A stretch of DNA of 64,000 nt from Undibacterium umbellatum (GTDB lineage Bacteria > Pseudomonadota > Gammaproteobacteria > Burkholderiales > Burkholderiaceae_D): assembly GCF_014284125.1 (NCBI RefSeq), contig NZ_JACOFX010000003.1, forward strand, positions 62,001 to 126,000. Reading direction: 5' to 3'. Positions within the stretch are counted from its first letter, which is position 1; every line of letters starts with the position of its first letter. This document shows positions 1-64,000 of this stretch, in pieces. The position numbers and the translations under genes are program-made. The notes under the pieces were generated by a model. It had not been told where the DNA came from and made no database searches. It saw nothing but the letters and a program-made list of their open reading frames with translations.

Positions 1-2
1 CT

Positions 3-416
3 GGTGCCACCGAAGTAGTGCCAGAACTCATGGAAGGCAGCCTGATGTTGGCGTCCCATGCCCTGGTCATGCTGGGTGTGCCCTTGCGGCGCGTGGTACA
101 CAGGGTGCAGGCGGCCAGGGATGCCCGTTATGAATCCCTGCGTGGCTTCTTTCACGGTGCCAGTGATGCTGCCGATAGCCCTGAGAACATGCAGATACGC
201 TTGCATACCGTCGTGTTGACCGAACGCGCCAATGCACTCGGTCTACATTTGGCAGACTTGAAGCTGGAAGAATTTGAAGTCGATATCCATGCCGTCCGGC
301 GCGGCAAAGCCAGGCTTGATCATCTGGATGACATCGTTTTACAGGATGGTGACGTGGTCGTTGTCAGGGGAACTTCCGAAGCAGTCGCTAGAGCAGAGCA
401 GCGGCTGTTAAAATAG
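3..416 (+). CDS. KefC-type cation:proton antiporter (CPA2), C-terminal fragment
   Basis: The 3' end of a gene that begins before the window; the open frame runs from base 3 to a TAG at 414-416. The 137 visible residues start inside the end of a Rossmann-type TrkA-N (RCK_N) domain, with a GATEVVPE...EGSLMLASHAL motif as in KefB/KefC-like potassium efflux systems. They continue into a TrkA-C (RCK_C) domain rich in alternating valines near the end (DGDVVVVRG). Proteins of this family are inner-membrane K+/H+ antiporters whose cytosolic RCK domain gates the channel. The membrane part is outside the window, so ion specificity cannot be judged. apt follows 30 bases downstream and could share its transcript. 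Confidence 0.85.
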   Translation, partial: GATEVVPELMEGSLMLASHALVMLGVPLRRVVHRVQAARDARYESLRGFFHGASDAADSPENMQIRLHTVVLTERANALGLHLADLKLEEFEVDIHAVRRGKARLDHLDDIVLQDGDVVVVRGTSEAVARAEQRLLK

Positions 417-446
417 CGGGTTATTTTAAATTGAAGGACATGCTCG

Positions 447-989
447 ATGTTGAATCCGGCCGAATACATTAAACAACATATACGCACGGTGGAAAACTGG
501 CCACAAGCTGGCGTGATGTTTCGCGACATTACCCCCTTGTTGCAAAATCCTAAAGTATTCCGTGTACTGATTGACATGTTCGTGCATCGCTACATGGATG
601 AAAAGCTCGACGTCGTGGCTGGCCTGGATGCGCGCGGCTTTATCATCGGTTCTGTGGTGGCCTATGAGCTGAACCTGGGTTTCGTGCCTATCCGCAAGAA
701 AGGCAAGCTGCCTTTCCATACGGTGTCTGAGCAATACGAACTCGAATATGGCAGTGCGACGGTTGAATTGCATTCCGACGCCTGCAAAAAAGGTGACCGT
801 GTAGTGTTGATCGACGACCTGATCGCCACTGGAGGTACCATGATGGCAGGCAAGAAATTGCTGGAACGCCTGGGCGCTACTGTAGTGGAAGGCGCTGTCA
901 TCGTTGACTTGCCTGAGTTGGGTGGGTCCAAGATCATCAAGGACAGTGGCTTGCCGTTGTTCACAGTCTGTAATTTTGACGGGCATTAA
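447..989 (+). CDS. apt: Adenine phosphoribosyltransferase
   Basis: Converts adenine and PRPP to AMP in purine salvage, in the cytosol. The 180-residue length is normal for the family. The PRPP-binding signature [13 protein letters not shown] lies near residues 118-130, and the N-terminal part carries the FRDITPLL motif typical of Apt. A Shine-Dalgarno-like GAAGGA lies about ten bases before the ATG. Apt also removes adenine formed when methylthioadenosine and related nucleosides are cleaved, so closeness to the SAH/methionine genes downstream is sensible but not unusual. Confidence 0.96.
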
Positions 990-1012
990 CAGACTAGCTG
1001 GTACTTACTCGC

Positions 1013-1465
1013 ATGCATCAGTTTCACATAGCCGCCGCAGATCCCGCCCTACCCGAGGCTGTTGCTTTACTGGATGAACTCTCCGCCCGCCTGGCTGCCA
1101 TTACCGGTAACAGTGGGCGTTCATCCTTTGATGCAGCGGATGTGCGCGTGCCGGGTGCCTTGTTTGTGCTGGCATGTAATGTGGAAGGCAAGGCAGTGGG
1201 CTGCGGTGCCTTTCGCCCCATAGGCGAAGGTGTGGCGGAGGTCAAGCGTATGTATGCGCAGGTTGCAGGCGCTGGCCTTGCCATACTGATACATCTTGAG
1301 GCTGCTGCCAGGGAATATGGTTATCACAGACTGCGTCTGGAAACCCGCCTGGTCAACCAGCGAGCCGTTGCCTTTTATGAAAAACATGGCTATGCACGGA
1401 TTCCAAACTTTGGTAAATATGCTGGACGGCCAGAGGCTGTTTGCTTTGAGAAAATACTAAACTAA
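1013..1465 (+). CDS. GNAT family N-acetyltransferase
   Basis: A 150-residue single-domain GNAT protein. The acetyl-CoA-binding core is visible in the middle: a VAEVKRMYAQ strand, then a helix, then LRLETRLVNQRAVAFYEKHGY, the classic motif B region with the Asn and Tyr of many small acetyltransferases. The substrate cannot be told from sequence. It starts 23 bases after apt in the same direction and may be cotranscribed with it. No strong ribosome-binding site is seen before the ATG. It ends about 120 bases before the promoter-riboswitch region of ahcY. Confidence 0.88.
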   Translation: MHQFHIAAADPALPEAVALLDELSARLAAITGNSGRSSFDAADVRVPGALFVLACNVEGKAVGCGAFRPIGEGVAEVKRMYAQVAGAGLAILIHLEAAAREYGYHRLRLETRLVNQRAVAFYEKHGYARIPNFGKYAGRPEAVCFEKILN

Positions 1466-1583
1466 TTCTATAAAAGTCTCACGATTGCTTAAATGCCAAA
1501 TCCCTGCAAAGGGTGGTCAGTTTTCTTTTTAGGACTTATTCGTTACAAATAGCAAGAAATCTGCACAAAGCCCGGAGCTGCGC

Positions 1584-1589
1584 TATACT
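1584..1589 (+). promoter_or_regulatory. Putative -10 box of the ahcY promoter
   Basis: TATACT lies ten bases before the first base of the SAH riboswitch, so a transcript starting 6-8 bases downstream would begin almost exactly at the aptamer. The region 17 bases upstream (CTGCAC) is only a poor -35. The call rests mainly on placement. Confidence 0.5.
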
Positions 1590-1598
1590 TCAAGTCTT

Positions 1599-1664
1599 CC
1601 AAGGAGCGTTGCGACGAAAACGACGAGTTTTTGCCAGGCTTGGGATATTCATAACTGCGCTCAC
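1599..1664 (+). ncRNA. S-adenosylhomocysteine (SAH) riboswitch
   Basis: The sequence matches the known SAH aptamer pattern: CCAAGGAGCGTTGCGAC at 1599-1615, GCCAGGCTTGG at 1633-1643 and a GCGCTCA element at 1657-1663. Stem P1 forms from CCAAG (1599-1603) with CTTGG (1639-1643). The pseudoknot forms from GAGCG (1604-1608) with CGCTC (1658-1662). SAH riboswitches are ON switches that raise expression of SAH-degrading genes when SAH accumulates. Here it lies about 30 bases before ahcY, which encodes the SAH hydrolase, and probably also drives the following holin-like gene and metF. Confidence 0.92.
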
Positions 1665-1694
1665 GTTACTTTTTTCATCAGAAAGGAGGGCGTG

Positions 1695-3125
1695 ATGAAC
1701 GCCATCGTAGCAAACACATCCACTACCAATACTTCCCAGGATTTTTTCGTTGCTGACCTGAGTCTGGCTGACTGGGGCCGTAAAGAAATCCGCATTGCCG
1801 AAACAGAAATGCCAGGCCTGATGGCTATCCGTGAAGAATTCGCGGCCAGCCAACCTCTGAAGGGTGCCCGTATCACCGGCTCTCTGCACATGACCATCCA
1901 GACTGCTGTGTTGATCGAAACACTGCTTGCTTTGGGGGCAGAGGTGCGCTGGGCATCTTGCAATATCTACTCTACGCAAGATCACGCAGCAGCGGCGATT
2001 GCTGCTGGCGGCACACCGGTCTTCGCATTCAAAGGCGAAAACCTGGATGAATATTGGGATTTCACTCACCGTATTTTCGAATGGAAAGACGGCGGCTATT
2101 CCAACATGATTCTTGATGATGGCGGTGACGCGACCTTGTTGCTGCATCTGGGTACCCGCGCAGAAACAGATATTTCTGTGCTGGCTAATCCAGGTTCAGA
2201 AGAAGAAATCTGCCTGTTCAATGCGATCAAAAAACACCTGGCGATTGATGGCACCTGGTACTCCAAGCGCCTGGCTGAAATCAAGGGCGTGACAGAAGAA
2301 ACGACCACTGGTGTACATCGTTTGTACCAGATGCACAAAGACGGAAAACTGGCTTTCCCTGCTATCAACGTCAATGATTCCGTCACCAAATCCAAGTTCG
2401 ACAACCTGTATGGCTGCCGCGAATCCCTCGTTGATGGCATCAAGCGTGCAACAGACGTCATGATCGCTGGCAAGGTTGCCGTTATCGCCGGTTACGGTGA
2501 TGTAGGCAAGGGTTCTGCCCAAGCCATGCGTGCTTTGTCTGCCCAAGTATGGGTAACTGAAATCGATCCTATCTGCGCATTGCAGGCAGCGATGGAAGGC
2601 TACCGCGTCGTGACCATGGAATATGCTGCTGAACACGGCGACATTTTCGTGACGACAACAGGTAACTACCACGTCATCAGCCATGCTCACATGTTGAAGA
2701 TGAAAGACCAGGCCATCGTTTGCAACATCGGTCACTTCGACAATGAAATCGACGTTGCCGCATTGAAGCAATACACCTGGGAAAACATCAAGCCACAAGT
2801 TGACCACGTGATTTTCCCTGACGGCAAGCGCATCATCTTGCTGGCAGAAGGTCGTCTGGTGAACCTGGGTTGCGGTACTGGCCACCCATCCTATGTGATG
2901 AGTTCTTCTTTCGCTAACCAGACAATTGCACAAATTGAATTGTTTGCCAACACAGCGAAATATCCAGTAGGCGTCTACACTCTGCCTAAGCACCTGGATG
3001 AAAAAGTCGCCCGTCTGCAATTGAAAAAACTCAATGCACAACTGAGCGTGCTGACAGAAGAACAGGCTGCCTATATCGGCGTGAATCAAAATGGCCCTTA
3101 CAAGCCAGATCACTACCGTTATTAA
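1695..3125 (+). CDS. ahcY: Adenosylhomocysteinase (SAH hydrolase)
   Basis: Cleaves S-adenosylhomocysteine to adenosine and homocysteine, removing the product inhibitor of methyltransferases. The protein is 476 residues, with the roughly 40-residue insertion common in proteobacterial enzymes. The NAD-binding motif [12 protein letters not shown] and the active-site stretch [11 protein letters not shown] are both present. The C-terminus ends in the usual KPDHYRY, whose Lys and Tyr contact NAD of the neighbouring subunit. I chose the ATG at 1695, 4 bases after an AGGAGGG ribosome site; a GTG at 1692 is in frame but too close. Regulated by the riboswitch at 1599-1664. Confidence 0.98.
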
Positions 3126-3187
3126 TCACCATCCGGGTTTGCCTTGTGTTTGCGATATTAATGGCCGATCCGGATTTATGTGTTGTG

Positions 3188-3210
3188 AAGCTACCCCCAA
3201 GGGGTAGCTT
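3188..3210 (+). other. Perfect 10-bp hairpin between ahcY and the holin-like gene
   Basis: AAGCTACCCC, loop CAA, GGGGTAGCTT: ten perfect base pairs with a three-base loop, about 60 bases after the ahcY stop and 24 before the next ATG. There is no T-run after it, so it is not a clear intrinsic terminator. It may instead stabilise the ahcY mRNA or attenuate read-through into the downstream genes. Confidence 0.6.
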
Positions 3211-3234
3211 TCAAATCTATGGACAGGAGCATGT

Positions 3235-3594
3235 ATGCGTTTACTGGCAACCTGGTTAGTTAATGCGCTGGCTTTGCTGGCGATCCCATATCTGATATCG
3301 TCGGTGCAAATCGACAGCTTTGGCACAGCGCTTGTTGTGGCTGTGGTGCTGGGTCTGGTCAACACCATCATCCGCCCGATCTTTGTGATACTCACCTTGC
3401 CTGCAACGGTGTTAAGTCTGGGCTTGTTTATCTTTGTCATCAATGGCTTGCTGTTCTGGGGCGTGGCAAATATGGTGGATGGCTTCCACGTTACTGGCTT
3501 TTGGGCATCAGTTGTTGGAGCTTTGTTGTACAGCGTGATCTCCTGGGCACTCTCGACCTTATTGTTGCAACAGAAAAAAGATGACAACGCCTGA
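3235..3594 (+). CDS. Small four-helix membrane protein (phage holin family, PF04020-like)
   Basis: A 119-residue hydrophobic protein with about four transmembrane segments (near residues 3-20, 28-50, 55-78 and 88-110). It contains the VNTIIRPI and NGLLFW patterns of the family named after a mycobacterial phage holin. The name is historical: these are ordinary chromosomal genes and nothing phage-like surrounds it. The position between ahcY and metF is one I know from many Burkholderiales. AGGAG at 3225-3229 supports the ATG at 3235. Its stop overlaps the start of metF by 14 bases, which suggests translational coupling. Function unknown. Confidence 0.88.
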   Translation: MRLLATWLVNALALLAIPYLISSVQIDSFGTALVVAVVLGLVNTIIRPIFVILTLPATVLSLGLFIFVINGLLFWGVANMVDGFHVTGFWASVVGALLYSVISWALSTLLLQQKKDDNA

Positions 3595-4408
3595 TTTCAG
3601 CATAGAATTTTTCCCGCCCAAGACGGCGGAAGGCACGGAAAAGCTGCGTGTCACAAGGGCCAAACTGGCCGAACTTAATCCCAAATATTTCTCTGTCACT
3701 TTTGGTGCTGGTGGTACTACCCAGCAGGGCACGCTTGATACAGTAACCGAGATACGCCGTGAAGGCCATGATGCTGCACCGCATCTCTCATGCGTTGGTG
3801 GTACACGTGAATCCATTCGCACTATATTGAATGAATTCAAGGCCAATGATATCCGTCGCCTGGTTGCTTTGCGTGGTGACTTGCCCAGCGGTTATGGCAT
3901 GGGCGGTGAATTCCGTTATGCCAATGAGCTGGTGGAATTCATTCGCGCCGAGACCGGTGACTGGTTCCATATCGAAGTGGCTGCCTATCCTGAAATGCAT
4001 CCGCAGGCACGCTCGCCGCAGGATGATTTGAACAGCTTCGTGCGCAAGATGAATGCTGGTGCAAATGCCGCCATCACCCAGTATTTTTATAATGCTGATG
4101 CCTACTTCCGTTTTACGGAGGAAGCGCGCAAGGCGGGTGTGACGGCGCCTATTGTGGCGGGCATCATGCCTATCACCAACAGCACACAGTTACAGCGTTT
4201 CTCTGAAATGTGCGGCGCAGAAATCCCGCGCTGGATACGCCTGAAACTGGCCAGTTATGGTGACGATACTGCATCCATCAAAGCCTTTGGGCTGGATGTG
4301 GTTACTGCCATGTGTGAACGCCTGCTGGCTGGTGGCGCACCTGGCTTGCATTTCTATTCCCTGAATCAGGCTGCGGCAACGACTGCAATCTGGCAGCGCC
4401 TGGTTTGA
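3581..4408 (+). CDS. metF: Methylenetetrahydrofolate reductase
   Basis: Reduces 5,10-methylene-THF to 5-methyl-THF with FAD, supplying the methyl group for methionine synthesis. At 275 residues it has the usual bacterial MetF size. The N-terminal SIEFFPPK motif holds the catalytic Glu; SVTFGAGG follows, with the TIM-barrel pattern to the end (LHFYSLN near the C-terminus). Translation probably couples to the preceding gene, whose last 14 bases it overlaps. Being downstream of the SAH riboswitch, it may respond to SAH and so link homocysteine release with its remethylation. A strong terminator follows. Confidence 0.96.
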   Translation: MTTPDFSIEFFPPKTAEGTEKLRVTRAKLAELNPKYFSVTFGAGGTTQQGTLDTVTEIRREGHDAAPHLSCVGGTRESIRTILNEFKANDIRRLVALRGDLPSGYGMGGEFRYANELVEFIRAETGDWFHIEVAAYPEMHPQARSPQDDLNSFVRKMNAGANAAITQYFYNADAYFRFTEEARKAGVTAPIVAGIMPITNSTQLQRFSEMCGAEIPRWIRLKLASYGDDTASIKAFGLDVVTAMCERLLAGGAPGLHFYSLNQAAATTAIWQRLV

Positions 4409-4423
4409 TGTAAGTAAAGACTC

Positions 4424-4461
4424 AAAAAATCCCCGGAAGACATCATCTTCCGGGGATTTTT
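4424..4461. terminator. Bidirectional intrinsic terminator between metF and the AEC transporter gene
   Basis: ATCCCCGGAAGA and its near-complement TCTTCCGGGGAT are separated by a short loop, flanked by A-run on the left and T-run on the right. The symmetry lets it terminate both metF (rightward) and the leftward transporter gene. Confidence 0.9.
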
Positions 4462-4474
4462 ATTGTGAGAAAGT

Positions 4475-5377
4475 TTAACGCAAACCCAGCCACAATCCCA
4501 AAGGCACAAACAGCAGGGCAGCAGCATTACCCAGCAAAACTATCGAAGCCACCTTATCTGGTTCCTGTTGGTATTGTTCCGCCACCATGAAGCAAAATAC
4601 TGCTGGGGGCAGAGCGGCAAAGAGATACATCTGGCCGCGCTGGGTTGCTGTCAGCGGCAAGATAAATTCCAGTATCCCGGCCACCAGCAAACCTGCCAGC
4701 GGGCAAACGATGGCACCCGCCACGCCTATGCGCCAGCTGGCGAAATTGATGTCCAGCATGCGCACACCCAGAGCAAACAACATGATGGGGATGCAGGCAT
4801 CGCCCGTCATTTTCAAAGCCAGGAAGAGTGTAGGCTGCAAGGGAACATGCAAGATTGCGAACAACATACCCGCCGCCATCGCCAGCATCATTGGGCTTAA
4901 CAAAAAGCGCCATGGGTTATCCTGATGATCAGGATGGCCGTGCTGGATGATGCGTATGCCCACAGTAAAATACACCAGGTTGCAAGCCATGAAGAGCGCC
5001 ACCGCAGCCGACAGGCCGCTGGTGCCAAAGGCCAGTGCCGCAAGCGGCAAGCCCATATTGCCGCAGTTGTTATACATCATGGGCGGCACAAAGCTGCGCA
5101 CATCGTAACCCAGCAGGCGCGCTACAGGCCAGGCCAGCAAACCTGAGCCCAGAGCAATCAGGAGACCCGCCAGTATCAGCCACAGGTTGTGGGTCACATC
5201 AAAATCCTTGCCCGCCAGCGCAGTGAAAATCAGCAGTGGGCATAGCACGTCCATGCTGATACGGTTGACCGAGACCATATCTGCTGCCGCCGCCGGACCT
5301 TTGCGCCGTGCATAGGCGTAACCCAGGCCTATGATAATGAATACAGGAAGGATGATGGAAAGTATGCGTTCTATCAT
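4475..5377 (-). CDS. AEC (auxin efflux carrier) family transporter
   Basis: A 300-residue inner-membrane protein with about ten hydrophobic helices in two five-helix halves. It has the family's asparagine-rich patch YNNCGNMGLPLAALAFG near residues 110-125 and the related NAAALL near the end. AEC proteins carry small organic anions such as malate or malonate, or unidentified solutes; the substrate here is not known. I start at ATG 5377, where the first helix (ILSIILPVFIIIGLGYAYA) begins; a TTG at 5479 would add 34 poorly hydrophobic residues. Monocistronic. Confidence 0.88.
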   Translation of the reverse strand: MIERILSIILPVFIIIGLGYAYARRKGPAAAADMVSVNRISMDVLCPLLIFTALAGKDFDVTHNLWLILAGLLIALGSGLLAWPVARLLGYDVRSFVPPMMYNNCGNMGLPLAALAFGTSGLSAAVALFMACNLVYFTVGIRIIQHGHPDHQDNPWRFLLSPMMLAMAAGMLFAILHVPLQPTLFLALKMTGDACIPIMLFALGVRMLDINFASWRIGVAGAIVCPLAGLLVAGILEFILPLTATQRGQMYLFAALPPAVFCFMVAEQYQQEPDKVASIVLLGNAAALLFVPLGLWLGLR

Positions 5378-5594
5378 GCGTGCGTCAGCCAGGAAAAATG
5401 GGGTGATTGATTTACTTCTGCTCACAAGAGTGTAGCTGTTTTGCCAGTCTCGCGCTGTGGCAGTAAGTACAGATGACAAGATTTCATGTGAACTGGATTA
5501 GCCAAAGGACTGGCTTGTACTTGATCCATGTCAAGGGCAGGCTTGCCAGTTTTCTTACAATGACCAGTTCACAGCTCAGCTATGCGAGGATCAA

Positions 5595-6377
5595 TTGGCG
5601 ATAGAACTTTTTAATGATGGCAAACACATCTGCGTGATGTTTAATGATCTGCTGGATGACACTGCAGACCATGCCGTCCAGGCCAACCAGTTCCTTGTCG
5701 TATCAGAAGGTGAGGGTGCCTTGATAGACCCTTCCGGCAACCTGACCTACAATGCACTGCTAGTGAGTATGCACAAATATTTGCCGAAGAAAGACCTCAA
5801 ATACCTGTTCGCATCACACCAGGACCCGGACATCATAGGTGCGCTCGACAAGTGGCTGATGGGTACGAATTGTGATTTGTATGTATCGAAATTATGGTCG
5901 CGCTTTGTGCCGCATTTCTGTAACCTGAACCGTGCAGAAGGCCGCATCGTCGGCATTCCGGATGAAGGAATGCCGGTGCGTCTGCGCGACACCATCATCC
6001 ATGCCGTGCCTGCACATTTTCTGCATGCAGAAGGCAATTTCCAGTTCTACGACAGCAAATCAAAGATACTGTTTTCTGGCGACGTGGGTGCCTCCATGGT
6101 GGATGCACATGACATAGAAGCTGCCATTACTACCAAGGCGCAATTCCTCGATCATGTGCACACCATGAGCGGTTTTCACAAACGCTATATGGTGTCCAAC
6201 AAAGTCTGCCGCTTGTGGGCAAACATGGTCAGGACCATGGATGTCGATATGCTGGTGCCGCAGCATGGACGGTATTTCAAAGGCCGTGAAGCTATCACCG
6301 CTTTTCTGGACTGGATAGAAAACCTGCAATGTGGCATAGACTTGTTCACGCAAGAACATTATCGCTTCAGAGGTTGA
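5595..6377 (+). CDS. MBL-fold oxygen-binding diiron protein (FprA/ODP-like)
   Basis: A 260-residue metallo-beta-lactamase fold protein resembling the diiron domain of flavodiiron proteins but without the flavodoxin domain. Metal-site motifs are ASHQDPD near residue 75 (in place of HxExD), PAHFLHAEGNF near 138, the Asp in LFSGDVGASM near 160, and PQHGRYF near 225. Related stand-alone domains bind O2 or have unknown activity, and some link to chemotaxis signalling elsewhere. The start is TTG at 5595, five bases after GAGGA; no ATG in frame retains the N-terminal strand. No partner flavoprotein lies nearby. Confidence 0.82.
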   Translation: MAIELFNDGKHICVMFNDLLDDTADHAVQANQFLVVSEGEGALIDPSGNLTYNALLVSMHKYLPKKDLKYLFASHQDPDIIGALDKWLMGTNCDLYVSKLWSRFVPHFCNLNRAEGRIVGIPDEGMPVRLRDTIIHAVPAHFLHAEGNFQFYDSKSKILFSGDVGASMVDAHDIEAAITTKAQFLDHVHTMSGFHKRYMVSNKVCRLWANMVRTMDVDMLVPQHGRYFKGREAITAFLDWIENLQCGIDLFTQEHYRFRG

Positions 6378-6383
6378 ACAAAC

Positions 6384-6863
6384 TCAGGACTTACCGCTTT
6401 TCAGCACCGCATAATTCAGCGGTAAGGCCGTGGTATTCTTGATGACTTCCATCACAAAGCTGGAGCTGACATCCTGCAAGTCGGCTACCTTCACCAGTTT
6501 TTTATAGACCTGATCAAAACCTGCCATATCAGGCACATAGACTTTCAACAGGTAGTCGATCTCGCCACTCATGCGCAGGATCTCGACGATTTCCGGTATC
6601 GCGCCGACACCAGCAATAAAACGCTGCATCCACTTTTCATTATGCTGGGCCGCCTTCAGCGCCACCATCACCGTCAGGCCCAGGTTCAGCTTGACCGGGT
6701 CGCATAGCGTGACTTGCTGTTTGATTACCCCATCCTCTTGCAGTTTTTGCACACGCCGCCAGCAGGGCGTGACCGACAAATGCACTGCATGGGCCAGGTC
6801 AGCCAGTGCAATGGAGGCATCTTTCTGCAAAATGTTCAAGATCTCTAGATCAATTTTGTCCAT
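6384..6863 (-). CDS. Lrp/AsnC family transcriptional regulator
   Basis: A 159-residue regulator with an N-terminal winged helix-turn-helix (DLEILNILQKDASIALADLA...VTPCWRRVQKL) and a C-terminal RAM effector domain (GEIDYLLKVYVPDM). Lrp/AsnC proteins form octamers around DNA and usually sense amino acids. It is divergent from the PLP-dependent lyase gene starting at 7040, and the 176 bases between are very A+T rich, as Lrp sites tend to be. The simplest reading is that it controls that lyase. The effector is unknown. Confidence 0.93.
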   Translation of the reverse strand: MDKIDLEILNILQKDASIALADLAHAVHLSVTPCWRRVQKLQEDGVIKQQVTLCDPVKLNLGLTVMVALKAAQHNEKWMQRFIAGVGAIPEIVEILRMSGEIDYLLKVYVPDMAGFDQVYKKLVKVADLQDVSSSFVMEVIKNTTALPLNYAVLKSGKS

Positions 6864-7039
6864 TTTTTCTCATTTTTAGTAAATTTTTCTAAAAATAGCA
6901 TAAAAATCTGAATAATTTGGTAAAAAATTCTTTCCGGCTGTTGTTAGCATGTGGCTTGTACTCCCCCTGTTGTAAGCAAGGTCTTTTAGTGGCTGGCTCA
7001 GCAGAGGTAAAAATCAGCAAATACAGAAACGGATGTTTT

Positions 7040-8266
7040 ATGAACTTAGTCGACAGCCCATTGCAAACCGCCACCCGCCTGACCCATGCTGGTCGCAAGG
7101 GCAAAGATCATGCGGCCTTTGTTAATCCATCCGTGGTACGGGCATCAACGATGTTGTTTCCCGATGTTGCTTCCCTGAAAGACGCTTGCGGCACACGCCG
7201 AGCCTATGGCCGTCACGGCAATGAAACCACGCAGGCGCTGGAACAAGCCTTGTGCGCGGCAGAAGGTGCTGCTGCCTGCATGCTGACACCTTCTGGCCTG
7301 TCTGCCATCACAACTACCTTGCTGGCCTTGCTGCAGCCTGGTGATCACTTGCTGATGGTTGATACCGTGTACGACCCAACGCGCTTGTTCTGCGAAGGCA
7401 TGCTCAAGCAAATTGGTGTGACCACCACTTATTATGATCCTCTGGTGGGCCGAGGCATTGCTGAACTCATGCAATTCAATACCAAGGTAGTTTTTGTTGA
7501 ATCACCAGGCTCGCTGACATTTGAAGTGCAAGACATTCCTGGTATCGCGGCCGCTGCCCATGCGCGGGGTGCTGTGGTGGTCTCTGATTCCACCTGGGCC
7601 ACACCGATAGGCTGGGATTCGTTTGAGCTGGGTATCGATGTCTCCGTCCATGCAGCGACCAAATACATCGTTGGTCATTCAGATGCCTTGATGGGCGCGA
7701 TCCTGACCACGGCAGCGCTGGAAGAGCGCATCCGCAATTGCTATCGCCAGCTAGGCATGACCATAGGTGCAGACGATGCCGCACTGGCCTTGCGCGGCTT
7801 GCGCACACTGGCGGCACGTCTGGCGGCGCACAGGGAAAGTGCTCATGTGGTAGCTCGCTGGTTGCAAGAACAACCAGAGGTGGCAGAGGTTTTGTATCCT
7901 CCAATGCCAGGCAGCCCAGGTCATGAATTATGGAAGCGTGATTTCAAGGCTGAATATGCCTGCGGCCTGATGGGTGCAGTTTTCCGAGCCGACATCACCG
8001 AACAGCAAGTTGCTGCATTGATAGACCGCACCCGTTTGTTTGGTATCGGTTTTAGCTGGGGTGGCTTCGAGAGCCTGATCTTGCCTACCAACCCGGCTTC
8101 GTACCGCACAGTCAATGCCGATAAATGGCAGACACCGATGTTGCGCCTGCATGTGGGGCTGGAAGCAGTACAAGACTTATTGGCTGATCTTGAGCAAGGC
8201 TTTGCAGCCTTGCGCAAGATTCCGGAGCCAGTACGTGAACGTAGTTACTTGAAAGCCGTTATCTGA
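7040..8266 (+). CDS. metC: PLP-dependent cystathionine beta-lyase-like enzyme
   Basis: A 408-residue Cys/Met-metabolism PLP enzyme. The phosphate-binding region (GRHGNETTQALE, then TPSGLSAITTTLLALL), the Asp that pairs with the PLP nitrogen (VVVSDSTWATP) and the Schiff-base lysine in AATKYIVGHSDAL, about residue 208, are all present. The RTRLFGIGFSWGGFESL and C-terminal RLHVGLE patterns favour cystathionine beta-lyase (MetC) over gamma-synthase. Such enzymes split cystathionine, cystine or related thioethers. I chose ATG 7040 since homology begins there; the frame is open back to 6917. The divergent Lrp gene suggests amino-acid control. The symbol is tentative. Confidence 0.85.
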   Translation: MNLVDSPLQTATRLTHAGRKGKDHAAFVNPSVVRASTMLFPDVASLKDACGTRRAYGRHGNETTQALEQALCAAEGAAACMLTPSGLSAITTTLLALLQPGDHLLMVDTVYDPTRLFCEGMLKQIGVTTTYYDPLVGRGIAELMQFNTKVVFVESPGSLTFEVQDIPGIAAAAHARGAVVVSDSTWATPIGWDSFELGIDVSVHAATKYIVGHSDALMGAILTTAALEERIRNCYRQLGMTIGADDAALALRGLRTLAARLAAHRESAHVVARWLQEQPEVAEVLYPPMPGSPGHELWKRDFKAEYACGLMGAVFRADITEQQVAALIDRTRLFGIGFSWGGFESLILPTNPASYRTVNADKWQTPMLRLHVGLEAVQDLLADLEQGFAALRKIPEPVRERSYLKAVI

Positions 8267-8273
8267 GACCGTT

Positions 8274-8777
8274 TTAACCATTCACCCACTCTATCGCTTT
8301 CCTGAAAATGCCGGCAGGCGGTGGGCTGAAGGCTTCGGCATTGCTGGTGGTCGGTTCATCCGGTTCCAGGTGACGCATCATGGAGAGGGTATGTTGCTGG
8401 CGTACCAGGCCCTGGCGATTGATGGTGGCAATGGTGTTGGCGATTTTTTCTGCTGCGGCATCGAGGTCAAATTCGTAGAATTCATCGCCCCGTTTGCCAC
8501 GGCGTTGTTGCTGGAATAGCTTCAGGATTTCATCCATGGCCTGACCGCAGTCCTTGGCATGCAGTTCGAATACACATTCGTAGGAGCCTGGTATCAGCTG
8601 TTGTTGGTCACGGTTGAGTTCCATGGCCTTGGAGACGCCAGAGCGGCGGGTAGCGCCAATCTTGTACAAACCCTGGCGCAAGCCATCGTTTTGCAAAATG
8701 TAGATGGTGCCTGGTGTGCCATGCATGAATTGCGGTTCGCGTGGCAAAGACCTTTGAGGGCGGTAGGAAGTAGTCAT
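8274..8777 (-). CDS. T5orf172 / GIY-YIG-like domain protein
   Basis: A 167-residue protein. Residues about 22-110 match the T5orf172 (MUG113) pattern, a relative of GIY-YIG nucleases: GTIYILQNDG, then LYKIGATRRSG, a long helix and a DEFYEFDLDAA motif near residue 98. The C-terminal third is low in recognisable structure and proline-rich. T5orf172 domains occur in phage proteins and stand-alone bacterial proteins, with presumed DNA-cleaving or binding roles. No phage or restriction genes are near, so the role here is open. It converges on the metC-like gene with only 7 bases between stops. Confidence 0.72.
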   Translation of the reverse strand: MTTSYRPQRSLPREPQFMHGTPGTIYILQNDGLRQGLYKIGATRRSGVSKAMELNRDQQQLIPGSYECVFELHAKDCGQAMDEILKLFQQQRRGKRGDEFYEFDLDAAAEKIANTIATINRQGLVRQQHTLSMMRHLEPDEPTTSNAEAFSPPPAGIFRKAIEWVNG

Positions 8778-8953
8778 CTCTTAACCTGACATTTTGTAAA
8801 GGGATGCAGAAGAGTCTACAAAATGTGCCGGGTGTTTCAGGCCCGGAATAAGAGGGTGCTTTGCGCCCTGTTTGTTGAATAGACGTTCGTAAAAAATGTT
8901 CGGCAATATTGAATTACCACCATCCTGTGTAGCTTCCCGCTCAGGATTTTCAG

Positions 8954-8982
8954 CCCACTGGCTTAGGTCAGTGGGTTTTTTT
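8954..8982 (+). terminator. Intrinsic terminator, no upstream gene on this strand
   Basis: CCCACTG (8954-8960), eight-base loop, CAGTGGG (8969-8975), then seven T residues. Oriented rightward; the nearest rightward gene ends at 8266, beyond a leftward gene. Confidence 0.85.
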
Positions 8983-9062
8983 ATGCTGTCATGATGCTGT
9001 CATTTCCAGCTACTACCATGCGCCAGTCCTGAAAAGTTTTACCTCCAAAGGTCGGGATACTT

Positions 9063-9090
9063 GCCCGCAGAGCGATCTGCGGGCTTTTTC
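9063..9090 (+). terminator. Second intrinsic terminator, no upstream gene on this strand
   Basis: GCCCGCAG (9063-9070), six-base loop, CTGCGGGC (9077-9084), then TTTTTCTT. It abuts the stop codon of mrcA, but the T-run lies on the rightward strand, so it could stop rightward transcription entering mrcA antisense. Confidence 0.85.
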
Positions 9091-9098
9091 TTAAGCGA

Positions 9099-11372
9099 CT
9101 ACTGTGTCACGGCGTTGGCTGGTGCCGTTGCTGATGTTACCGCTGCTGGTGGTGCATCATCCATATCCAGGGTGCGTACCCCGGCACCGTTCAGGAATTC
9201 ATTGAACATCCAGTCACCTTCGGCATTGCTGATACCTTCAGGTATTGCTCGCGCCACCTCGGCTTTGCCTGCCAGCGCTACACGCATACTGTCTATCCAG
9301 ATAGGCAGAGCCAGAGTGGCTCCAAATTCACGTCCGCCCAGCGATTTGGGGTCGTCATAGCCCATCCAGGCAACCGCCACGACATTACTGGCATAACCGG
9401 CAAACCAGCCATCGACAGCCTCGCTGGTAGTGCCGGTCTTGCCTGCCAGGTCACGGCGGGCAAGTTTGCTACTGGCGCTGGCACCAGTACCGCTACGCAC
9501 CACTTCACGCAACATCAGGTCAGTGATATAGGCATTGCGTGCATCGATGACGCGTGATTCTTCCTGGGCCTTGGCAGGAGGCTTGTTTTCAAACAGCACG
9601 ACACCTTTACCATCCACCACCTTGCTGATCAGCCAGGGATTCACAGCATAGCCACCATTGGCGAATACCGCATAAGCCGATGCCAGCTGCAGCGGCGTTA
9701 CCGAACCCGTACCCAGCGCCATGGTCAGGTTGGCCTGGTGCTTGTCCTTGTCAAAGCCAAAGCGTGGCAACCAGGTCTTGGCATGATCAACACCGATGGC
9801 TTTCAGGATACGTACTGACACCACGTTCTTGGATTGTGCCAGTGCCGTACGCATGCTGACCGGGCCATCGTACTTGCCATCATCATTGCGTGGATCCCAG
9901 CGCAAGGCTTCTTCCGACGTGGAGGAGAGTTGCACATCATTGATCAGGGTGCCTGGATAAAAACCTTTTTCCAGCGCAGCAGAAAAAATGAAGGGCTTGA
10001 TGCTGGAACCGGGCTGGCGCCAGGCACTGGTCACATGATTGAATTTCTTGCGGTTATAGTCAAAACCACCCACCATGGCACGAAAGGAACCGTCTTCGGT
10101 GTTCAGTGCAACAAATGCACCTTCGACTTCAGGCATTTGTGAAATGCCCCAGTTCTTCTTGTTGTCCTGCATCACGCGTATCACGGCACCTGGGCGTATT
10201 TTGATGCCAGCTTTGGCCTTGTCGGAGAGCGCCGCTGCGGCAAAGCGCAAACCTTCGCCTGTGATTTCCACATTATCACCAGATTGCAATTCAGCCTTGA
10301 TGATCTTGGCGGATGACTGGATCACGACCGCCGCCAGTAATTTGTCATTGTCGGGATGTTTGCGCAAAATCTGGTCTATCGCATCTTCTCGCTCATCTTC
10401 ATCCGCAGGGAGTTCAATATAAGCCTCAGGCCCGCGGTAGCCATGGCGCTGGTCATAGGCCATGATATTGCGGCGCACCGCTTCATAAGCGGCATCTTGC
10501 TCAGCCTTGTAGATCGTCGTGTACACCTTGATGCCCTTGGTATAGGTGTCTTCCTTGTATTGCGCATAAATACTTTGACGCACCATCTCGGCAATATAAT
10601 CACCATGGGTATCGAATTGCTGGCCTTTGACAACCTTGATTTCTTCTTTGGCGGCAGCTTCCATTTGTGCTTGGGTGATATAGCCATTCCTGACCATGCT
10701 CTTCAAGACCAGTAATTGCCTTTGCTTGGTTTTTTCAAAATTGACGGCTGGGTTATGCCGCACCGGATTTTGCGGCACTCCAGCCAGCATGGCAGCTTCT
10801 GCCAGACTGAGCTGGTCCAGCGATTTGCCAAAATAAGTCTTGGCTGCACTGGAAAAACCGTGGCTGCGCTTGCCCAGGAAAATCTGGTTCATATACAGTT
10901 CCAGGATCTGGTCTTTGCTGAGCGCATCTTCTATCCGGTAAGTCAGCAAAATCTCTTTCATTTTGCGTTCCAGTGACTTTTCATTGGTCAGGAAAAAATT
11001 GCGGGCCACCTGCATGGTGATGGTCGATGCACCCTGATGAAAGCCGCGGCTCAAGTCTGCCAGGATGGCACGACCGGCGCTGATGAAAGAGACTCCGCCA
11101 TGTTCATAAAAACGCGCATCCTCTATCGACAACAAGGCATTTTTCATGACGGCAGGAATCTGCTTGATAGGTACAAAGTCCCGGTGTTCTTCACCAAACT
11201 CACCGATCAGGGCATTGTCTGCGGTATAGATGCGCAGCGGGATCTTTGGACGGTAGTCCGTCACTGCTTCCAGTGTCGGCAGGCCAGGTGCGACCACAAA
11301 AAATATAAAGGCCAGGCCTGCCAGCAACAGGGTGGTACAGAGACTGAGGCCAAACACTATCCACTTCTTCAT
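9099..11372 (-). CDS. mrcA: Class A penicillin-binding protein 1A
   Basis: A bifunctional peptidoglycan synthase of 757 residues, anchored by an N-terminal transmembrane helix (about 7-28). The glycosyltransferase 51 domain follows, with EDARFYEHGG (catalytic Glu) and GASTITMQVARNF, about residues 60-230. An OB-like linker comes next, then the transpeptidase with SSIKP (about 457), SKN (about 512) and KTG (about 642). It polymerises and cross-links murein at the inner membrane and is a beta-lactam target. It starts 8 bases after the upstream ABC gene, with AAGGAAT as ribosome site inside that gene's end. It is thus the last gene of a three-gene leftward operon. Confidence 0.96.
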   Translation of the reverse strand: MKKWIVFGLSLCTTLLLAGLAFIFFVVAPGLPTLEAVTDYRPKIPLRIYTADNALIGEFGEEHRDFVPIKQIPAVMKNALLSIEDARFYEHGGVSFISAGRAILADLSRGFHQGASTITMQVARNFFLTNEKSLERKMKEILLTYRIEDALSKDQILELYMNQIFLGKRSHGFSSAAKTYFGKSLDQLSLAEAAMLAGVPQNPVRHNPAVNFEKTKQRQLLVLKSMVRNGYITQAQMEAAAKEEIKVVKGQQFDTHGDYIAEMVRQSIYAQYKEDTYTKGIKVYTTIYKAEQDAAYEAVRRNIMAYDQRHGYRGPEAYIELPADEDEREDAIDQILRKHPDNDKLLAAVVIQSSAKIIKAELQSGDNVEITGEGLRFAAAALSDKAKAGIKIRPGAVIRVMQDNKKNWGISQMPEVEGAFVALNTEDGSFRAMVGGFDYNRKKFNHVTSAWRQPGSSIKPFIFSAALEKGFYPGTLINDVQLSSTSEEALRWDPRNDDGKYDGPVSMRTALAQSKNVVSVRILKAIGVDHAKTWLPRFGFDKDKHQANLTMALGTGSVTPLQLASAYAVFANGGYAVNPWLISKVVDGKGVVLFENKPPAKAQEESRVIDARNAYITDLMLREVVRSGTGASASSKLARRDLAGKTGTTSEAVDGWFAGYASNVVAVAWMGYDDPKSLGGREFGATLALPIWIDSMRVALAGKAEVARAIPEGISNAEGDWMFNEFLNGAGVRTLDMDDAPPAAVTSATAPANAVTQ

Positions 11373-11380
11373 ACTATTCC

Positions 11381-13147
11381 TTATTCTTCCAGGGTTTGCA
11401 GCAGATACAGGCGCTGATAAATGCCCTGTTCCACTTGCATTAATTCTTGATGATTGCCTTGCTCCGCCAGCTTGCCGTGGTTCAGCACGATAATGCTGTC
11501 GGCATCGCGTATGGTGGAGAGTCTATGGGCAATCGCGATGATGCTGACCTTGCCGCGCAATTCTGTCAGCGCGGTTTGTACCACTTGTTCGGTTTCACTG
11601 TCGATATGCGAAGTCGCTTCGTCCAGGAACAGGATGCGCGGCTTGCCAGCCAGAGCACGGGCAATCGCCAGCAATTGCTTTTGGCCTGTGGACAGGCGTG
11701 CACCACCTTCACCCAACGGGGTATCGTAGCCATTTTCCAGTTGCAAAATAAAATCATGCACGTGCGCAGCCTTGGCTGCGGCGATGATATCTGCTTCGCT
11801 GATGTCGCGCCCCATGGCGATATTTTCGCGTGCATTTGCTGCCAGCAAAAACGGTTCTTGCGGCACCAGCCCCACCTTCTCGCGGAAGTGGGCATCCGTG
11901 ACACTGGCCAGCGCTTGTCCATCAACTTCCATACGGCCAGACTGCGGTGTATAAAAGCGTAGCAAGAGACTCAGCAGGGTAGATTTGCCGCTACCGGTAT
12001 GACCGACAATGCCATAAAAACTGCCAGCCGGAATATCCAGGCTAAAGTCATGCAAGACTGGCTGTGCTGGATCATAACCAAAACTCACCTTGTCTAGCGT
12101 CAGGTGACCATCGGTAATGCGTGCATCGCTGCTGGCCTGTACGTGCTGGTGTTCATTCAGCAGCGTGTTGACGCGTGCGGCTGAGACCACGGCTTGCTGT
12201 ATCTGGCCAAACTGCAGGGTGATCTGTATCAGCGGTTCCACCACACGGGCGATGTAGCTGACAAAGGCATACAGCACACCGATTTCGACACCAGAAAAAC
12301 TGCGCTGACTGAAAGTGAAAATCACTACCACCAGCAAGATCGAATTCATCAAATCCAGCGCCGGGCGCAACAACCAGGCATTGGCACGCAATTCATCCAG
12401 CCTGGCGGCGTAATGCAACTGGTTGGTCGTGGCAAAGCGTTCACCAAAGCGGCGTTCGGCATTGCTGGCTTGCAGCGCGCTCATGCCATTGATGCTTTCT
12501 GCCACCTGGGCATTGATTTCACTGCGCAACTGGCGAGCCTTGCTGACGGCTGGCGCACTCCAGCGCTGGTAAAACCAGACGATGATGATGACTGCCGGTA
12601 TCAGCATGATGACAATCAGCATCAAGCGCCATTCCAGCCAGGCCATGGCAGTCAGCGCACCGATGACGACGATGGTGCTGTCGAGCATGACGAACAAGAC
12701 CTGCACATATAGGCTCTTGACTGACTCGGTATCATTCGTCACGCGGCTGACCAGCTGCCCGGTAATCGCCTTGTCAAAGAAAGCCATGGGCAGGCGCAAG
12801 ACATGCTCATACACTTGTTCACGCAAGCGCCGCACTGAACGCATGGCGACGCCTGCCAGCCTGGTGAGTTGCAGATAACGCAGCCAGGTCGCAGCCCAGC
12901 CTGATAACACATAGGCAGCCAGCAAGCCTATGACCATGCCCATATCCATTTGATGCGGCAACAGGTAGCGATCTATGAAGGCCTTACCCAGCAAGGGGCC
13001 AATCGCCTCCAGGCCAGCCGCGATAAATAAAAAGAAAATGCCCAGCCAGACATGGCGTTTTTCACTGCGGGCTGCATACAGCAGCAAGTGCACTGCCTGT
13101 TTTTTTTCTGACATGGCAGCGGGTAATTGTTTGGTATCAGGCTGCAT
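11381..13147 (-). CDS. mdlB: ABC exporter half-transporter, MdlB-like (catalytic subunit)
   Basis: A 588-residue half-transporter with six transmembrane helices (about 30-320) fused to an ATPase domain. Walker A GHTGSGKST (about 386), signature LSTGQKQL and Walker B ILFLDEATS with the catalytic Glu are intact. The ATG at 13147 overlaps the stop of the upstream gene (ATGCAGCCTGA), giving coupled translation; another ATG at 13114 is possible. With the adjacent MdlA-like protein it should form a heterodimeric inner-membrane exporter. The substrate is unknown: lipids, peptides or drugs in relatives. It lies directly before mrcA. Confidence 0.85.
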   Translation of the reverse strand: MQPDTKQLPAAMSEKKQAVHLLLYAARSEKRHVWLGIFFLFIAAGLEAIGPLLGKAFIDRYLLPHQMDMGMVIGLLAAYVLSGWAATWLRYLQLTRLAGVAMRSVRRLREQVYEHVLRLPMAFFDKAITGQLVSRVTNDTESVKSLYVQVLFVMLDSTIVVIGALTAMAWLEWRLMLIVIMLIPAVIIIVWFYQRWSAPAVSKARQLRSEINAQVAESINGMSALQASNAERRFGERFATTNQLHYAARLDELRANAWLLRPALDLMNSILLVVVIFTFSQRSFSGVEIGVLYAFVSYIARVVEPLIQITLQFGQIQQAVVSAARVNTLLNEHQHVQASSDARITDGHLTLDKVSFGYDPAQPVLHDFSLDIPAGSFYGIVGHTGSGKSTLLSLLLRFYTPQSGRMEVDGQALASVTDAHFREKVGLVPQEPFLLAANARENIAMGRDISEADIIAAAKAAHVHDFILQLENGYDTPLGEGGARLSTGQKQLLAIARALAGKPRILFLDEATSHIDSETEQVVQTALTELRGKVSIIAIAHRLSTIRDADSIIVLNHGKLAEQGNHQELMQVEQGIYQRLYLLQTLEE

Positions 13148-14888
13148 CCAGGCTTGCTTCCAATTGTTGATAACGCCATTGCGTTGCATACCAGCCATTC
13201 AAATGCAGCAAGGCCTGGTGATTGCCTCGCTCTATGATTTTGCCTTCACGCAAAACCAGGATGTGATTGGCTTCCAGCACCGCACTCAGGCGGTGGCTGA
13301 CGATGACGGCACTGCGTTCAGGATGTTCTTGCCTCAGTTCTGCCAGGTGCTGCAGGATATGCGTTTCGGTTTGGGTATCCACTGCCGACAAGGCATCGTC
13401 CAGCAATAATAAGGGGCTGGCCGTCAGCAAGGCGCGGGCGATGGCCACGCGCTGCTTTTGTCCGCCAGACAAAGTAACGCCACGTTCACCCACCAGCGTG
13501 TCATAACCATATGGGAAGCGTTGTATATCATCATCTACCGATGCCAGTTCTGCGGCCTTCATCACCTCGGCACGAGTGGCGGCAGGATTGCTAAGCGAGA
13601 TATTGTCAGCAATCGATGCCGAGAATAAAAATGGCTCTTGTGCTACCCAGTTGATCGCCTGGCGCAGGGCTTGTAGCTTGTAGTCTGCCAGCGCATGTCC
13701 ACCCCAGGCCACATGGCCTTGCTCTGCCTCGATCTGGCGCAGTAACAGGCGCACAACGCTGGATTTGCCCGAGCCAGTCGGTCCGACTATGCCTATAGTC
13801 TGCCCCGGTGCGATATGCAGGCTGATGCCCTGCAAGGCTGGCCTGGTCTGGCCCGGATACGCAAAGCTGACATTGTCCACGATCAAATTACCGGCTGGTG
13901 GCGTATCCAGCTTGCCCTCATCATTGACACTGAGTTCCTGCATCAAGACCGGCTCCAGCCGCGCCCAGGCTGCCTTGCCGCGCTCCAGCAGCGACAAGAC
14001 CCAGCCAGCAGCAAACATCGGCCAGATCAACTGACCTAAATACATTGAGAAACTGGTCAGCGCACCGATACTCATTTCTCCATGCCATACCAGATAACCA
14101 CCGACGCCCAGCGTCAGCGCACCAGCCGCAGTCAGGGACAGGCCCACTGCAGGTTCATAGGCGGCTTCCCAGCGTTGGGCATTCAGGCTGGCAGCGGCGG
14201 CATTTTCTGCCAGTTCGGCAAACTGTGCGGCGCTGCGCTGTTCTAGGCCCAGGGCGCGCAGGGTACGCACGCCGGATAAAGTCTCTTGCACCTGGTCGTT
14301 GAGCTTACTGAAACGGTCGAGAGAATCGCGTGAAGCATCCTGTATATGATGGGTAATATGCTTGAAGGCCCAGGCCATGAAAGGGAAGGGCAGCAGAGCC
14401 GCCAGTGCCAGCCGCCAGTCCACACCCAGCAGCATCATGCCTATCACCAGGGCAAAGGTCATGCTGCCATCAAAACCGGCGAGGGCGGCTTCACCTGCGG
14501 CCAGCTCTATGGCATCTGCATCATTGGTGCCCAGCGCCATCAGGTCGCCGGTTCTTTGTTGCTGGAAAAAACTGCTCCCCTGCACACTCAGGCGTTCATA
14601 CAAGCGGGTGCGTAACTGCATGCCAAGTTTATACGAAGCCGTAAACAATTGCGTGCGCCAGCCTACGCGCAGGAAGTAGATAGCCAGGCCCATGCCCAGC
14701 AGCCAGGACAGTTCCCACATCAGGGCAGTGTTGTCAAAACGACCCGCCACCATGCCATCGATAATCATGCCGACACGGCGTGGTATCAAGACCGTCATGA
14801 CGGCAACGGCAAACAGCATGAGGCCAGCACTGATGTACTGACGCCAGTGCTGGCGAATAAATTGTGCTAAAAGCTGGTACAGACTCAT
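13137..14888 (-). CDS. mdlA: ABC exporter half-transporter, MdlA-like (degenerate ATP site)
   Basis: A 583-residue half-transporter with an N-terminal membrane domain (about 20-310) and C-terminal ATPase. Walker A GPTGSGKSS and signature LSGGQKQR are normal, but the residue after Walker B is Asp instead of the catalytic Glu (LLLLDDALSAVD). E. coli MdlA shows the same substitution, as I recall it. Together with the intact partner this predicts one active and one degenerate ATP site, the hallmark of asymmetric heterodimeric exporters. It is the first gene of the mdlA-mdlB-mrcA operon; 146 bases separate it from the divergent SpoIIE-type gene. Confidence 0.86.
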   Translation of the reverse strand: MSLYQLLAQFIRQHWRQYISAGLMLFAVAVMTVLIPRRVGMIIDGMVAGRFDNTALMWELSWLLGMGLAIYFLRVGWRTQLFTASYKLGMQLRTRLYERLSVQGSSFFQQQRTGDLMALGTNDADAIELAAGEAALAGFDGSMTFALVIGMMLLGVDWRLALAALLPFPFMAWAFKHITHHIQDASRDSLDRFSKLNDQVQETLSGVRTLRALGLEQRSAAQFAELAENAAAASLNAQRWEAAYEPAVGLSLTAAGALTLGVGGYLVWHGEMSIGALTSFSMYLGQLIWPMFAAGWVLSLLERGKAAWARLEPVLMQELSVNDEGKLDTPPAGNLIVDNVSFAYPGQTRPALQGISLHIAPGQTIGIVGPTGSGKSSVVRLLLRQIEAEQGHVAWGGHALADYKLQALRQAINWVAQEPFLFSASIADNISLSNPAATRAEVMKAAELASVDDDIQRFPYGYDTLVGERGVTLSGGQKQRVAIARALLTASPLLLLDDALSAVDTQTETHILQHLAELRQEHPERSAVIVSHRLSAVLEANHILVLREGKIIERGNHQALLHLNGWYATQWRYQQLEASLDAA

Positions 14889-15034
14889 GAATGGTTCAGA
14901 CCAGCAAGACAGAAAATGGTTGCATGCATCAAATGCAGTTCCTCGATTGATGGCAAAGCAGGAAATGATACAGTATCCTCAAACTTTGACCTCAATGTCG
15001 CGCATCCCGGCAGACTTTCGTATAGACATACATT

Positions 15035-17281
15035 GTGATTAAATTAAGAGCATTTCAGTTCACCAGTATTACTTACCGCCTGGTTTTTGCCTGCCTGATG
15101 GCGGCAGTGGTGATTTATGGCAGTTCCTACTACCAGATACGCGCCTTGATGCAACAGGTCATGACCGGCTGGATAAACCAGATCGCGCTGTCTAAACTGG
15201 ATGCTGCTGTGGCAAAGCACCAGTCCAGCCTGCACCTGATAGGCGAACAAGGGACCCGTCTGGTGCAAATGGACGAGCGCCTCCATCTTGCTGATCAGAA
15301 TGGTCTCAAAGCAATTTTGCCAGTCTCCCCCTATATCAGCAAACTGGCGATTTCTTCTGGCACTACAGGCCAGGATCACAGCTTTGGCTGGCATGCAGAA
15401 GCAAATGGGCAGCCATGGCAAAGTACAACTGCAGATGTCGACTTATTGAATTCTTGCAATGTTGTTGATGGTCATCATTATTGGGCTGAGCATATCCGCA
15501 ATCAGGAGCTGGTTTTCTGTACTGGTGTGTATATGTTGGGAAAATCACAGCAAAGCATAGCCATCCAGATTAATATGCAGCCATTGTTGCAAGACCTGCA
15601 AAACAATTTGCATCTGGTTGATGCGGTAGACCAAAGTGTGCAAGGCCAGCCTTACGTAATCAACCGGCTGAACGGCCACTTTTTGCTGGGGGCAGAGTTC
15701 ATTCCGGAAGACCTGTCAACGCGGCCAAACAGCGGTGCTGGCAAGGGGGGCGACATACACTACAGCCTGCAACTGCAGGATATGCCACTGGTCTATGGGT
15801 TTTATTTTTCTGAGGAAAAAATCCAGAACTACTTGGGCAAATATTTTATGCTGGCCATCCTTTCCATGGGCAAGGACATGCTGTTGATGTGCATCGCCAT
15901 TGCCCTGGTGTCACGCCAGACCACCAAGTCCCTGCGCAGCCTGAGTAAAAGCACCGAAGAAATTGCTCAAGGCAACCTCGATACTGAATTGACAAAAATT
16001 CCCAGGAGCGATGAAGTCGGGCGACTCTCACGTTCATTCAGGCGCATGCGTGATTCATTGAAGTTGCGCATACTGGAATTGCAGGAGGCCACCGCCGCCA
16101 GACAGCGCATGGAAAGTGAACTCGCCATCGCCGCCCAGATACAACAAGCCATGTTACCCAGCGCAGAAGCTGCAATAGATCCACGCTATAGTATGAGTAC
16201 CTTGCTGCAGCCAGCCAGGGTAGTTGGTGGTGACCTGTATGATTTCTTTCATGTGGCCGATGATCGTATTTGCATGGTCATTGGTGATGTTGCCAACAAG
16301 GGCATGCCTGCAGCGCTGTTCATGGCGCGTACCCTTAGCTTGATGCGCACGCTGGCACACCAGAGCAGTACACCGGCAGCGCTGTTGTTTTCAGTGAACC
16401 GCGAACTGGCACACAACAACCCAGAGTGTCGTTTTGTAACGATGTTCTTTGCCATGCTGGACCTGAAAACCGGGAGCATGCAATACGCCAGTGCAGGACA
16501 TGATGCACCATTGCTCTTAAGGGATGGGAGAGTCAGCAAGTTGCCATTGCAGACCGGGCCTGCCTTAGGCTTGGAGGAAGAGGGAAGTTTCCCGCAATTC
16601 GAAAGCCGCTTGCATGCGCAGGACATCATCATTCTGTACACAGACGGCATTACCGATGCAAGGAATGAGCACAATGAAGAATTCTCAGAAGCACGATTAC
16701 AGACTACAATTAGTCAACAGGCACCGGCATTTGCAGCAGACATTATTCGTATAGTGACGTTAGCGCATCAGAAGTTTATAGCGCAAGCACCGCAGTTTGA
16801 CGATTTGACATTATTAAGTATGCAATTTCACCCTGAAGTCAAACGACGCAAGCCAGCTTTTGGCGACTGGCAGATCAGTCTGAATGGTCAGCCGCTTGAC
16901 TATGAACAGGTCAAGCCCAGGCTGGCAGGGTTTTTGCGTGCTCAGAAAGTCAGTGATGATATTGTCGACGATTTACAGCTGATTACCGAAGAGGTGTTGG
17001 TCAACGTGCTCAAGCATGGTGCGACAGAACAAGATCCTGCATCAATCAGGCTGGATGTGCATCTGCACGATAGTGAAATTGTGATCGATATGGTGGACAA
17101 CTCGCATGCCTATAATCCCCTGAACGGAGCCACCCAGCCAGATCTGGAGATGGATTTTTCCGACCGCCCTGTTGGCGGCCTGGGCTTGTATCTGGTGAAT
17201 GCCCTGGCCGACCATATCGATTACAACTATGCACATGGTCAGAATAATTTGCACATACGTAAATACCTCATCAAACCCTGA
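15035..17281 (+). CDS. Membrane SpoIIE-type phosphatase with HAMP and C-terminal anti-sigma-type kinase domain
   Basis: A 748-residue sensor protein. A transmembrane helix (about 12-32), a periplasmic region to about 265 and a second helix (about 270-291) lead to a HAMP domain and a helical linker. A PP2C/SpoIIE phosphatase domain follows (VVGGDLYDFF near 397, VIGDVANKGMPAALFM, YTDGITDA near 535). The C-terminus is an RsbW-like ATPase domain (ITEEVLVNVLKHGA near 649; GGLGLYLVNALAD). The two opposing activities in one chain suggest control of the phosphorylation state of a STAS protein, presumably that encoded 38 bases downstream. It begins with GTG and lacks a clear ribosome site, so the start is less sure. 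Confidence 0.88.
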   Translation: MIKLRAFQFTSITYRLVFACLMAAVVIYGSSYYQIRALMQQVMTGWINQIALSKLDAAVAKHQSSLHLIGEQGTRLVQMDERLHLADQNGLKAILPVSPYISKLAISSGTTGQDHSFGWHAEANGQPWQSTTADVDLLNSCNVVDGHHYWAEHIRNQELVFCTGVYMLGKSQQSIAIQINMQPLLQDLQNNLHLVDAVDQSVQGQPYVINRLNGHFLLGAEFIPEDLSTRPNSGAGKGGDIHYSLQLQDMPLVYGFYFSEEKIQNYLGKYFMLAILSMGKDMLLMCIAIALVSRQTTKSLRSLSKSTEEIAQGNLDTELTKIPRSDEVGRLSRSFRRMRDSLKLRILELQEATAARQRMESELAIAAQIQQAMLPSAEAAIDPRYSMSTLLQPARVVGGDLYDFFHVADDRICMVIGDVANKGMPAALFMARTLSLMRTLAHQSSTPAALLFSVNRELAHNNPECRFVTMFFAMLDLKTGSMQYASAGHDAPLLLRDGRVSKLPLQTGPALGLEEEGSFPQFESRLHAQDIIILYTDGITDARNEHNEEFSEARLQTTISQQAPAFAADIIRIVTLAHQKFIAQAPQFDDLTLLSMQFHPEVKRRKPAFGDWQISLNGQPLDYEQVKPRLAGFLRAQKVSDDIVDDLQLITEEVLVNVLKHGATEQDPASIRLDVHLHDSEIVIDMVDNSHAYNPLNGATQPDLEMDFSDRPVGGLGLYLVNALADHIDYNYAHGQNNLHIRKYLIKP

Positions 17282-17318
17282 AACAATAAAATAGAAACCG
17301 GATCATAGAGGACAGACA

Positions 17319-17687
17319 GTGTTAGAAATTTCCATAGACGAAACGCAGTTGCCCACAGCCAGAATAGATCTGGCTGGTAGTCTCGATACCAGTACCGCAG
17401 CCGATCTTGAGCAGTTTTTTTCCAGCAGTGTCAGTGAAGACGTCAAGATACTGGTCATGAGCATGGAGGCACTGACTTTTATCTCCAGTGAGGGTTTGCG
17501 GGTGCTTGCCAAGATACGCAAGACTATGCGTAATCACGGAGGGGTGACTTATTTCGTCAATCTTAGCCGGCAGGTGCAAAAAGTGTTTGAAATTGTGCGT
17601 GCAGCGCCTTTGAACGAGATATTTACCAGCACCGCTGAACTGGACGCCTATCTGGCTGATATGCAGCGCAAGGTGAGTGAAGAGTGA
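17319..17687 (+). CDS. STAS-domain anti-sigma factor antagonist
   Basis: A 122-residue stand-alone STAS protein of the RsbV/SpoIIAA type. The phosphorylatable Ser lies in the typical SMEALTFISSEGLRVL stretch (Ser near 55-56), followed by a conserved helix. The GTG start follows AGAGGA at 17307-17312. It is the obvious substrate of the upstream phosphatase/kinase fusion. In partner-switching systems the unphosphorylated STAS protein captures a kinase or other target and frees a regulator. No sigma factor is encoded nearby, so the output is unknown. Confidence 0.9.
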   Translation: MLEISIDETQLPTARIDLAGSLDTSTAADLEQFFSSSVSEDVKILVMSMEALTFISSEGLRVLAKIRKTMRNHGGVTYFVNLSRQVQKVFEIVRAAPLNEIFTSTAELDAYLADMQRKVSEE

Positions 17688-17800
17688 CCCTGGTCGTCCA
17701 CAAAAAGCTGGTAGTCAACAGCAATTTAGTAGTGCTTAAACTTTGCCTAAACGGGACTTATGTAAAATTGTCTTGCTAATAAGACATAGAGGATTGCTTC

Positions 17801-17830
17801 TTGGACTACGCCATAAGAGCGCTATATAAT
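17801..17830 (+). promoter_or_regulatory. Putative sigma-70 promoter left of the MITE-like element
   Basis: TTGGAC (17801-17806), an 18-base spacer and a perfect TATAAT (17825-17830), pointing rightward. The inverted-repeat element begins 16 bases after the -10 box, so a transcript would run straight into it. Confidence 0.55.
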
Positions 17831-17845
17831 CTCGCGCCTCATTAC

Positions 17846-18113
17846 TAGAACTCATTTCATAAATAGGGTGAGATGCGTTTGCCTCATAACGTGGGCTGGC
17901 AAGGCGGACGAGGCAGTCAATAGCGGTGCTATTGATAACGAGTCCAACGCAGTCCAGCACGCGTTATGAGGCAAACCCTTCGGGAACTAACGATTTGGGC
18001 GCATTGCAGCGTTGCGCCCTTTGCTAAGGCAGGAGCCTTAGCTGCAGGTCACGCCTTGCACTGCATCCCAAATCGTCTTGTTCGCACTCACCCTATTTAT
18101 GAAATGAGTTCTA
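17846..18113. mobile_element. MITE-like element, 268 bp, with 27-bp perfect terminal inverted repeats
   Basis: The ends, 17846-17872 and 18087-18113, are perfect 27-base inverted repeats, beginning TAGAACTCATTTCATAAATA on the left. If the outer TA pairs are the target duplication, the element proper is GAACTC...GAGTTC. Inside are further dyads: a 15-bp pair (17877-17891 with 17962-17976), a 10-bp pair (17990-17999 with 18067-18076), and two 8-bp hairpins (17917-17935 and 18023-18042). No transposase is encoded. This fits a non-autonomous miniature element moved in trans by an IS with a TA target; the family is not certain. Confidence 0.8.
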
Positions 18114-18150
18114 TAATCTCCGCGCTTGTTGCAAAATTATCCGGGCCTGA

Positions 18151-18179
18151 TTGCATCGGCCCTTGGTATTACCTATACT
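18151..18179 (+). promoter_or_regulatory. Putative sigma-70 promoter of the amino-acid binding protein gene
   Basis: TTGCAT (18151-18156), a 17-base spacer and TATACT (18174-18179), about 100 bases before the ATG at 18281. It lies downstream of the MITE-like element, so the gene keeps its own promoter. Confidence 0.6.
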
Positions 18180-18280
18180 CAGGCAATGTCCACTAGCTGA
18201 ATAAGCGCGACACTGACTATCTTTTGCAACAGCCTCCAAACAAATGCTTCTTACATGCTGAAAAAGCATAAGGAAATCAT

Positions 18281-19168
18281 ATGAAATTGCGCTGTATTCT
18301 CCAGGCTGGCGTTTTTGCGTCGGCTGCTGTTCTTGCTCAGGTGTCAGTGGCTGACACTTTTGACCGCATCAAAAAAAGCCAGACCATCAATATTGCTTAT
18401 CGCGAAGCTGCATTGCCGTTTTCTTATTTGTCAGAAAGTAAAGCGCCTATCGGTTATACGATAGATATTTGCACAAAAATGGTCGATGCGCTCAAGAAGG
18501 AATTGAAGCTGCCACAATTAAAAATCAATTTTATTCCCGTGACAGCAGATAACCGTATCCAGGCCATGACTTCAGGTAAAACAGATATGGAATGTGGCTC
18601 TACCAGCAATACGGCAGAACGCCGGAAAGAAGTCGATTTTACGATACCTCATTTCTTTTCCACTCTGCGCATGATGGTCAGTACCAGCTCAGGCATCAAG
18701 AACTGGCCAGACCTGAAAGACAAGAAAGTTGTCTTCACCAAGGGTACTTCTGCCGACAAATTCGTACTTGAGCGTGACAAGGTGCGTGCCCTGCATATGA
18801 AGATGGTCGAGGGCAAGGATCATAGTGATTCTTTCAATCTGCTGGAAACCAATCAGGTAGATGCTTTTGCCCAGGATGAAGCGATACTGTTCGGTCTGAA
18901 AGCCAAGGCCAAAGACCCGGCCAAGCTGACTATCGTGGGCGATCCCCTGGCTTCAGAAGCGTATGCGATCATGCTGCCTAAAGGCGATGCAGCGTTCAAG
19001 AAAGCCATCGATGCAGAGATGGGGCGCATGATGGCAGATGGTGAAATTACCAGGTTGTATGAAAAATGGTTTACCAAACCGATACAACCTAAGAATATGA
19101 ACCTGGCTTGGCCCATGGGTTCTTTGTTGAAGGAAACCATACGCTTCCCTTCCGACAAGGTAAATTAA
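18281..19168 (+). CDS. Periplasmic amino-acid-binding protein (glutamate/aspartate type)
   Basis: A 295-residue solute-binding protein of family 3, resembling GltI. A signal peptide (residues 1 to about 24, cut after ADT-like sequence) precedes the domain starting TINIAYREAALPFSYL. GYTIDICTKMVDAL and the DMECGSTSNTAERRKEVDFT region hold the ligand-binding Asp and Arg typical of glutamate/aspartate binders. AAGGAA sits five bases before the ATG. No permease or ATPase gene is adjacent, so it is an orphan that must use a transporter encoded elsewhere. Confidence 0.9.
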   Translation: MKLRCILQAGVFASAAVLAQVSVADTFDRIKKSQTINIAYREAALPFSYLSESKAPIGYTIDICTKMVDALKKELKLPQLKINFIPVTADNRIQAMTSGKTDMECGSTSNTAERRKEVDFTIPHFFSTLRMMVSTSSGIKNWPDLKDKKVVFTKGTSADKFVLERDKVRALHMKMVEGKDHSDSFNLLETNQVDAFAQDEAILFGLKAKAKDPAKLTIVGDPLASEAYAIMLPKGDAAFKKAIDAEMGRMMADGEITRLYEKWFTKPIQPKNMNLAWPMGSLLKETIRFPSDKVN

Positions 19169-19183
19169 AACAGGCTTCATCGT

Positions 19184-19220
19184 AAAACAAAGGCCCGGGA
19201 TATCCCGGGCCTTTGTTTTT
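19184..19220. terminator. Strong bidirectional terminator
   Basis: ACAAAGGCCCGGGA and TCCCGGGCCTTTGT form a near-perfect stem with a TA centre, preceded by A residues and followed by TTTTT. It serves the binding-protein gene on the left and probably the leftward peptidase gene on the right. Confidence 0.92.
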
Positions 19221-19251
19221 AATGCCAATACTCGTGACTCAACTTGTCGGC

Positions 19252-21363
19252 TTAATGCACCCGAACAGACTCATTGTCACGCTTGAGCATATTCCACAAG
19301 AAGGTGTACGTAATCGCACTCATGTCGGCACGTTGTGCATTGTTGGCTGCACCACCGTGGCCACCTTCAATGTTTTCGTAATACCAGACATTCTTGTGAC
19401 CCTGGTCCATCATCTTGGCAGCCATCTTGCGCGCATGGCCAGGATGTACGCGGTCATCACGGGTAGAGGTGATGAACAAGACATTCGGATACTTTGCCCC
19501 TGCCTTGACGTTCTGGTAAGGTGAGTATTTCGAAATGTAATCCCATTCTGCAGGTACATCAGGGTTGCCATACTCACCCATCCATGAAGCACCTGCCAGC
19601 AACTGGTTGAAGCGACGCATATCCAGCAAAGGCACCTGACTGACTACGGCATTGAATAAGTCAGGGCGCTGAGTCAATGCAACACCAGCCAGCAGACCGC
19701 CGTTACTGCCACCCATGGCACCCAGGTGTTTGGGACTGGTAATCTTGCTGGCGATCAGGTCTTCTGCCACGGCAGCAAAATCATCATAAGCGCGTTGACG
19801 GTTTTCTTTCAATGCCAGTTGATGCCAGCGCGGGCCGAATTCACCACCACCGCGGATATTGGCAACCACATACACGCCCCCCTTGTCCAGCCAGCTCTTG
19901 CCCAGGCCACCAGAGTAAGAAGGTGTCAGGGAAATCTGGAAACCACCATAGCCGTACAATAGGGTAGGATTACTGCCATCAAATTTCACATCCTTGCGAC
20001 GCACGACAAAGTAAGGCACTTTGGTACCATCCTTGGAAGTCGTGAACTTTTGTACTGTTTCATAGGCGCTGGCATCAAAGAAGCTAGGTGCTGATTTCAA
20101 CAGTTCACGCTTGTCATTGCCCGCATGGGCCATCATGTAGACGCTGGGTGTCAGGTAATCAGAATAGCTGATCAGGTAATCATCAGAATTTTCTGCATCA
20201 ATGCCACTTACACCAACTGCACCCAGGGTAGGCAGGCTGACCGGACGGGAAGACCATTTGCTGCCGTCGAATTTCCATTCTTTCAGGTTGCTCTTGACGT
20301 TATCCAGGGTTTGCAGCAACAGGTAATTTTTCGTGACAGTGGCACCCGTAAACGAGGTCGTGTCGCTAGGCTCGAACAAGACCGTGAACTCACGGTTACC
20401 CTTCATGAAGGCATCAAAGTCGATGGCCAGTACACTGCCGGATGCATAAGTCTTACCACCTACGTTCCACGCTTCACGTGGTGTGATGATGGCTTGCTTG
20501 TCAAAGAAACTCACATTGCTCTTGGCGGGAACATCAAGCTTGGTCAGCTTGTCGCCTTCCTTCAGGTATTGTTCTGAGGTGTAGAAAGTGATCTGACGAT
20601 TGACCAACTCCCTGTGCACGCCTTTATGGTCACTGGAATAAGCACCTACGGCCATATCAGTTTTCTGGCCTTCGAACAGGGTCTTGGCAGCAGACAATTC
20701 TGTGCCACGTTTCCATTCCTTGACGACGCGTGCGTAGCCAGAATCGGTCAGCGTGCCAGCACCAAAATCTGTGGCGACGAACAGGGTGTCTTTATTGACC
20801 CAGTCCAGATTCATTTTTGCTTCTGGCAGACTGAAACCACCTTTGACGAAGGACTTGCTGCTCAGGTCAAATTCGCGGGTGACAACGGCGTCAGCACCAC
20901 CGCGTGACAATTCGATCAAGCAACGGTCATACACTGGTTCGCGGCATACGCTGGCCTTGTAGACCCAGTTCTCATTTTCTGCCTTGGCCAGTGCATCAAC
21001 ATCCAGCACGACTTCCCATTTTGGCTGGGCTTTCTTGTATTCTTCCAGCGTGGTTTTACGCCAGACACCACGCGGGTGTTCTGCATCCATCCAGAAGTTG
21101 TAGACCGCATCGCCCATTTTGCGTATGCCAGGGATACGGTCTTTGGAATCCAGCACGACTTGCAAATCTGCTTTCAGCTTGGCAAAACCTGCGTCATTGT
21201 CGAGCTTGCTGCGAGTCACCTTGTTCTGGTCCTTGACCCAGTTCAGGGCCTTGTCACCAGAGACATCTTCCAGCCACTGGTGTTTGTCTTCCGCCTGGGC
21301 CAGGGTCAGGCTGCTTGCACCTACCATGCACAGCGCCGCGATCAGTGTTAATTGTGGTTTCAT
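19252..21363 (-). CDS. Exported prolyl oligopeptidase family (S9) serine peptidase
   Basis: A 703-residue protein with a signal peptide (about 1-24), a beta-propeller half and an alpha/beta-hydrolase half. The catalytic Ser lies in GGSNGGLLAG (about 553), the Asp in TSTRDDRVHPGHA (about 636) and the His in EGGHGGAAN (about 668), the S9A order. Such enzymes cut short peptides, often after proline. The signal peptide places it in the periplasm, where it could degrade imported or environmental peptides. It is monocistronic, with a terminator beyond its stop and a repeat-rich region upstream. Confidence 0.92.
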   Translation of the reverse strand: MKPQLTLIAALCMVGASSLTLAQAEDKHQWLEDVSGDKALNWVKDQNKVTRSKLDNDAGFAKLKADLQVVLDSKDRIPGIRKMGDAVYNFWMDAEHPRGVWRKTTLEEYKKAQPKWEVVLDVDALAKAENENWVYKASVCREPVYDRCLIELSRGGADAVVTREFDLSSKSFVKGGFSLPEAKMNLDWVNKDTLFVATDFGAGTLTDSGYARVVKEWKRGTELSAAKTLFEGQKTDMAVGAYSSDHKGVHRELVNRQITFYTSEQYLKEGDKLTKLDVPAKSNVSFFDKQAIITPREAWNVGGKTYASGSVLAIDFDAFMKGNREFTVLFEPSDTTSFTGATVTKNYLLLQTLDNVKSNLKEWKFDGSKWSSRPVSLPTLGAVGVSGIDAENSDDYLISYSDYLTPSVYMMAHAGNDKRELLKSAPSFFDASAYETVQKFTTSKDGTKVPYFVVRRKDVKFDGSNPTLLYGYGGFQISLTPSYSGGLGKSWLDKGGVYVVANIRGGGEFGPRWHQLALKENRQRAYDDFAAVAEDLIASKITSPKHLGAMGGSNGGLLAGVALTQRPDLFNAVVSQVPLLDMRRFNQLLAGASWMGEYGNPDVPAEWDYISKYSPYQNVKAGAKYPNVLFITSTRDDRVHPGHARKMAAKMMDQGHKNVWYYENIEGGHGGAANNAQRADMSAITYTFLWNMLKRDNESVRVH

Positions 21364-21411
21364 TGCTTTCCTTATTGTTGGACAGGCAGTCTCAGCCTGG
21401 TATTTTTCTTG

Positions 21412-21552
21412 GAACCTGTTTGCGATCTTACTGCGCGAGCGTGATCGGGGCTCATGCGCTGCTCAAAATGCTCATGTACTAGAGTGCATTCCGCTTTTTG
21501 CGCTGCTCTTCACCCCGCTGACGCTCGCTCGCTACAGATCGCAAACAGGTTC
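21412..21552. repeat. 141-bp palindromic element with 17-bp perfect terminal inverted repeats
   Basis: GAACCTGTTTGCGATCT at 21412-21428 is exactly complementary to AGATCGCAAACAGGTTC at 21536-21552. Inner pairs such as GCGAGCGT/ACGCTCGC, CGGGG/CCCCG and AATGC/GCATT continue towards the centre, so nearly the whole element can fold into one long hairpin. No coding capacity. It looks like a dispersed non-autonomous or REP-type element. Confidence 0.8.
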
Positions 21553-21801
21553 TCAAGGGTTTGAATATGACTATATAGATAGTGCAGTAATTGACCCCGT
21601 GAGCAGGCATTTAGTTCAGCGCACCCGTCAAGGATTCTAAAGCGATGTTTTCCGATAGTGCGACGTCATTTGCGGTGTGAAGCAAAACTAAGTTTTGCTT
21701 TTTCGGCAAAAACTGCTGAAGTCGCTGGATTGGTGTATTTTTAATAATTTATTGAAAACGATATAGACTGGATGAGTTATATTTTTCCGTGCATCAGCTA
21801 C

Positions 21802-21839
21802 GTCATTCCAGCGTGTTTTTGGCCGGAATCCAGTGTCGT
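21802..21839. repeat. REP-like hairpin repeat, copy 1
   Basis: The core CATTCCAGC...GCCGGAATCC forms a short stem with one mismatch. A second copy, with a perfect stem, lies at 42758-42795; they differ at only a few positions over 38 bases. Confidence 0.75.
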
Positions 21840-21860
21840 CGTTTTCGTCCCTCTACAGAT

Positions 21861-23954
21861 TTAAGGATTTCCTCGTTGCAAAGTGAGGACAAAACTCACA
21901 CCCCGTTCCACATTCTGCACACTGATAGTCCCCCCCATCTTCGCCATATACGTCTTGGCCACAAACAGCCCCTGGCCGCGGTTACCGTTTGCACCAGAGT
22001 CATGCTGGTCTGACACACCGTATTCAAATATCTTGTCGATCAGGTCGTCTGCAATATGCGGCCCATCATTGTGGATAGTGATGGTCGCCGCCGTTTCAGT
22101 ATTCTGCAACTGGATACTGATAGCAGTGCCTGGCTTGCGGTAACGCTCGGCATTGCGCAAGACATGGGTCACCACATCTTCCAGCGAATATTCATCTGCC
22201 TTGACCATGACGACATCATCCGTGCCATGGTAGCTGACATCCGGTATGCCTACCATGGGCGCATTGTCTGCGACGTTTTTCAGGAACAGGGTGATATCAA
22301 TTTCACTGACTTGCAATACGGTGGACTGAAATGCCTCGCTCGGTGAAGCACTGCCATACAGAACACGTATGGCCTGCTGCATGCGGCTGATGTAGCGGTT
22401 GCTCTGGTCATCTGCATTGCCATGCAAGGCCATCAAAGACTGCAGCGGCGACATGATTTCATGACCGACGGCATGCCACATTTCTTTTTCTTGCTCAGTG
22501 CGTATGGTTTCGCGTTCAACATCTTCCTTTACCCGCCTCAGCAAATCATGCAGGCAACTGGCCAGCACACCCAGCTCATCCGGGCTGCGCAAATCACTGA
22601 CATCGAATTGCTCAAGCTCGCCTGCGCGCTTCATGGTCTTCGACAGTGATACTGCACGTTTGGTCAGCAGGGTGATGCGCCGTATGATGCTGACCTCGAT
22701 CAACAGCCAGGCCATTGTCAGCGCCAGCAACATCGCACCGACAAACCAGGACACCCGGCTGGCAACTACGCTGAGGCTCTTGCTGACACTGCGCACGTCA
22801 CCCTTCAGCAAGACTTCATAATTCGCTAATGGTGTGCTGATGGTTTCCCGGCTCTCCATCGGGACATCATACTCATCCACAGGCAGGCGGCGTATCAGGC
22901 GTGTCAATACATTCCATGAATCATCAATTTGTTCAAAGGCGCCCGTCAGATTGATCAAGTCATCCTGGGTGTTTTGAGCATCGCGCTTGCGTATGCGCAG
23001 GGTTTCTCCAGGCAAAAGATTGTCTTGCAAATCCTTAAGAGAAAACGGCGTAGCAGTCGGGGCATTCTTACTATCGAGCAGGGCGGTTTCAGAGTCGGGT
23101 GGCAGCACGGACAGGCTGACTTCCATCTGGTCCAGGTCTTGCGGTGGCCAGACCGGGCGTTTCTTTTCAAACAAGGCTTCTTGTAAAACCGGTATAGGCA
23201 AACGCAGCGAGAAAAAAGTATTTTTCTGGCAGTCAGTATCCTTGTCATCCTGATCCGCCTGGTTGCAGATCGCCTGCTGCCAGGCCCAGCCGCGAAAGTC
23301 CCTTATGGGGCGCGCATTTGGTCTGTTGGCTTCGCTTTCATTGAACCCGGTCCAGCGTCCGCGCACGCCCTGGTTTTGCCTTGCTGGTGCAATCTCTTCT
23401 TCAAACGGAGCGATCCAGCGATATGTCTGGCCGCGCAGGCTGACGCTGACTTTCAGCCTGTGCGCCTGTGTCAGACTTTCATTGCCACGTTTATGCGAGA
23501 CCAGTTGGTTGCTGTTGAAGTTACCCGCAATATAAATAAAGCCGCCTGCCCAGGGGTTATTGCCTATGCCGCTACAGAGTGCACCTTCATTACCATATTG
23601 CACCAGGCAGCCCGACATGGCGATGGCTTGCTGCACCTTGTTCTGGTCATCAAAATCGATCGCAGAATAGGGTAACAATAGCGGTCGCAAGGAAGCGCGC
23701 TGTTTGTCAGCAGGCGGATTCAGCAACGCCAGTTGCCCCGCAGGGTGACGCAGCGTGGCCGATATTTGCAGACGAGTTTTATTGAAATTGCTTTGGTAAT
23801 TATTATAGCTGAGCTGTTTTTCCTGCTGCAAGACAGACAGCGCCAGGCCCACGGTTGCCAGCGCCAGCAATAGAAAAACGCCGCGAAATAATATTCGCAG
23901 CCGGTAAGTCGCCAGCAAGAACTTGCCCATCTCAGCTTCTGCCTGCGTCGTCAT
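21861..23954 (-). CDS. Membrane sensor histidine kinase
   Basis: A 697-residue kinase: a transmembrane helix (about 22-42), a large periplasmic region to about 400, and a second helix (about 405-427). A HAMP-like linker, a dimerisation helix with GHEIMSPLQSL (His near 499) and an ATPase domain ending GQGLFVAKTYMAKMGG follow. The H-box departs from the usual SHELRTPL. It overlaps the upstream response-regulator gene by 23 bases if started at 23954; an ATG at 23930 lies just beyond that stop and is a fair alternative. The periplasmic domain matches no family I recognise. Confidence 0.88.
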   Translation of the reverse strand: MTTQAEAEMGKFLLATYRLRILFRGVFLLLALATVGLALSVLQQEKQLSYNNYQSNFNKTRLQISATLRHPAGQLALLNPPADKQRASLRPLLLPYSAIDFDDQNKVQQAIAMSGCLVQYGNEGALCSGIGNNPWAGGFIYIAGNFNSNQLVSHKRGNESLTQAHRLKVSVSLRGQTYRWIAPFEEEIAPARQNQGVRGRWTGFNESEANRPNARPIRDFRGWAWQQAICNQADQDDKDTDCQKNTFFSLRLPIPVLQEALFEKKRPVWPPQDLDQMEVSLSVLPPDSETALLDSKNAPTATPFSLKDLQDNLLPGETLRIRKRDAQNTQDDLINLTGAFEQIDDSWNVLTRLIRRLPVDEYDVPMESRETISTPLANYEVLLKGDVRSVSKSLSVVASRVSWFVGAMLLALTMAWLLIEVSIIRRITLLTKRAVSLSKTMKRAGELEQFDVSDLRSPDELGVLASCLHDLLRRVKEDVERETIRTEQEKEMWHAVGHEIMSPLQSLMALHGNADDQSNRYISRMQQAIRVLYGSASPSEAFQSTVLQVSEIDITLFLKNVADNAPMVGIPDVSYHGTDDVVMVKADEYSLEDVVTHVLRNAERYRKPGTAISIQLQNTETAATITIHNDGPHIADDLIDKIFEYGVSDQHDSGANGNRGQGLFVAKTYMAKMGGTISVQNVERGVSFVLTLQRGNP

Positions 23955-24693
23955 CCATCCATCTGAAACCGCGCATGGGGACGTTTTCTATGCACTCAAA
24001 ATCTGCATCAATCTCGCGGAAGGCATCGCGTATGGTTGACACATGCTTGCGTATATTGTCGCGGTTGCGCCCGCTCTTGACGACTTCATACAAGTCTTCA
24101 TACGACACTACCTGGCCGCGGCGGGCAAACAGGGCTGCCAGTATGCGTTGGGCAGTCAGCGGCAGGTTGATACGCTGGCCGCGCCAGATAGGAGTGCGCT
24201 GGCGCAAAGGGTCCATGCTAAGCTGGTCGGCGACTGGGGATTTCGCTGCCTCTTTATAAGCAGCGCTCTGGCTCTCTTTGTGCAGCTTGCGTTCTTTGAC
24301 CGAGCGCAGGATTTCCAGAAAAGTTTCGATGAAATCTGCTTCTTCAAAGGTGGCTTTTTGCAGGTAATCCCAGGCGTCCAGCGCTTTCATGATGCTGCGG
24401 TAAATGGTGGCCGGCATGGCAGACACCACCAGCACTGGCGTTGCATGCTGCTTGTTGATGGCATTGATGATGGCAACCCCGGCATGACGCTCGCGCCCCA
24501 GTTCAATATCGAGCACCACCAGATCATAGTTTTCGCGCGCGATGGCCGCTTCGGCATCATCGCGGCTGAACCACTGGTCTATCTGTATGCCCGGCTTTGC
24601 TGCTTCTATCCAGGTTTTTAACTGATTGCTGGTGGGCAGATCATCTTCAATGACAGCTACTTTGACCACGGGTTTCTCCGGCAAGAATCTCAA
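23932..24693 (-). CDS. Response regulator, receiver plus winged-helix DNA-binding domain
   Basis: A 253-residue protein. The receiver has the acidic pair in VAVIEDD, the phospho-acceptor Asp in YDLVVLDIELG (about 59) and a divergent KATF segment in place of the usual KP loop. The C-terminal OmpR/PhoB-type winged helix covers about 165-250 (LTAQRILAALFARRGQVVSYEDL; IRKHVSTIRDAF; GFRWM). It forms an operon with the overlapping kinase gene and is divergent from the SPFH gene 230 bases away, a likely target. Confidence 0.87.
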   Translation of the reverse strand: MRFLPEKPVVKVAVIEDDLPTSNQLKTWIEAAKPGIQIDQWFSRDDAEAAIARENYDLVVLDIELGRERHAGVAIINAINKQHATPVLVVSAMPATIYRSIMKALDAWDYLQKATFEEADFIETFLEILRSVKERKLHKESQSAAYKEAAKSPVADQLSMDPLRQRTPIWRGQRINLPLTAQRILAALFARRGQVVSYEDLYEVVKSGRNRDNIRKHVSTIRDAFREIDADFECIENVPMRGFRWMDDDAGRS

Positions 24694-24923
24694 TATCCGC
24701 AGTATCTACGCTTTTCAAGCAAAAGTCATAAAGCCGCTGTGAGTTTTTCTTCACACGCGGCAAGGCTTATTCCAGGCGCGGAATAAATAGCTTGCCACAG
24801 TGATATTTCTGCCCCCGCCCCAGCATTGTATGTTCCGTCCAGTACAGCGCATGATGTGTCTCAGGGATGCAGGGCAAATGCCAAGCACCAACCCTAAAAA
24901 ATCACTCACATTGGAGAGCTATC

Positions 24924-26228
24924 ATGTCTGACCGTATCAAATCCCTGGTACAAGCCGTAAGATCCACTCTGTCTTCCGTTTTCAGCAAAAGCGCATCGGG
25001 AATCAAAGCGGGGGCCAGGGTCACGACAGAATCAGGCATGTTCAGCAAAGTTACTTTCAAGCGCCTGGTAGTTCTCAGCATGGTCGGTGGTGCCATCTAC
25101 GCCATCAGCACCCACCCGCCAATCAAGCATATTTCACGTGGTGAAGTCGGCGTTCGCATCAATCAGCTGACCGGTCATGCTGACCAGGTGCGCGACGGTG
25201 CCCTGATCGTCATCCCCGGCTTGCATGAGCTGCGCCTGTTCAACCTGCAAGACCAGATATACCGGCCAAGTCGCAGCAGCCGTGCCGATGGTGATGCTCC
25301 TTTCCAGTCGGTAGAAGGTTTGTCACTTGGAGTAGACCTGAGCATACGTTATGCGGTTGACCCAACCAAGCTGACCAATATGTCCACCAGCCTGCCAGAG
25401 AACATCAATACCGACATCGTTGAACCGGCAGTGCAGGGCGTGATCTACAAGGCATTCACCATGTATACAGTACGCGAGATATTCTCCAGCAAACGTGCAG
25501 AAATCCAGAAGCAGATCGAAGCGGAACTAAAACCCAGGCTGGCCGCTGACGGTATCATCCTGCGCAGTGTCACGATGGGCAAGATCGATTTGCCTGCCGA
25601 CTATAAACGCGGCATGGAAAAACTGCTGGCCGAAGAACTGGAAAGCGAAAAAATGCGCTACACCCTGGAACTCAAAGACAAACAGGTAAAACAAACTGCA
25701 CTGGAAGCTGACGCCGACAAGATCAAACGCGAGAAGGCGGCAGAAGCTGCAGGCAATGAACAAATCATCGCTGCAAAAGCAGAGGAAGAAGCCATGAAGC
25801 ATGTCCTGCCTTTCAAGCAAAAACAGATAGAGCAACGCAAGCTTGAGGCCGAGGCAGAAAAGGTATCTCGCATCAAAACCTCGGAAGGTACAGCCCAGGC
25901 ACGCGTCATCGAAGCCCAGGGTGAAGCCGATTCACGCCGCAAACTGGCCGATGCAGAAGCCTACCGACAAGACCTGGTCGGCAAGGTCACCAGCGTGCAG
26001 ATGGAGAGGGAAGGTGCCCTCCTGACCAAGCACCCCTTGTTGATACAGAAAACCATGGCCGACAAATTGTCAGACAAGATCTCGGTCATCATCGCACCAC
26101 CACCAACAGATGGCAGCTTCATTGGTGCCGCATTGCTGGGTAGCGGCAGGAACGGCAAGCAGGGTATGCAAAAAGTATCGACAGAAGCTGAAACAGAAAC
26201 CACTAATGAAAACAAAGAGAGCCAATAA
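24924..26228 (+). CDS. SPFH/Band 7 (prohibitin-like) membrane protein
   Basis: A 434-residue protein. After a basic N-terminus, a transmembrane helix (about 48-66) leads into an SPFH domain ([13 protein letters not shown] to about residue 240). A long Lys/Glu/Ala-rich coiled coil (about 225-365) and a short tail follow. Such proteins form large ring or cage assemblies on the membrane that scaffold proteases or lipids. I start at ATG 24924, preceded by GGAGAG; the frame is open to 24867 without a ribosome site. It is separated by 2 bases from the next gene and divergent from a two-component pair. Confidence 0.88.
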
Positions 26229-26230
26229 TC

Positions 26231-27643
26231 ATGTTTGCTACTTTAGCTGCTGTCGCCGTACTCGCTGTTGTCACCCAGGACCAGGCACAATTGCGCGCTG
26301 CTCCCAAGGATGGCGCACAACAACAAGCCGTGCTGTGGCAGGGGGATAGCCTGGAAATCCGTGGTGAAAAACTCGACTACCTGCAAGTGTATGACCACAG
26401 GCGCGAACGTGCTGGTTATATCAAGGCTTCACAAGTGCGCCTGGTGTCCATGCAGCCTGACGATGCGCCCGATGCCTTCGCCGTCATCCGCTTTCTGCGT
26501 GACACCCCGGGCGCAGAATCACTTGGCATCAGTTATACCGCTGCCTACCTCAAGGCAGCACCAGTCAAAGCGATAAACGCAGAAGCTTTTGATGCGCTCG
26601 GCAGCATGGCAGAACGCCTTGCCAGACGCGCATCCAGCAAACAACCCAAGCAAAATGAAGCGACTATTGCAGCCCACCTGGAAGTGGTCGCCAATTACGG
26701 CATCAACATCAAAGGCTATGAACGCGAAGGCCGTATGCAACTCTGTTATGACGGCGAAGCATTCCGCCGCGTACTTGCCATGAATGCCACGCCCGACCAA
26801 AAAGCCCGCGCTGCCTTGGCATTGACCAGGCAGGATTGCATAGACCCCACCATGCGCCCGACCGAGCGCTATGCCCTCGACCAGTGGCGCGCCGATGTAC
26901 TTGACAAGGTCAATACCACCAGCCTGCCCGAGTATCTGAAAAACCGCATGCGCATGCGCAAGGCCAGCGTCTGGTCCAGCATCGCCTTTCAGCGTGCTCG
27001 CAAAGGCGAGAAAGTGGAAGATGCCGCCAACCACGCATTGACAGAACTGGCAGCAGTCAACAAAGAAGAATTCACCGATGAAGATGTGTATGCCTACGCC
27101 GACGCTGGTGTGCGTGTAGGTGCAACGCGTTGGGCGGTTGAACCGGCGATCATCCCCAAACCCGGCCTGAACATCATCACCGCCCCAGGCCAGCCAGGCG
27201 AAACCTGCGTCATGCTGACCGATGCCAAACATGACGTAAAAACCCCTCTGGCAAAACGCTGCACCTATAGCGTAGTCTGGGCCGCATCCGCCCGCGCCAA
27301 TGCTCAAAACACAGCGTTGACACTGGCCGTACAACCCATGGAAAACTGGCGCGAACTCTGGCTATTCCACCAGACCAGCCAGGGCTGGATTATCGACATC
27401 CTGCCACCCGCGAATACTGACCCTGATCTCGGCTATGCAGAATTTGCAGGCTGGGTGCCAGGCACCAACAAGATGCTGGTAGCCCGTGAAGCCAAAGTCG
27501 AAGGCCGCTTCAAAAAGAGCTTTGAAGTCGTCAGCATGGATAGCCTGCAAGTTGAAAATGGTGCAGACAAGCCGGGTTCTTTGAGTGTGTTCTACAAGTG
27601 GCAAGACCCGGCGTGGAAAAGGCAAACCATCAGTTTGAGATGA
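26231..27643 (+). CDS. Exported protein of unknown function with an SH3-like N-terminal domain
   Basis: A 470-residue protein with a short signal-like N-terminus ([20 protein letters not shown]). A small beta-rich segment (about 20-75), resembling a bacterial SH3 domain ([18 protein letters not shown]...[12 protein letters not shown]), comes next. The central helical part and the C-terminal beta-rich part match no family I know. It starts 2 bases after the SPFH gene, so the two are almost certainly cotranslated and may act together at the envelope. GAGAG lies before the ATG. A weak hairpin follows the stop. Confidence 0.75.
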
Positions 27644-27667
27644 TTGATCATTCAATCAAATAGTTGA

Positions 27668-27699
27668 GGGCCGTGGCAAGAAATTGCTGCGGCCCTGTT
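27668..27699 (+). terminator. Weak terminator-like hairpin
   Basis: GGGCCG (27668-27673) pairs with CGGCCC (27690-27695), with an inner GCAA/TTGC stem. It is followed by only TGTTTG, so termination may be incomplete or Rho-assisted. Confidence 0.45.
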
Positions 27700-27880
27700 T
27701 GCCTGACCTGGCATTTCAGCGCGCGCGATTTTAGCAAATGTATATCAAATAGTGGCAATAATTGATATAAATATATTTTTAACTTTTTTTAACATTAATG
27801 GGAGACTTTCATTTATGCTTTAAACAAGATTCCCTTGCCTACAGTTCTGCCCACACAGGTGCCGTTGTCATTGTTAAAAA

Positions 27881-28297
27881 ATGAGAAAAATGAATTCTAC
27901 GCAAACAAATGATGTCCGCAGCAAGCAAATAATGTTTTATGGGCTCATCTTCTGCAATATTTCTGTGCTGATTTACTTTGCGGCACTAGCTATTTTCAAC
28001 AAGGCGCCACTACTGGGATTTTGGCTGCCAGCCCTGGCTTTCCTGGTTTTTTATGGCTACGATAGCTTCAAGGAACATAAAAAGCTTGATGCCCGAATAG
28101 TGCCCAAAGCGCGGGAATCAATAGGATTAGGTCTGGCCTTTCTTTTATTCTCAATATTGATACTTGCTACTAGAAATTGGAAAAATTCGCCGATCAATAT
28201 GACGGACGCATTTATTTTTGCCCTTTTGCTTAGCAATACAAAAGATTGCATGATAAACCTGCTGGCGATGCACAAGTTTGCTGGTTTCCATAGATAA
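27881..28297 (+). CDS. Small integral membrane protein, unknown function
   Basis: A 138-residue protein with about four hydrophobic segments (near 19-38, 45-60, 82-98 and 107-122) and a hydrophilic start. I recognise no family. The region from here to about 30.6 kb is richer in A+T than its surroundings, with many AAA/AAT codons, which suggests recent acquisition or relaxed constraint. No clear ribosome-binding site is seen; ATGs at 27881 and 27890 are both possible. It is followed by a ClpP-fold protein gene in the same direction. Confidence 0.6.
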   Translation: MRKMNSTQTNDVRSKQIMFYGLIFCNISVLIYFAALAIFNKAPLLGFWLPALAFLVFYGYDSFKEHKKLDARIVPKARESIGLGLAFLLFSILILATRNWKNSPINMTDAFIFALLLSNTKDCMINLLAMHKFAGFHR

Positions 28298-28381
28298 AAG
28301 TTGCAAGAAGAAATGTCGTCAGCAATATAGATTATCAAGTCGTTTCTAAATAAGGCGGCCTTGGTTCCTGGATTTGACTCA

Positions 28382-29188
28382 ATGAAATTTCAAGAAAATT
28401 TTTTTAATCACGGCCATCGGATTTGCCAGTTCATTTTGTGTTCTTTATTGTTGGGATTACTGCCGAAATCTACATTCGCTGAATCAAGAAAAATAAATAC
28501 TTCCTCTAAATTTGGCGACGCTGCAGAAAAATTCTTGCAGGCTAACTGCGTCCATCCAAATCCTTGCGGCTGGATTTCTGTTGATACCCATACTCTCAGG
28601 TTTCACGGCAATGTCACCCTGAAAAAATCATACGCTGAGTTTATGTCGCTGTACAAGAAAGGCATTACCAAACGCCTGGTGTTTAACAGCCTTGGTGGCG
28701 ACGCGGTTGATTCATATAAGATAGGCAAACTCATACAGGACGACGATCTGGAAATAGAAGTTGATGGATATTGCCTTTCCGCATGTGCGAACATCTTTTT
28801 CTTGCCTGCAAAAAAACGAAAAATCAATGGCGTACTTGGATTTCACGGCGGCATCGACAGGTATTGGCTGGGAAAGTCAACCTGGGACCGATTTAATCCT
28901 TTTTACATACTTGCCTACGCATGGGCAAAGAAACGGGATGAAGATTATTTTTCTGGAAAACCAAAATTGCTCGATTTCATTAATAAGACCGACAATCAGA
29001 TTTTGGGGTGGTATATCCCTACCAAGTCAGAGATCGAAGATTTATCTGCCAACCCCATCATTGGCGATTTCGATTTTCGCTTAGCCTGCTTGCTGTTGAA
29101 ATCCAGCCAGGAAACTGAAAAAAACATGTTCTTTAAAGATAGTCTATGGAAAGCGAAATGCGTCAATGCGGCAATTTCCATTAAGTAA
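28382..29188 (+). CDS. Exported ClpP/crotonase-fold protein (COG3904-like)
   Basis: A 268-residue protein with a signal peptide (about 10-34, ending near STFA). The middle part has the pattern of periplasmic ClpP-like proteins: VFNSLGGDAVDSYKIGKLI, then DGYCLSACANIFFLPAKKR with a Ser at the position of the ClpP nucleophile, then GFHGG where the catalytic His would lie. Whether it is a peptidase is unproven. The ATG at 28382 lacks a strong ribosome site; a TTG at 28361 would add seven residues. It lies 44 bases before an M16 peptidase gene. Confidence 0.7.
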   Translation: MKFQENFFNHGHRICQFILCSLLLGLLPKSTFAESRKINTSSKFGDAAEKFLQANCVHPNPCGWISVDTHTLRFHGNVTLKKSYAEFMSLYKKGITKRLVFNSLGGDAVDSYKIGKLIQDDDLEIEVDGYCLSACANIFFLPAKKRKINGVLGFHGGIDRYWLGKSTWDRFNPFYILAYAWAKKRDEDYFSGKPKLLDFINKTDNQILGWYIPTKSEIEDLSANPIIGDFDFRLACLLLKSSQETEKNMFFKDSLWKAKCVNAAISIK

Positions 29189-29232
29189 AAATTAATAAAA
29201 TCCACGTAAATTCTTAAAGAGCTTTCATATTT

Positions 29233-30615
29233 ATGATCAGTCGCACTTTTTTCAGATTGATGTTGCTCATTTTTACCTGGCAAATTCAGGTATGCAGTCT
29301 GGCCGCTGAGTCAGAGAAGACACTGATTATCGAAAGTGATGAGACTCAAGCACGCTTCGTTCGTACTATCGAAGATGTACAAGAGTATCAGTTGAAGAAT
29401 GGCTTGCAGATTTTGTTAATGCCAAACTTCAAATCCAGCCTTTACGTTGTTAATCTGGTCTATCGTACAGGTAGTGCTGGCGAGCTGGAGGGTGAATCGG
29501 GATTGTCGCATATGTTTGAGCACTTTGTCGCACAGCGCAGTTCTTTGCTTTACCCCAGATTGGCAGAGGATTTAAAAGTAAAGCATATCAATCGTCTGGG
29601 CATTACCAGCAGTGATTTTACCTATTACAGAACAAATTATATTGCCAGCCGTAAAGAACTGGAGTGGGTACTGGCGCTGGATGCAGAGCGCATGAGTCAT
29701 TTTGATTATGATGAAGACAGCTTGAAAACTGTATTGCAGGAAGTTTATCAAGAGATGGATGATAAAGTCAGTAATCACGAAGTAAGCTTGCTGGTAAATG
29801 CTGCTATTGCGATGAGGCCTGGGCAGGGAAGTGGCCGCGATGTTTTGGGTAGAAAAAGTGACTTGGCAAATATCAATCTGGCTAAACTCAGAGCATTCTG
29901 GCAAAGCCATTATCGGCCTGATAATGCAAGCTTGATTGTTGCAGGTAATTTTGATGTCGCAGAAATGCTCCAGCTTATTCAAGCCCGGTTTGCCAGCATA
30001 CCCAAACCTGAAGCTGCGCTGCTGCATAGGAGATTTGAACCTATTGTTCAATCCTCTGCGCAAGAAATAAGCATAAGTTATAAACGCACAGCGCCTGGTG
30101 TTATCAGTGCCTATCGTGTTGCACCTGTTGGCAATTCAGATTTCGCCGCTGTCTATTTACTTGCTGGCATGATGGAAGAACGACGCCTGGCAAAAAAATC
30201 TGCGGATGACACGATAACAGAAAAAATCAGTGCTTTTGTGACCCCATATATGGATGACAGTATCCTGGTCTTCAGATCGCTGCTGCCATATGGCTCAGGT
30301 AATTTGCTGCCCGATGCCAAGAGCAGGCTGTTGAGTCTGGAAAAAGATATTTTGGAACATCCTTTCACTCAAGTTGAACTGGATCGTGCCAAGGCGAAAA
30401 TGGCAAAAGGTTTTCAGTCACGCATGAATGACCCAGAGCGTTATGTAACATCACTCCCACGTTACATCGTTGCAAATGACTGGAGCTGGAATTTTACGGT
30501 CAGGGATATGACTGAGAAGATATCTCTGGAAAAAATGCAAAACCTGGCGCAGCAATGGTTGCGGGAGCAAAACAGGACCATGGCCTTTTTGCGAGAAGAT
30601 GAAGCGGCCAAGTAA
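29233..30615 (+). CDS. M16 (pitrilysin/insulinase) family zinc peptidase
   Basis: A 460-residue protein with a signal peptide (about 1-25). The inverted zinc motif HxxEH appears as SHMFEHF (about 87-91), with the third ligand Glu in LQEVYQEMDD about 80 residues later. A C-terminal half-domain follows. This is the catalytic chain of the two-subunit M16B type, which normally pairs with a similar chain lacking the motif. No such partner lies beside it. Periplasmic peptide degradation is the likely role. It shares the A+T-rich segment and orientation of the two preceding genes. Confidence 0.88.
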   Translation: MISRTFFRLMLLIFTWQIQVCSLAAESEKTLIIESDETQARFVRTIEDVQEYQLKNGLQILLMPNFKSSLYVVNLVYRTGSAGELEGESGLSHMFEHFVAQRSSLLYPRLAEDLKVKHINRLGITSSDFTYYRTNYIASRKELEWVLALDAERMSHFDYDEDSLKTVLQEVYQEMDDKVSNHEVSLLVNAAIAMRPGQGSGRDVLGRKSDLANINLAKLRAFWQSHYRPDNASLIVAGNFDVAEMLQLIQARFASIPKPEAALLHRRFEPIVQSSAQEISISYKRTAPGVISAYRVAPVGNSDFAAVYLLAGMMEERRLAKKSADDTITEKISAFVTPYMDDSILVFRSLLPYGSGNLLPDAKSRLLSLEKDILEHPFTQVELDRAKAKMAKGFQSRMNDPERYVTSLPRYIVANDWSWNFTVRDMTEKISLEKMQNLAQQWLREQNRTMAFLREDEAAK

Positions 30616-30654
30616 TCCAGTGCATAGCAGAATAAGCGGTGCGGCAATGCAGTC

Positions 30655-31611
30655 TCAGGGATTATGTGCCGTCTTCAGCGGCGCTGCCACATTTTGCCGT
30701 ATCCACGTTTGCATATCTTGCCAGATGCGTTGTACTTCGGCGTCTGGCGGCATCTGCGTGGCGTTGGGTAGTTCTATGGTGACCACAGGGATATCCTTGT
30801 GCAGACCGCTATAGTTGCCCAGGGAGCCTGGGTAGACGCCAACGCGGTTATAGATCAGGCGGCCAAAGCGGTTGGGTGGTGTGGCCGGGCCGTCAAAATC
30901 CAGTACGCCAAAAGGCGCGTGCACCGAGATGATGACGTCGGGCTTGTATTTTTCTATGGTTTCATAGACCCAGCGGCTTTCTGGTTCAGAAATCGGGGCT
31001 TTGCCTGGATATCGACGCGGGTCGCTGCGGGTCACGCGCGCCCAGTAACTTGGCGCTTCTTTTTGCCAGTTTGGCGTGGGGAAGTTGCGGTTGAGGTCTA
31101 TGCCGCGGGCATTCATTCGGCGTGGTTTGGGTGCCAGCAGGCCATCAGGATTCACCACAGGCGCTATGCGCCAGTTAAATTCCAGCGGGTTTTTTTGCAT
31201 GGTGTCCATCCATTTGAACACGACGGAGGATGCTGTTTGCTCATCGCCATGTATGCCACCCAGCAGCAGCACACGTATGGCTTGCGGATGCTTGGCATCA
31301 GCCTTGATATCGCGGAACAATACTGGGAAACCATTGAGCGAATTGGCACCTGTGGGGCTGAGCTTGCTGTTTTTGCAGTCAGCCAGGCTGACCTTGGGCA
31401 GGCGCGCTACCAGTGGTGTACACCAGTCGCTGATGGTTTTGGGTTTGACGTTTGGCTTGGCTGGAACAGGTGGTGGTGCAGTTGAAGGCGCTGGCGTAGC
31501 AGACAGGCTGTTTGCAGATGGCATGGCCAACAGGCCAGCCACCGCAAACAAAGCACCGAGTTTTTTGCAGCGAGATGCGCAGAACTTACTTCTGATAAAA
31601 CTGACCGGCAT
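30655..31611 (-). CDS. M14 family zinc carboxypeptidase, murein amidase-like
   Basis: A 318-residue protein with a basic and hydrophobic N-terminus (probable signal or anchor, about 15-40) and a proline-rich linker. The M14 catalytic domain follows: zinc ligands in GGIHGDEQ and in SVHAP, substrate-binding residues in ARGIDLNRNFP and the catalytic Glu in TIELPNA near residue 285. The compact form resembles MpaA, which trims the gamma-D-Glu-diaminopimelate bond of murein peptides; unlike MpaA it appears exported. It converges on the M16 gene and follows metK in the same direction, with about 48 bases between. Confidence 0.86.
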   Translation of the reverse strand: MPVSFIRSKFCASRCKKLGALFAVAGLLAMPSANSLSATPAPSTAPPPVPAKPNVKPKTISDWCTPLVARLPKVSLADCKNSKLSPTGANSLNGFPVLFRDIKADAKHPQAIRVLLLGGIHGDEQTASSVVFKWMDTMQKNPLEFNWRIAPVVNPDGLLAPKPRRMNARGIDLNRNFPTPNWQKEAPSYWARVTRSDPRRYPGKAPISEPESRWVYETIEKYKPDVIISVHAPFGVLDFDGPATPPNRFGRLIYNRVGVYPGSLGNYSGLHKDIPVVTIELPNATQMPPDAEVQRIWQDMQTWIRQNVAAPLKTAHNP

Positions 31612-31659
31612 TCTTGCTTCTACTCCCAGTGCTACCTATTACTTAAAATAATAAAGAGG

Positions 31660-32841
31660 CTACAGTCCGGCAGCGGCACGCAAAATTGCTGCCTTGTCGG
31701 TACGTTCCCAGGTGAATTCTGGCTCTTCACGACCAAAGTGGCCGTAAGCGGCTGTCTTGGAATAGATAGGGCGCAGCAAGTCCAACATCTGGATGATACC
31801 TTTTGGACGCAAGTCAAAATGCTCGTTCACCAAAGCGGCGATCTGGTCATCAGGGATGACGCCTGTGCCTTCAGTATACACAGTCACGTTCATCGGGCGT
31901 GCTACACCAATCGCGTAAGCGACCTGGATCTGGCACTGGCGGGCGATGCCAGCAGCGACGATATTCTTGGCGACATAACGTGCAGCATAGGCAGCAGAAC
32001 GGTCAACCTTGGTAGGATCTTTACCAGAGAATGCACCGCCACCATGAGGGCAGGCACCACCGTAGGTATCAACAATGATCTTGCGGCCAGTCAGGCCACA
32101 ATCACCTTGTGGGCCGCCAATAACGAAACGGCCAGTCGGGTTGATCAGGAATTTGGTGTCGAGCAACCATTCTTTCGGCAAGACTGGCTTGATGATTTCT
32201 TCAATGACAGCGTCGATGAAAGACTGTTTCATCTTGGTCGAGGTTTCGCTTTGGTCAGGGTGATGCTGGGTGGACAGCACGACAGTATCGATACTGTGCG
32301 GTTTGCCATCAACATAGCGCATGGTGACCTGGCTCTTGGCATCAGGACGCAGGAAAGGCAGGCGGCCATCCTTGCGCAATTGTGCCTGGCGTTCTACCAG
32401 ACGGTGCGCATAGTAAATCGGCGCAGGCATCAGTTCTGGTGTTTCATCGCAGGCATAGCCAAACATCAGGCCCTGGTCGCCAGCGCCGGTGTTGAGGTGA
32501 TCATCCGACGCCTGGTCTACACCCTGGGCGATATCATTGGATTGCTTGTCGTAAGCAACCAGCACTGCGCAACCTTTGTAGTCAATTCCGTATTCAGTAT
32601 TGTCGTAACCAATGCGCTTGATGGTGTCGCGTGCTACCTGGATGTAATCAACGTGGGCATTGGTGGTGATTTCGCCAGCCAGAACCACCAGACCTGTATT
32701 GGTCAGGGTTTCAGCGGCAACGCGGGAACGTGGATCTTGTTCAAAGATCGCATCCAGAATTGCATCGGAAATCTGATCGGCGACTTTGTCCGGGTGTCCT
32801 TCGGATACCGATTCAGAGGTGAAAAGAAAATCATTAGCCAT
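31660..32841 (-). CDS. metK: S-adenosylmethionine synthetase
   Basis: Makes SAM from methionine and ATP. The 393-residue length is typical. Signatures are [18 protein letters not shown] at the start, [12 protein letters not shown] (about 120) and [19 protein letters not shown] (about 260-280) holding the phosphate and metal contacts. A good ribosome site (AGGAG in the leader) precedes the ATG. The roughly 200-base leader towards lpxL contains a CGCAG/CTGCG hairpin, but I do not recognise a SAM riboswitch in it. With ahcY and metF this adds the SAM-forming step of the methyl cycle. Confidence 0.98.
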
Positions 32842-33059
32842 CGCAGGCTCCTATAAAAAATTGACCGTAATAAATGTGCCGCAGTCGGAAGAGTCCTGCG
32901 ACGCTTTAGCGAGTTTTATTAACCGCCTCGCAAGTTGTCTGTTAACTCGGCGGTAGCCAGCTTTATGTAATCAAGCCAGCCAATGTGTGATATTTTACGC
33001 TCGTTCTGTCTAGTCTGTCGAATATACCCTTATTATTATACTGATACTTGAGCGGCGTC

Positions 33060-33920
33060 ATGCTTGTCACTTTGTTTCGTTTTCTTTCCATTTTTCCATT
33101 GTCGGTCTTGCATTTTTCTGGAGCCGCGCTGGGTTGGTTCGTCTATTTGCTGTCCGGGTCGTATCGCCGTCGCCTCAAGCACAATATAAGCCGCGCCGGT
33201 TTCTCGGGCCATTTGCATGAGGCCGTAAGAGAGGCTGGCAAGAATATCCTGGAGTTGCCCTTTATCTGGTGCGCCAAGCCAGACCGGGTATTAAAAACCG
33301 CTACGATAGAGAATTGGGAGCTTGTGCAAACTGCACTGGATGCCAAAAATGGCGTGATCTTTTTGACACCTCATCTGGGATGTTTTGAAATTGTTGCCCA
33401 AAGCATTGCAGTCCGAACCCGCCTGACGGTCCTATACAGGCCACCACGCAAAGCTGCCCTGAAGCCTTTGATAGAGGGAGCAAGGGCGCGCGAAAATCTC
33501 TTGCTTGCACCTGCCAATCTGTCTGGCGTGCGTATCATGGCCAAAGCCTTGAAAAAAGGCGAGGCGATAGGCTTGTTGCCTGATCAGGTGCCTCAAGAAG
33601 GCGAGGGCGTCTGGGCCAAATTTTTTGGCAAACGCGCCTACACCATGACTTTGTCTGCCAAATTGCATGGCATGACAGGTGCACCGATTATCCTGACTTA
33701 TGCCGAACGCCTGCCGGGTGGGCGCGGTTATGTGATTCGCTTCGTGCCTTTTGAAGAGGAGCTGGGTACTGATCCTGTGGCCCAGGCCACGGCCATCAAT
33801 CGCGGCATGGAAAAATTGATCGCCCGCGCGCCCGCACAGTATTTTTGGAGTTATAACCGCTACAAGAAGCCGGACGGCATCGACTCACCTGAATCCCGTT
33901 TTGACCGGGGCCAGGCATGA
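33060..33920 (+). CDS. lpxL: Lipid A late acyltransferase (LpxL/HtrB family), first copy
   Basis: Transfers a fatty-acyl chain to Kdo2-lipid IVA at the inner membrane. The 286-residue protein has an N-terminal membrane anchor (about 5-30) and the HX4E/D acyltransferase motif as TPHLGCFE (about 105), plus the conserved LLPDQVP region and C-terminal QYFWSYNRYK. ATG 33060 is chosen over a TTG at 33048. It is divergent from metK, an order I know from Burkholderiales, and overlaps the second acyltransferase by 4 bases (ATGA). Confidence 0.93.
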   Translation: MLVTLFRFLSIFPLSVLHFSGAALGWFVYLLSGSYRRRLKHNISRAGFSGHLHEAVREAGKNILELPFIWCAKPDRVLKTATIENWELVQTALDAKNGVIFLTPHLGCFEIVAQSIAVRTRLTVLYRPPRKAALKPLIEGARARENLLLAPANLSGVRIMAKALKKGEAIGLLPDQVPQEGEGVWAKFFGKRAYTMTLSAKLHGMTGAPIILTYAERLPGGRGYVIRFVPFEEELGTDPVAQATAINRGMEKLIARAPAQYFWSYNRYKKPDGIDSPESRFDRGQA

Positions 33921-34780
33921 GGGCAGTGCTGGTGTTGATGTGGGTTTTGCATTGGTTGCCTTTACCAGTGCTGGGCCGTCTTGGTGAGGGTGTTGGTAGC
34001 TTGCTGTTCATGGTGATACGCAAGCGCAGACATATCACGCTGACAAATTTATCACTTTGTTTGCCACAACTCAGCGAAGCTGAAAGGCTGGCCATGGCAA
34101 AACGGCATTTTCAGGTCTATGCCCGCAGCGTGCTGGAGCGCGGCATACTCTGGTGGGCTTCAGAGGCGCGCCTGAAGCGTTTGATACAGATAGATCCTGC
34201 CGTACCGATGGCGGCAATGGCTGATGGCCCGACTATTTTGATGTGCCCGCATTTCGTCAGCCTGGATGTGGCAGGCGTGGCAGTCATGCTGGAATCCTCA
34301 CTATGCTCCATCTATACTCAACAGCGCAGCAAGGTGTTTGATGCAGCCCTGCGCAAGGGGCGCTCGCGCTTTCGTCCGGTAAAACTGTTTTCCCGGGCTG
34401 AAGGCGTTAAGCCCATTATCCGCGCCATGCGTGAAGGCTTGCCCTTTTTCATGTTGCCAGACATGGACTTTGGTGCCAAGGATGCCGAGTTCGTGTCTTT
34501 CTTTGGGGTGCCCGCTGCCACATTGACAGCAGTGCCAAGAATAGCGGCGACTACCGGTGCCAAAGTCATTCCCGTCATTGCCACTATTTTGCCCAACTAT
34601 CAGGGCTGGAAAGTGACTTTCCACGAGCCATGGAAAAATTACCCGGGTGACGATATCGTGGCCGCTACGCGCTCTATGAATGCCTTTATTGAGCAAGAAA
34701 TCTTGAAGGCGCCCGCAGAATACTTTTGGGCACACAAACGTTTCAAAACACGCCCACCTGGTGAACCCAGCGTCTACTGA
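33917..34780 (+). CDS. Lipid A late acyltransferase (LpxL family), second copy
   Basis: A 287-residue paralogue of the preceding enzyme with the HX4D motif in CPHFVSLD (about 112), the LPDMDFG segment and C-terminal EYFWAHKRFKTRP. The 4-base ATGA overlap with the first copy implies coupled synthesis, so the two probably add the two secondary acyl chains of lipid A. Which chain each one adds cannot be read from sequence. Its last 7 bases overlap the convergent LysR gene. Confidence 0.92.
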   Translation: MRAVLVLMWVLHWLPLPVLGRLGEGVGSLLFMVIRKRRHITLTNLSLCLPQLSEAERLAMAKRHFQVYARSVLERGILWWASEARLKRLIQIDPAVPMAAMADGPTILMCPHFVSLDVAGVAVMLESSLCSIYTQQRSKVFDAALRKGRSRFRPVKLFSRAEGVKPIIRAMREGLPFFMLPDMDFGAKDAEFVSFFGVPAATLTAVPRIAATTGAKVIPVIATILPNYQGWKVTFHEPWKNYPGDDIVAATRSMNAFIEQEILKAPAEYFWAHKRFKTRPPGEPSVY

Positions 34781-35670
34781 TACTGGCCAGTGACGGTCTG
34801 TGCCGTCACTTCAAATTCCCGCTGTAACCATTCCAGAAATGCCAGGCGACGTCGGTCCTCATCAAAGGGCAGCGCTGACAGCAAGAAATAATCACTGCCA
34901 TCTGCCCTGAAATTATGCGCCGCCAGCAATTGCCCGCTGCGGATTTCATCTTCCACCATATAGGCTGATGCCATGGCGACGCCAAGACCCGCGCAAGCTG
35001 CTTGCAGGCTGAGGTAAAAATGTTCATAGGTCGCCCGGCTTTTGCCACGCACAGCTTGCCCGCTGAGTTTTTGCCATTGTGGCCAGGCGTCTGGCCGGGT
35101 TGCAGTGTGTAACAGGCATTGCTGGTTCAGCGCTGGCTTACCTTGCTTCAGCAGGCTCGGTGTGCAAACTGGGGCGATCAATTCCCGGGCAACTTTGGTC
35201 GCATGATAGTTTGCATCCCAGACAAAATCGTTACGCCGCAATGCCAGGTCTATGTGACCATGACGCAAGTCGACAGGGCCGCCAGCGGCAAACAAATGAA
35301 TTTCCAGTTCAGGGTGTAGTTGCCTGAATTTACCCAGGCGTGGAATCAGCCAGCGCATGGCTATGGTCGGTTCACATGAGACTACGAGAGGTTGATCATC
35401 TGCCTGCCTGAGCTGGCGCAGGCCTGCTTCCAGTTGCCTCATGATGTCAGTGCAAGTGCCTTGCAGGCTCAGTCCAGCGCGCGTTAAAAAGATGGCACGG
35501 TTGCGGCGCTCGAATAATTCCAGGCCCAGGTTTTCTTCCAGTTGCTTGATCTGGCGGCTGACAGCACCGTGGGTCACATGCAGTTCTTCCGCAGCCTTGA
35601 CCAGGCTCAAATGGCGTGCAGCGACTTCGAACACGCGTATGGCATTCAGCGATGGTAGGTGATAGCTCAT
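34774..35670 (-). CDS. LysR-type transcriptional regulator (GcvA-like)
   Basis: A 298-residue LTTR. The N-terminal helix-turn-helix (NAIRVFEVAARHLSLVKAAEEL...AVSRQIKQLEENLGLELFER) has the GcvA-type form. The effector domain begins near LVVSCEPTIAMRWLIPRL. It is divergent from the LysE-family exporter gene; the 134-base gap holds a dyad at 35707-35722 and a direct repeat, so it probably controls both. The inducer is unknown. Confidence 0.93.
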   Translation of the reverse strand: MSYHLPSLNAIRVFEVAARHLSLVKAAEELHVTHGAVSRQIKQLEENLGLELFERRNRAIFLTRAGLSLQGTCTDIMRQLEAGLRQLRQADDQPLVVSCEPTIAMRWLIPRLGKFRQLHPELEIHLFAAGGPVDLRHGHIDLALRRNDFVWDANYHATKVARELIAPVCTPSLLKQGKPALNQQCLLHTATRPDAWPQWQKLSGQAVRGKSRATYEHFYLSLQAACAGLGVAMASAYMVEDEIRSGQLLAAHNFRADGSDYFLLSALPFDEDRRRLAFLEWLQREFEVTAQTVTGQYQ

Positions 35671-35706
35671 CTGTGAGATTTTCTCAATGATATGTTTGAG
35701 TATATA

Positions 35707-35780
35707 TCGATTTTCAAATCGACTGTCTGCCTTCAGAATCTGTTCATGCGTGATATTTGATCACAAATCGGATCACAAAT
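35707..35780. promoter_or_regulatory. Putative LysR operator region between the regulator and LysE genes
   Basis: A perfect dyad TCGATTT-TC-AAATCGA at 35707-35722 and a direct repeat of GATCACAAAT at 35759-35768 and 35771-35780 lie between the divergent starts. LysR proteins usually bind such dyads. The assignment is by position and symmetry only. Confidence 0.45.
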
Positions 35781-35804
35781 GAATATTTTATCTTTAGGAA
35801 AAAC

Positions 35805-36422
35805 ATGACAGAACTCATTGCCGTCGCCATCATCACCATCCTGGCCGTCATCAGCCCTGGAGCAGACTTTGCCATGGTCACCAGGAATAGTTATCTGTAT
35901 GGTCGCCGTGCAGGCCTGCTGGCCGCCAGCGGCATCGCGCTGGGTGTGCAAGTGCATGTCATGTATACCATGCTGGGCGTGGGCCTGCTGATTGCAAAAT
36001 CACCCAGCCTGTATTTTGCCATCAAGATCATAGGTGCGATCTACCTGATCTATATCGGTTACCAGACTTTTTTTGCCCGTGCCGTCATCAGTGCAGAGGC
36101 AGGGGCAGGGCAGAAGATGGGTAATTGGCCGGCCTTGCGTGCTGGTTTCATGACCAATGCCTTCAATCCCAAAACCACTTTATTTGTAGTCAGCACCTAT
36201 ACCCAGGTGGTACAAATTGATACCAGCCTGCTGGCACAAATCGGTTATGGCTTGTTCATGTCTGTCGCCCACTGGATATGGTTCAGCCTGGTGGCCTTGT
36301 TTTTTTCAGACAACCGCCTGCGTGCCGGCATGCTCAGGCAACAAGTTGTATTGAACCGTTTTATCGGCGCCGTGCTGATCGTCCTTGGTGTGTCGTTGGC
36401 TGGCTTGCCCGCATTGCATTAG
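35805..36422 (+). CDS. LysE/RhtB family amino-acid exporter
   Basis: A 205-residue membrane protein with about six hydrophobic segments. It shows the family's opening AVISPGADFAMVTRNSYLYGRRAGLLAASGIALG pattern in pieces and the NPKTTLF motif in the middle. Members export basic amino acids, threonine, homoserine lactones or similar. ATG 35805 follows AGGAA at 35796-35800; upstream in-frame codons lack a ribosome site. Divergent from the LysR gene, which is the usual regulator arrangement for this family. Confidence 0.92.
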   Translation: MTELIAVAIITILAVISPGADFAMVTRNSYLYGRRAGLLAASGIALGVQVHVMYTMLGVGLLIAKSPSLYFAIKIIGAIYLIYIGYQTFFARAVISAEAGAGQKMGNWPALRAGFMTNAFNPKTTLFVVSTYTQVVQIDTSLLAQIGYGLFMSVAHWIWFSLVALFFSDNRLRAGMLRQQVVLNRFIGAVLIVLGVSLAGLPALH

Positions 36423-37763
36423 TCATACACTTTTTTCTGCCTGGCCGAATTCTGTGCAGACCCGGTTGCGGCCAGACTCTTTGGCCTGGTACATGGCCTG
36501 GTCAGCATTCAGAAACAAGAGTTCGCTGCTGATTGCCGCATTCGGTCGCAGACTACAGACACCTATACTGACGGTGACCCAGGCAGAGCATGTTGATGCA
36601 GGATGCGCCAATTGCCTGGCTTCCATGGCGGATTGCACCTGACATGCCAGGTCATGGGCATCTTGCTGACCGGTATTGGGTAACAGGATCACAAATTCTT
36701 CGCCACCGTAGCGGGCTATCAGGGTAGCTGGTGGTGACGCAATTGTGCGTAAGACCTGTGCAACTTGTTGCAGACAGCGGTCACCTGCCTGATGTCCCAG
36801 GGTGTCGTTGTAGTGCTTGAAGTGATCTACGTCCAGCAAGATCAGGGAAAGTTCTTGCTCATTCTCGACGGCGTATTGCCAGATGTTTTCAAGGCTTGCA
36901 TCAAAATGGCGACGATTGGCCACATTGGTCAGGGCGTCCATACTGGCTTCTCTGCGCAAGGCATGTTCAGACAATTTGTGGCGGGTAATATCATGCAGCA
37001 AACCGACAAACAGCGGCTGCCGTACAAACATGGGCATGATGGATAAATCGACATTGAGCATGGCGCCGCTATGATGTTTTATTTGTACCTCACGACTGCC
37101 ATGCTGCGGGATTTGCATGCCCGAACCATCACTGGCGATGCGGCTGAAATAATGATGGTATTCCTGGCTGGCAGCAGTATCGAGCAAATCAAAAATCGAA
37201 TGCCCCTGTAATTGGTCCGGTGCATAGCCAAACAGGTAATCTGCCGCAGGATTGCTGGATTGTATGCGGCCATCTGCTTCTATGATGAGCAAGCCTTCTG
37301 CCATATTGTTGACGATGGCACGCATGCGTTCTGCCTGTTCTCTCTGCTCCAGGATATAACTGCGTATCTGCAATTGTGTTTGTATGCGAGCCTGTGCTTC
37401 TTCCATCCGTACTGGTTTATTGATATAGTCGGCCGCACCCAGATTGAAGCCTTCGACGATGTCCTGGGTATCCGTTTTTGCCGTGATGAAAATAATCGGT
37501 GTTTCCCTGGTCTGCGGATTTGCTTTCAGCATGCGGCAAGTTTCAAAACCGTCCATGCCGGGCATCATGACATCCAGCAAGATCAGATCCAGCGGCACCT
37601 GGGCGGCAATGTTCAGCGCACCCTGACCAGATGTGGCAACGAACAACTGATGCCCATAAGGTAACAACATGCCACGCAAGACTCCGATGTTGTCCGGCAT
37701 ATCATCGACGATTAACAAGGCCATTTCGCGATTCCTGGCTGGATTGCTGCCTAGTCTAAACAT
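36423..37763 (-). CDS. Response regulator with PAS and active-type GGDEF domain
   Basis: A 446-residue REC-PAS-GGDEF protein. The receiver holds DLILLDVMMPGMDGFETCR (phospho-Asp) and a KP loop; PAS covers about 150-260. The diguanylate cyclase domain has LLDVDHFKHYND and an intact GGEEF (about 385), so it should make cyclic di-GMP. The RxxD inhibitory site usually found just before GGEEF is not seen. Its ATG overlaps the end of the hybrid-kinase gene by 8 bases. It is the last gene of a leftward operon and is paralogous to the protein encoded at 40169-41500. Confidence 0.92.
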   Translation of the reverse strand: MFRLGSNPARNREMALLIVDDMPDNIGVLRGMLLPYGHQLFVATSGQGALNIAAQVPLDLILLDVMMPGMDGFETCRMLKANPQTRETPIIFITAKTDTQDIVEGFNLGAADYINKPVRMEEAQARIQTQLQIRSYILEQREQAERMRAIVNNMAEGLLIIEADGRIQSSNPAADYLFGYAPDQLQGHSIFDLLDTAASQEYHHYFSRIASDGSGMQIPQHGSREVQIKHHSGAMLNVDLSIMPMFVRQPLFVGLLHDITRHKLSEHALRREASMDALTNVANRRHFDASLENIWQYAVENEQELSLILLDVDHFKHYNDTLGHQAGDRCLQQVAQVLRTIASPPATLIARYGGEEFVILLPNTGQQDAHDLACQVQSAMEARQLAHPASTCSAWVTVSIGVCSLRPNAAISSELLFLNADQAMYQAKESGRNRVCTEFGQAEKSV

Positions 37764-40125
37764 GCTCGGATCCTGTCATCAGTTCGCGTTCCAGACCATC
37801 CATGTCATATTGCATCAGATAATTCGTCAAATGACTGGCCAAAGCTGCTTCTACGGTGCCGCATTGTTTCAGTTCAGCCAGAGTGGATTCCAGCCCACTG
37901 ACCCAGCCTGTTCTGGCTGCTGTCAGCAAGCGCTCCCGGAATCGTTCTGGCAACTTGACCATGGTGGGTTTTGTCAATATCTCAGGCGAGTCTTCTGTCT
38001 TGCTGGTAAAGCGCATGCCCAGTTGCTTGCCTAGACAGGCATAGATGGTGTCGAACAAGAAAGGTTTGCCGATGAAGTCATCAAAACCTTCCAGCATATA
38101 GTGTTCGCGTTCATGTAGAAGAGCTGAGGCCGTCAGTGCCACGCATTTTGGCTGTGGTTGTGGCCATTCTGCGCGTATGTGACGCATGGCTTCTATCCCA
38201 TCCATGACCGGCATGCGGATATCTAGAAAAATAATGTCGGCAGGTGTTGCGCGTAGGCTTTCCAGGGCAGTTGCACCATTCTCGGCCTGCCTGACTGTTG
38301 CCCCCAGGCTTTTCAGCATGCGCGCTAGTACATCGCGGTTTTCTTCTATGTCATCTACCACCAGGACGTTCAACTGCTGGTCGGGCAAGAGGCTGATTTT
38401 ACCGTGCACAGGGCGGTTGCTTGTTGGTGTGGCATTTTGTATGCGCAACAATTCCAGTTCAAAATAAAACCGGGAGCCATGTTCCGGCGTAGATGCCAGT
38501 TGCAAGCGACTGCCCATCAGCTCCACCTGGCGATTTGAAATGGCCAGTCCCAAACCTGTGCCACCGCGCTTGTTGTTTGGTTCCGCCTGATGGAAGGGAG
38601 CAAACACCAGGGACTGCTGTTCTTCGGGTATGCCAAGACCAGTATCCGTGACTTCAAAGCTGAGGCGGGCGTGATCAGGTTTGTCGCTGGCACTTTCTGT
38701 GATCGTCAGAACGACCTCACCACAATCAGTGAATTTGACAGCATTACTCAGCAAATTCAATAAGACCTGACGCAGTTTTTCACCATCGCCCAGTAAGTAA
38801 CTTGCCGGCGCAAAGCTGGTCGCGCAATGCCAGTGTATCCCTTTTTGTGCACAACGCATGGCAAAGATGTCGCTGACCTCGGAGACCAGGCTCTCCAGGT
38901 CGATTTGCCCAAATTCCAGAGTCATGCGGCCTGCTTCTATTTTCGATAGATCAAGTATGTCATTGATCAGATTGAGTAAATGCACGCCTGACTTTTCTAT
39001 CGGTGCGACTATGCTTGCCAGTTCGGCGGGCAAACGATCGTCCTTGCTCAAGAGTTGCGCATATCCAAAAATGGCATTAAGTGGTGTCCGTATTTCATGC
39101 GACATGTTCGCCAGGAAAATTGATTTGGCATTGTTGGCTTTTTCAGCAGCGAGTTTGGCCAATTCCAATTCATTGGTACGGCGTATGACTCTTTGCTCCA
39201 GGTCACGGTTCAGTTCCAGCACTTCTTGCTGGGCAAGCTTGGCCTCGGTGACATCGGTGGCGACGACCACATATTGCTGGGGCTGATTATCATGATCCAT
39301 GAAGGGCACGACACTGGTGTTCATCCAGTAAGACTTGCCCAGGCTGGATTTCCCGGCGACCGTGCCTTGCCAGATGTCGCCTTTATCCATGGCCACCCAT
39401 ATATCGTTCAATGCACTGCTGGTCGTGGATTGCAGACATAGATGATCAAATGTCTTGCCCATCAATTCAACGGCATTGCAGCCTGAAATTGTGCAAAATT
39501 TGTCATTGACGGCGATGATGTTGCCACTGCGGTCCAAAATCACATAGATGGCATGCTGGTTCAACGCCGTTTCCAGGTTCTGGATTTTTTTCAAGGAATT
39601 GCCGAGCGCCTTTTGTGCCGCCATCATCTCGCATAAATTGTCATACGCGCGCAAGGCACAAACTACCATGGTAAACAATTTACCGCCGCCCAGTTCGGTC
39701 TTGCTTTTATAATCGTCAATATCAAAATCCATGACGATACGGTGCTCTGGCACCAGCCCGGGCTGGCCTGTGCGCAAGACGATGCGTACCAGATGATTAT
39801 TCAATTCATTGCGTATTCTTTTGACCAGTTGCAGGCCAGCATCGGAAGTCTCCATGATGATATCGAGTATCACCAGTGCGATATCGGGAGTATCGCGTAA
39901 GATCACGAATGCCTCTTCCGAACTGTAGGCACTGATAAACTCAAAGCGACGTTGACGAAAGCTTTGGTTGTCCAGGGCATAGCAAGTGGCGGTATGGGTG
40001 TTGTGATCGTCGTCGACGATGAGTATGCGCCAGGGAGGTGAGCGCCTGAGTATTTCTTCTTCTGCAGAAATCACGGGAGTATCATCCAGATACTCTGCCG
40101 TGTTTTCCTGTTTATTTATGGACAT
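37756..40125 (-). CDS. Hybrid histidine kinase (REC-PAS-HisKA-HATPase-REC)
   Basis: A soluble 789-residue kinase. An N-terminal receiver (ILIVDDDHNTHTATCYAL; VILDIIMETSDAGL) has the longer variant form often seen before DUF3369-like regions. A PAS domain (about 195-310), a coiled coil and the phospho-acceptor site MSHEIRTPLNAIFGYA (about 345) follow. An ATPase domain with GTGLGLAIS and a C-terminal receiver with FLDIRMPVMDG complete it, and a helical tail could be an Hpt-like remnant. No transmembrane segment. It probably phosphorylates the two REC-PAS-GGDEF proteins encoded on either side. Confidence 0.93.
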   Translation of the reverse strand: MSINKQENTAEYLDDTPVISAEEEILRRSPPWRILIVDDDHNTHTATCYALDNQSFRQRRFEFISAYSSEEAFVILRDTPDIALVILDIIMETSDAGLQLVKRIRNELNNHLVRIVLRTGQPGLVPEHRIVMDFDIDDYKSKTELGGGKLFTMVVCALRAYDNLCEMMAAQKALGNSLKKIQNLETALNQHAIYVILDRSGNIIAVNDKFCTISGCNAVELMGKTFDHLCLQSTTSSALNDIWVAMDKGDIWQGTVAGKSSLGKSYWMNTSVVPFMDHDNQPQQYVVVATDVTEAKLAQQEVLELNRDLEQRVIRRTNELELAKLAAEKANNAKSIFLANMSHEIRTPLNAIFGYAQLLSKDDRLPAELASIVAPIEKSGVHLLNLINDILDLSKIEAGRMTLEFGQIDLESLVSEVSDIFAMRCAQKGIHWHCATSFAPASYLLGDGEKLRQVLLNLLSNAVKFTDCGEVVLTITESASDKPDHARLSFEVTDTGLGIPEEQQSLVFAPFHQAEPNNKRGGTGLGLAISNRQVELMGSRLQLASTPEHGSRFYFELELLRIQNATPTSNRPVHGKISLLPDQQLNVLVVDDIEENRDVLARMLKSLGATVRQAENGATALESLRATPADIIFLDIRMPVMDGIEAMRHIRAEWPQPQPKCVALTASALLHEREHYMLEGFDDFIGKPFLFDTIYACLGKQLGMRFTSKTEDSPEILTKPTMVKLPERFRERLLTAARTGWVSGLESTLAELKQCGTVEAALASHLTNYLMQYDMDGLERELMTGSEHV

Positions 40126-40168
40126 ATTTTTTCCTCATGCTTGAGTCTGGATAGCTACGTCTACTCAT

Positions 40169-41500
40169 TTACATTTCTGTGGCGATGATGCGGCTAACCT
40201 CATCACACTGGCGGGTTGGCAAGGCATTCGATAGGACATCCAAAAGTTGCTTTCCAGTCTGACCAGCATGCGGCACCTGGCTGGCGTAGGCAATACTGAT
40301 ACCACCTGCCTTCTCGCGTTCTGTTCTTGAGGCAGGTATTTTTTGCTTGAGCAAGAGCATGAGTTCATCTCTCAACGTATGGGTCAGAAATGCTGTTGCT
40401 TCCTTGCTTAAATCTGGCACGAGCAAGGCAAATTCATGCTCGGCGATACGTGCCGCCAAACCATTGCGGCGGTTGGCCTGCACTAGCAAAATCCTGGCAA
40501 TTTCTTGTAATATCTGATCGCCAGCATGGCGTTCTGCATGGTGGTAGCAATCTTCACGTTGATGGATGCGTATCTGCAAAAGTGAAACTGGCATGACAAT
40601 GGACAAACAGTATTGCCAGCATTGTTCCAGAGTTACTTCAAAACGTCGCAGATTGGCCAGATTGGTCAAGGGATCGCAGTCTGCCGCCAGCAAGCTTGCA
40701 TGATGCTGCAATTCTGGTTGGCGGTCCCTCAGTAAGCCCACATAATGGCGTTCTTGTAAAAAGACCGAGGCCAGGGTCAAATCCATATTGAGGGCTTTGC
40801 CGCTGCTATGCTGCACGCAGACTTCGCTGGGGCCGCAGTGGGTTGGGCTACTGATGTTAAGGTCGCTGTCTGTTGAAAAAAATTTGAGGCAACTGGCAGG
40901 CTGGCGTTCACTTAAAAGTGAAGTGATGGATTTGCCTAGAACCTCATCACCGGTGTAACCCAAGCCAGCATGGCAAGCCGGATTGCTAAATGTTATTTGG
41001 CCCTTGGCATCCAGCAAGACCACTGCCTCGGACATATTATCGACAATGAGTTTGAGTTTTTCTGTTTGCTCTTGCTGAACCAGCAGGAAATGCTGTTTTT
41101 GTAAATGCATTTTTACCCTGATCAATAACTCGTCCACGCGTAGTGGCTTGCTCAGGTAATCGACAGCACCTGCCGAAAAACCTTTGGCGATGTCTTCGGT
41201 GCTATTGGCAGCAGTAATGAAAATGATAGGGATTTGTTCAGTTGCTGCCTCATTCTTGAGTCGCCTGCAAGTCTCAAAGCCATCCATGCCTGGCATCACG
41301 ACATCAAGCAAGATCAGGTTGGGCCGTACTTCGTGTGCGATCAGCAGCGCCTGGGCTCCTGAAGTTGCAGCATAAATCTGGTAACCCGCTTGTTGCAACG
41401 CGGCATACAACAAACCTATATTCGGCGGCGCATCATCGACGATCAGTATGCTGTCGTTTGAGGCATGGCCATGCCCTTCGCTTGCGGATTGATGAATCAA
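40169..41500 (-). CDS. Response regulator with PAS and degenerate GGDEF domain
   Basis: A 443-residue paralogue of the protein at 36423-37763, with the same REC-PAS-GGDEF order and a nearly identical receiver motif (NLILLDVVMPGMDGFETCR). The cyclase domain has decayed: the DxDxFK position reads QIRIHQREDC and the GGDEF position reads RIAEHEF, so metal and GTP binding are not expected. It may instead act as a c-di-GMP-blind partner or competitor for phosphate. First gene of the operon, 43 bases before the hybrid kinase. Confidence 0.85.
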   Translation of the reverse strand: MIHQSASEGHGHASNDSILIVDDAPPNIGLLYAALQQAGYQIYAATSGAQALLIAHEVRPNLILLDVVMPGMDGFETCRRLKNEAATEQIPIIFITAANSTEDIAKGFSAGAVDYLSKPLRVDELLIRVKMHLQKQHFLLVQQEQTEKLKLIVDNMSEAVVLLDAKGQITFSNPACHAGLGYTGDEVLGKSITSLLSERQPASCLKFFSTDSDLNISSPTHCGPSEVCVQHSSGKALNMDLTLASVFLQERHYVGLLRDRQPELQHHASLLAADCDPLTNLANLRRFEVTLEQCWQYCLSIVMPVSLLQIRIHQREDCYHHAERHAGDQILQEIARILLVQANRRNGLAARIAEHEFALLVPDLSKEATAFLTHTLRDELMLLLKQKIPASRTEREKAGGISIAYASQVPHAGQTGKQLLDVLSNALPTRQCDEVSRIIATEM

Positions 41501-41843
41501 AACTCTCCCCTTTTACACCACGGTGTTTGGTCAGAAAGTAAATAATGATTTGCTTATTATCAGGGTTTAGCAGAGAAGCAGCTCGGTTTCAAGACATATT
41601 CACGAAGTTAAAGATGGTTGACGTTGTTTTTATACTGGCCTACAATCACGGCAGGTGCTAAGGGGCGCCTTCCCGCACAAGAGGCTCTCACCCTGCAAAT
41701 GCACATCCATATTAATGTGATAATTGCCATGTTTCGTTTGACGTCAGCGGGTCGTCGATAAGCGAACTGGAGTTCATCATGTTATCGTCATACTACCCAT
41801 CATTGTTCATTGCCCTACAGCCCATATTGACTGGAGCTACAGC
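41501..41843. other. 343-bp intergenic region with a promoter and long leader
   Basis: Lies between the divergent signalling operon and the DUF2087 gene. It contains the promoter at 41618-41646 and then about 190 bases of leader. The leader has an AGGGGCGCCTT partial palindrome near 41660-41672, but I see no recognisable riboswitch or open frame. Confidence 0.5.
41618..41646 (+). promoter_or_regulatory. Putative sigma-70 promoter of the DUF2087 protein gene
   Basis: TTGACG (41618-41623), exact 17-base spacer, TACAAT (41641-41646). One of the best promoter matches in the window. The predicted start, near 41653, leaves a leader of about 190 bases. Confidence 0.65.
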
Positions 41844-42665
41844 ATGAACGCACTTACTACAGAAATCAAAACGCGTGCTCGTTTATTGCAAAAATTGCTG
41901 GAGACACGTAATACCGCAGCCAGCAAACGCGCCCTGATCTTAAGCCGCCAGCGCAACTGGGAAATCCCTGAAAGCTGGCAACTCAAGCACTGCATGAACC
42001 TGGCTGCAGCCGACGCCGGTTTTCAGAACTGGGAACATGCCCGCATCGTCCTCGGTGGCGAGGCCAGACCTGGTGAAGACATGGGGGACTTCTGGCATGG
42101 TCCCGAAGTGGCTGTTTTCATCAATCACTGGTATGCCAGTTATGCCGAAGCGCAGCAGCAATTGCGGGCTAATGAAGCTGGTTATTTGCTGCCCTATCGC
42201 TGTCAATATCTGGTCGTTACCGGTGATTATCTGCAGGCGCTGGGTATTAGTGCTGCACCTGAATTCTGGAATGTTATCGGGCATGATCTGGTGCAGGGTT
42301 ATGGAAGCGCAAGCTGGCTGAATCTGGCGCAGCAGCGACTGCAATCCAGTCGCACGGAACGTTTCAACGCGAACTGGGATGCTACTAAAATCATGCTGGA
42401 TTTGCAGTCTACTGACGTTGAAGCTGAGCGGGTGATGAAGTCCTTCGTCAAGAACGGGCGTCTGGTGAGTATTCCTGAGCAGCGTAAAAAACGGCTGGTG
42501 ATCTTGCGCTGGCTGGTGGAGCAATTACAGTTTGAACGGCGTTACGTGGAGGCTGATATCAATGCGTTTTTGCTGCAGTTTCATGCTGATTTTGCGACCT
42601 TGCGGCGGGAGTTTATTATGAATGGCTTGATGGAGAGGGCGGAGGGGGAGTATTGGAGGGTGTGA
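41844..42665 (+). CDS. DUF2087 domain protein with an unrecognised N-terminal domain
   Basis: A 273-residue protein. The C-terminal 75 residues match DUF2087: GRLVSIPEQRKKRLVILRWL, a tyrosine-bearing VEADINAFL helix, DFATLRREFIMNGLM and a final GEYWRV. That is a winged-helix-like fold often attached to transcription or stress regulators. The N-terminal 190 residues, with LPYRCQYLVVTGDYLQALG, match nothing I recognise. It stands alone behind its own promoter and is followed by a repeat cluster. A DNA-binding regulatory role is possible but unproven. Confidence 0.75.
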   Translation: MNALTTEIKTRARLLQKLLETRNTAASKRALILSRQRNWEIPESWQLKHCMNLAAADAGFQNWEHARIVLGGEARPGEDMGDFWHGPEVAVFINHWYASYAEAQQQLRANEAGYLLPYRCQYLVVTGDYLQALGISAAPEFWNVIGHDLVQGYGSASWLNLAQQRLQSSRTERFNANWDATKIMLDLQSTDVEAERVMKSFVKNGRLVSIPEQRKKRLVILRWLVEQLQFERRYVEADINAFLLQFHADFATLRREFIMNGLMERAEGEYWRV

Positions 42666-42757
42666 TCGGCATCTTGGCATTTTGATGCATATCGACTAAA
42701 CGACTTTTTATACTTACCTGGCTGCTAGGCCTTCAATTAGACAGCAATAAGTTTAGC

Positions 42758-42795
42758 GTCATTCCAGCGTGTTTTTGGCTGGAATCCAGCGTCGT
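42758..42795. repeat. REP-like hairpin repeat, copy 2
   Basis: Second copy of the element at 21802-21839. ATTCCAGC pairs perfectly with GCTGGAAT; copy 1 has one mismatch at the same stem. Confidence 0.75.
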
Positions 42796-42830
42796 TCGTT
42801 GACTAAAGCGATTGCCCTTCGTAGTACCAA

Positions 42831-43018
42831 GCCGGGTCTCGGCCCGGCAGCCGAAATTCTTTCTTTGCGTCGCCAAAGAAAGAATTCAAAGAAAGGCGAC
42901 CCAGGCGTAGCCGCCCCTAAAGGGGTTCCCGTTTGTGCAGTACAAAAAATGGGAAATGCCCGAAACTCGCTGCGCTCAAACACGGGCATTTCTAATCCAT
43001 TTTCTGTACCGCACAAAC
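42831..43018. repeat. Composite hairpin element
   Basis: Three hairpins in a row: GCCGGG/CCCGGC (42831-42848); a 13-bp pair AATTCTTTCTTTG (42855-42867) with its complement (42874-42886); and a long interrupted stem from GTTTGTGC (42931-42938) to GCACAAAC (43011-43018), with GAAATGCCCG (42953-42962) pairing CGGGCATTTC (42983-42992). Resembles dispersed intergenic elements I associate with Burkholderiales; non-coding. Confidence 0.75.
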
Positions 43019-43037
43019 GGCGTCTACACATGGGAAC

Positions 43038-43125
43038 GGCAAAAGTCAAAAACAACTGCAACTGCAACTGCAAAGTCAAATTCAACAGCAACCCCAACGT
43101 CAAATTCAACGTCACCACGGCCGCC
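43038..43125. repeat. Short-period degenerate direct repeat tract
   Basis: A run built from AACTGC, CAAATTCAAC and CAACGTC units in irregular order. It is strongly purine-biased and has no spacer pattern, so it is not a CRISPR. It runs to the stop of the kinase gene that converges on it. Confidence 0.6.
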
Positions 43126-43158
43126 ACTCACATTCTTCGCGATAAATTGCACACCGAT

Positions 43159-44499
43159 TTACTCCACACCAGCCTGCAAAGGCAATCTGACACTCACAGC
43201 CAAACCCCCACCCTCACGATTGGCAAAGCCTACTTCTGCATGTAGCTGTATAGCCAGTTGCGCGACGATAGCCAGGCCAAGACCTGCGCCACCAGTCTCA
43301 CGGTTGCGGGAGGATTCGAGTCGTACGAAAGGTTGCATGACGGCGTCCCACTGGTCTTCGGGGATGCCGGGGCCGCGGTCTTGTACGGTGATGACGGCAC
43401 ACTGCTGGTCGCTGCCCAGAATAACTTCTACTTCGCTGCCAAACTTGAGGGCATTGTCAATGAGGTTGCCCAGCAGGCGTGACAGGGCCAATGGGCGGGT
43501 TTGTAGAGTCTGGCCGCTATTGCCTCGCAGGCTGACCTGCTGCCCGGTGTCGCAATAGTCTTGCACCAGGCTGCCTGCGAGGGCGTCGAGATTGATCTTG
43601 CTGCCGGCTTCCTGGTCGGCTTGTAGTTGATTTTGTACCTTGGCATAAGCCAGGCCTTGTTCTACCAGTTTTTGCATGGCTTGCAGGTCTGCCTGCATCT
43701 TGTCGCGATGGGTATCGTCTTCCATCAGTTCGGTACGCAAGCGCAGGCGGGTGATGGGCGTTTGCAGGTCGTGGGTGATGGATGCGAGGATTTGCATGCG
43801 TTCCGCCAGATATGTATCTATGCGTTCTTGCATGTTCTGGAAGGCGGTTGCGGCACGGAATACTTCACGCGGTGCCCGGGCAGGGAACTGTGGCCTGGCA
43901 CCTGGCTTTACCATCGCATCGGCTGCTTCAGCCAGCATCGCCAGCGGGCGTGTCGCTGTCCTGACTGCCAGCCAGGCTGCCAGCATGACGATGGCAAGCT
44001 GTACGCAGAGTAGCGAGAGCATGCTCCACTGTATGGTGTAAGGTGATGCGGTGAGGCGAATAGTGATTGGTGCTCCATCGCTCAAGGCCAGATGCAATTG
44101 CAGGATTTTTTTATCGCCTTCCGTACTTACGCTGATCCTGATCTTTGCTGGATGTTCGAGGTTATTTTTAATGGCCTCTATGGCCTCGTTGGCAATGTCC
44201 AGATCTATGCTGTCCGTGGCATCCGCAGGGGCCGCCTGCAAAGTATATTCATAGTTGTTGCGGGCCAGTTTGCCCAGCCAGGCCTGGCGTTCGCTGACTG
44301 GCAGGCGGTCGAGAAAGGAAATCGCATTGGCGACATCCTTGCCTACCGAATAGACCATGTGATTTTTCCTGACCTGCATCTTGTCCCATTGCGACGAGGC
44401 AAACGATAGTGCATAGGCCATCAGCAGGGCACTCAGTAAAATTAGGCACAGGCGACCAAACAGGGTGTGCGGCCAGTGCGGGCTTTCGATGAGATGCAT
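43159..44499 (-). CDS. EnvZ-type membrane sensor histidine kinase
   Basis: A 446-residue kinase. Transmembrane helices lie near 14-32 and 160-185, with a small periplasmic domain between. HAMP follows (ATRPLAMLAEAADAM), then the acceptor site SITHDLQTPITRLRLRTEL (His near 248) and an ATPase domain with DNALKFG and GGAGLGLAI. Its start shares one base with the regulator's stop (TGATG), so the pair is coupled. The sensed signal is unknown. It ends inside the border of the repeat cluster. Confidence 0.93.
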   Translation of the reverse strand: MHLIESPHWPHTLFGRLCLILLSALLMAYALSFASSQWDKMQVRKNHMVYSVGKDVANAISFLDRLPVSERQAWLGKLARNNYEYTLQAAPADATDSIDLDIANEAIEAIKNNLEHPAKIRISVSTEGDKKILQLHLALSDGAPITIRLTASPYTIQWSMLSLLCVQLAIVMLAAWLAVRTATRPLAMLAEAADAMVKPGARPQFPARAPREVFRAATAFQNMQERIDTYLAERMQILASITHDLQTPITRLRLRTELMEDDTHRDKMQADLQAMQKLVEQGLAYAKVQNQLQADQEAGSKINLDALAGSLVQDYCDTGQQVSLRGNSGQTLQTRPLALSRLLGNLIDNALKFGSEVEVILGSDQQCAVITVQDRGPGIPEDQWDAVMQPFVRLESSRNRETGGAGLGLAIVAQLAIQLHAEVGFANREGGGLAVSVRLPLQAGVE

Positions 44500-45245
44500 C
44501 AGACTTCCTCATGTGCGGTGACTTGTGCACAAAATACATAACCTTCGCTGCGCACGGTTTTGATGTAGCGCGGCTCGCGCGCATCATCACGCAAGTGCTG
44601 ACGCAGGCGGCTGACCAGCAAGTCTATGGAGCGTTCGAACAGATCGGCATCGCGGCCCTGGGTCATGTTCAGTAACTGGTCACGGTTAAGCACCTTTTGT
44701 GGATGCTCGACAAAGACTTGTAGCAGACGGTATTCAGCCCCGCTGAGTGTCACCATGACACCGTCTTTATCGAGCAGATGACGTGCCAGGGTATCGAGTT
44801 GCCAGTCACCAAACTGCAACATCGCTGGTGGTCTTTGTTCGCGCAGCTTGGGAGGCAGCATGCGCGTGCGGCGCAAGACCGCTTTGATCCTGGCCAGCAA
44901 TTCGCGTGCGGCGAAAGGCTTGGTCAGATAATCGTCGGCACCCATTTCCAGTCCGACTATGCGGTCAGTTTCTTCTGCACGTGCCGTCAGAAAAAACAGG
45001 GGAATGACTCTGTGCGGGCCAGAGCGCAATTCACGACATAGGCTCAGGCCATCTTCGCCCGGCATCATGATATCAAGCACGATGAGGTCGATGGCACTTC
45101 CTTCGAGCAAGGCGCGCATTTGCTTGCCGCCTGCTGCCGTGCTGACCTTGTTGCCATTCTTGCGCAAGTACAGGGCAGTCAGTTCGCGTATTTCTGCATC
45201 GTCATCAACGATGAGGATGTGATCCGGGGATTCAGTGTTTTCCAT
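44499..45245 (-). CDS. OmpR-family response regulator
   Basis: A 248-residue regulator. The receiver has the acidic residues of ILIVDDDAEIREL, the phospho-Asp in DLIVLDIMMPGEDGL and the KPF loop. The C-terminal winged helix covers about 145-240 (LSGAEYRLLQVFVEHPQKVLNRDQLL; YIKTVRSEGYVF). It forms an operon with the downstream kinase. The divergent DUF2147 gene, 219 bases away, is the natural candidate target. Confidence 0.95.
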   Translation of the reverse strand: MENTESPDHILIVDDDAEIRELTALYLRKNGNKVSTAAGGKQMRALLEGSAIDLIVLDIMMPGEDGLSLCRELRSGPHRVIPLFFLTARAEETDRIVGLEMGADDYLTKPFAARELLARIKAVLRRTRMLPPKLREQRPPAMLQFGDWQLDTLARHLLDKDGVMVTLSGAEYRLLQVFVEHPQKVLNRDQLLNMTQGRDADLFERSIDLLVSRLRQHLRDDAREPRYIKTVRSEGYVFCAQVTAHEEV

Positions 45246-45464
45246 GCGCTGGACTTTGCATTCATTCTTGATGGTTCGTTCATGAAGCTTTATAGCCTAA
45301 ATCGCGGCAGGGACAAAATCTTTTGTATCCCAGTGTATCTGAATGCCGTCGGCACATATGTAGATGCAAATAAGGCATTTCCTGACATGTGCCAGATACC
45401 TTGCTCCTGTCTAATGATCTTGCCGTGATGAATTCATCACTTCTATAAATCAAGGACAGTCAAC

Positions 45465-45953
45465 ATGAAAAAGCAAATTATCCTTATCACCACTTGCGCC
45501 ACTTTATTGATGAGTGCCTGGTCTGCACAGGCACAACAAGCAGGTTTGTCTGATTATTATCTGGCATCGGTGGAGGCTGAAATCCAGGGCAACCAGCAAA
45601 CCAGCAAGCAGGGTGCAGTTGCAGGCACCTGGCTGACGCAGAGTGGCAATCTGGAAGTAGAAATTGGTCAATGCGGTCAGGCTTTGTGCGGCAAGGTCAG
45701 CCGGGTGCTGGAAGCATCTGCTGCGCCTGCAATGGGCAAGACGATCATGGCAGGTCTCACTCCTACCCTGTCTACCAAGGCCGCCACCTGGTCAGGCAAG
45801 ATTTTCAACCGTGCTGATGGCCAGACTTATGATTGTCAGATGCGCATGCTGAGTTCAACCGAGCTGGAAGTCACGCCCTACAAGGATAGTCCTGAAAATG
45901 GCCGCAGCCAGGTGTGGACGCGCGTATCCAATACCGTTACTGCGCAAAAATAA
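45465..45953 (+). CDS. Secreted DUF2147 protein
   Basis: A 162-residue protein with a clear signal peptide (about 1-24, ending AQA). The DUF2147 fold follows: GTWLTQSGNLEVEIGQCGQALCGKV with two cysteines, then WSGKIFNRADGQTYDCQMRM. Members are small periplasmic or secreted proteins of unproven function. AAGGAC lies before the ATG. It is divergent from a two-component pair and has its own terminator. Confidence 0.88.
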   Translation: MKKQIILITTCATLLMSAWSAQAQQAGLSDYYLASVEAEIQGNQQTSKQGAVAGTWLTQSGNLEVEIGQCGQALCGKVSRVLEASAAPAMGKTIMAGLTPTLSTKAATWSGKIFNRADGQTYDCQMRMLSSTELEVTPYKDSPENGRSQVWTRVSNTVTAQK

Positions 45954-45990
45954 AAAATGGGACATCGTGCTTGATGTCCCATTTTCTTTT
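45954..45990. terminator. Intrinsic terminator after the DUF2147 gene
   Basis: AAAATGGGACATC (45954-45966) and GATGTCCCATTTT (45973-45985) form 13 perfect pairs with a six-base loop, then CTTTT. The A-run on the left also suits the leftward phhA transcript. Confidence 0.9.
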
Positions 45991-46027
45991 TACATTGAGG
46001 CTGGTTTGTTGCTGACTGATTGCTGGC

Positions 46028-46924
46028 TTACGGCAGCAATTCAACTTCACCTGGCAACAAAGTATTGGCTGGCAAGGCATCGAGTCGTTTCAGGCGCTCA
46101 TAGTAGGGCGTGAAATCTGGTGCCGTGCCATCAAACAATTGCTGGAAATTGTCGATGACAAAATAGGTTTCCTGGAAGCTGTCTATCTTGTACAGAGTTT
46201 GCAGGCAGCGTTCGATCTCGAGGCGGATGTGGCGCGAAGGTGTGCCAGGCTTCAGGCAATATTCGACTTCACCGCCAGATGACAAGATGCCTGCGCCATA
46301 GATGCGCAAACCCTTATCAGTTTTGATGAGGCCAAACTCCACCGTGTACCAGTACAGGCGTGCCAGATAATCCAGGCCGCCCAGCTTCATCGCTTTCAAG
46401 CCACCCTTGCCATACAACTGCATATAGTCAGCAAAGACAGGATTGAACAGCAGCGGTACATGACCAAAGTAATCATGGAAGACATCGGGTTCAACGATGT
46501 AATTGAATTCTTCAGGCTTGCGCAACCACACGGTGATAGGGAAGCGGCGGTTGGCCAGGTGTTCAAAGAAAGTCAGTTCAGGGATCAGGCCAGGCACGGC
46601 GACGATGCGCCAGCCAGTAGCGGCAAACAATTCTTCTGAAGTACGATCAAATTTTGGTATGCCACCCGAGGCATCCATCTTGTGCAGGGCTTCGATGAAC
46701 TCATCGCAGGCACGGCCAGGCAAGAGTTCCATCTGGCGCTGGTAGAGCTTGCGCCACAATTCGTGTTCTTCTTCTGTGTAGGCATCCCAGTCTTGTGCTA
46801 CGACGTATTGCTCGTCGGCTTTTTCATAGTTGCCGCGCAGGGCTGCGCCATTGGATTTTTCAGCAACGGTGGCGAGGAAATCGTCGTTGCTGACAGTAGT
46901 AGCGGAAGTAGCGATAGTATCCAT
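46028..46924 (-). CDS. phhA: Phenylalanine 4-monooxygenase
   Basis: Hydroxylates phenylalanine to tyrosine with O2 and a pterin cofactor. The 298-residue bacterial form has only the catalytic domain. Iron ligands are two His in PDVFHDYFGHVPLL (about 155-160) and a Glu in YWYTVEFGLI (about 200). It lies 72 bases after hpd in the same direction, so the two can channel phenylalanine through tyrosine towards homogentisate. No pterin recycling gene (phhB) is visible here. Confidence 0.96.
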   Translation of the reverse strand: MDTIATSATTVSNDDFLATVAEKSNGAALRGNYEKADEQYVVAQDWDAYTEEEHELWRKLYQRQMELLPGRACDEFIEALHKMDASGGIPKFDRTSEELFAATGWRIVAVPGLIPELTFFEHLANRRFPITVWLRKPEEFNYIVEPDVFHDYFGHVPLLFNPVFADYMQLYGKGGLKAMKLGGLDYLARLYWYTVEFGLIKTDKGLRIYGAGILSSGGEVEYCLKPGTPSRHIRLEIERCLQTLYKIDSFQETYFVIDNFQQLFDGTAPDFTPYYERLKRLDALPANTLLPGEVELLP

Positions 46925-46996
46925 ATTTTTCAGTGAAAAAGGCCGGCATCAGATGATGACCAGCCTCTTTCATATCTCCATTAGCTGTTAGCGAAA

Positions 46997-48109
46997 TCAG
47001 ACAGTTGTTTCGTCTTTGATGACGCCACGACGGATCTGATCAAGCTCAATAGACTCAAACAGAGCGCGGAAATTACCTTCGCCAAAACCCTGGTCGCCCT
47101 TGCGCTGGATGATTTCAAAGAAGATAGGGCCGATGACCGTGGTCGTGAAAATTTGCAACAGCAATTCACGCGATGTTTCTGTGCTCTTACCATCGATGAG
47201 GATACGCAGCTTGCGCAATTCTTCCAGATTTTCGTTATGACCAGGCAAGCGACGGTCAACCAGGTCATAGTAAGTTTCTATGGTGTCCTGGAATACGACG
47301 CCATTGGCTTTCATACCACTCACTGTGTCATAAATATTGTCGGTGCCCATGGCGATATGTTGCACGCCTTCACCGTGGTACAGATCCAGGTATTCTGCGA
47401 TCTGGGATTTGTCATCCGAAGATTCATTGATAGGAATGCGGATTTTGCCGCAAGGTGAAGTCATGGCTTTGGACTTCAGGCCTGTGTGTTTGCCAGCGAT
47501 ATCGAAGTAACGGATTTCGCGGAAGTTGAACAGGGTTTCATAGAAATCCGCCCATTCCTTCATGCGACCACGGTGTACATTGTGGGTCAGGTGGTCGATA
47601 TAAGTCAGGCCCTTGCCAACTGGGTTGGAGTCCACACCAGGGAGTGCCACGAAATCAGCATCGTAGATACTGATATTGCCGATGGCGCCTGCATCTGCGC
47701 CATCTTTGCCATGCCAGCGGTCAACGAAGTAAATCAGGGAATCACCGATGCCTTTGATGGCAGGGATATTCAATTCCATAGGGCCGGTTTTATTGTCAAA
47801 ACCCCAGGCGCCCAGTTCCAGTGCGCGTTTGTAGGCAGCGTTGGCATCCTTGACGCGGAAAGCGAATGCGCAAACGGACTGGCCATGTTTGCGGGCAAAT
47901 TTTTGTGCGAAAGAATCAGGTTCAGCATTGATGATGAAGTTCACTTCGCCCTGACGGAACAGTGTCACATCCTTGGTGCGATGCTTGGCTATCGCGGTGA
48001 AACCCATGGTGAGGAATAATTCGCCGAGTGCTTTTGGATCGGGTGCTGCGTACTCGATAAACTCAAAGCCATCGGTACCCATAGGGTTTTCCCAAGTTTG
48101 GATTGTCAT
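46997..48109 (-). CDS. hpd: 4-Hydroxyphenylpyruvate dioxygenase
   Basis: Converts 4-hydroxyphenylpyruvate to homogentisate in tyrosine catabolism. A 370-residue two-barrel vicinal-oxygen-chelate enzyme. The iron ligands are His in YIDHLTHNV (about 180), His in VQHIAMGTDN (about 260) and Glu in FRALFESIE (about 340). The upstream region contains an A+T-rich palindrome, and the divergent gene encodes an Lrp-type regulator. It is the first gene of an hpd-phhA unit; homogentisate dioxygenase is not in the window. Confidence 0.97.
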   Translation of the reverse strand: MTIQTWENPMGTDGFEFIEYAAPDPKALGELFLTMGFTAIAKHRTKDVTLFRQGEVNFIINAEPDSFAQKFARKHGQSVCAFAFRVKDANAAYKRALELGAWGFDNKTGPMELNIPAIKGIGDSLIYFVDRWHGKDGADAGAIGNISIYDADFVALPGVDSNPVGKGLTYIDHLTHNVHRGRMKEWADFYETLFNFREIRYFDIAGKHTGLKSKAMTSPCGKIRIPINESSDDKSQIAEYLDLYHGEGVQHIAMGTDNIYDTVSGMKANGVVFQDTIETYYDLVDRRLPGHNENLEELRKLRILIDGKSTETSRELLLQIFTTTVIGPIFFEIIQRKGDQGFGEGNFRALFESIELDQIRRGVIKDETTV

Positions 48110-48247
48110 GCCTGTCTCCTCAGTGTGATCATCAGTGTCCGCTGCAACTAGCCAATTTAAGACTGGCTTTGATGTAGCTCAAGCTCTCAGTATAGTCTGC
48201 AAAACGCGCCATATAATTGCAAAATAACCCAATGATTTATTGATTTG

Positions 48248-48262
48248 AGCAATAATATTGCT
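48248..48262. promoter_or_regulatory. Putative Lrp-type operator between hpd and its regulator
   Basis: AGCAAT-AAT-ATTGCT, a perfect dyad in very A+T-rich DNA, 26 bases before the regulator's start. Symmetry and place fit an autoregulatory Lrp site; not proven. Confidence 0.5.
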
Positions 48263-48287
48263 AAATTTATTTAATATGGGGCAGATT

Positions 48288-48791
48288 ATGCTTGAGGTTG
48301 AACTGGATAAGATAGACCGCAAGATCCTGGCGATTTTGCAGGCAGATGGCAGGCTCACCAATCAGGAAGTGGCAGAGCGCGTTAATCTCTCGCCCTCCCC
48401 CTGCCTGCGCCGCATCAAGCGCTTGGAAGACAGCGGCGTCATCCGCAAATACGTGGCCTTGCTGGAACCCGCCAAGATAGGCCTGGGCCTGCTGGCTTAT
48501 GTCAATGTGCGGCTGGAAAAGCATAGCGATAATCCCGGCAAGGGCGCTTCACGCTCACCCCGTGATGACTTCTCGGCCTCGGTAGGGCAGTGGCCAGAGG
48601 TGGTGGCCTGTTATGCCATGACGGGGGAAATGGATTATCTCTTGCGTGTGCATGTGGAAGACATGAATCACTTTTCGCGCTTCATGATGGAGACCTTGTT
48701 GCGGCATCCGGCGGTGCTGGATGTGAAGTCTAGTTTTGCCTTGCAGCAGATTAAGGATACGACAGCCTTGCCGGTGGTGGTGGGGGTATAA
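48288..48791 (+). CDS. Lrp/AsnC family regulator, probably of tyrosine catabolism
   Basis: A 167-residue Lrp-type protein with the winged helix (DRKILAILQADGRLTNQEVAERVNLSPSPCLRRIKRLE) and RAM domain (GEMDYLLRVHVEDM). Between the two halves lies an extended charged segment (HSDNPGKGASRSPRDDF) longer than the loop usual in Lrp. The ATG at 48288 follows GGGG; in-frame ATG 48276 is possible. Divergent from hpd-phhA, which it likely controls in response to an aromatic amino acid. Confidence 0.9.
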   Translation: MLEVELDKIDRKILAILQADGRLTNQEVAERVNLSPSPCLRRIKRLEDSGVIRKYVALLEPAKIGLGLLAYVNVRLEKHSDNPGKGASRSPRDDFSASVGQWPEVVACYAMTGEMDYLLRVHVEDMNHFSRFMMETLLRHPAVLDVKSSFALQQIKDTTALPVVVGV

Positions 48792-48879
48792 AGAGCACTG
48801 ACGGAGGCATCCTTAATATACTTAAGCTTCAAATTACGACTTGTACCTAGATTTCTAGATATTCAAGTAATCGACGATT

Positions 48880-49024
48880 GAGACACAGAGAAACCAGGTT
48901 TTGCTTTCCTCTTGATCTTCTCTGTGTCTCGGTGGTGTAGCCGGGACTTCGTGCGGTATGCCGCGCGCCTGCGTAACGAAGACTGCTTACAAGCAGTCTT
49001 TCCATCCTCTGTGGTGAAAGGTCT
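48880..49024. repeat. Intergenic inverted-repeat element
   Basis: GAGACACAGAGAA (48880-48892) pairs perfectly with TTCTCTGTGTCTC (48918-48930). Downstream, AAGACTGCTT (48979-48988) and AAGCAGTCTT (48991-49000) form a 10-bp hairpin with a two-base loop, in a GC-rich patch that splits the expected CTCTGTGTCTCGGTGG / CCTCTGTGGTGAAAGG pattern. Looks like one repeat interrupted by another. Confidence 0.65.
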
Positions 49025-49032
49025 TGGCTTAG

Positions 49033-49719
49033 CTACTTCGACCCACCCTTCATCCCCGGCAAATGTCTGAGCCATTTGGCAGCAGCGCGGGTATTTGCCT
49101 TGATGGTGTAGTCAATCGCTGCAACCTGTTCTTGCATGGCTTCTTTCAAGACGCTGGCGGCGTCGGCGGGCAGGATCTTCAAGTAGGCGTCGGCTTCGCC
49201 GTATTCGCGGTGGATTTCCATACCAGCTTTTTTGGCGATGTGTATCATGGTTTGATTCGATGACAGGCAATGCATGTACAAGGTGTCAATATCATCATTG
49301 CGGCAGTGAATGGCACCGCGTTCAAACAGTCTGGAGCCTATGCCCTTGCCGCGTGCTGAGGTGGAGACAGAAACGCCAAATTCGGCGACCTTGTCTTTAT
49401 CCGTGGCTTCATCATCCTCGGCGCGTGGCGCATAAGCCAGGTGGCCGACGCCGACGACGCGGAAATGGTGGCTGATGACGCCGAATACCTTGTCGCGGGA
49501 GAAATCGATGCCGTCTACATATTTTTCTATCATGGCATCCGGGAGATAAGTGCCAAAGCGTAGTAAGCGGTCACTTTCTTCGAGTCCAAGAAAATGTCTC
49601 AAGATGCGATGCCTGTCCTTTTCTGATAATTCCTTGACGAAAATGGTGGATTGCGATGGCTTTTTGGTAGAGTCTAGCAAGTGTTTTGGATCTTCTGGAA
49701 AAACGTCTGACGCATTCAT
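49033..49719 (-). CDS. GNAT family N-acetyltransferase
   Basis: A 228-residue protein with a GNAT core in the middle: VVGVGHLAYAP, then the acetyl-CoA motif VSTSARGKGIGSRLFERGA (about 118-136) and YMHCLSSNQTMIHIAKKAGM. A hydrophilic N-terminal extension of about 35 residues and a basic C-terminal helix flank it. The target is unknown. It stands alone, between a repeat element and cca. Confidence 0.86.
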   Translation of the reverse strand: MNASDVFPEDPKHLLDSTKKPSQSTIFVKELSEKDRHRILRHFLGLEESDRLLRFGTYLPDAMIEKYVDGIDFSRDKVFGVISHHFRVVGVGHLAYAPRAEDDEATDKDKVAEFGVSVSTSARGKGIGSRLFERGAIHCRNDDIDTLYMHCLSSNQTMIHIAKKAGMEIHREYGEADAYLKILPADAASVLKEAMQEQVAAIDYTIKANTRAAAKWLRHLPGMKGGSK

Positions 49720-49831
49720 AGCAGCTCCTTATGGGTAGCTTTTGTGCACTGCACAATGCATTGTAGATGATCTGTTTCGATTATTCCAGAAAAGCGCTAT
49801 TTTTGAGAATAAAACTTCTATTCTGTCCCAT

Positions 49832-51025
49832 TCATACGCTGGCGGCTTCCAGAGCTGCGATTCTGGCTGCCCGTATTGCCACTGGAATTTGTGACGGGGT
49901 GTTGACATATTGCCCTGCAATTTCACCGCCATTGACTTGTTGTGCCACTTCCAGCGCCTTGCCTAGCCGGGTTTGTGGTGCATATGTCTCGTCTGTCTGC
50001 GCATACAGGCAGGCTGCTGCACTCAATACGTCGAGGAAGCGCTGGGGTTTGCGATAGGCATCACAGCGCCCCAGTAAATCGATGATATCGGTAGCAGGCA
50101 GACTGATGGCTAGATTGATATGTAAATGCTCACGTGCCAGCATGACGGCGAGGTCGCGGCATTCTGCCGGTACTTTCAAGCGCTGGCTAATCGCATCGGC
50201 CACGGCCATGCGTTGCTTTTCTAGCGCCGTAGCGGTTTGCTCATTGACCTGATCTGCGGTCAGATCGTGCAAGAGTACGGCATAACGTGTAGTCAGCGGC
50301 TGCTTGTTTGTTGCCGTTGCATCCAGCAATTGCATCAATTGCTCAGCCCGGCAGGAGTTAGCCGCGGCCGGTATATTCCATTGTCTATCAATCTCGGGTA
50401 ATAAGCGTTGCAGTGCGCCGCAACTGCGCAAGACTTCAAACATACGGGAAGGACGCACTTCCATCAAGCCGCGTGAAATTTCTTGCCATACACGTTCTGG
50501 CACCAGGGCATCAACTTCACCAGCGGCCACCATGGTTTGCATGAGGGCCGTGGTTTCTGCGGCTACGCTGAAATCTTGAGGCGGTGTGGCAAAGCGTGCT
50601 GCGAAGCGGGCCAGGCGCAATATGCGTACCGGGTCTTCACAAAATGCCATGGAGACATGGCGAAACACGCGGTTTTTCAGATCTTGCAAACCACCGTAGG
50701 GGTCAATGATATTGCCGTCATCATCCTGCGCCATGGCATTGATGCTGAGGTCGCGGCGTATCAAATCCTGTTCCAGCGTGACATTGGCATCGGTGTGAAA
50801 GACAAAGCCCTTGTAACCGGCGGCTGTCTTGCGTTCAGTGCGAGCCAGCGCATATTCGTCATGGGTCTTGGGATGCAGGAATACCGGGAAATCTTTACCG
50901 ACAGGCAAGAAGCCCTGGGCCAGCATCTCTTCTGGCGATGCGCCTACCACGACGTAATCGCGGTCTTGGACTGGATGACCGAGCAAGGCGTCGCGTACCG
51001 CACCACCAACTATATAAGTCTTCAT
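49832..51025 (-). CDS. cca: CCA-adding tRNA nucleotidyltransferase
   Basis: Adds or repairs the 3' CCA of tRNAs. A 397-residue class II enzyme. YIVGGAVRDALLG and DRDYVVVG hold the catalytic acidic residues, RRDLSINAMA and EDPVRILRLARFAARF follow, and a C-terminal HD-type domain is present. That domain keeps the HD pair (LLHDLTAD, about 260) but lacks the GKG...HxGH pattern seen in E. coli Cca, so its phosphatase or phosphodiesterase activity may be lost. MKTYIVGG at 51025 is the family's usual start; upstream ATGs overlap the GST gene. Confidence 0.94.
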   Translation of the reverse strand: MKTYIVGGAVRDALLGHPVQDRDYVVVGASPEEMLAQGFLPVGKDFPVFLHPKTHDEYALARTERKTAAGYKGFVFHTDANVTLEQDLIRRDLSINAMAQDDDGNIIDPYGGLQDLKNRVFRHVSMAFCEDPVRILRLARFAARFATPPQDFSVAAETTALMQTMVAAGEVDALVPERVWQEISRGLMEVRPSRMFEVLRSCGALQRLLPEIDRQWNIPAAANSCRAEQLMQLLDATATNKQPLTTRYAVLLHDLTADQVNEQTATALEKQRMAVADAISQRLKVPAECRDLAVMLAREHLHINLAISLPATDIIDLLGRCDAYRKPQRFLDVLSAAACLYAQTDETYAPQTRLGKALEVAQQVNGGEIAGQYVNTPSQIPVAIRAARIAALEAASV

Positions 51026-51041
51026 GTAGCCGTTGCCGTTC

Positions 51042-51755
51042 TTATTCGCCATGACGGTTGTCATGACCGGGCATGGATTCGGTTTCCATCAATGCTTCCC
51101 GCACCCATAATGCGACTGCAGGGTGTGCTATCACGCGGTCGACATAGGCTTGCAGGGCTGGTGCCAGTGAGACACCATAAGTGCGGAAGCGCATGACCAC
51201 CGGCGCATAGAATGCATCGGCAATAGAGAATGCACCGAACAGGAATTCATGGGCGCCGTAGGATGCCAGACAATCTTCCCAGATTTCACTGATGCGGCCT
51301 ATGTCCGCTTGCGAGCCTATTGTGCGGCCCTTGCCAAACAGGTCGGCACGGATATTCATTGGCATGTCAAAACGCAGTGAAGAGAAGCCGGAATGCATTT
51401 CGGCACAGATGCTGCGCGCCGTGGCCCTGGCAGCGACATCTTCTGGCCACAGATTAAGTATGGAAAATTGTTCGGCCAGGTACTCGCAAATTGCCAGTGA
51501 ATCCCATACAGTGATTTCACCCGCCAGCAAGACTGGCACACGACCGGCAGCAGAGTATTCAGCAATGCGGTTGGTGGTATCTGGCTGGTTCAGCAGTATG
51601 CGTATTTCTTCGAAGGGTATACCAAAAGCCTTCATCAGTACCCAGGGGCGCATGGACCAGGAGGAATAATTTTTGTTGCCTATCACCAGGCGCAAACCGG
51701 CCCGGTGCTGGTCCAGCAAGGCGGCCAGTGCAGGTTGCATTTCAGTATCTTGCAT
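51042..51755 (-). CDS. Glutathione S-transferase family protein
   Basis: A 237-residue GST. The N-terminal thioredoxin-like domain has the subfamily motif IGNKNYSSWSMRPWVLMKAF and the cis-proline region RVPVLL; WDSLAICEYLAE follows, and the helical C-terminal domain has the conserved SIADAFYAPV. Soluble; the substrate is unknown. It lies between slt (10 bases from its stop to the GST start) and cca, all leftward, so these three are probably one transcript. Confidence 0.92.
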   Translation of the reverse strand: MQDTEMQPALAALLDQHRAGLRLVIGNKNYSSWSMRPWVLMKAFGIPFEEIRILLNQPDTTNRIAEYSAAGRVPVLLAGEITVWDSLAICEYLAEQFSILNLWPEDVAARATARSICAEMHSGFSSLRFDMPMNIRADLFGKGRTIGSQADIGRISEIWEDCLASYGAHEFLFGAFSIADAFYAPVVMRFRTYGVSLAPALQAYVDRVIAHPAVALWVREALMETESMPGHDNRHGE

Positions 51756-51766
51756 GATGTCTACAC

Positions 51767-53734
51767 TTAAAGATTGGCAGGAACATCGGATTCAGTGGCC
51801 GTCATGCCCTTGGGGACGACCATGCCCAGACGTTTCTTCAGTGACTGCGGTTTTTTCTCAAACAGGGCAGCGTAGTAAGTCGCATTCGACAATACGTTTT
51901 TGACATAGCCGCGGGTTTCATTGAAAGGAATGGTCTCGGCAAAAATGGCTCCTTCCACCGGACGTGTCAGTTTGGAACGCCAGGCGCGCGGGCGGCCAGG
52001 GCCAGCGTTATAAGCAGCGGATGCCAGAGCCTGCGAGCCACCCAGGTCGGTCAATACCATGTTCAGATAATTGGTGCCAAGCGCAATATTGGTTTCCACA
52101 TCATTGACTTGGGTAGGTACAAAATTACCGAGGCCAATCTTCTTGGCAACATAGCGCGCAGTAGCTGGCATCAATTGCATCAGGCCAGATGCACCCACAT
52201 GCGATTTGGCATTCATGATGAAGCGTGATTCCTGGCGTATCAAACCATATACCCAGGCCATGTCCATGCCCAGTGCCTGGGTAGTCTTGTACATGCTGTC
52301 GTTGAATGGCGTAGGGTAACGCTGGCTGAAATCCAGTTCACCCTTGGTGCGGTCGGAGGTGTTGACCATGCGGTCGAGTAAGTTGTTTTTCCTTGCCAGT
52401 TCGGCTGCAGCCAGATGCTGGCGCTCGCTCATCTTGCGCAACTCCCAATTCCATTCACGCGTGCCTTCGAAGCGCAAATTCATGGCATAGAATTTCAGTG
52501 CCCTTTGCAAATTGGGATTTCTTTCCATCGGCGCCAGCTCTTCTGGCGTTACTGGTTTGACGGTGCCGGGGACACCTATTTTTTGTCCCTGTTCTTCCAG
52601 GGCAAGTTGACCATAGAAATGCAATTGATCGGCGATGCTGGCGAACTGGGCGCGCGCTTCTTCATGCTTGCCTTCGGCTTTTAATGCGCGGCCATACCAG
52701 TAAACCCAGGCCGGGTCTGCCTTCAGGCTGGCAGGCATGGCGGTGATGCTGGACTTCACCAGCTTCCAGTCCCCTTCACGCAAGGCTGTACGGGTGCGCC
52801 ATTGATGGGCTTCTTGTGTCAAGACTGCGCCTTCGGCTTTTTGCCAGTAAGCCAGGGCTTCCGGTTCCAGTTTTTGTGCGGCTTGCATGGCGATCTGCGC
52901 CCAGCCCAGGGCTTTTTCATTGTCCGTGAATAAGTTCCTGTGACGACTCAGGGTTTCTGCTGCCTGCTCATGATCAGATTTTGCCAGGCGTCCCAAGGCA
53001 ATCAGATACAGTTCGTGGGCGGCATGCCCGGCATCCGGGGCTTTCTTTAGCATGCCAGCCGGTTTGTCCACGGCTTCTGTAACTTGCTTTTCTGATACAT
53101 TCAGCAATTTACCCAGGCGTTGTGCCAGTGGCAAGGCGCCGTTTTCTGCCGCCATGCGCATTTGCGCCCACAAATCATCCTGGTTGAATTGTCCATTCGT
53201 CGTCAGGTAAGTGACCAGGGCATAGCAGCCTTCTCCATAGTCACGCGGGCTATTGAGCAAATTGCGCGCTTCTGTTGCCACTTTGTGCTGCTTTACTGCC
53301 TTGGAAAGCAAGGAATAGCAGCGCAACTGATTATCATCTGCGACAACAAATTGTGGATATTGCTGATCAAACAAGTCCCATTCGCCACGCCTGCCCAGCA
53401 GCAAGAGCCAGTCATTGCGTAGCCGGTCAGCGATGGCGCTACCTTCATACTTGCTGATAAAGTCACGGAATTCAGCGTTGGTCGTTTTTACCAGGCGTGA
53501 GCGCAGGCGGTAATAATCGACATAGGAGAGGATGTCATAATTCTTCAATGCCGCTGCATGTTGCTCGGTGCTGGCGGCGTCTTCATGGAAGGCGGCATCA
53601 CGCAAGGCCATGAAACGGTCATCATCATTGGCAATCAGGCTCCTTTTCGCTGGCGCTGCATAGGCGAAAGGACTTGTTGCGAAACCTGCTAAGATCATCA
53701 GGCTAAGACCAGCTAAACTTTTTTTCACAGACAT
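51767..53734 (-). CDS. slt: Soluble lytic murein transglycosylase
   Basis: Cleaves peptidoglycan glycan strands to 1,6-anhydro ends in the periplasm. A 655-residue Slt70-type protein: signal peptide (1-26, SPFAYA), a long alpha-superhelical region and a C-terminal lysozyme-like domain. The catalytic Glu lies in GLIRQESRF (about 502), with GASGLMQLMPATA and NVETNIALGTNYL-type motifs after it. ATG 53734 starts at the signal peptide; the frame is open 59 residues further but that stretch is not family-like. Divergent from the cyclo-ligase gene. Confidence 0.95.
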   Translation of the reverse strand: MSVKKSLAGLSLMILAGFATSPFAYAAPAKRSLIANDDDRFMALRDAAFHEDAASTEQHAAALKNYDILSYVDYYRLRSRLVKTTNAEFRDFISKYEGSAIADRLRNDWLLLLGRRGEWDLFDQQYPQFVVADDNQLRCYSLLSKAVKQHKVATEARNLLNSPRDYGEGCYALVTYLTTNGQFNQDDLWAQMRMAAENGALPLAQRLGKLLNVSEKQVTEAVDKPAGMLKKAPDAGHAAHELYLIALGRLAKSDHEQAAETLSRHRNLFTDNEKALGWAQIAMQAAQKLEPEALAYWQKAEGAVLTQEAHQWRTRTALREGDWKLVKSSITAMPASLKADPAWVYWYGRALKAEGKHEEARAQFASIADQLHFYGQLALEEQGQKIGVPGTVKPVTPEELAPMERNPNLQRALKFYAMNLRFEGTREWNWELRKMSERQHLAAAELARKNNLLDRMVNTSDRTKGELDFSQRYPTPFNDSMYKTTQALGMDMAWVYGLIRQESRFIMNAKSHVGASGLMQLMPATARYVAKKIGLGNFVPTQVNDVETNIALGTNYLNMVLTDLGGSQALASAAYNAGPGRPRAWRSKLTRPVEGAIFAETIPFNETRGYVKNVLSNATYYAALFEKKPQSLKKRLGMVVPKGMTATESDVPANL

Positions 53735-53767
53735 CTTTTGACAGTTTGAGATTACATTTCTGACAGT

Positions 53768-54346
53768 ATGACACAGCCCAAGAATAGCGCACACAAACTC
53801 AGCGTTGAAACAGCGCAAAGCCGCACTGAATTGCGTCAGTTTTTGCGACAACAACGCCAGGCCATTACGCCGGAACAGAAAAGCTTGCTGGATGCTGAAT
53901 TGGGAAAGCAATTGCTGTTATGGTGTCAACAAAATACACCCGCCAGCCTGGCTGTGTATTGGCCGATACAGGCAGAACCGGACTTGCGTCCCTATTATCA
54001 GCAATTGCAGGAGCAGGGCGTGCAACTGGCCTTGCCGCTGGTGATAGCCAAAGACATGCCTTTAAGCTTTTTGTCCTGGCAGGCAGGGGATGCCATGACA
54101 GTCGATTCCTATGGTATTGCCATTCCGGCGCACGGGCGTCTGGTGGCGCAGCCTGAAGTCTTGCTTATCCCTTGCCTGGGCTGGAATGCGGCAGGCTACC
54201 GCCTGGGTTATGGCGGCGGCTTTTATGACCGTACTCTTGCCGTTGCACCACGGCCCAGGGCGATCGGTATGGCCTATGCCTGCACCCAGGCAGAATTTGC
54301 AGCGCAGGAACATGATATTCCCATGGATTGCATAATCTCCGCCTGA
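53768..54346 (+). CDS. 5-Formyltetrahydrofolate cyclo-ligase
   Basis: A 192-residue enzyme that converts 5-formyl-THF to 5,10-methenyl-THF with ATP. The signature GYRLGYGGGFYDRTL (about 140-153) and the N-terminal arginine-rich helix LRQFLRQQRQAI are typical. It is 33 bases from the divergent slt start and 3 bases from the stop of the convergent TPR gene, so there is no room for a 6S RNA, which sits next to this gene in enterics. Confidence 0.93.
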   Translation: MTQPKNSAHKLSVETAQSRTELRQFLRQQRQAITPEQKSLLDAELGKQLLLWCQQNTPASLAVYWPIQAEPDLRPYYQQLQEQGVQLALPLVIAKDMPLSFLSWQAGDAMTVDSYGIAIPAHGRLVAQPEVLLIPCLGWNAAGYRLGYGGGFYDRTLAVAPRPRAIGMAYACTQAEFAAQEHDIPMDCIISA

Positions 54347-54349
54347 GTT

Positions 54350-57124
54350 CTAGTTCTCCTTGGCGCACCAGACTTGCCACATGCTGCGATAGGCATTTTC
54401 TATCTTGCGGCAGAAGCCTGCTTCATCCATCAATGGGCTATTTTGCATTTGCATACGCAAGCCAGCACGTATGGTGATGAGCTCCGGCAGATTGCTGGCA
54501 AGGCTGACGACCTTGTCCACATATTCTTCTTCTGTCCTTGCAATCCATTCAGGTCGGCCCAGGCCGCTCAATATGCTACTACCCAGCCTGCCCATGCTGG
54601 GGCGAGACGCCAGGGTGACAAAGGGAATGCCCAGGTACAGGGATTCGAACAAAGTCGTACCAGAGTTGTGCGGGAAGCAATCCAGTCCGATGTCTATGCT
54701 ACGGATAACATCCCATGGCGGACTGTGAGCGCCGATTTGCAAGCGGCTGCGGTCTATCCCCAGGGCCACAAATTTATCTTCCATGGACTTGCGCATGGCT
54801 TCATCCTTGAAGTTGCCACTGTCTATCACCAGCCGTGAATTCTCCAGTTTCTGTAATATGCTGGCCCAAACCCTGATCACCTTGTGATTGATGCGCACGG
54901 CACGGCTAAGCGTGCCTATCGTGACATATCCGTTTGTCAATGCGGGCAAGGTGTTGTACATTCCCATGCCTTCTGCAGGACGATAGACCAGCGATGGCGT
55001 TTCGACGCGCCAGACTTGTTCAGCAAATAAATGATTTGCCTCTGGTGGCGCGAAAATCGCATCGGACAGCATATAGTCTATCGCCGTCAAGCCTGTCGTA
55101 TAGGCATAACCCAGCCAGGTGATCGAAACCGGAGCTGGTTTGCGGGCCATGACGCGCAAGCGGTTATTACCTGTATGACCAGCGACATCGACGAGGATAT
55201 CAATACCGTCGTCACGTATTTTTTCGGCCATGGCATCATCGCTCAGATGCCTGGTTGGTATCCAGTGATCCACATGCTTGCGATAACGTACACTCACAGC
55301 ATCTTCTGACGCGAGTTCAGCATAGGCATAGATCTCGAACTGGCTCTTGTCATGCTGAGCCAGCAATGGTTCCAGGAAATGCTGGACCGGGTGACGCCGC
55401 ATATCCGGTGAAACATAGCCTACCTTCAAGCGACGTGCTGGCTGCTTGCTATTGGTATGCGGGTGCCATTGCGGGTAAAAATGCGCTACAAAGCGGCGTT
55501 CATATTCCTGATAAGCGGCAAAAATTTCTTCTGCACTCAGGTCGGGATGATAGTTCAGGGAAAACAGCAGATTGCCATAGGCTTCAGAGAAATCCGGTTG
55601 GCATTCCAGTGCCTGGCGATAAGCAGCAACTGCTTCAGGGATCATGCCCTGATCGTCGTACAACACACCCAGGCAATTATGGGCATGGGCTAAATCTGGC
55701 TTGATTTTTATCGCTTGATCGAAACAGGTACGAGCTTGTGTCGCCCGGTTGAAGGTCATGTGTAACTGACCAAGTTCAAGCAAGGATACGATGGAGTTGG
55801 GGTCCAGTTGCAGGGCTTTTTGGTAACAGGTTTGCGCGTCGTCATAGCGCTGTTGTTCAAAAAAGAGTTGGCCCAGATGGCTGTGATAACTGGCATTGTT
55901 TTTATCCAGATCCAGGGCTTTGCGGTAACTTGCTTCTGCTTTGGAAAACTGTGCATTTAACTTATAAATCTGTGCAAGATTGACATAGGCAAGGGCAAAT
56001 TTGGGGTCCTGCTCCAAGGCGCGTTGATAATAACTTTCCGCCTGTGCAAGATCCCCTTGATCCAGGAAAATTAAGCCAAGATTGCCAAGCGCTTGGGCAA
56101 AAACTGGTTGCAGTTGCAGAGCTTGCAGGTAGCAGTTCTTTGCTGCCTCGACTTGCCCCTGTTCTTTTAAAACCACGCCCAGATTGTAATGAATGATGGC
56201 CTCTTGTGGAAGAGAAACCAGCATCTGGCGATATATGCTCTCAGCCTCTGCATAACGAGAGGACTGCAAATACAGATTTAACAGGGCATCCCTTGCTGCC
56301 GTATTGGCGGGCTGGCGTGTCAGCAGGTTTTTTAATACATTTTCTGCTTCCTGCTGTTTACCCTGTTGCTGATACAGGTTGACCAGGAAAAAATCCGCAG
56401 TTGTCATCTCGGTCTGGCAGGCAATCGCGTGCTGGAAACAAGGCTCGGCATCCAGGTAGCGCCCCTGTGCTGCGTGTATCATGCCGAGATTGCAATAGGC
56501 ATAATAATGCTGGGGTTCCAGTTTTAATAATTCTTCATAATGATGGGTGGCAGCACTGAGGTCATCGCGCTGCTGAAAAAGCATGGCCAGATTGAAATGC
56601 GCATGTCCAAATTGCGGATTGAGTTCCAGGGCGTGCAGATAAGCCTGTTCAGCATCGTGGTTTTTCCCTTCCAGCGACAGGCTGACGCCGAGATTGAAGT
56701 GGGCGATGATATTGCCAGGTTGCCGGGCCAGGACATGTCGGTAACATGCTATCGCTTCCGCAAAGCGTGATTGCCCATCCAGGCACAGGCCAAGATTGAT
56801 CCAGGTTTCCAATGATTCTGGTTCGCTTTCCAGGACAATGCGATAGACAGCCTCGGCTTCCGGCAACAAGAATTTTTCATACAGCTTGTCAGCCAGGATA
56901 TTGGCAGGCAGGTTTTCAGCCGGGTCAAGTTGCAGTTTTTCGTAGGCTACGGCGATGGCATCATGATGCCCGGCAAATACCGGCATTGTTGCGACATTGC
57001 TGGCAACTGTTGCTGGTTCATCCGCTGCCAAGACCGGGCCGGGTTTTTTAGGAGGGGCGCTAACTTGTTGGGGTTCGGGCGTTTCTTGTGATTTTGAAAA
57101 AGTTTTTTTAAGCCAGTTCAACAT
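54350..57124 (-). CDS. TPR protein with SPINDLY-type O-GlcNAc transferase domain (GT41)
   Basis: A 924-residue protein. After a low-complexity start, at least a dozen 34-residue TPR units run from about 75 to 520, many with the W/A/G/Y/F/A/P spacing. The C-terminal half (about 545-915) matches the bacterial OGT/SPINDLY catalytic region: KVGYVSPDMRRHPV, DILVDVAGHTGNNRL, ITWLGYAYTTG, then FPHNSGTTLFESLYLGIPFVTL near 845-865. Eukaryotic relatives glycosylate Ser/Thr of proteins; bacterial ones modify adhesins or flagellar proteins. No target or flagellar gene is adjacent. Confidence 0.88.
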   Translation of the reverse strand: MLNWLKKTFSKSQETPEPQQVSAPPKKPGPVLAADEPATVASNVATMPVFAGHHDAIAVAYEKLQLDPAENLPANILADKLYEKFLLPEAEAVYRIVLESEPESLETWINLGLCLDGQSRFAEAIACYRHVLARQPGNIIAHFNLGVSLSLEGKNHDAEQAYLHALELNPQFGHAHFNLAMLFQQRDDLSAATHHYEELLKLEPQHYYAYCNLGMIHAAQGRYLDAEPCFQHAIACQTEMTTADFFLVNLYQQQGKQQEAENVLKNLLTRQPANTAARDALLNLYLQSSRYAEAESIYRQMLVSLPQEAIIHYNLGVVLKEQGQVEAAKNCYLQALQLQPVFAQALGNLGLIFLDQGDLAQAESYYQRALEQDPKFALAYVNLAQIYKLNAQFSKAEASYRKALDLDKNNASYHSHLGQLFFEQQRYDDAQTCYQKALQLDPNSIVSLLELGQLHMTFNRATQARTCFDQAIKIKPDLAHAHNCLGVLYDDQGMIPEAVAAYRQALECQPDFSEAYGNLLFSLNYHPDLSAEEIFAAYQEYERRFVAHFYPQWHPHTNSKQPARRLKVGYVSPDMRRHPVQHFLEPLLAQHDKSQFEIYAYAELASEDAVSVRYRKHVDHWIPTRHLSDDAMAEKIRDDGIDILVDVAGHTGNNRLRVMARKPAPVSITWLGYAYTTGLTAIDYMLSDAIFAPPEANHLFAEQVWRVETPSLVYRPAEGMGMYNTLPALTNGYVTIGTLSRAVRINHKVIRVWASILQKLENSRLVIDSGNFKDEAMRKSMEDKFVALGIDRSRLQIGAHSPPWDVIRSIDIGLDCFPHNSGTTLFESLYLGIPFVTLASRPSMGRLGSSILSGLGRPEWIARTEEEYVDKVVSLASNLPELITIRAGLRMQMQNSPLMDEAGFCRKIENAYRSMWQVWCAKEN

Positions 57125-57224
57125 AAGCGTCAGTCTTCTTTGCTGGTAGAAAATGACGCTTATTTTAACCAGTAATTGTTTAAACTGGCGAAAGTAAAGG
57201 TGATCCGGGTCGTGGCTAGCTGGC

Positions 57225-58334
57225 TTAACGGATAATGTCAGGATTCAAGACTTCTTCATCCACCCTCGGTGTTTGTCCGCGCAACACCGAATTGCCGCTA
57301 TACAGGGTGCGCTGGTCTATTTTGGCTGGCTGGCACCAGTGGGCCTCCTGCATTTCCTGGTTCAGGCCGTACACAGACAATGCGTTGGCATACACCACTT
57401 GATGAATGACTTCGGCAGAGATACCGCGGCTGGCCATCAGGCGGGCGGACTTGGGTACGGCCAGCGGATCAGACACGCCCCAGTCGCAGGCAGAATTGAC
57501 GATGATGCGTTCAGGGCCATATTGGTTGACGATGTCGGCCAGCCTTTCATTCCCCATCTTGGTGGATGGGTAAATCGTGAAGGCGCACCAGTAGCCGCGG
57601 TCCAGCACTTCCTGCACAGTCTCTTCATTATTGTGGTCGATAACGCAGCGTGCCGGATCAAAGCCGCATTCTTCCAGCACATCCATGGTGCGGGTGGTGC
57701 CGCGTTTTTTATCGCGGTGTGGCGTATGGATCATGATGGGCAGTTCAAATTCTATCGCCATGGCGATTTGAGCACGCAGGGCCTTGTCTTCGAGTTCTGT
57801 CTGCTCATCGTAGCCAATTTCACCGAGTGCCACTACGCCTTCCTTGCCCAAGTAACGAGGCATGATGTCCAGCACCGCTTCTGCCAGTGCCGGGTTATTC
57901 GCTTCTTTGGGATTAAGGCCGATAGCGCAGTAATGACGTATGCCAAACTGCCCGGCGCGAAAGCGCTCGAAGCCGGTGATGGTGGAAAAATAATCGATGA
58001 AGCTGCCTACATTGGTACGCAATTGCCCCAGCCAGAATGCCGGTTCGATGACGGCGACAATGCCGGCTTTGGCCATGGCTTCATAGTCATCGGTAGTGCG
58101 GGCGATCATATGCGCATGCGGGTCTATCATCATGCCATTGCCACCGCTGGCGAGTTGGCGGAATGCCGTCTGGCCCTGTTGCAATTGTCCGGCCTGGGCC
58201 AGCAGGTTTTGCAGCATCTGCGGTGTGATCGTGCCATTGCAACAGGGGCAGGTGACGGCACGGTCAGAAAACATTTCATCCACGATCGTACTGTCGGCGA
58301 CAAAGTCGCTTGAAAATTTACCGTTGTCATTCAT
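57225..58334 (-). CDS. EboB-like TatD-type metal-dependent hydrolase
   Basis: A 369-residue protein. The TatD-type TIM barrel begins near residue 68 with MIDPHAHM and continues with GEIGYDEQTE, PIMIHTPHRDKKRGT and VIDHNNEETV, giving the metal-binding His/Glu/Asp set. The first 65 residues are an extension with a CPCC motif (VTCPCCNGTIT), which could bind a metal. Its ATG overlaps the stop of the preceding eboF-like gene (ATGA). In ebo clusters EboB is a protein of this type with unknown reaction. Named EboB-like on fold and on the neighbouring eboF- and eboD-like genes. Confidence 0.78.
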   Translation of the reverse strand: MNDNGKFSSDFVADSTIVDEMFSDRAVTCPCCNGTITPQMLQNLLAQAGQLQQGQTAFRQLASGGNGMMIDPHAHMIARTTDDYEAMAKAGIVAVIEPAFWLGQLRTNVGSFIDYFSTITGFERFRAGQFGIRHYCAIGLNPKEANNPALAEAVLDIMPRYLGKEGVVALGEIGYDEQTELEDKALRAQIAMAIEFELPIMIHTPHRDKKRGTTRTMDVLEECGFDPARCVIDHNNEETVQEVLDRGYWCAFTIYPSTKMGNERLADIVNQYGPERIIVNSACDWGVSDPLAVPKSARLMASRGISAEVIHQVVYANALSVYGLNQEMQEAHWCQPAKIDQRTLYSGNSVLRGQTPRVDEEVLNPDIIR

Positions 58335-59734
58335 TTGCCAGCTCCTGAGTTTGCATTTTCAAACATGATCTTCAAGGCGATGTCCTTGATATCCGCTGCA
58401 TGGACTTCATTCCTGCCATCTGCTGACGGGCGATCGAGTATCAGCAAAGGCCCATCGGCTGCATCATCCACCGGCCTGCCGTGTGAGCCTTGTACCAGGC
58501 TGGCATCCAGGCCAATGACATTCATCAGGCTGCGAAAACCCAGCATGCGCTTGCCCAGCCGCCATGCCACTGCCAGCTTGGGGAAGCTGATATTGGTATC
58601 GACAAACAGCTCAGCCGGGTCATAGCCGGGTTTGCGGTGGATTTCTACCGTGCGGGCAAAGTCAGGTGCCAGCGCATCATCCTGCCAGTAATAGTAAGTG
58701 AACCAGGAGCGCTTGTCTGCCATCACTACCAGTTCACCTGACCGGGGGTGATCCAGCCCTATGGCCGCACGCTCACTGCCAGCCCAGATGCCTTCTACAC
58801 CAGCGACATTGCCGAGCAACCTGCGTACTGGCGCAATCAATTCTGGCCTGGAGATATATACATGGGCAAACTGATGGTCAGCCACGGCATAGGCGCTGGA
58901 GGCAATCGGGTCGAGTAACTCTGCGCCATCCTCTTCGCGCACGGTCAGGTACCCCGCTTCACGCAAGATGCGGTTCAGGTGTATTGGTCTGTCAACGGCA
59001 GTAATGCCGTATTCGGACAAGACCATGACACGGCGGCCAGCCTTTTGGGCATGGGCGATCAGGTCACCAGCCACGTCATCAATATCGCGCAAGGATTGTT
59101 GTACTGCCGGATTGCTCAGGTCTGGCCCATGTCTTTGCAAGTCATAGTCCAGGTGCGGCAGGTAGACCATGGTCAGGGTCGGGTTTTTTTCTGTGATGGC
59201 CAGCTTGGCGGCGTCAGCAATCCAGAGGCTGGACTTGATCGTGGTGGCCGGGCCCCAGAACTGGAATAGCGGGAAGGCACCGATTTTTTGTGTCAGTTCA
59301 TCGCGCCATGCTGGCGGTGTCGTATAACAGTCCGGCAGCTTGCGCCCATCTGCCTTATAGATGGGGCGAGGGGTGATGCCATAGTCATGGGTCGATGCCA
59401 TGTTGTACCACCAGAACAAATTCGCGCATGTGAATTTGGGATCACGCGCCTTGCCTGCTTCCCAGATTTTTTCTCCAGTGACGAGTTTATTGGATTGCCG
59501 CCAAAACCAGATTTCTGCCAGGTCGCGGAATAACCAGCCATTGCCGACGATGCCATGTTGCTGTGGCGATAGCCCGGTCATGATGGTGGCTTGCACGGTG
59601 CACGTGACGGCTGGTGCCACGCTTTTTAGTGGCAGCATATTGCCGCTGGCCACCAAGGCAGACAGCCTCGGTGTCAGCGCACCCAGCAGACTGGGGGTGA
59701 GGCCTACGATATTTAATATCAACAAGCTTTGCAT
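58331..59734 (-). CDS. EboF-like alkaline phosphatase / nucleotide pyrophosphatase family protein
   Basis: A 467-residue member of the phosphodiesterase/alkaline phosphatase superfamily. The nucleophile region reads PAVTCTVQATIMTG (about 41-54), metal ligands lie in YLPHLDYDLQRHG (about 190-202), and a LSEYGI motif replaces the SDHG of nucleotide pyrophosphatases; DHQFAHVY comes later. No signal peptide is evident, so it seems cytosolic. It is first in a two-gene leftward unit with the EboB-like gene, and 456 bases from the divergent VioB-like gene. Confidence 0.78.
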   Translation of the reverse strand: MQSLLILNIVGLTPSLLGALTPRLSALVASGNMLPLKSVAPAVTCTVQATIMTGLSPQQHGIVGNGWLFRDLAEIWFWRQSNKLVTGEKIWEAGKARDPKFTCANLFWWYNMASTHDYGITPRPIYKADGRKLPDCYTTPPAWRDELTQKIGAFPLFQFWGPATTIKSSLWIADAAKLAITEKNPTLTMVYLPHLDYDLQRHGPDLSNPAVQQSLRDIDDVAGDLIAHAQKAGRRVMVLSEYGITAVDRPIHLNRILREAGYLTVREEDGAELLDPIASSAYAVADHQFAHVYISRPELIAPVRRLLGNVAGVEGIWAGSERAAIGLDHPRSGELVVMADKRSWFTYYYWQDDALAPDFARTVEIHRKPGYDPAELFVDTNISFPKLAVAWRLGKRMLGFRSLMNVIGLDASLVQGSHGRPVDDAADGPLLILDRPSADGRNEVHAADIKDIALKIMFENANSGAGK

Positions 59735-60190
59735 GAGTAAATTTTTGCTTATTCATACTACGGTGAAGTCCGGGAGCGCAGTACATCTTGCCACCAGTCA
59801 GACGAATAGTCGCACCAGCTTAGCGACGTATTGTTTCCTTATTATTAATTTAATCCTGGCTTTGTGCAATAGCTACTTGCTGGAAAGTATTCCTTAAAAA
59901 GAAATGTTGCATGGAAAAGATATTTCAAGAAAAGATGCCGCGAAGCTATTGCATGTTTTGCACTATTGTTTCAATATTGGTAATTATGTTTTCTGCAATG
60001 TATATGCAAGGATGTACGGAAGGCAATGGACATTTCCGGCTCAGTTGAGTGGAATGTCACTGTTTTTCGGTATTGCAACGGCAACCCCATGTACTTCATC
60101 AATCTTTTCAGGGCTTGCGCAAAATCATCTCGGGCTGTCACGGTTTTGCGTTATCCGGTATCGATTGGTGCAACCACCACAGGAGAACCA
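59735..60190. other. 456-bp divergent promoter region
   Basis: Separates the eboF-like and VioB-like genes. The middle (about 59830-60015) is distinctly A+T rich, with several weak -10/-35 possibilities in both directions that I cannot choose between. The frame of the VioB-like gene is open back to 60026, but this part lacks a ribosome site and family similarity. No terminator or structured RNA seen. Confidence 0.5.
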
Positions 60191-62869
60191 ATGAGCTACC
60201 TCAGTCCGCCCCGTTTAGTGTTTGCCGGCCAGTTCCAGGCCGATGTGTCCACCATCAACAACGATCCCGAGCATTTCGATACAGCGCGTTTCCGCTCCAA
60301 TTACCAGATGCCAGGTCCTGGCGCGACCAATGGCTGGTGGAACCCTAACGGCACCGGCTCCTGGCGTTTCCGCAATTGCGTGGTCACCAGCGTTGTCTAC
60401 CGCGATGGCAGCACTTGTTCAGATCCCAGTCTCGATCCCGTCATCGGCCTGGCCGTGAATGGTTCAGACACCAGGGTAGAAGGCAAGCTGGTGGATCTTG
60501 ATAGTGAACAACAAATGGTGTCGGAAATCTGGGGCTTTTCGGTCAACCTCGGTAGTGAGGCCACAGGCATGGGTTTCCAGAGCCGTTTTGCTGTCGCCCC
60601 GTTTGCCGATATCTGGGTCAATTATCCACCCGGCCAGCCAGACTCTTTTTTTTGTGCCTATTATCAATCTGTGCTGGAACAAATCAAGATCACCGGTGCC
60701 GGGCCTTCGCGCTTCTTGAATGAATTGCTGGCCGAGAATAAAAATCCAGACAACTTCAGTATCAAGTTCAATGTCGATAGTTTCGACGATACCATGTCCT
60801 CGCCCAATTTTACCTTTGGCCGCGTGGTGGGCAGCATAGGCTTGCATGAAGCGAAGGAGCCGCGCCATTTTGTCCCTGGCCGCCGCCTGTGGGCAGTGCC
60901 TGGGCAAACCGCCAATGATGCGATAGGGCAAATTGTCGGTAATGTATTGACCCTTGATCTCGGCAATAGCCTGCCCATCAAGGAACTGGGTGGTGCGCGG
61001 GCCGACTCCGGCAGTTTGACGGTGGCTTTGTTGCCTAACGATGGTGCGCCGCAATTGCTGGCTGAAGTCAATTACATGGGCCAGCGCTGGTATGAAAGCA
61101 CGGCGGGTATAGTCTCCATCCCTTTGAACAGCACGCAACTGGCGGCGGCTGCCAATACACCTCTGGGACTGGTGGCCAATGCCACCCAACCCTTGCTCGC
61201 GGAAGCACCGAATGGGCAATGGGTACGTGCCGACAATTTTGTTTTCAGGTTCAATCCACCAGAAAATCAGACGGTTACATTTTATGCCAGCAGTTTTGGT
61301 CAGCCCCTGGGAAACACCAGGATCAGCCTGGGTTACGATTCCAGCGCCATGGAAGGGCAGATCAAGCAAGGCCCGGTGCCCGGCCCGCAAAAAGTCGGCA
61401 CCCCACCTGAGGCGCTCACTTTCCAGCCGAGCATCATTACCGATAGCGACGGTACCGCGGAATTGAGCTTGAAAGCCTCGGACCCCGGTAATCCGCGTGG
61501 CTATATCGATGGCCAGGTATATGGCATCACTTACCAGATAGGCAGTGCCCAACCTGCCACAGGAAGCGTGGGCAATGGTGCGCTGAGCCTGAATGTACTG
61601 GTATTCAGTGGCTACACCATTCCTGATAAGCCAGACTGGTTATGTGATGTGCGTCCCATCTTTCAGCAATACGCCGATCTGTATCCCATCATGCACAAGA
61701 TCGTTGACCTGTCGAATTACGCCAGTTTGACGAACAAGATTTTTGCACTGAAAAATGTCTTCAGGGCGCCGGTTTCTGACCCCAACTACATGCCCGTGAC
61801 ACGTGACCTCTCCACCAAGAAACGCGAGATGCTGCAAAAGTGGCTGGACAATCCTGTGTATATGGAACTCGATTCCGTTCCTGATCTGCACCGTGCCCTG
61901 CAACAGGCCATAGAGCTGGAGCATGCAACCATACCGCCTTACCTGACAGCGCTCTACAGTATCAAGCCAAATGCCAATATCGAAGTAGCACAATTGATAC
62001 GCAGCGTGGTGATGGAAGAAATGCTGCATATGGCTCTGGTCGCGAATTTGATGATATCCATCGGCGGCAAGCCCAGCTTCAATCGGCCCAAATTTGTACC
62101 TGTTTATCCCGGCTCACTGCCAGGTGGCTTGCGTGCAGATTTGAGTGTGCGCTTGCGCAAATGCTCGATTGATCAATTGCGTGCCTTCATGTCCATAGAA
62201 CAGCCCGAGAAAACCATAGAGCCGGTGCATTACCGTGCCAGGGAGGGTGAACCTGTTGATACATCCAAGTACACCATAGGCTGGTTCTATGATGAAATCA
62301 AACAGACCTTGACGGAACTGAGCAATGCCGGTCAGATCAGTTTTGGCAATGCCGACAAGCAGGTCACAGAATGGCATGGCACAGGCAAGTTATTTGCGAT
62401 TACTTCACTGGCCGATGCCTGCCGTGCCATTGATGAAATCAAACGTCAGGGTGAGGGTGCCGGAGCGCGTCATCCAGGCGATGGTGATGGTGAATTGTCC
62501 CATTATTACAAGTATGCCGAAATCGTCAATGGTCATCGCCTGGTCAAGAATGAACATGGCTTTGCCTATAGCGGCGAAAAAATTCCTTTCGATCCAGATG
62601 GTGTCTGGCCGATGATGGATGATCCCAATCTGGCGATGTATCCCCAGGGTTCACGCGCCCGCATTTTGCAGGAACAATTTGCCCGCACTTATCAAGCCTT
62701 GCTGAATGGCTTGCACATCGCCTTCAATGGCGAACCAGAAACACTGGGGCAAGCCGTGGGCCTGATGTTCTCATTGGGACTGGCAGCACAGCAATTGATG
62801 GCTACGCCTTCAGGCTTGAACGATGGCACCAATGCCGGGCCCAGCTTCCAGTTGCCATTCCCAGGTTGA
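60191..62869 (+). CDS. VioB-like multidomain protein with C-terminal ferritin-like domain
   Basis: An 892-residue protein. The N-terminal two-thirds starts LSPPRLVFAGQFQADVSTINND, the opening of VioB-type proteins, and is beta-rich. Residues about 575-830 form a ferritin-like domain of the iminophenyl-pyruvate dimer synthase kind: ELEHATIPPYL (iron-ligand Glu and His) and VMEEMLHMALVANLM (ExxH). VioB and RebD/StaD couple oxidised tryptophan units in bisindole pathways. No VioA or other violacein enzyme is visible, so the substrate is open. The ATG at 60191 follows AGGAG with five bases between, which decides the start. An eboD-like gene follows after 48 bases. Confidence 0.85.
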   Translation: MSYLSPPRLVFAGQFQADVSTINNDPEHFDTARFRSNYQMPGPGATNGWWNPNGTGSWRFRNCVVTSVVYRDGSTCSDPSLDPVIGLAVNGSDTRVEGKLVDLDSEQQMVSEIWGFSVNLGSEATGMGFQSRFAVAPFADIWVNYPPGQPDSFFCAYYQSVLEQIKITGAGPSRFLNELLAENKNPDNFSIKFNVDSFDDTMSSPNFTFGRVVGSIGLHEAKEPRHFVPGRRLWAVPGQTANDAIGQIVGNVLTLDLGNSLPIKELGGARADSGSLTVALLPNDGAPQLLAEVNYMGQRWYESTAGIVSIPLNSTQLAAAANTPLGLVANATQPLLAEAPNGQWVRADNFVFRFNPPENQTVTFYASSFGQPLGNTRISLGYDSSAMEGQIKQGPVPGPQKVGTPPEALTFQPSIITDSDGTAELSLKASDPGNPRGYIDGQVYGITYQIGSAQPATGSVGNGALSLNVLVFSGYTIPDKPDWLCDVRPIFQQYADLYPIMHKIVDLSNYASLTNKIFALKNVFRAPVSDPNYMPVTRDLSTKKREMLQKWLDNPVYMELDSVPDLHRALQQAIELEHATIPPYLTALYSIKPNANIEVAQLIRSVVMEEMLHMALVANLMISIGGKPSFNRPKFVPVYPGSLPGGLRADLSVRLRKCSIDQLRAFMSIEQPEKTIEPVHYRAREGEPVDTSKYTIGWFYDEIKQTLTELSNAGQISFGNADKQVTEWHGTGKLFAITSLADACRAIDEIKRQGEGAGARHPGDGDGELSHYYKYAEIVNGHRLVKNEHGFAYSGEKIPFDPDGVWPMMDDPNLAMYPQGSRARILQEQFARTYQALLNGLHIAFNGEPETLGQAVGLMFSLGLAAQQLMATPSGLNDGTNAGPSFQLPFPG

Positions 62870-62917
62870 AGGAAGGCTTGAAGGAAAAAACGTGGATAAA
62901 CCAGGAAAGGATGTATC

Positions 62918-64000
62918 GTGAAACTGGCTGAACTGAACCGGCTGCCCGATCTGCAAGTGGTCGCGCCTGCAACTGCGCGGACAGGCTGGCAACAGCAACA
63001 TGTGCGCGTCGATTACACCTTTCCCGTGGTTTCCACCCGTGATGCCTTTGATATTGCCAATCCAGATTTTCGTGCAGTGGTGACTTTGCGTGAACCGCAG
63101 CGCAGGCACAGGCTGGCGATTTTCCTTGATGAAGGCTTGGCCAGGGCCATGCCCGGCCTGGTCGAGCAGATACTTGCCTATCTGCGCTTTCATCACGAAG
63201 CCATGGAATTGGCAGGCGAGATCTACCTGCTGCCTGGCGGTGAAGTCTGCAAGAATGATGCAAGCCTGGTGGAACGCCTATTGCAGGCTCTGTCAGAGCG
63301 GGCAATAGACCGGCATTCTTATTCCATCGCCATTGGCGGTGGCGCAGTGCTGGATGCAGTGGGCTATGCCTCTGCCATCTTCCATCGCGGCGTGCGGCAT
63401 ATACGTTTCCCGACTACGGTGCTGGCGCAGGATGACAGCGGTGTTGGTGTCAAAAATGCGGTCAACTGGCAAGGGCAAAAAAACCTCATTGGCACCTTTG
63501 CCCCACCCTGGGCAGTCATCAATGATGCACGTTTCATCGATATCTTGCCCTCACGTGAAAAGCGGGCCGGGCTGGCAGAAGCCGTCAAGGTTGCCCTGAT
63601 ACGCGACCATGCATTTTTTCTCATGATGGAAAAGCAGTTGCCCGCACTGGCAGCATTTGACAGCAATGTACTGAACGTAGTGATCACCCGCTCCGCCAGT
63701 TTGCACATGCACCAGATTGCCCATGGTGGAGACCCCTTTGAAAGCGGCTCGGCCAGGCCGCTGGATTATGGTCACTGGGTCGCGCATAAACTCGAACGCC
63801 TGACTGCACATGCGCTATCGCATGGCGAAGCGGTCGCCATAGGCCTGGTACTGGATGCACGCTATTCCTGCCTTGCAGGTTTACTACCAGAAGGGGAAGA
63901 CGCCCGCATTCATCGCTTGCTGACGCAACTGGGTTTTGATCTGTGGCATGCACAATTACTGGCGCAGGACGAGCAAGGTGACTTGCTGGTATTGCAGGGC
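62918..64000 (+). CDS. EboD-like sugar-phosphate cyclase (3-dehydroquinate synthase family), 5' part
   Basis: The first 361 residues of a gene that leaves the window. The GTG start at 62918 follows AGGAAAGG at 62903-62910. It has the NAD-binding AIGGGAVLDAVGYASAIFHRG (split here by family numbering, about 143-162) and the cyclase signature PTTVLAQDDSGVGVKNAVN, which differs from the QVDSSVGGKTGVN of true dehydroquinate synthase. LAEAVKVALI, DYGHWVAHKLE and LSHGEAVAIGL carry the zinc-site residues. The variant signature and neighbours point to EboD, related to 2-epi-5-epi-valiolone synthases; the product is unknown. Confidence 0.83.
   Translation, partial: MKLAELNRLPDLQVVAPATARTGWQQQHVRVDYTFPVVSTRDAFDIANPDFRAVVTLREPQRRHRLAIFLDEGLARAMPGLVEQILAYLRFHHEAMELAGEIYLLPGGEVCKNDASLVERLLQALSERAIDRHSYSIAIGGGAVLDAVGYASAIFHRGVRHIRFPTTVLAQDDSGVGVKNAVNWQGQKNLIGTFAPPWAVINDARFIDILPSREKRAGLAEAVKVALIRDHAFFLMMEKQLPALAAFDSNVLNVVITRSASLHMHQIAHGGDPFESGSARPLDYGHWVAHKLERLTAHALSHGEAVAIGLVLDARYSCLAGLLPEGEDARIHRLLTQLGFDLWHAQLLAQDEQGDLLVLQG

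What the first reader, a model, noticed from the sequence alone, without database searches (positions are those of the whole stretch)
57225..64000. ebo-type genes paired with a VioB-like ferritin-domain protein
EboF-like, EboB-like and EboD-like proteins are encoded around a large VioB-like protein. Known: the ebo genes are required to move the scytonemin precursor to the cyanobacterial periplasm, and a related cluster in Pseudomonas is linked to repelling nematodes; VioB-type proteins act in bisindole synthesis. Both contexts involve indole- or aromatic-amino-acid-derived products. Inference: this locus makes or exports an uncharacterised aromatic metabolite. The remaining ebo genes (A, C, E) may lie past the right edge.
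Basis: partly seen in the sequence, partly recalled or inferred. Interest (0 to 1): 0.85.

Follow-up and report, generated by a model that had tools for sequence, protein, structure and literature searches.

The report
VioB-like enzyme inside ebo cluster
An Undibacterium bacterium carries a complete set of the six puzzling 'ebo' genes around a relative of the violacein enzyme VioB, a pairing that recurs in distant bacterial phyla and suggests that ebo genes often serve VioB-type chemistry whose product is still unknown.

Summary
The window lies in an Undibacterium-like genome. eboE, eboC and eboA follow directly past the right edge, so the cluster is complete: eboB-eboF leftward, vioB-like-eboD-E-C-A rightward. 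The large protein probably starts at 60191, not 60026. It is a full-length two-domain homologue of VioB (profile alignment to a real VioB, Prob 99.7, E 1e-26) but not VioB itself (10 bits, cut-off 1250). Six putative di-metal ligands are shared with VioB and with 88-89 of 89 aligned sequences. The pairing recurs: 23 of the 79 nearest relatives in a species-level genome scan have at least three ebo genes in the 10-kb flanks, in four phyla and many gene orders; 34 judgeable ones have none and 22 cannot be judged. In Flavobacterium the same 4 of 160 genomes carry both. In Bacteroidota all 5 of 365 genomes with the N-domain (3 of them weak matches) carry eboE (29 of 365). Many ebo clusters lack it (0 of 14 others examined in the order). 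Best reading: the VioB-like protein makes a coupled or oxidised amino-acid-derived product and Ebo helps deliver it to the periplasm. Association is shown; chemistry and transport are inferred. New variant of a known kind.

The parts
57225..58334 (-). eboB: TatD-superfamily metal-dependent hydrolase, second gene of the leftward pair
   Evidence: PF01026 4e-17; only 42.5 bits to TIGR00010, cut-off 206; 62% identity to Aureibacter EboB
58331..59734 (-). eboF: type I phosphodiesterase/nucleotide pyrophosphatase-like; overlaps eboB by 4 bases
   Evidence: PF01663 5e-64; 47-55% identity to EboF in nine other ebo loci
59735..60190 (.). divergent intergenic region between eboF and the vioB-like gene
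   Evidence: sequence; promoter scan of 59600-60300 gave one promoter-like site, 1.2 expected by chance, so no promoter is claimed
60191..62869 (+). vioB-like gene, 892 aa: VioB-type N-terminal beta-rich domain fused to a ferritin-like domain
   Evidence: PF12902; hhalign to a true VioB Prob 99.7, E 9.8e-27 over 782 columns; AF2 model pLDDT 82, pTM 0.75
60191..61831 (+). N-terminal VioB-type domain (residues 1-547)
   Evidence: alignments A1 and A5; AF2 model pLDDT 88, pTM 0.90; no convincing fold match in the PDB
61898..62527 (+). ferritin-like domain PF12902 with putative di-metal ligands E577, E610, H613, E670, E755, H771 (numbered from the 60191 start)
   Evidence: for the span; ligands conserved in 88-89 of 89 rows including a true VioB; fold match to 3hl1, E 8e-9
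62918..64000 (+). eboD: sugar phosphate cyclase (DHQS-like), GTG start; ends at 64162, past the edge. Then, at window position = L002 position + 54000: eboE 64170-65378, eboC 65375-66322, eboA about 66346-67257

Best explanation
The locus is a complete ebo cluster with a VioB-superfamily enzyme built into it. Shown: the six ebo genes, the full-length homology to VioB, the conserved ferritin-type ligand set, and a repeated association of VioB-type proteins with ebo across phyla. Inferred: in the cytoplasm the ferritin-like half, holding a di-metal centre, oxidatively couples or otherwise oxidises an imino or keto acid made from an amino acid, probably an aromatic one, as VioB does with indole-3-pyruvate imine; the N-terminal domain holds or shapes the reactive product. 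The Ebo proteins (a UbiA-type membrane enzyme with a cyclitol-forming cyclase and hydrolases) then make the lipid-linked helper, or directly the modification, by which the product reaches the periplasm, as for the scytonemin monomer. Ebo is thus an accessory module that different pathways borrow, VioB-type proteins being one recurrent client.
For: Complete cluster. VioB homology. Six ligand residues shared with VioB. 23 of 79 scanned relatives with at least three ebo genes in flanks of up to 10 kb, in Pseudomonadota, Bacteroidota, Cyanobacteriota and Actinomycetota. Of the 56 loci without ebo in the held flank I sent 20; 19 genomes were held and 11 of these have EboE elsewhere in the assembly. 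Flavobacterium: the same 4 of 160 genomes have both, gaps 5.4-5.9 kb. Bacteroidota: 5 of 5 genomes with an N-domain match are among the 29 of 365 with EboE; p 2.8e-5 without the centre genome, 4e-4 if the weakest match is dropped too. Repeated recruitment: the label needs 15-16 changes on the VioB-N tree, at least 12 forced, and 8 on the EboE tree, at least 4 forced. Undibacterium EboE groups with Solimicrobium and Massilia, yet their VioB-like proteins belong to different clades. Ebo is needed to move scytonemin monomer to the periplasm (PMC6282210, first part of the discussion read).
Against: 34 of 57 judgeable loci have no ebo cluster in the flank, and 8 of the 19 genomes searched have no EboE at all, though some of these are draft or metagenome assemblies; VioB-type proteins can thus work without ebo. 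The 79 loci are those nearest the window protein, not a random draw. None of 14 other ebo loci fetched in the order (of 15; some cut by contig ends) has a VioB-type neighbour. In Burkholderiales the co-occurrence is not significant once the window's genome is left out (p 0.054). No amino-acid oxidase that would feed a VioB-type reaction was recognised beside the window's cluster. A single fusion in a Symploca metagenome assembly (L126) joins a secreted-looking protein to the ferritin-like domain, which would place that enzyme outside the cytoplasm. A review describes VioB as a heme b protein with catalase activity (PMC9705886, passages), not a di-iron one. Counts are not independent of ancestry.
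Confidence: 0.5

Rival explanations
1. Ebo makes the metabolite skeleton (a prenylated cyclitol, as Yurchenko et al. proposed) and the VioB-like protein is a tailoring oxidase acting on it, not a dimer synthase.
For: EboD belongs to the sugar phosphate cyclases and EboC to the UbiA family (PMC5133447 sections 3.7 and 3.4.2 read). EboD was not found in the held flank of the two Streptomyces loci, so the small molecule may differ between clusters.
Against: ebo knockouts in Nostoc accumulate the scytonemin monomer and no detectable gene-specific intermediates (PMC6282210). VioB-type proteins also occur in genomes without a detected EboE.
Confidence: 0.25
2. The VioB-like protein is a peroxide- or iron-handling protector that accompanies oxidative pathways; the coupling to ebo is through oxidative stress, not product chemistry.
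For: A review gives VioB catalase activity (PMC9705886, passages). LodA/GoxA-type oxidases, a peroxide-making family by recall, lie near some loci (L044, L097 by Pfam; L102, L126 by my models; L126 shows only the C-terminal part).
Against: End-to-end homology to a biosynthetic coupling enzyme, N-domain included; LodA-like genes were seen in only a few of the 89 loci scanned; bacterioferritin matches in the PDB sequence search cover only about 70 residues.
Confidence: 0.15
3. Neighbourhood by chance or by shared mobility (genomic islands, megaplasmids), without a functional link.
For: Several members lie on large plasmids, the VioB-N tree mixes phyla, and the counts are not independent of ancestry.
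Against: At least eight different arrangements and unlike VioB-type proteins in the same ebo lineage; ebo in the flank in 23 of 79 loci.
Confidence: 0.08

Closest known systems
ebo cluster of cyanobacteria (scytonemin) and eustigmatophyte plastids (Klicki 2018 PMC6282210; Yurchenko 2016 PMC5133447)
   Same: All six genes eboA-F in one place; EboE over the curated cut-off.
   Different: Divergent order B F | V D E C A; VioB-like gene inside; no ScyA/B/C recognised beside it; EboC and EboA below the strict family cut-offs.
VioB, iminophenyl-pyruvate dimer synthase (TIGR04492); RebD/StaD by recall
   Same: Same two domains in the same order; six putative metal ligands and tyrosines Y584, Y700, Y834 shared.
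   Different: 24-26% identity; 10.3 bits against the equivalog cut-off of 1250; no VioA/C/D/E recognised beside it.
EDB cluster of Pseudomonas fluorescens NZI7 (Burlinson 2013, Zhou 2022; neither paper held, known via passages in PMC6282210 and PMC9655573)
   Same: A full ebo set tied to repelling nematodes and to indole products. As stand-ins I looked at ebo loci of two P. cichorii and one P. capsici genome: each has two low-scoring VioB-N-type proteins after eboF (45-65 bits); in L148 Pfam finds no ferritin-like domain in them, and they stand with secreted-looking CxxCH proteins and a ScyE-like protein.
   Different: The window has the fused N plus ferritin protein. NZI7 itself was not compared.
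PF12902 ferritin-like proteins (3hl1, CC_0557 of Caulobacter)
   Same: Fold of the C-terminal half (TM 0.72 on the target) and, read by eye, the ligand pattern.
   Different: 3hl1 is 317 aa and matches only the ferritin-like half.

Membership tests
ebo cluster | eboA-F clustered | tested here: met
   Six genes within about 10 kb.
ebo cluster | EboE over NF035939 cut-off (250) | tested here: met
   454.3 bits.
ebo cluster | EboA over NF035937 cut-off (320) | tested here: not met
   222 bits; but the EboA domain model NF035938 is met, 153 against 50.
ebo cluster | EboC over NF035940 cut-off (250) | tested here: not met
   112.4 bits, and 118.2 to SCO3242_trans, also below its cut-off. UbiA Pfam met; called EboC by position and by identity to neighbours in other ebo sets (29-44% where a match was found).
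ebo cluster | EboD is a sugar phosphate cyclase outside AroB | tested here: met
   NF004852 556 bits (cut-off 333); aroB TIGR01357 205 (cut-off 305). No tree of the superfamily was built.
ebo cluster | EboB and EboF lie outside canonical TatD and NPP clades | tested here: inconclusive
   Under TatD and PhnA equivalog cut-offs and 45-62% (EboB) and 47-55% (EboF) identical to genes in other ebo sets. No hit to an EboB or EboF model was returned and no tree against canonical enzymes was built.
ebo cluster | needed for export of a metabolite to the periplasm | not testable with these tools
   Published for Nostoc (PMC6282210).
VioB (TIGR04492 equivalog) | score over 1250 bits | tested here: not met
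   10.3 bits, E 0.11.
VioB superfamily (two-domain architecture) | N-domain plus ferritin-like domain aligned end to end with VioB | tested here: met
   hhalign 782 columns, Prob 99.7.
VioB superfamily (two-domain architecture) | putative di-metal ligands shared | tested here: met
   E577, E610, H613, E670, E755, H771, all identical in VioB. Metal binding itself not tested.
violacein or indolocarbazole pathway | VioA/RebO-type oxidase and VioC/D/E beside it | tested here: not met
   No such family among the scanned ORFs from eboB to the LanC-like gene. Elsewhere in the genome not searched.
scytonemin cluster | ScyA, ScyB, ScyC | tested here: not met
   Not among the scanned ORFs; one ScyD/E-like protein at 57 bits, below the cut-off of 80.
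EDB cluster of NZI7 | gene content identical to EDB | not tested
   NZI7 sequence not in hand; Burlinson 2013 and Zhou 2022 not held.

The most novel reading that the evidence does not exclude
VioB-family proteins define a widespread and still undescribed natural-product class whose dedicated delivery module is Ebo: a cytoplasmic di-iron coupling enzyme makes the product and a shared ebo module moves it to secreted partners, so that scytonemin, the EDB repellent and the many VioB-like/ebo loci are cases of one export logic.
Probability: 0.35. Interest if true: 0.82.

Novelty: new variant of a known kind. Interest (0 to 1): 0.6.

Why it matters
What ebo does at the molecular level has been open since it was named. 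A small, recurrent set (VioB-like pair plus ebo, eight genes in a row in Flavobacterium) gives a compact system in which one suspected biosynthetic enzyme and the whole ebo module can be expressed together and dissected. It also widens VioB from a violacein enzyme to one branch of a large family with near-invariant putative metal ligands.

Tried and rejected
Rejected: that the VioB-like protein is VioB (10 of 1250 bits). Not rejected but unsupported: that any ferritin-like PF12902 protein goes with ebo. Of 16 Burkholderiales genomes with PF12902 only the two with a full-length N-domain have EboE, but the other 14 would share only 0.7 EboE genomes by chance (P of none 0.48), so this control has little power. 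No sign of a known defence system: 0 hits for 7 proteins in PADLOC (EboC was not sent). Weak or fruitless: the fold search of the N-domain gave only low-TM beta-sandwich matches; the promoter scan found no more than chance; neighbour clustering was hampered by spurious ORFs in high-GC loci, so counts of accessory genes are rough. In one search single-sequence models printed under one-letter names, so LodA and LodB, and rSAM and DUF1843, are not told apart there; where it mattered I confirmed with Pfam or NCBIfam. In Bacteroidota three of the five N-domain matches are weak (E 6.7e-8, 9.3e-10, 5.3e-4 for one genome; the last could be chance in 365 genomes) and none of the three is adjacent: the one at 5.3e-4 lies 19 kb from EboE, the one at 6.7e-8 84 kb, the one at 9.3e-10 on another contig. 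Ligand count: rows with under 250 aligned residues were dropped before it. No tree was made for EboA, B, C, D or F. Literature: (ebo operon, ebo gene, ebo genes, ferritin-like, VioB, RebD) gave 11 papers, none holding both an ebo term and one of the other three; one search gave none. These cover the open-licence library only; the two EDB papers most likely to mention such genes are not held.
Full report
What is there. The window is G000:C37:62001-126000 of a 6.46 Mb genome. Its VioB-like N-domain is 95% identical to that of Undibacterium pigrum and 82% to that of Undibacterium sp. TS12, so the genome is an Undibacterium or very close. Reading 24 kb past the edge completes the ebo set: eboD ends at L002:10162, eboE 10170-11378, eboC 11375-12322, eboA about 12346-13257 (window position = L002 position + 54000). 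The order is eboF and eboB leftward; vioB-like, eboD, E, C, A rightward. eboB/eboF and eboE/eboC overlap by four bases.

Identity of the ebo proteins. EboE passes its curated cut-off (454 of 250). EboD passes NF004852 and fails AroB. EboA passes the domain model (153 of 50) but not the family model (222 of 320). EboC fails its family model (112 of 250), also fails SCO3242_trans (118 of 260), and is named by UbiA membership and position. EboB and EboF hit no ebo model; they score under canonical TatD and PhnA cut-offs. Against Aureibacter (Bacteroidota) the identities of the best local matches are EboA 29, EboB 62, EboC 29, EboD 42, EboE 37 and EboF 48%.

The VioB-like protein. The start is probably 60191: AGGAG, five bases, ATG, and homologues align from there. 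A true VioB was taken from a relative (G850, L173, 1833 bits to TIGR04492). Blastp gives 24% over 575 residues, E 3e-14; hhalign aligns 782 columns end to end, Prob 99.7, E 9.8e-27. Against the VioB equivalog model the window protein scores only 10.3 bits. The AF2 model (19 rows, the window's included) has pLDDT 82 and pTM 0.75. Its C-terminal half matches 3hl1 (E 8e-9, TM 0.72 on the target). The N-domain alone is modelled at pLDDT 88, pTM 0.90 with no convincing PDB match. In 89 aligned ferritin-like domains, VioB included, E577, E610, H613, E670, E755 and H771 are identical in 88-89 rows: the pattern expected of a ferritin-type di-metal site. This is inference from sequence; a review calls VioB a heme b protein with catalase activity (PMC9705886, passages seen).

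Split and fused forms. In the eight plasmid records that cover at least 80% of the query, the match lies under two annotated genes, a hypothetical and a ferritin-like protein. In the genome scan a fused ORF occurs in Undibacterium and in Acidobacteriota, Chitinophaga, Mucilaginibacter, Symploca SIO1C2 and Streptomyces loci among others.

Recurrence with ebo. The scan of one genome per species with seven N-domains found 139 relatives and kept the best 80, giving 79 loci; these are the nearest to the window protein, not a random draw. With at least three ebo genes in the held flank (up to 10 kb): 23 of 79. Of the rest, 34 were judged to have enough flank (more than 8 kb from the middle of the N-domain ORF to either end of the locus) and lack ebo, and 22 cannot be judged. 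The 23 lie in Pseudomonadota (11), Bacteroidota (7), Cyanobacteriota (3) and Actinomycetota (2); 18 of the 23 hold all six genes. Annotated plasmids add Mycetohabitans and Aureibacter with all six and Gloeothece with two; Azospirillum B510 has the pair without ebo within 14 kb. The VioB-like genes stand before eboD, before eboA, after eboC, after eboB, inside the operon, or divergently.

Co-occurrence counts. Burkholderiales, 300 genomes: EboE 17, PF12902 16, N-domain 3 (two full length, one partial at E 3.5e-8 in G021); the two full-length ones are EboE-positive and adjacent, G021 is EboE-negative. Without the window's own genome this alone is not significant (p 0.054). Flavobacterium, 160: EboE 4, N-domain 4, the same four, gaps of 5.4-5.9 kb. 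Bacteroidota, 365: EboE 29, N-domain 5, all five EboE-positive; two strong matches are adjacent, three weak ones lie 19 kb, 84 kb and on another contig from EboE. p is 2.8e-5 without the centre genome and 4e-4 without the weakest match as well; ancestry is not accounted for. Of the 56 loci without ebo I sent 20; 19 genomes were held: 11 have EboE elsewhere in the assembly, 8 do not. Conversely none of 14 other Burkholderiales ebo loci (of 15; some cut by contig ends) has a VioB-type gene in the fetched stretch. So VioB-type proteins often go with ebo, while ebo has other partners too.

Independent recruitment. On the N-domain tree (89 rows) the ebo label needs 15-16 changes, at least 12 forced by well supported branches; shuffles give 24.8. 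On the EboE tree (50 rows) the label needs 8, at least 4 forced. Undibacterium EboE groups with Solimicrobium, Massilia and a Bradyrhizobium row at 100%, but its VioB-like protein sits in the fused clade with acidobacterial and myxobacterial proteins, far from those of Solimicrobium and Massilia. The same ebo lineage therefore holds unlike VioB-type proteins, which speaks for function over shared descent. These are quick trees with long branches flagged.

Companions elsewhere. A secreted-looking protein with a GVHN motif was found in 22 of 89 scanned loci and is fused to the ferritin-like domain behind a signal-peptide-like start in one Symploca metagenome-assembled genome. A protein of which two examples show ABM plus glyoxalase domains recurs as a cluster of 18 in 12 families by my labels. 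In two Pseudomonas cichorii genomes and one P. capsici genome a second locus has eboDCABEF followed by two low-scoring VioB-N-type proteins; in L148 these lack PF12902 and stand with secreted-looking CxxCH proteins, a GVHN protein and a ScyE-like protein. This resembles what Klicki et al. say of the EDB cluster, but NZI7 itself was not compared.

How it most likely works. VioB dimerises indole-3-pyruvate imine (PMC9705886, passages). By homology the window protein should act on an imino or keto acid from an amino acid; which one is unknown, and no feeding oxidase was recognised beside it. Ebo mutants of Nostoc keep the scytonemin monomer in the cytoplasm (PMC6282210, first part of the discussion and the section on other bacteria read). 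E. coli carrying the EDB cluster turns tryptophan into indole products with moderate repulsion of C. elegans (Zhou 2022, seen only as passages in the review PMC9655573). Together these make delivery of a VioB-type product to the periplasm the best reading; the steps in it are inferred.

Novelty. Ebo and VioB are known; two searches that would show a paper joining them found none (open-licence library only, and the two EDB papers are not held). Yurchenko et al. note genes of unknown function inserted in ebo operons and leave them aside (section 3.2, first part read). I rate it a new variant of a known kind.

Noticed in passing
L179:1199-6703 (C37:134199-139703, about 8-14 kb right of the window): LanC-like, HopA1-domain (PF17914, 2e-39) and APH/LxmK-like genes in a row beside a 432-aa and a 150-aa cysteine-rich protein with repeated CGNTAWQPC and CGNTCLPMTVGPV units: looks like a class V lanthipeptide-type system with a many-core precursor (the LxmK match, 87 bits, is below its cut-off of 315).
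   Followed up: partly
L002:14889-18112 (C37:130889-134112): Methyltransferase, DUF1843 (GDL-type) proteins and the radical SAM maturase TIGR03913 (663 bits) right of ebo in Undibacterium; the same maturase (729 bits) with two GDL peptides and a methyltransferase lies beside the VioB-like/ebo genes of a Symploca (L126). In Chromobacterium subtsugae such an operon is reported as quorum-sensing controlled along with violacein (PMC12114271, passages).
   Followed up: partly
L002:13719-14849: ScyD/ScyE-like protein next to the cluster (57 bits, cut-off 80), of the same weakly matched family as one in the Pseudomonas ebo locus L148 (55 bits); no hydrophobic segment was detected.
   Followed up: partly
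G000:C48:256406-259347 (L050:8406-11347), G000:C15:666904-670637 (L172:5904-9637): Further VioB-type proteins in the same genome: a ferritin-like plus N-domain pair in reverse order, and an N-domain protein without a ferritin-like domain after a secreted-looking protein with a CxxCH motif.
   Followed up: partly
L126:1963-4171; L044:7609-10670; L097:14735-17998; L102:4473-9049: LodA/GoxA-type CTQ oxidases and flavin maturases near some VioB-like loci, a possible alternative source of imino acids; L126 shows only the C-terminal part, L102 rests on my own model alone.
   Followed up: partly
L070:2623-18483: A Symploca ebo operon with several ferritin-like and VioB-N-type proteins inserted between its genes, including a 1234-aa protein with an N-terminal PF12902 domain.
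   Followed up: no
window 54350-57124: 924-aa protein on the minus strand that looks by eye like a TPR-repeat O-GlcNAc-transferase-type protein, next to eboB.
   Followed up: no
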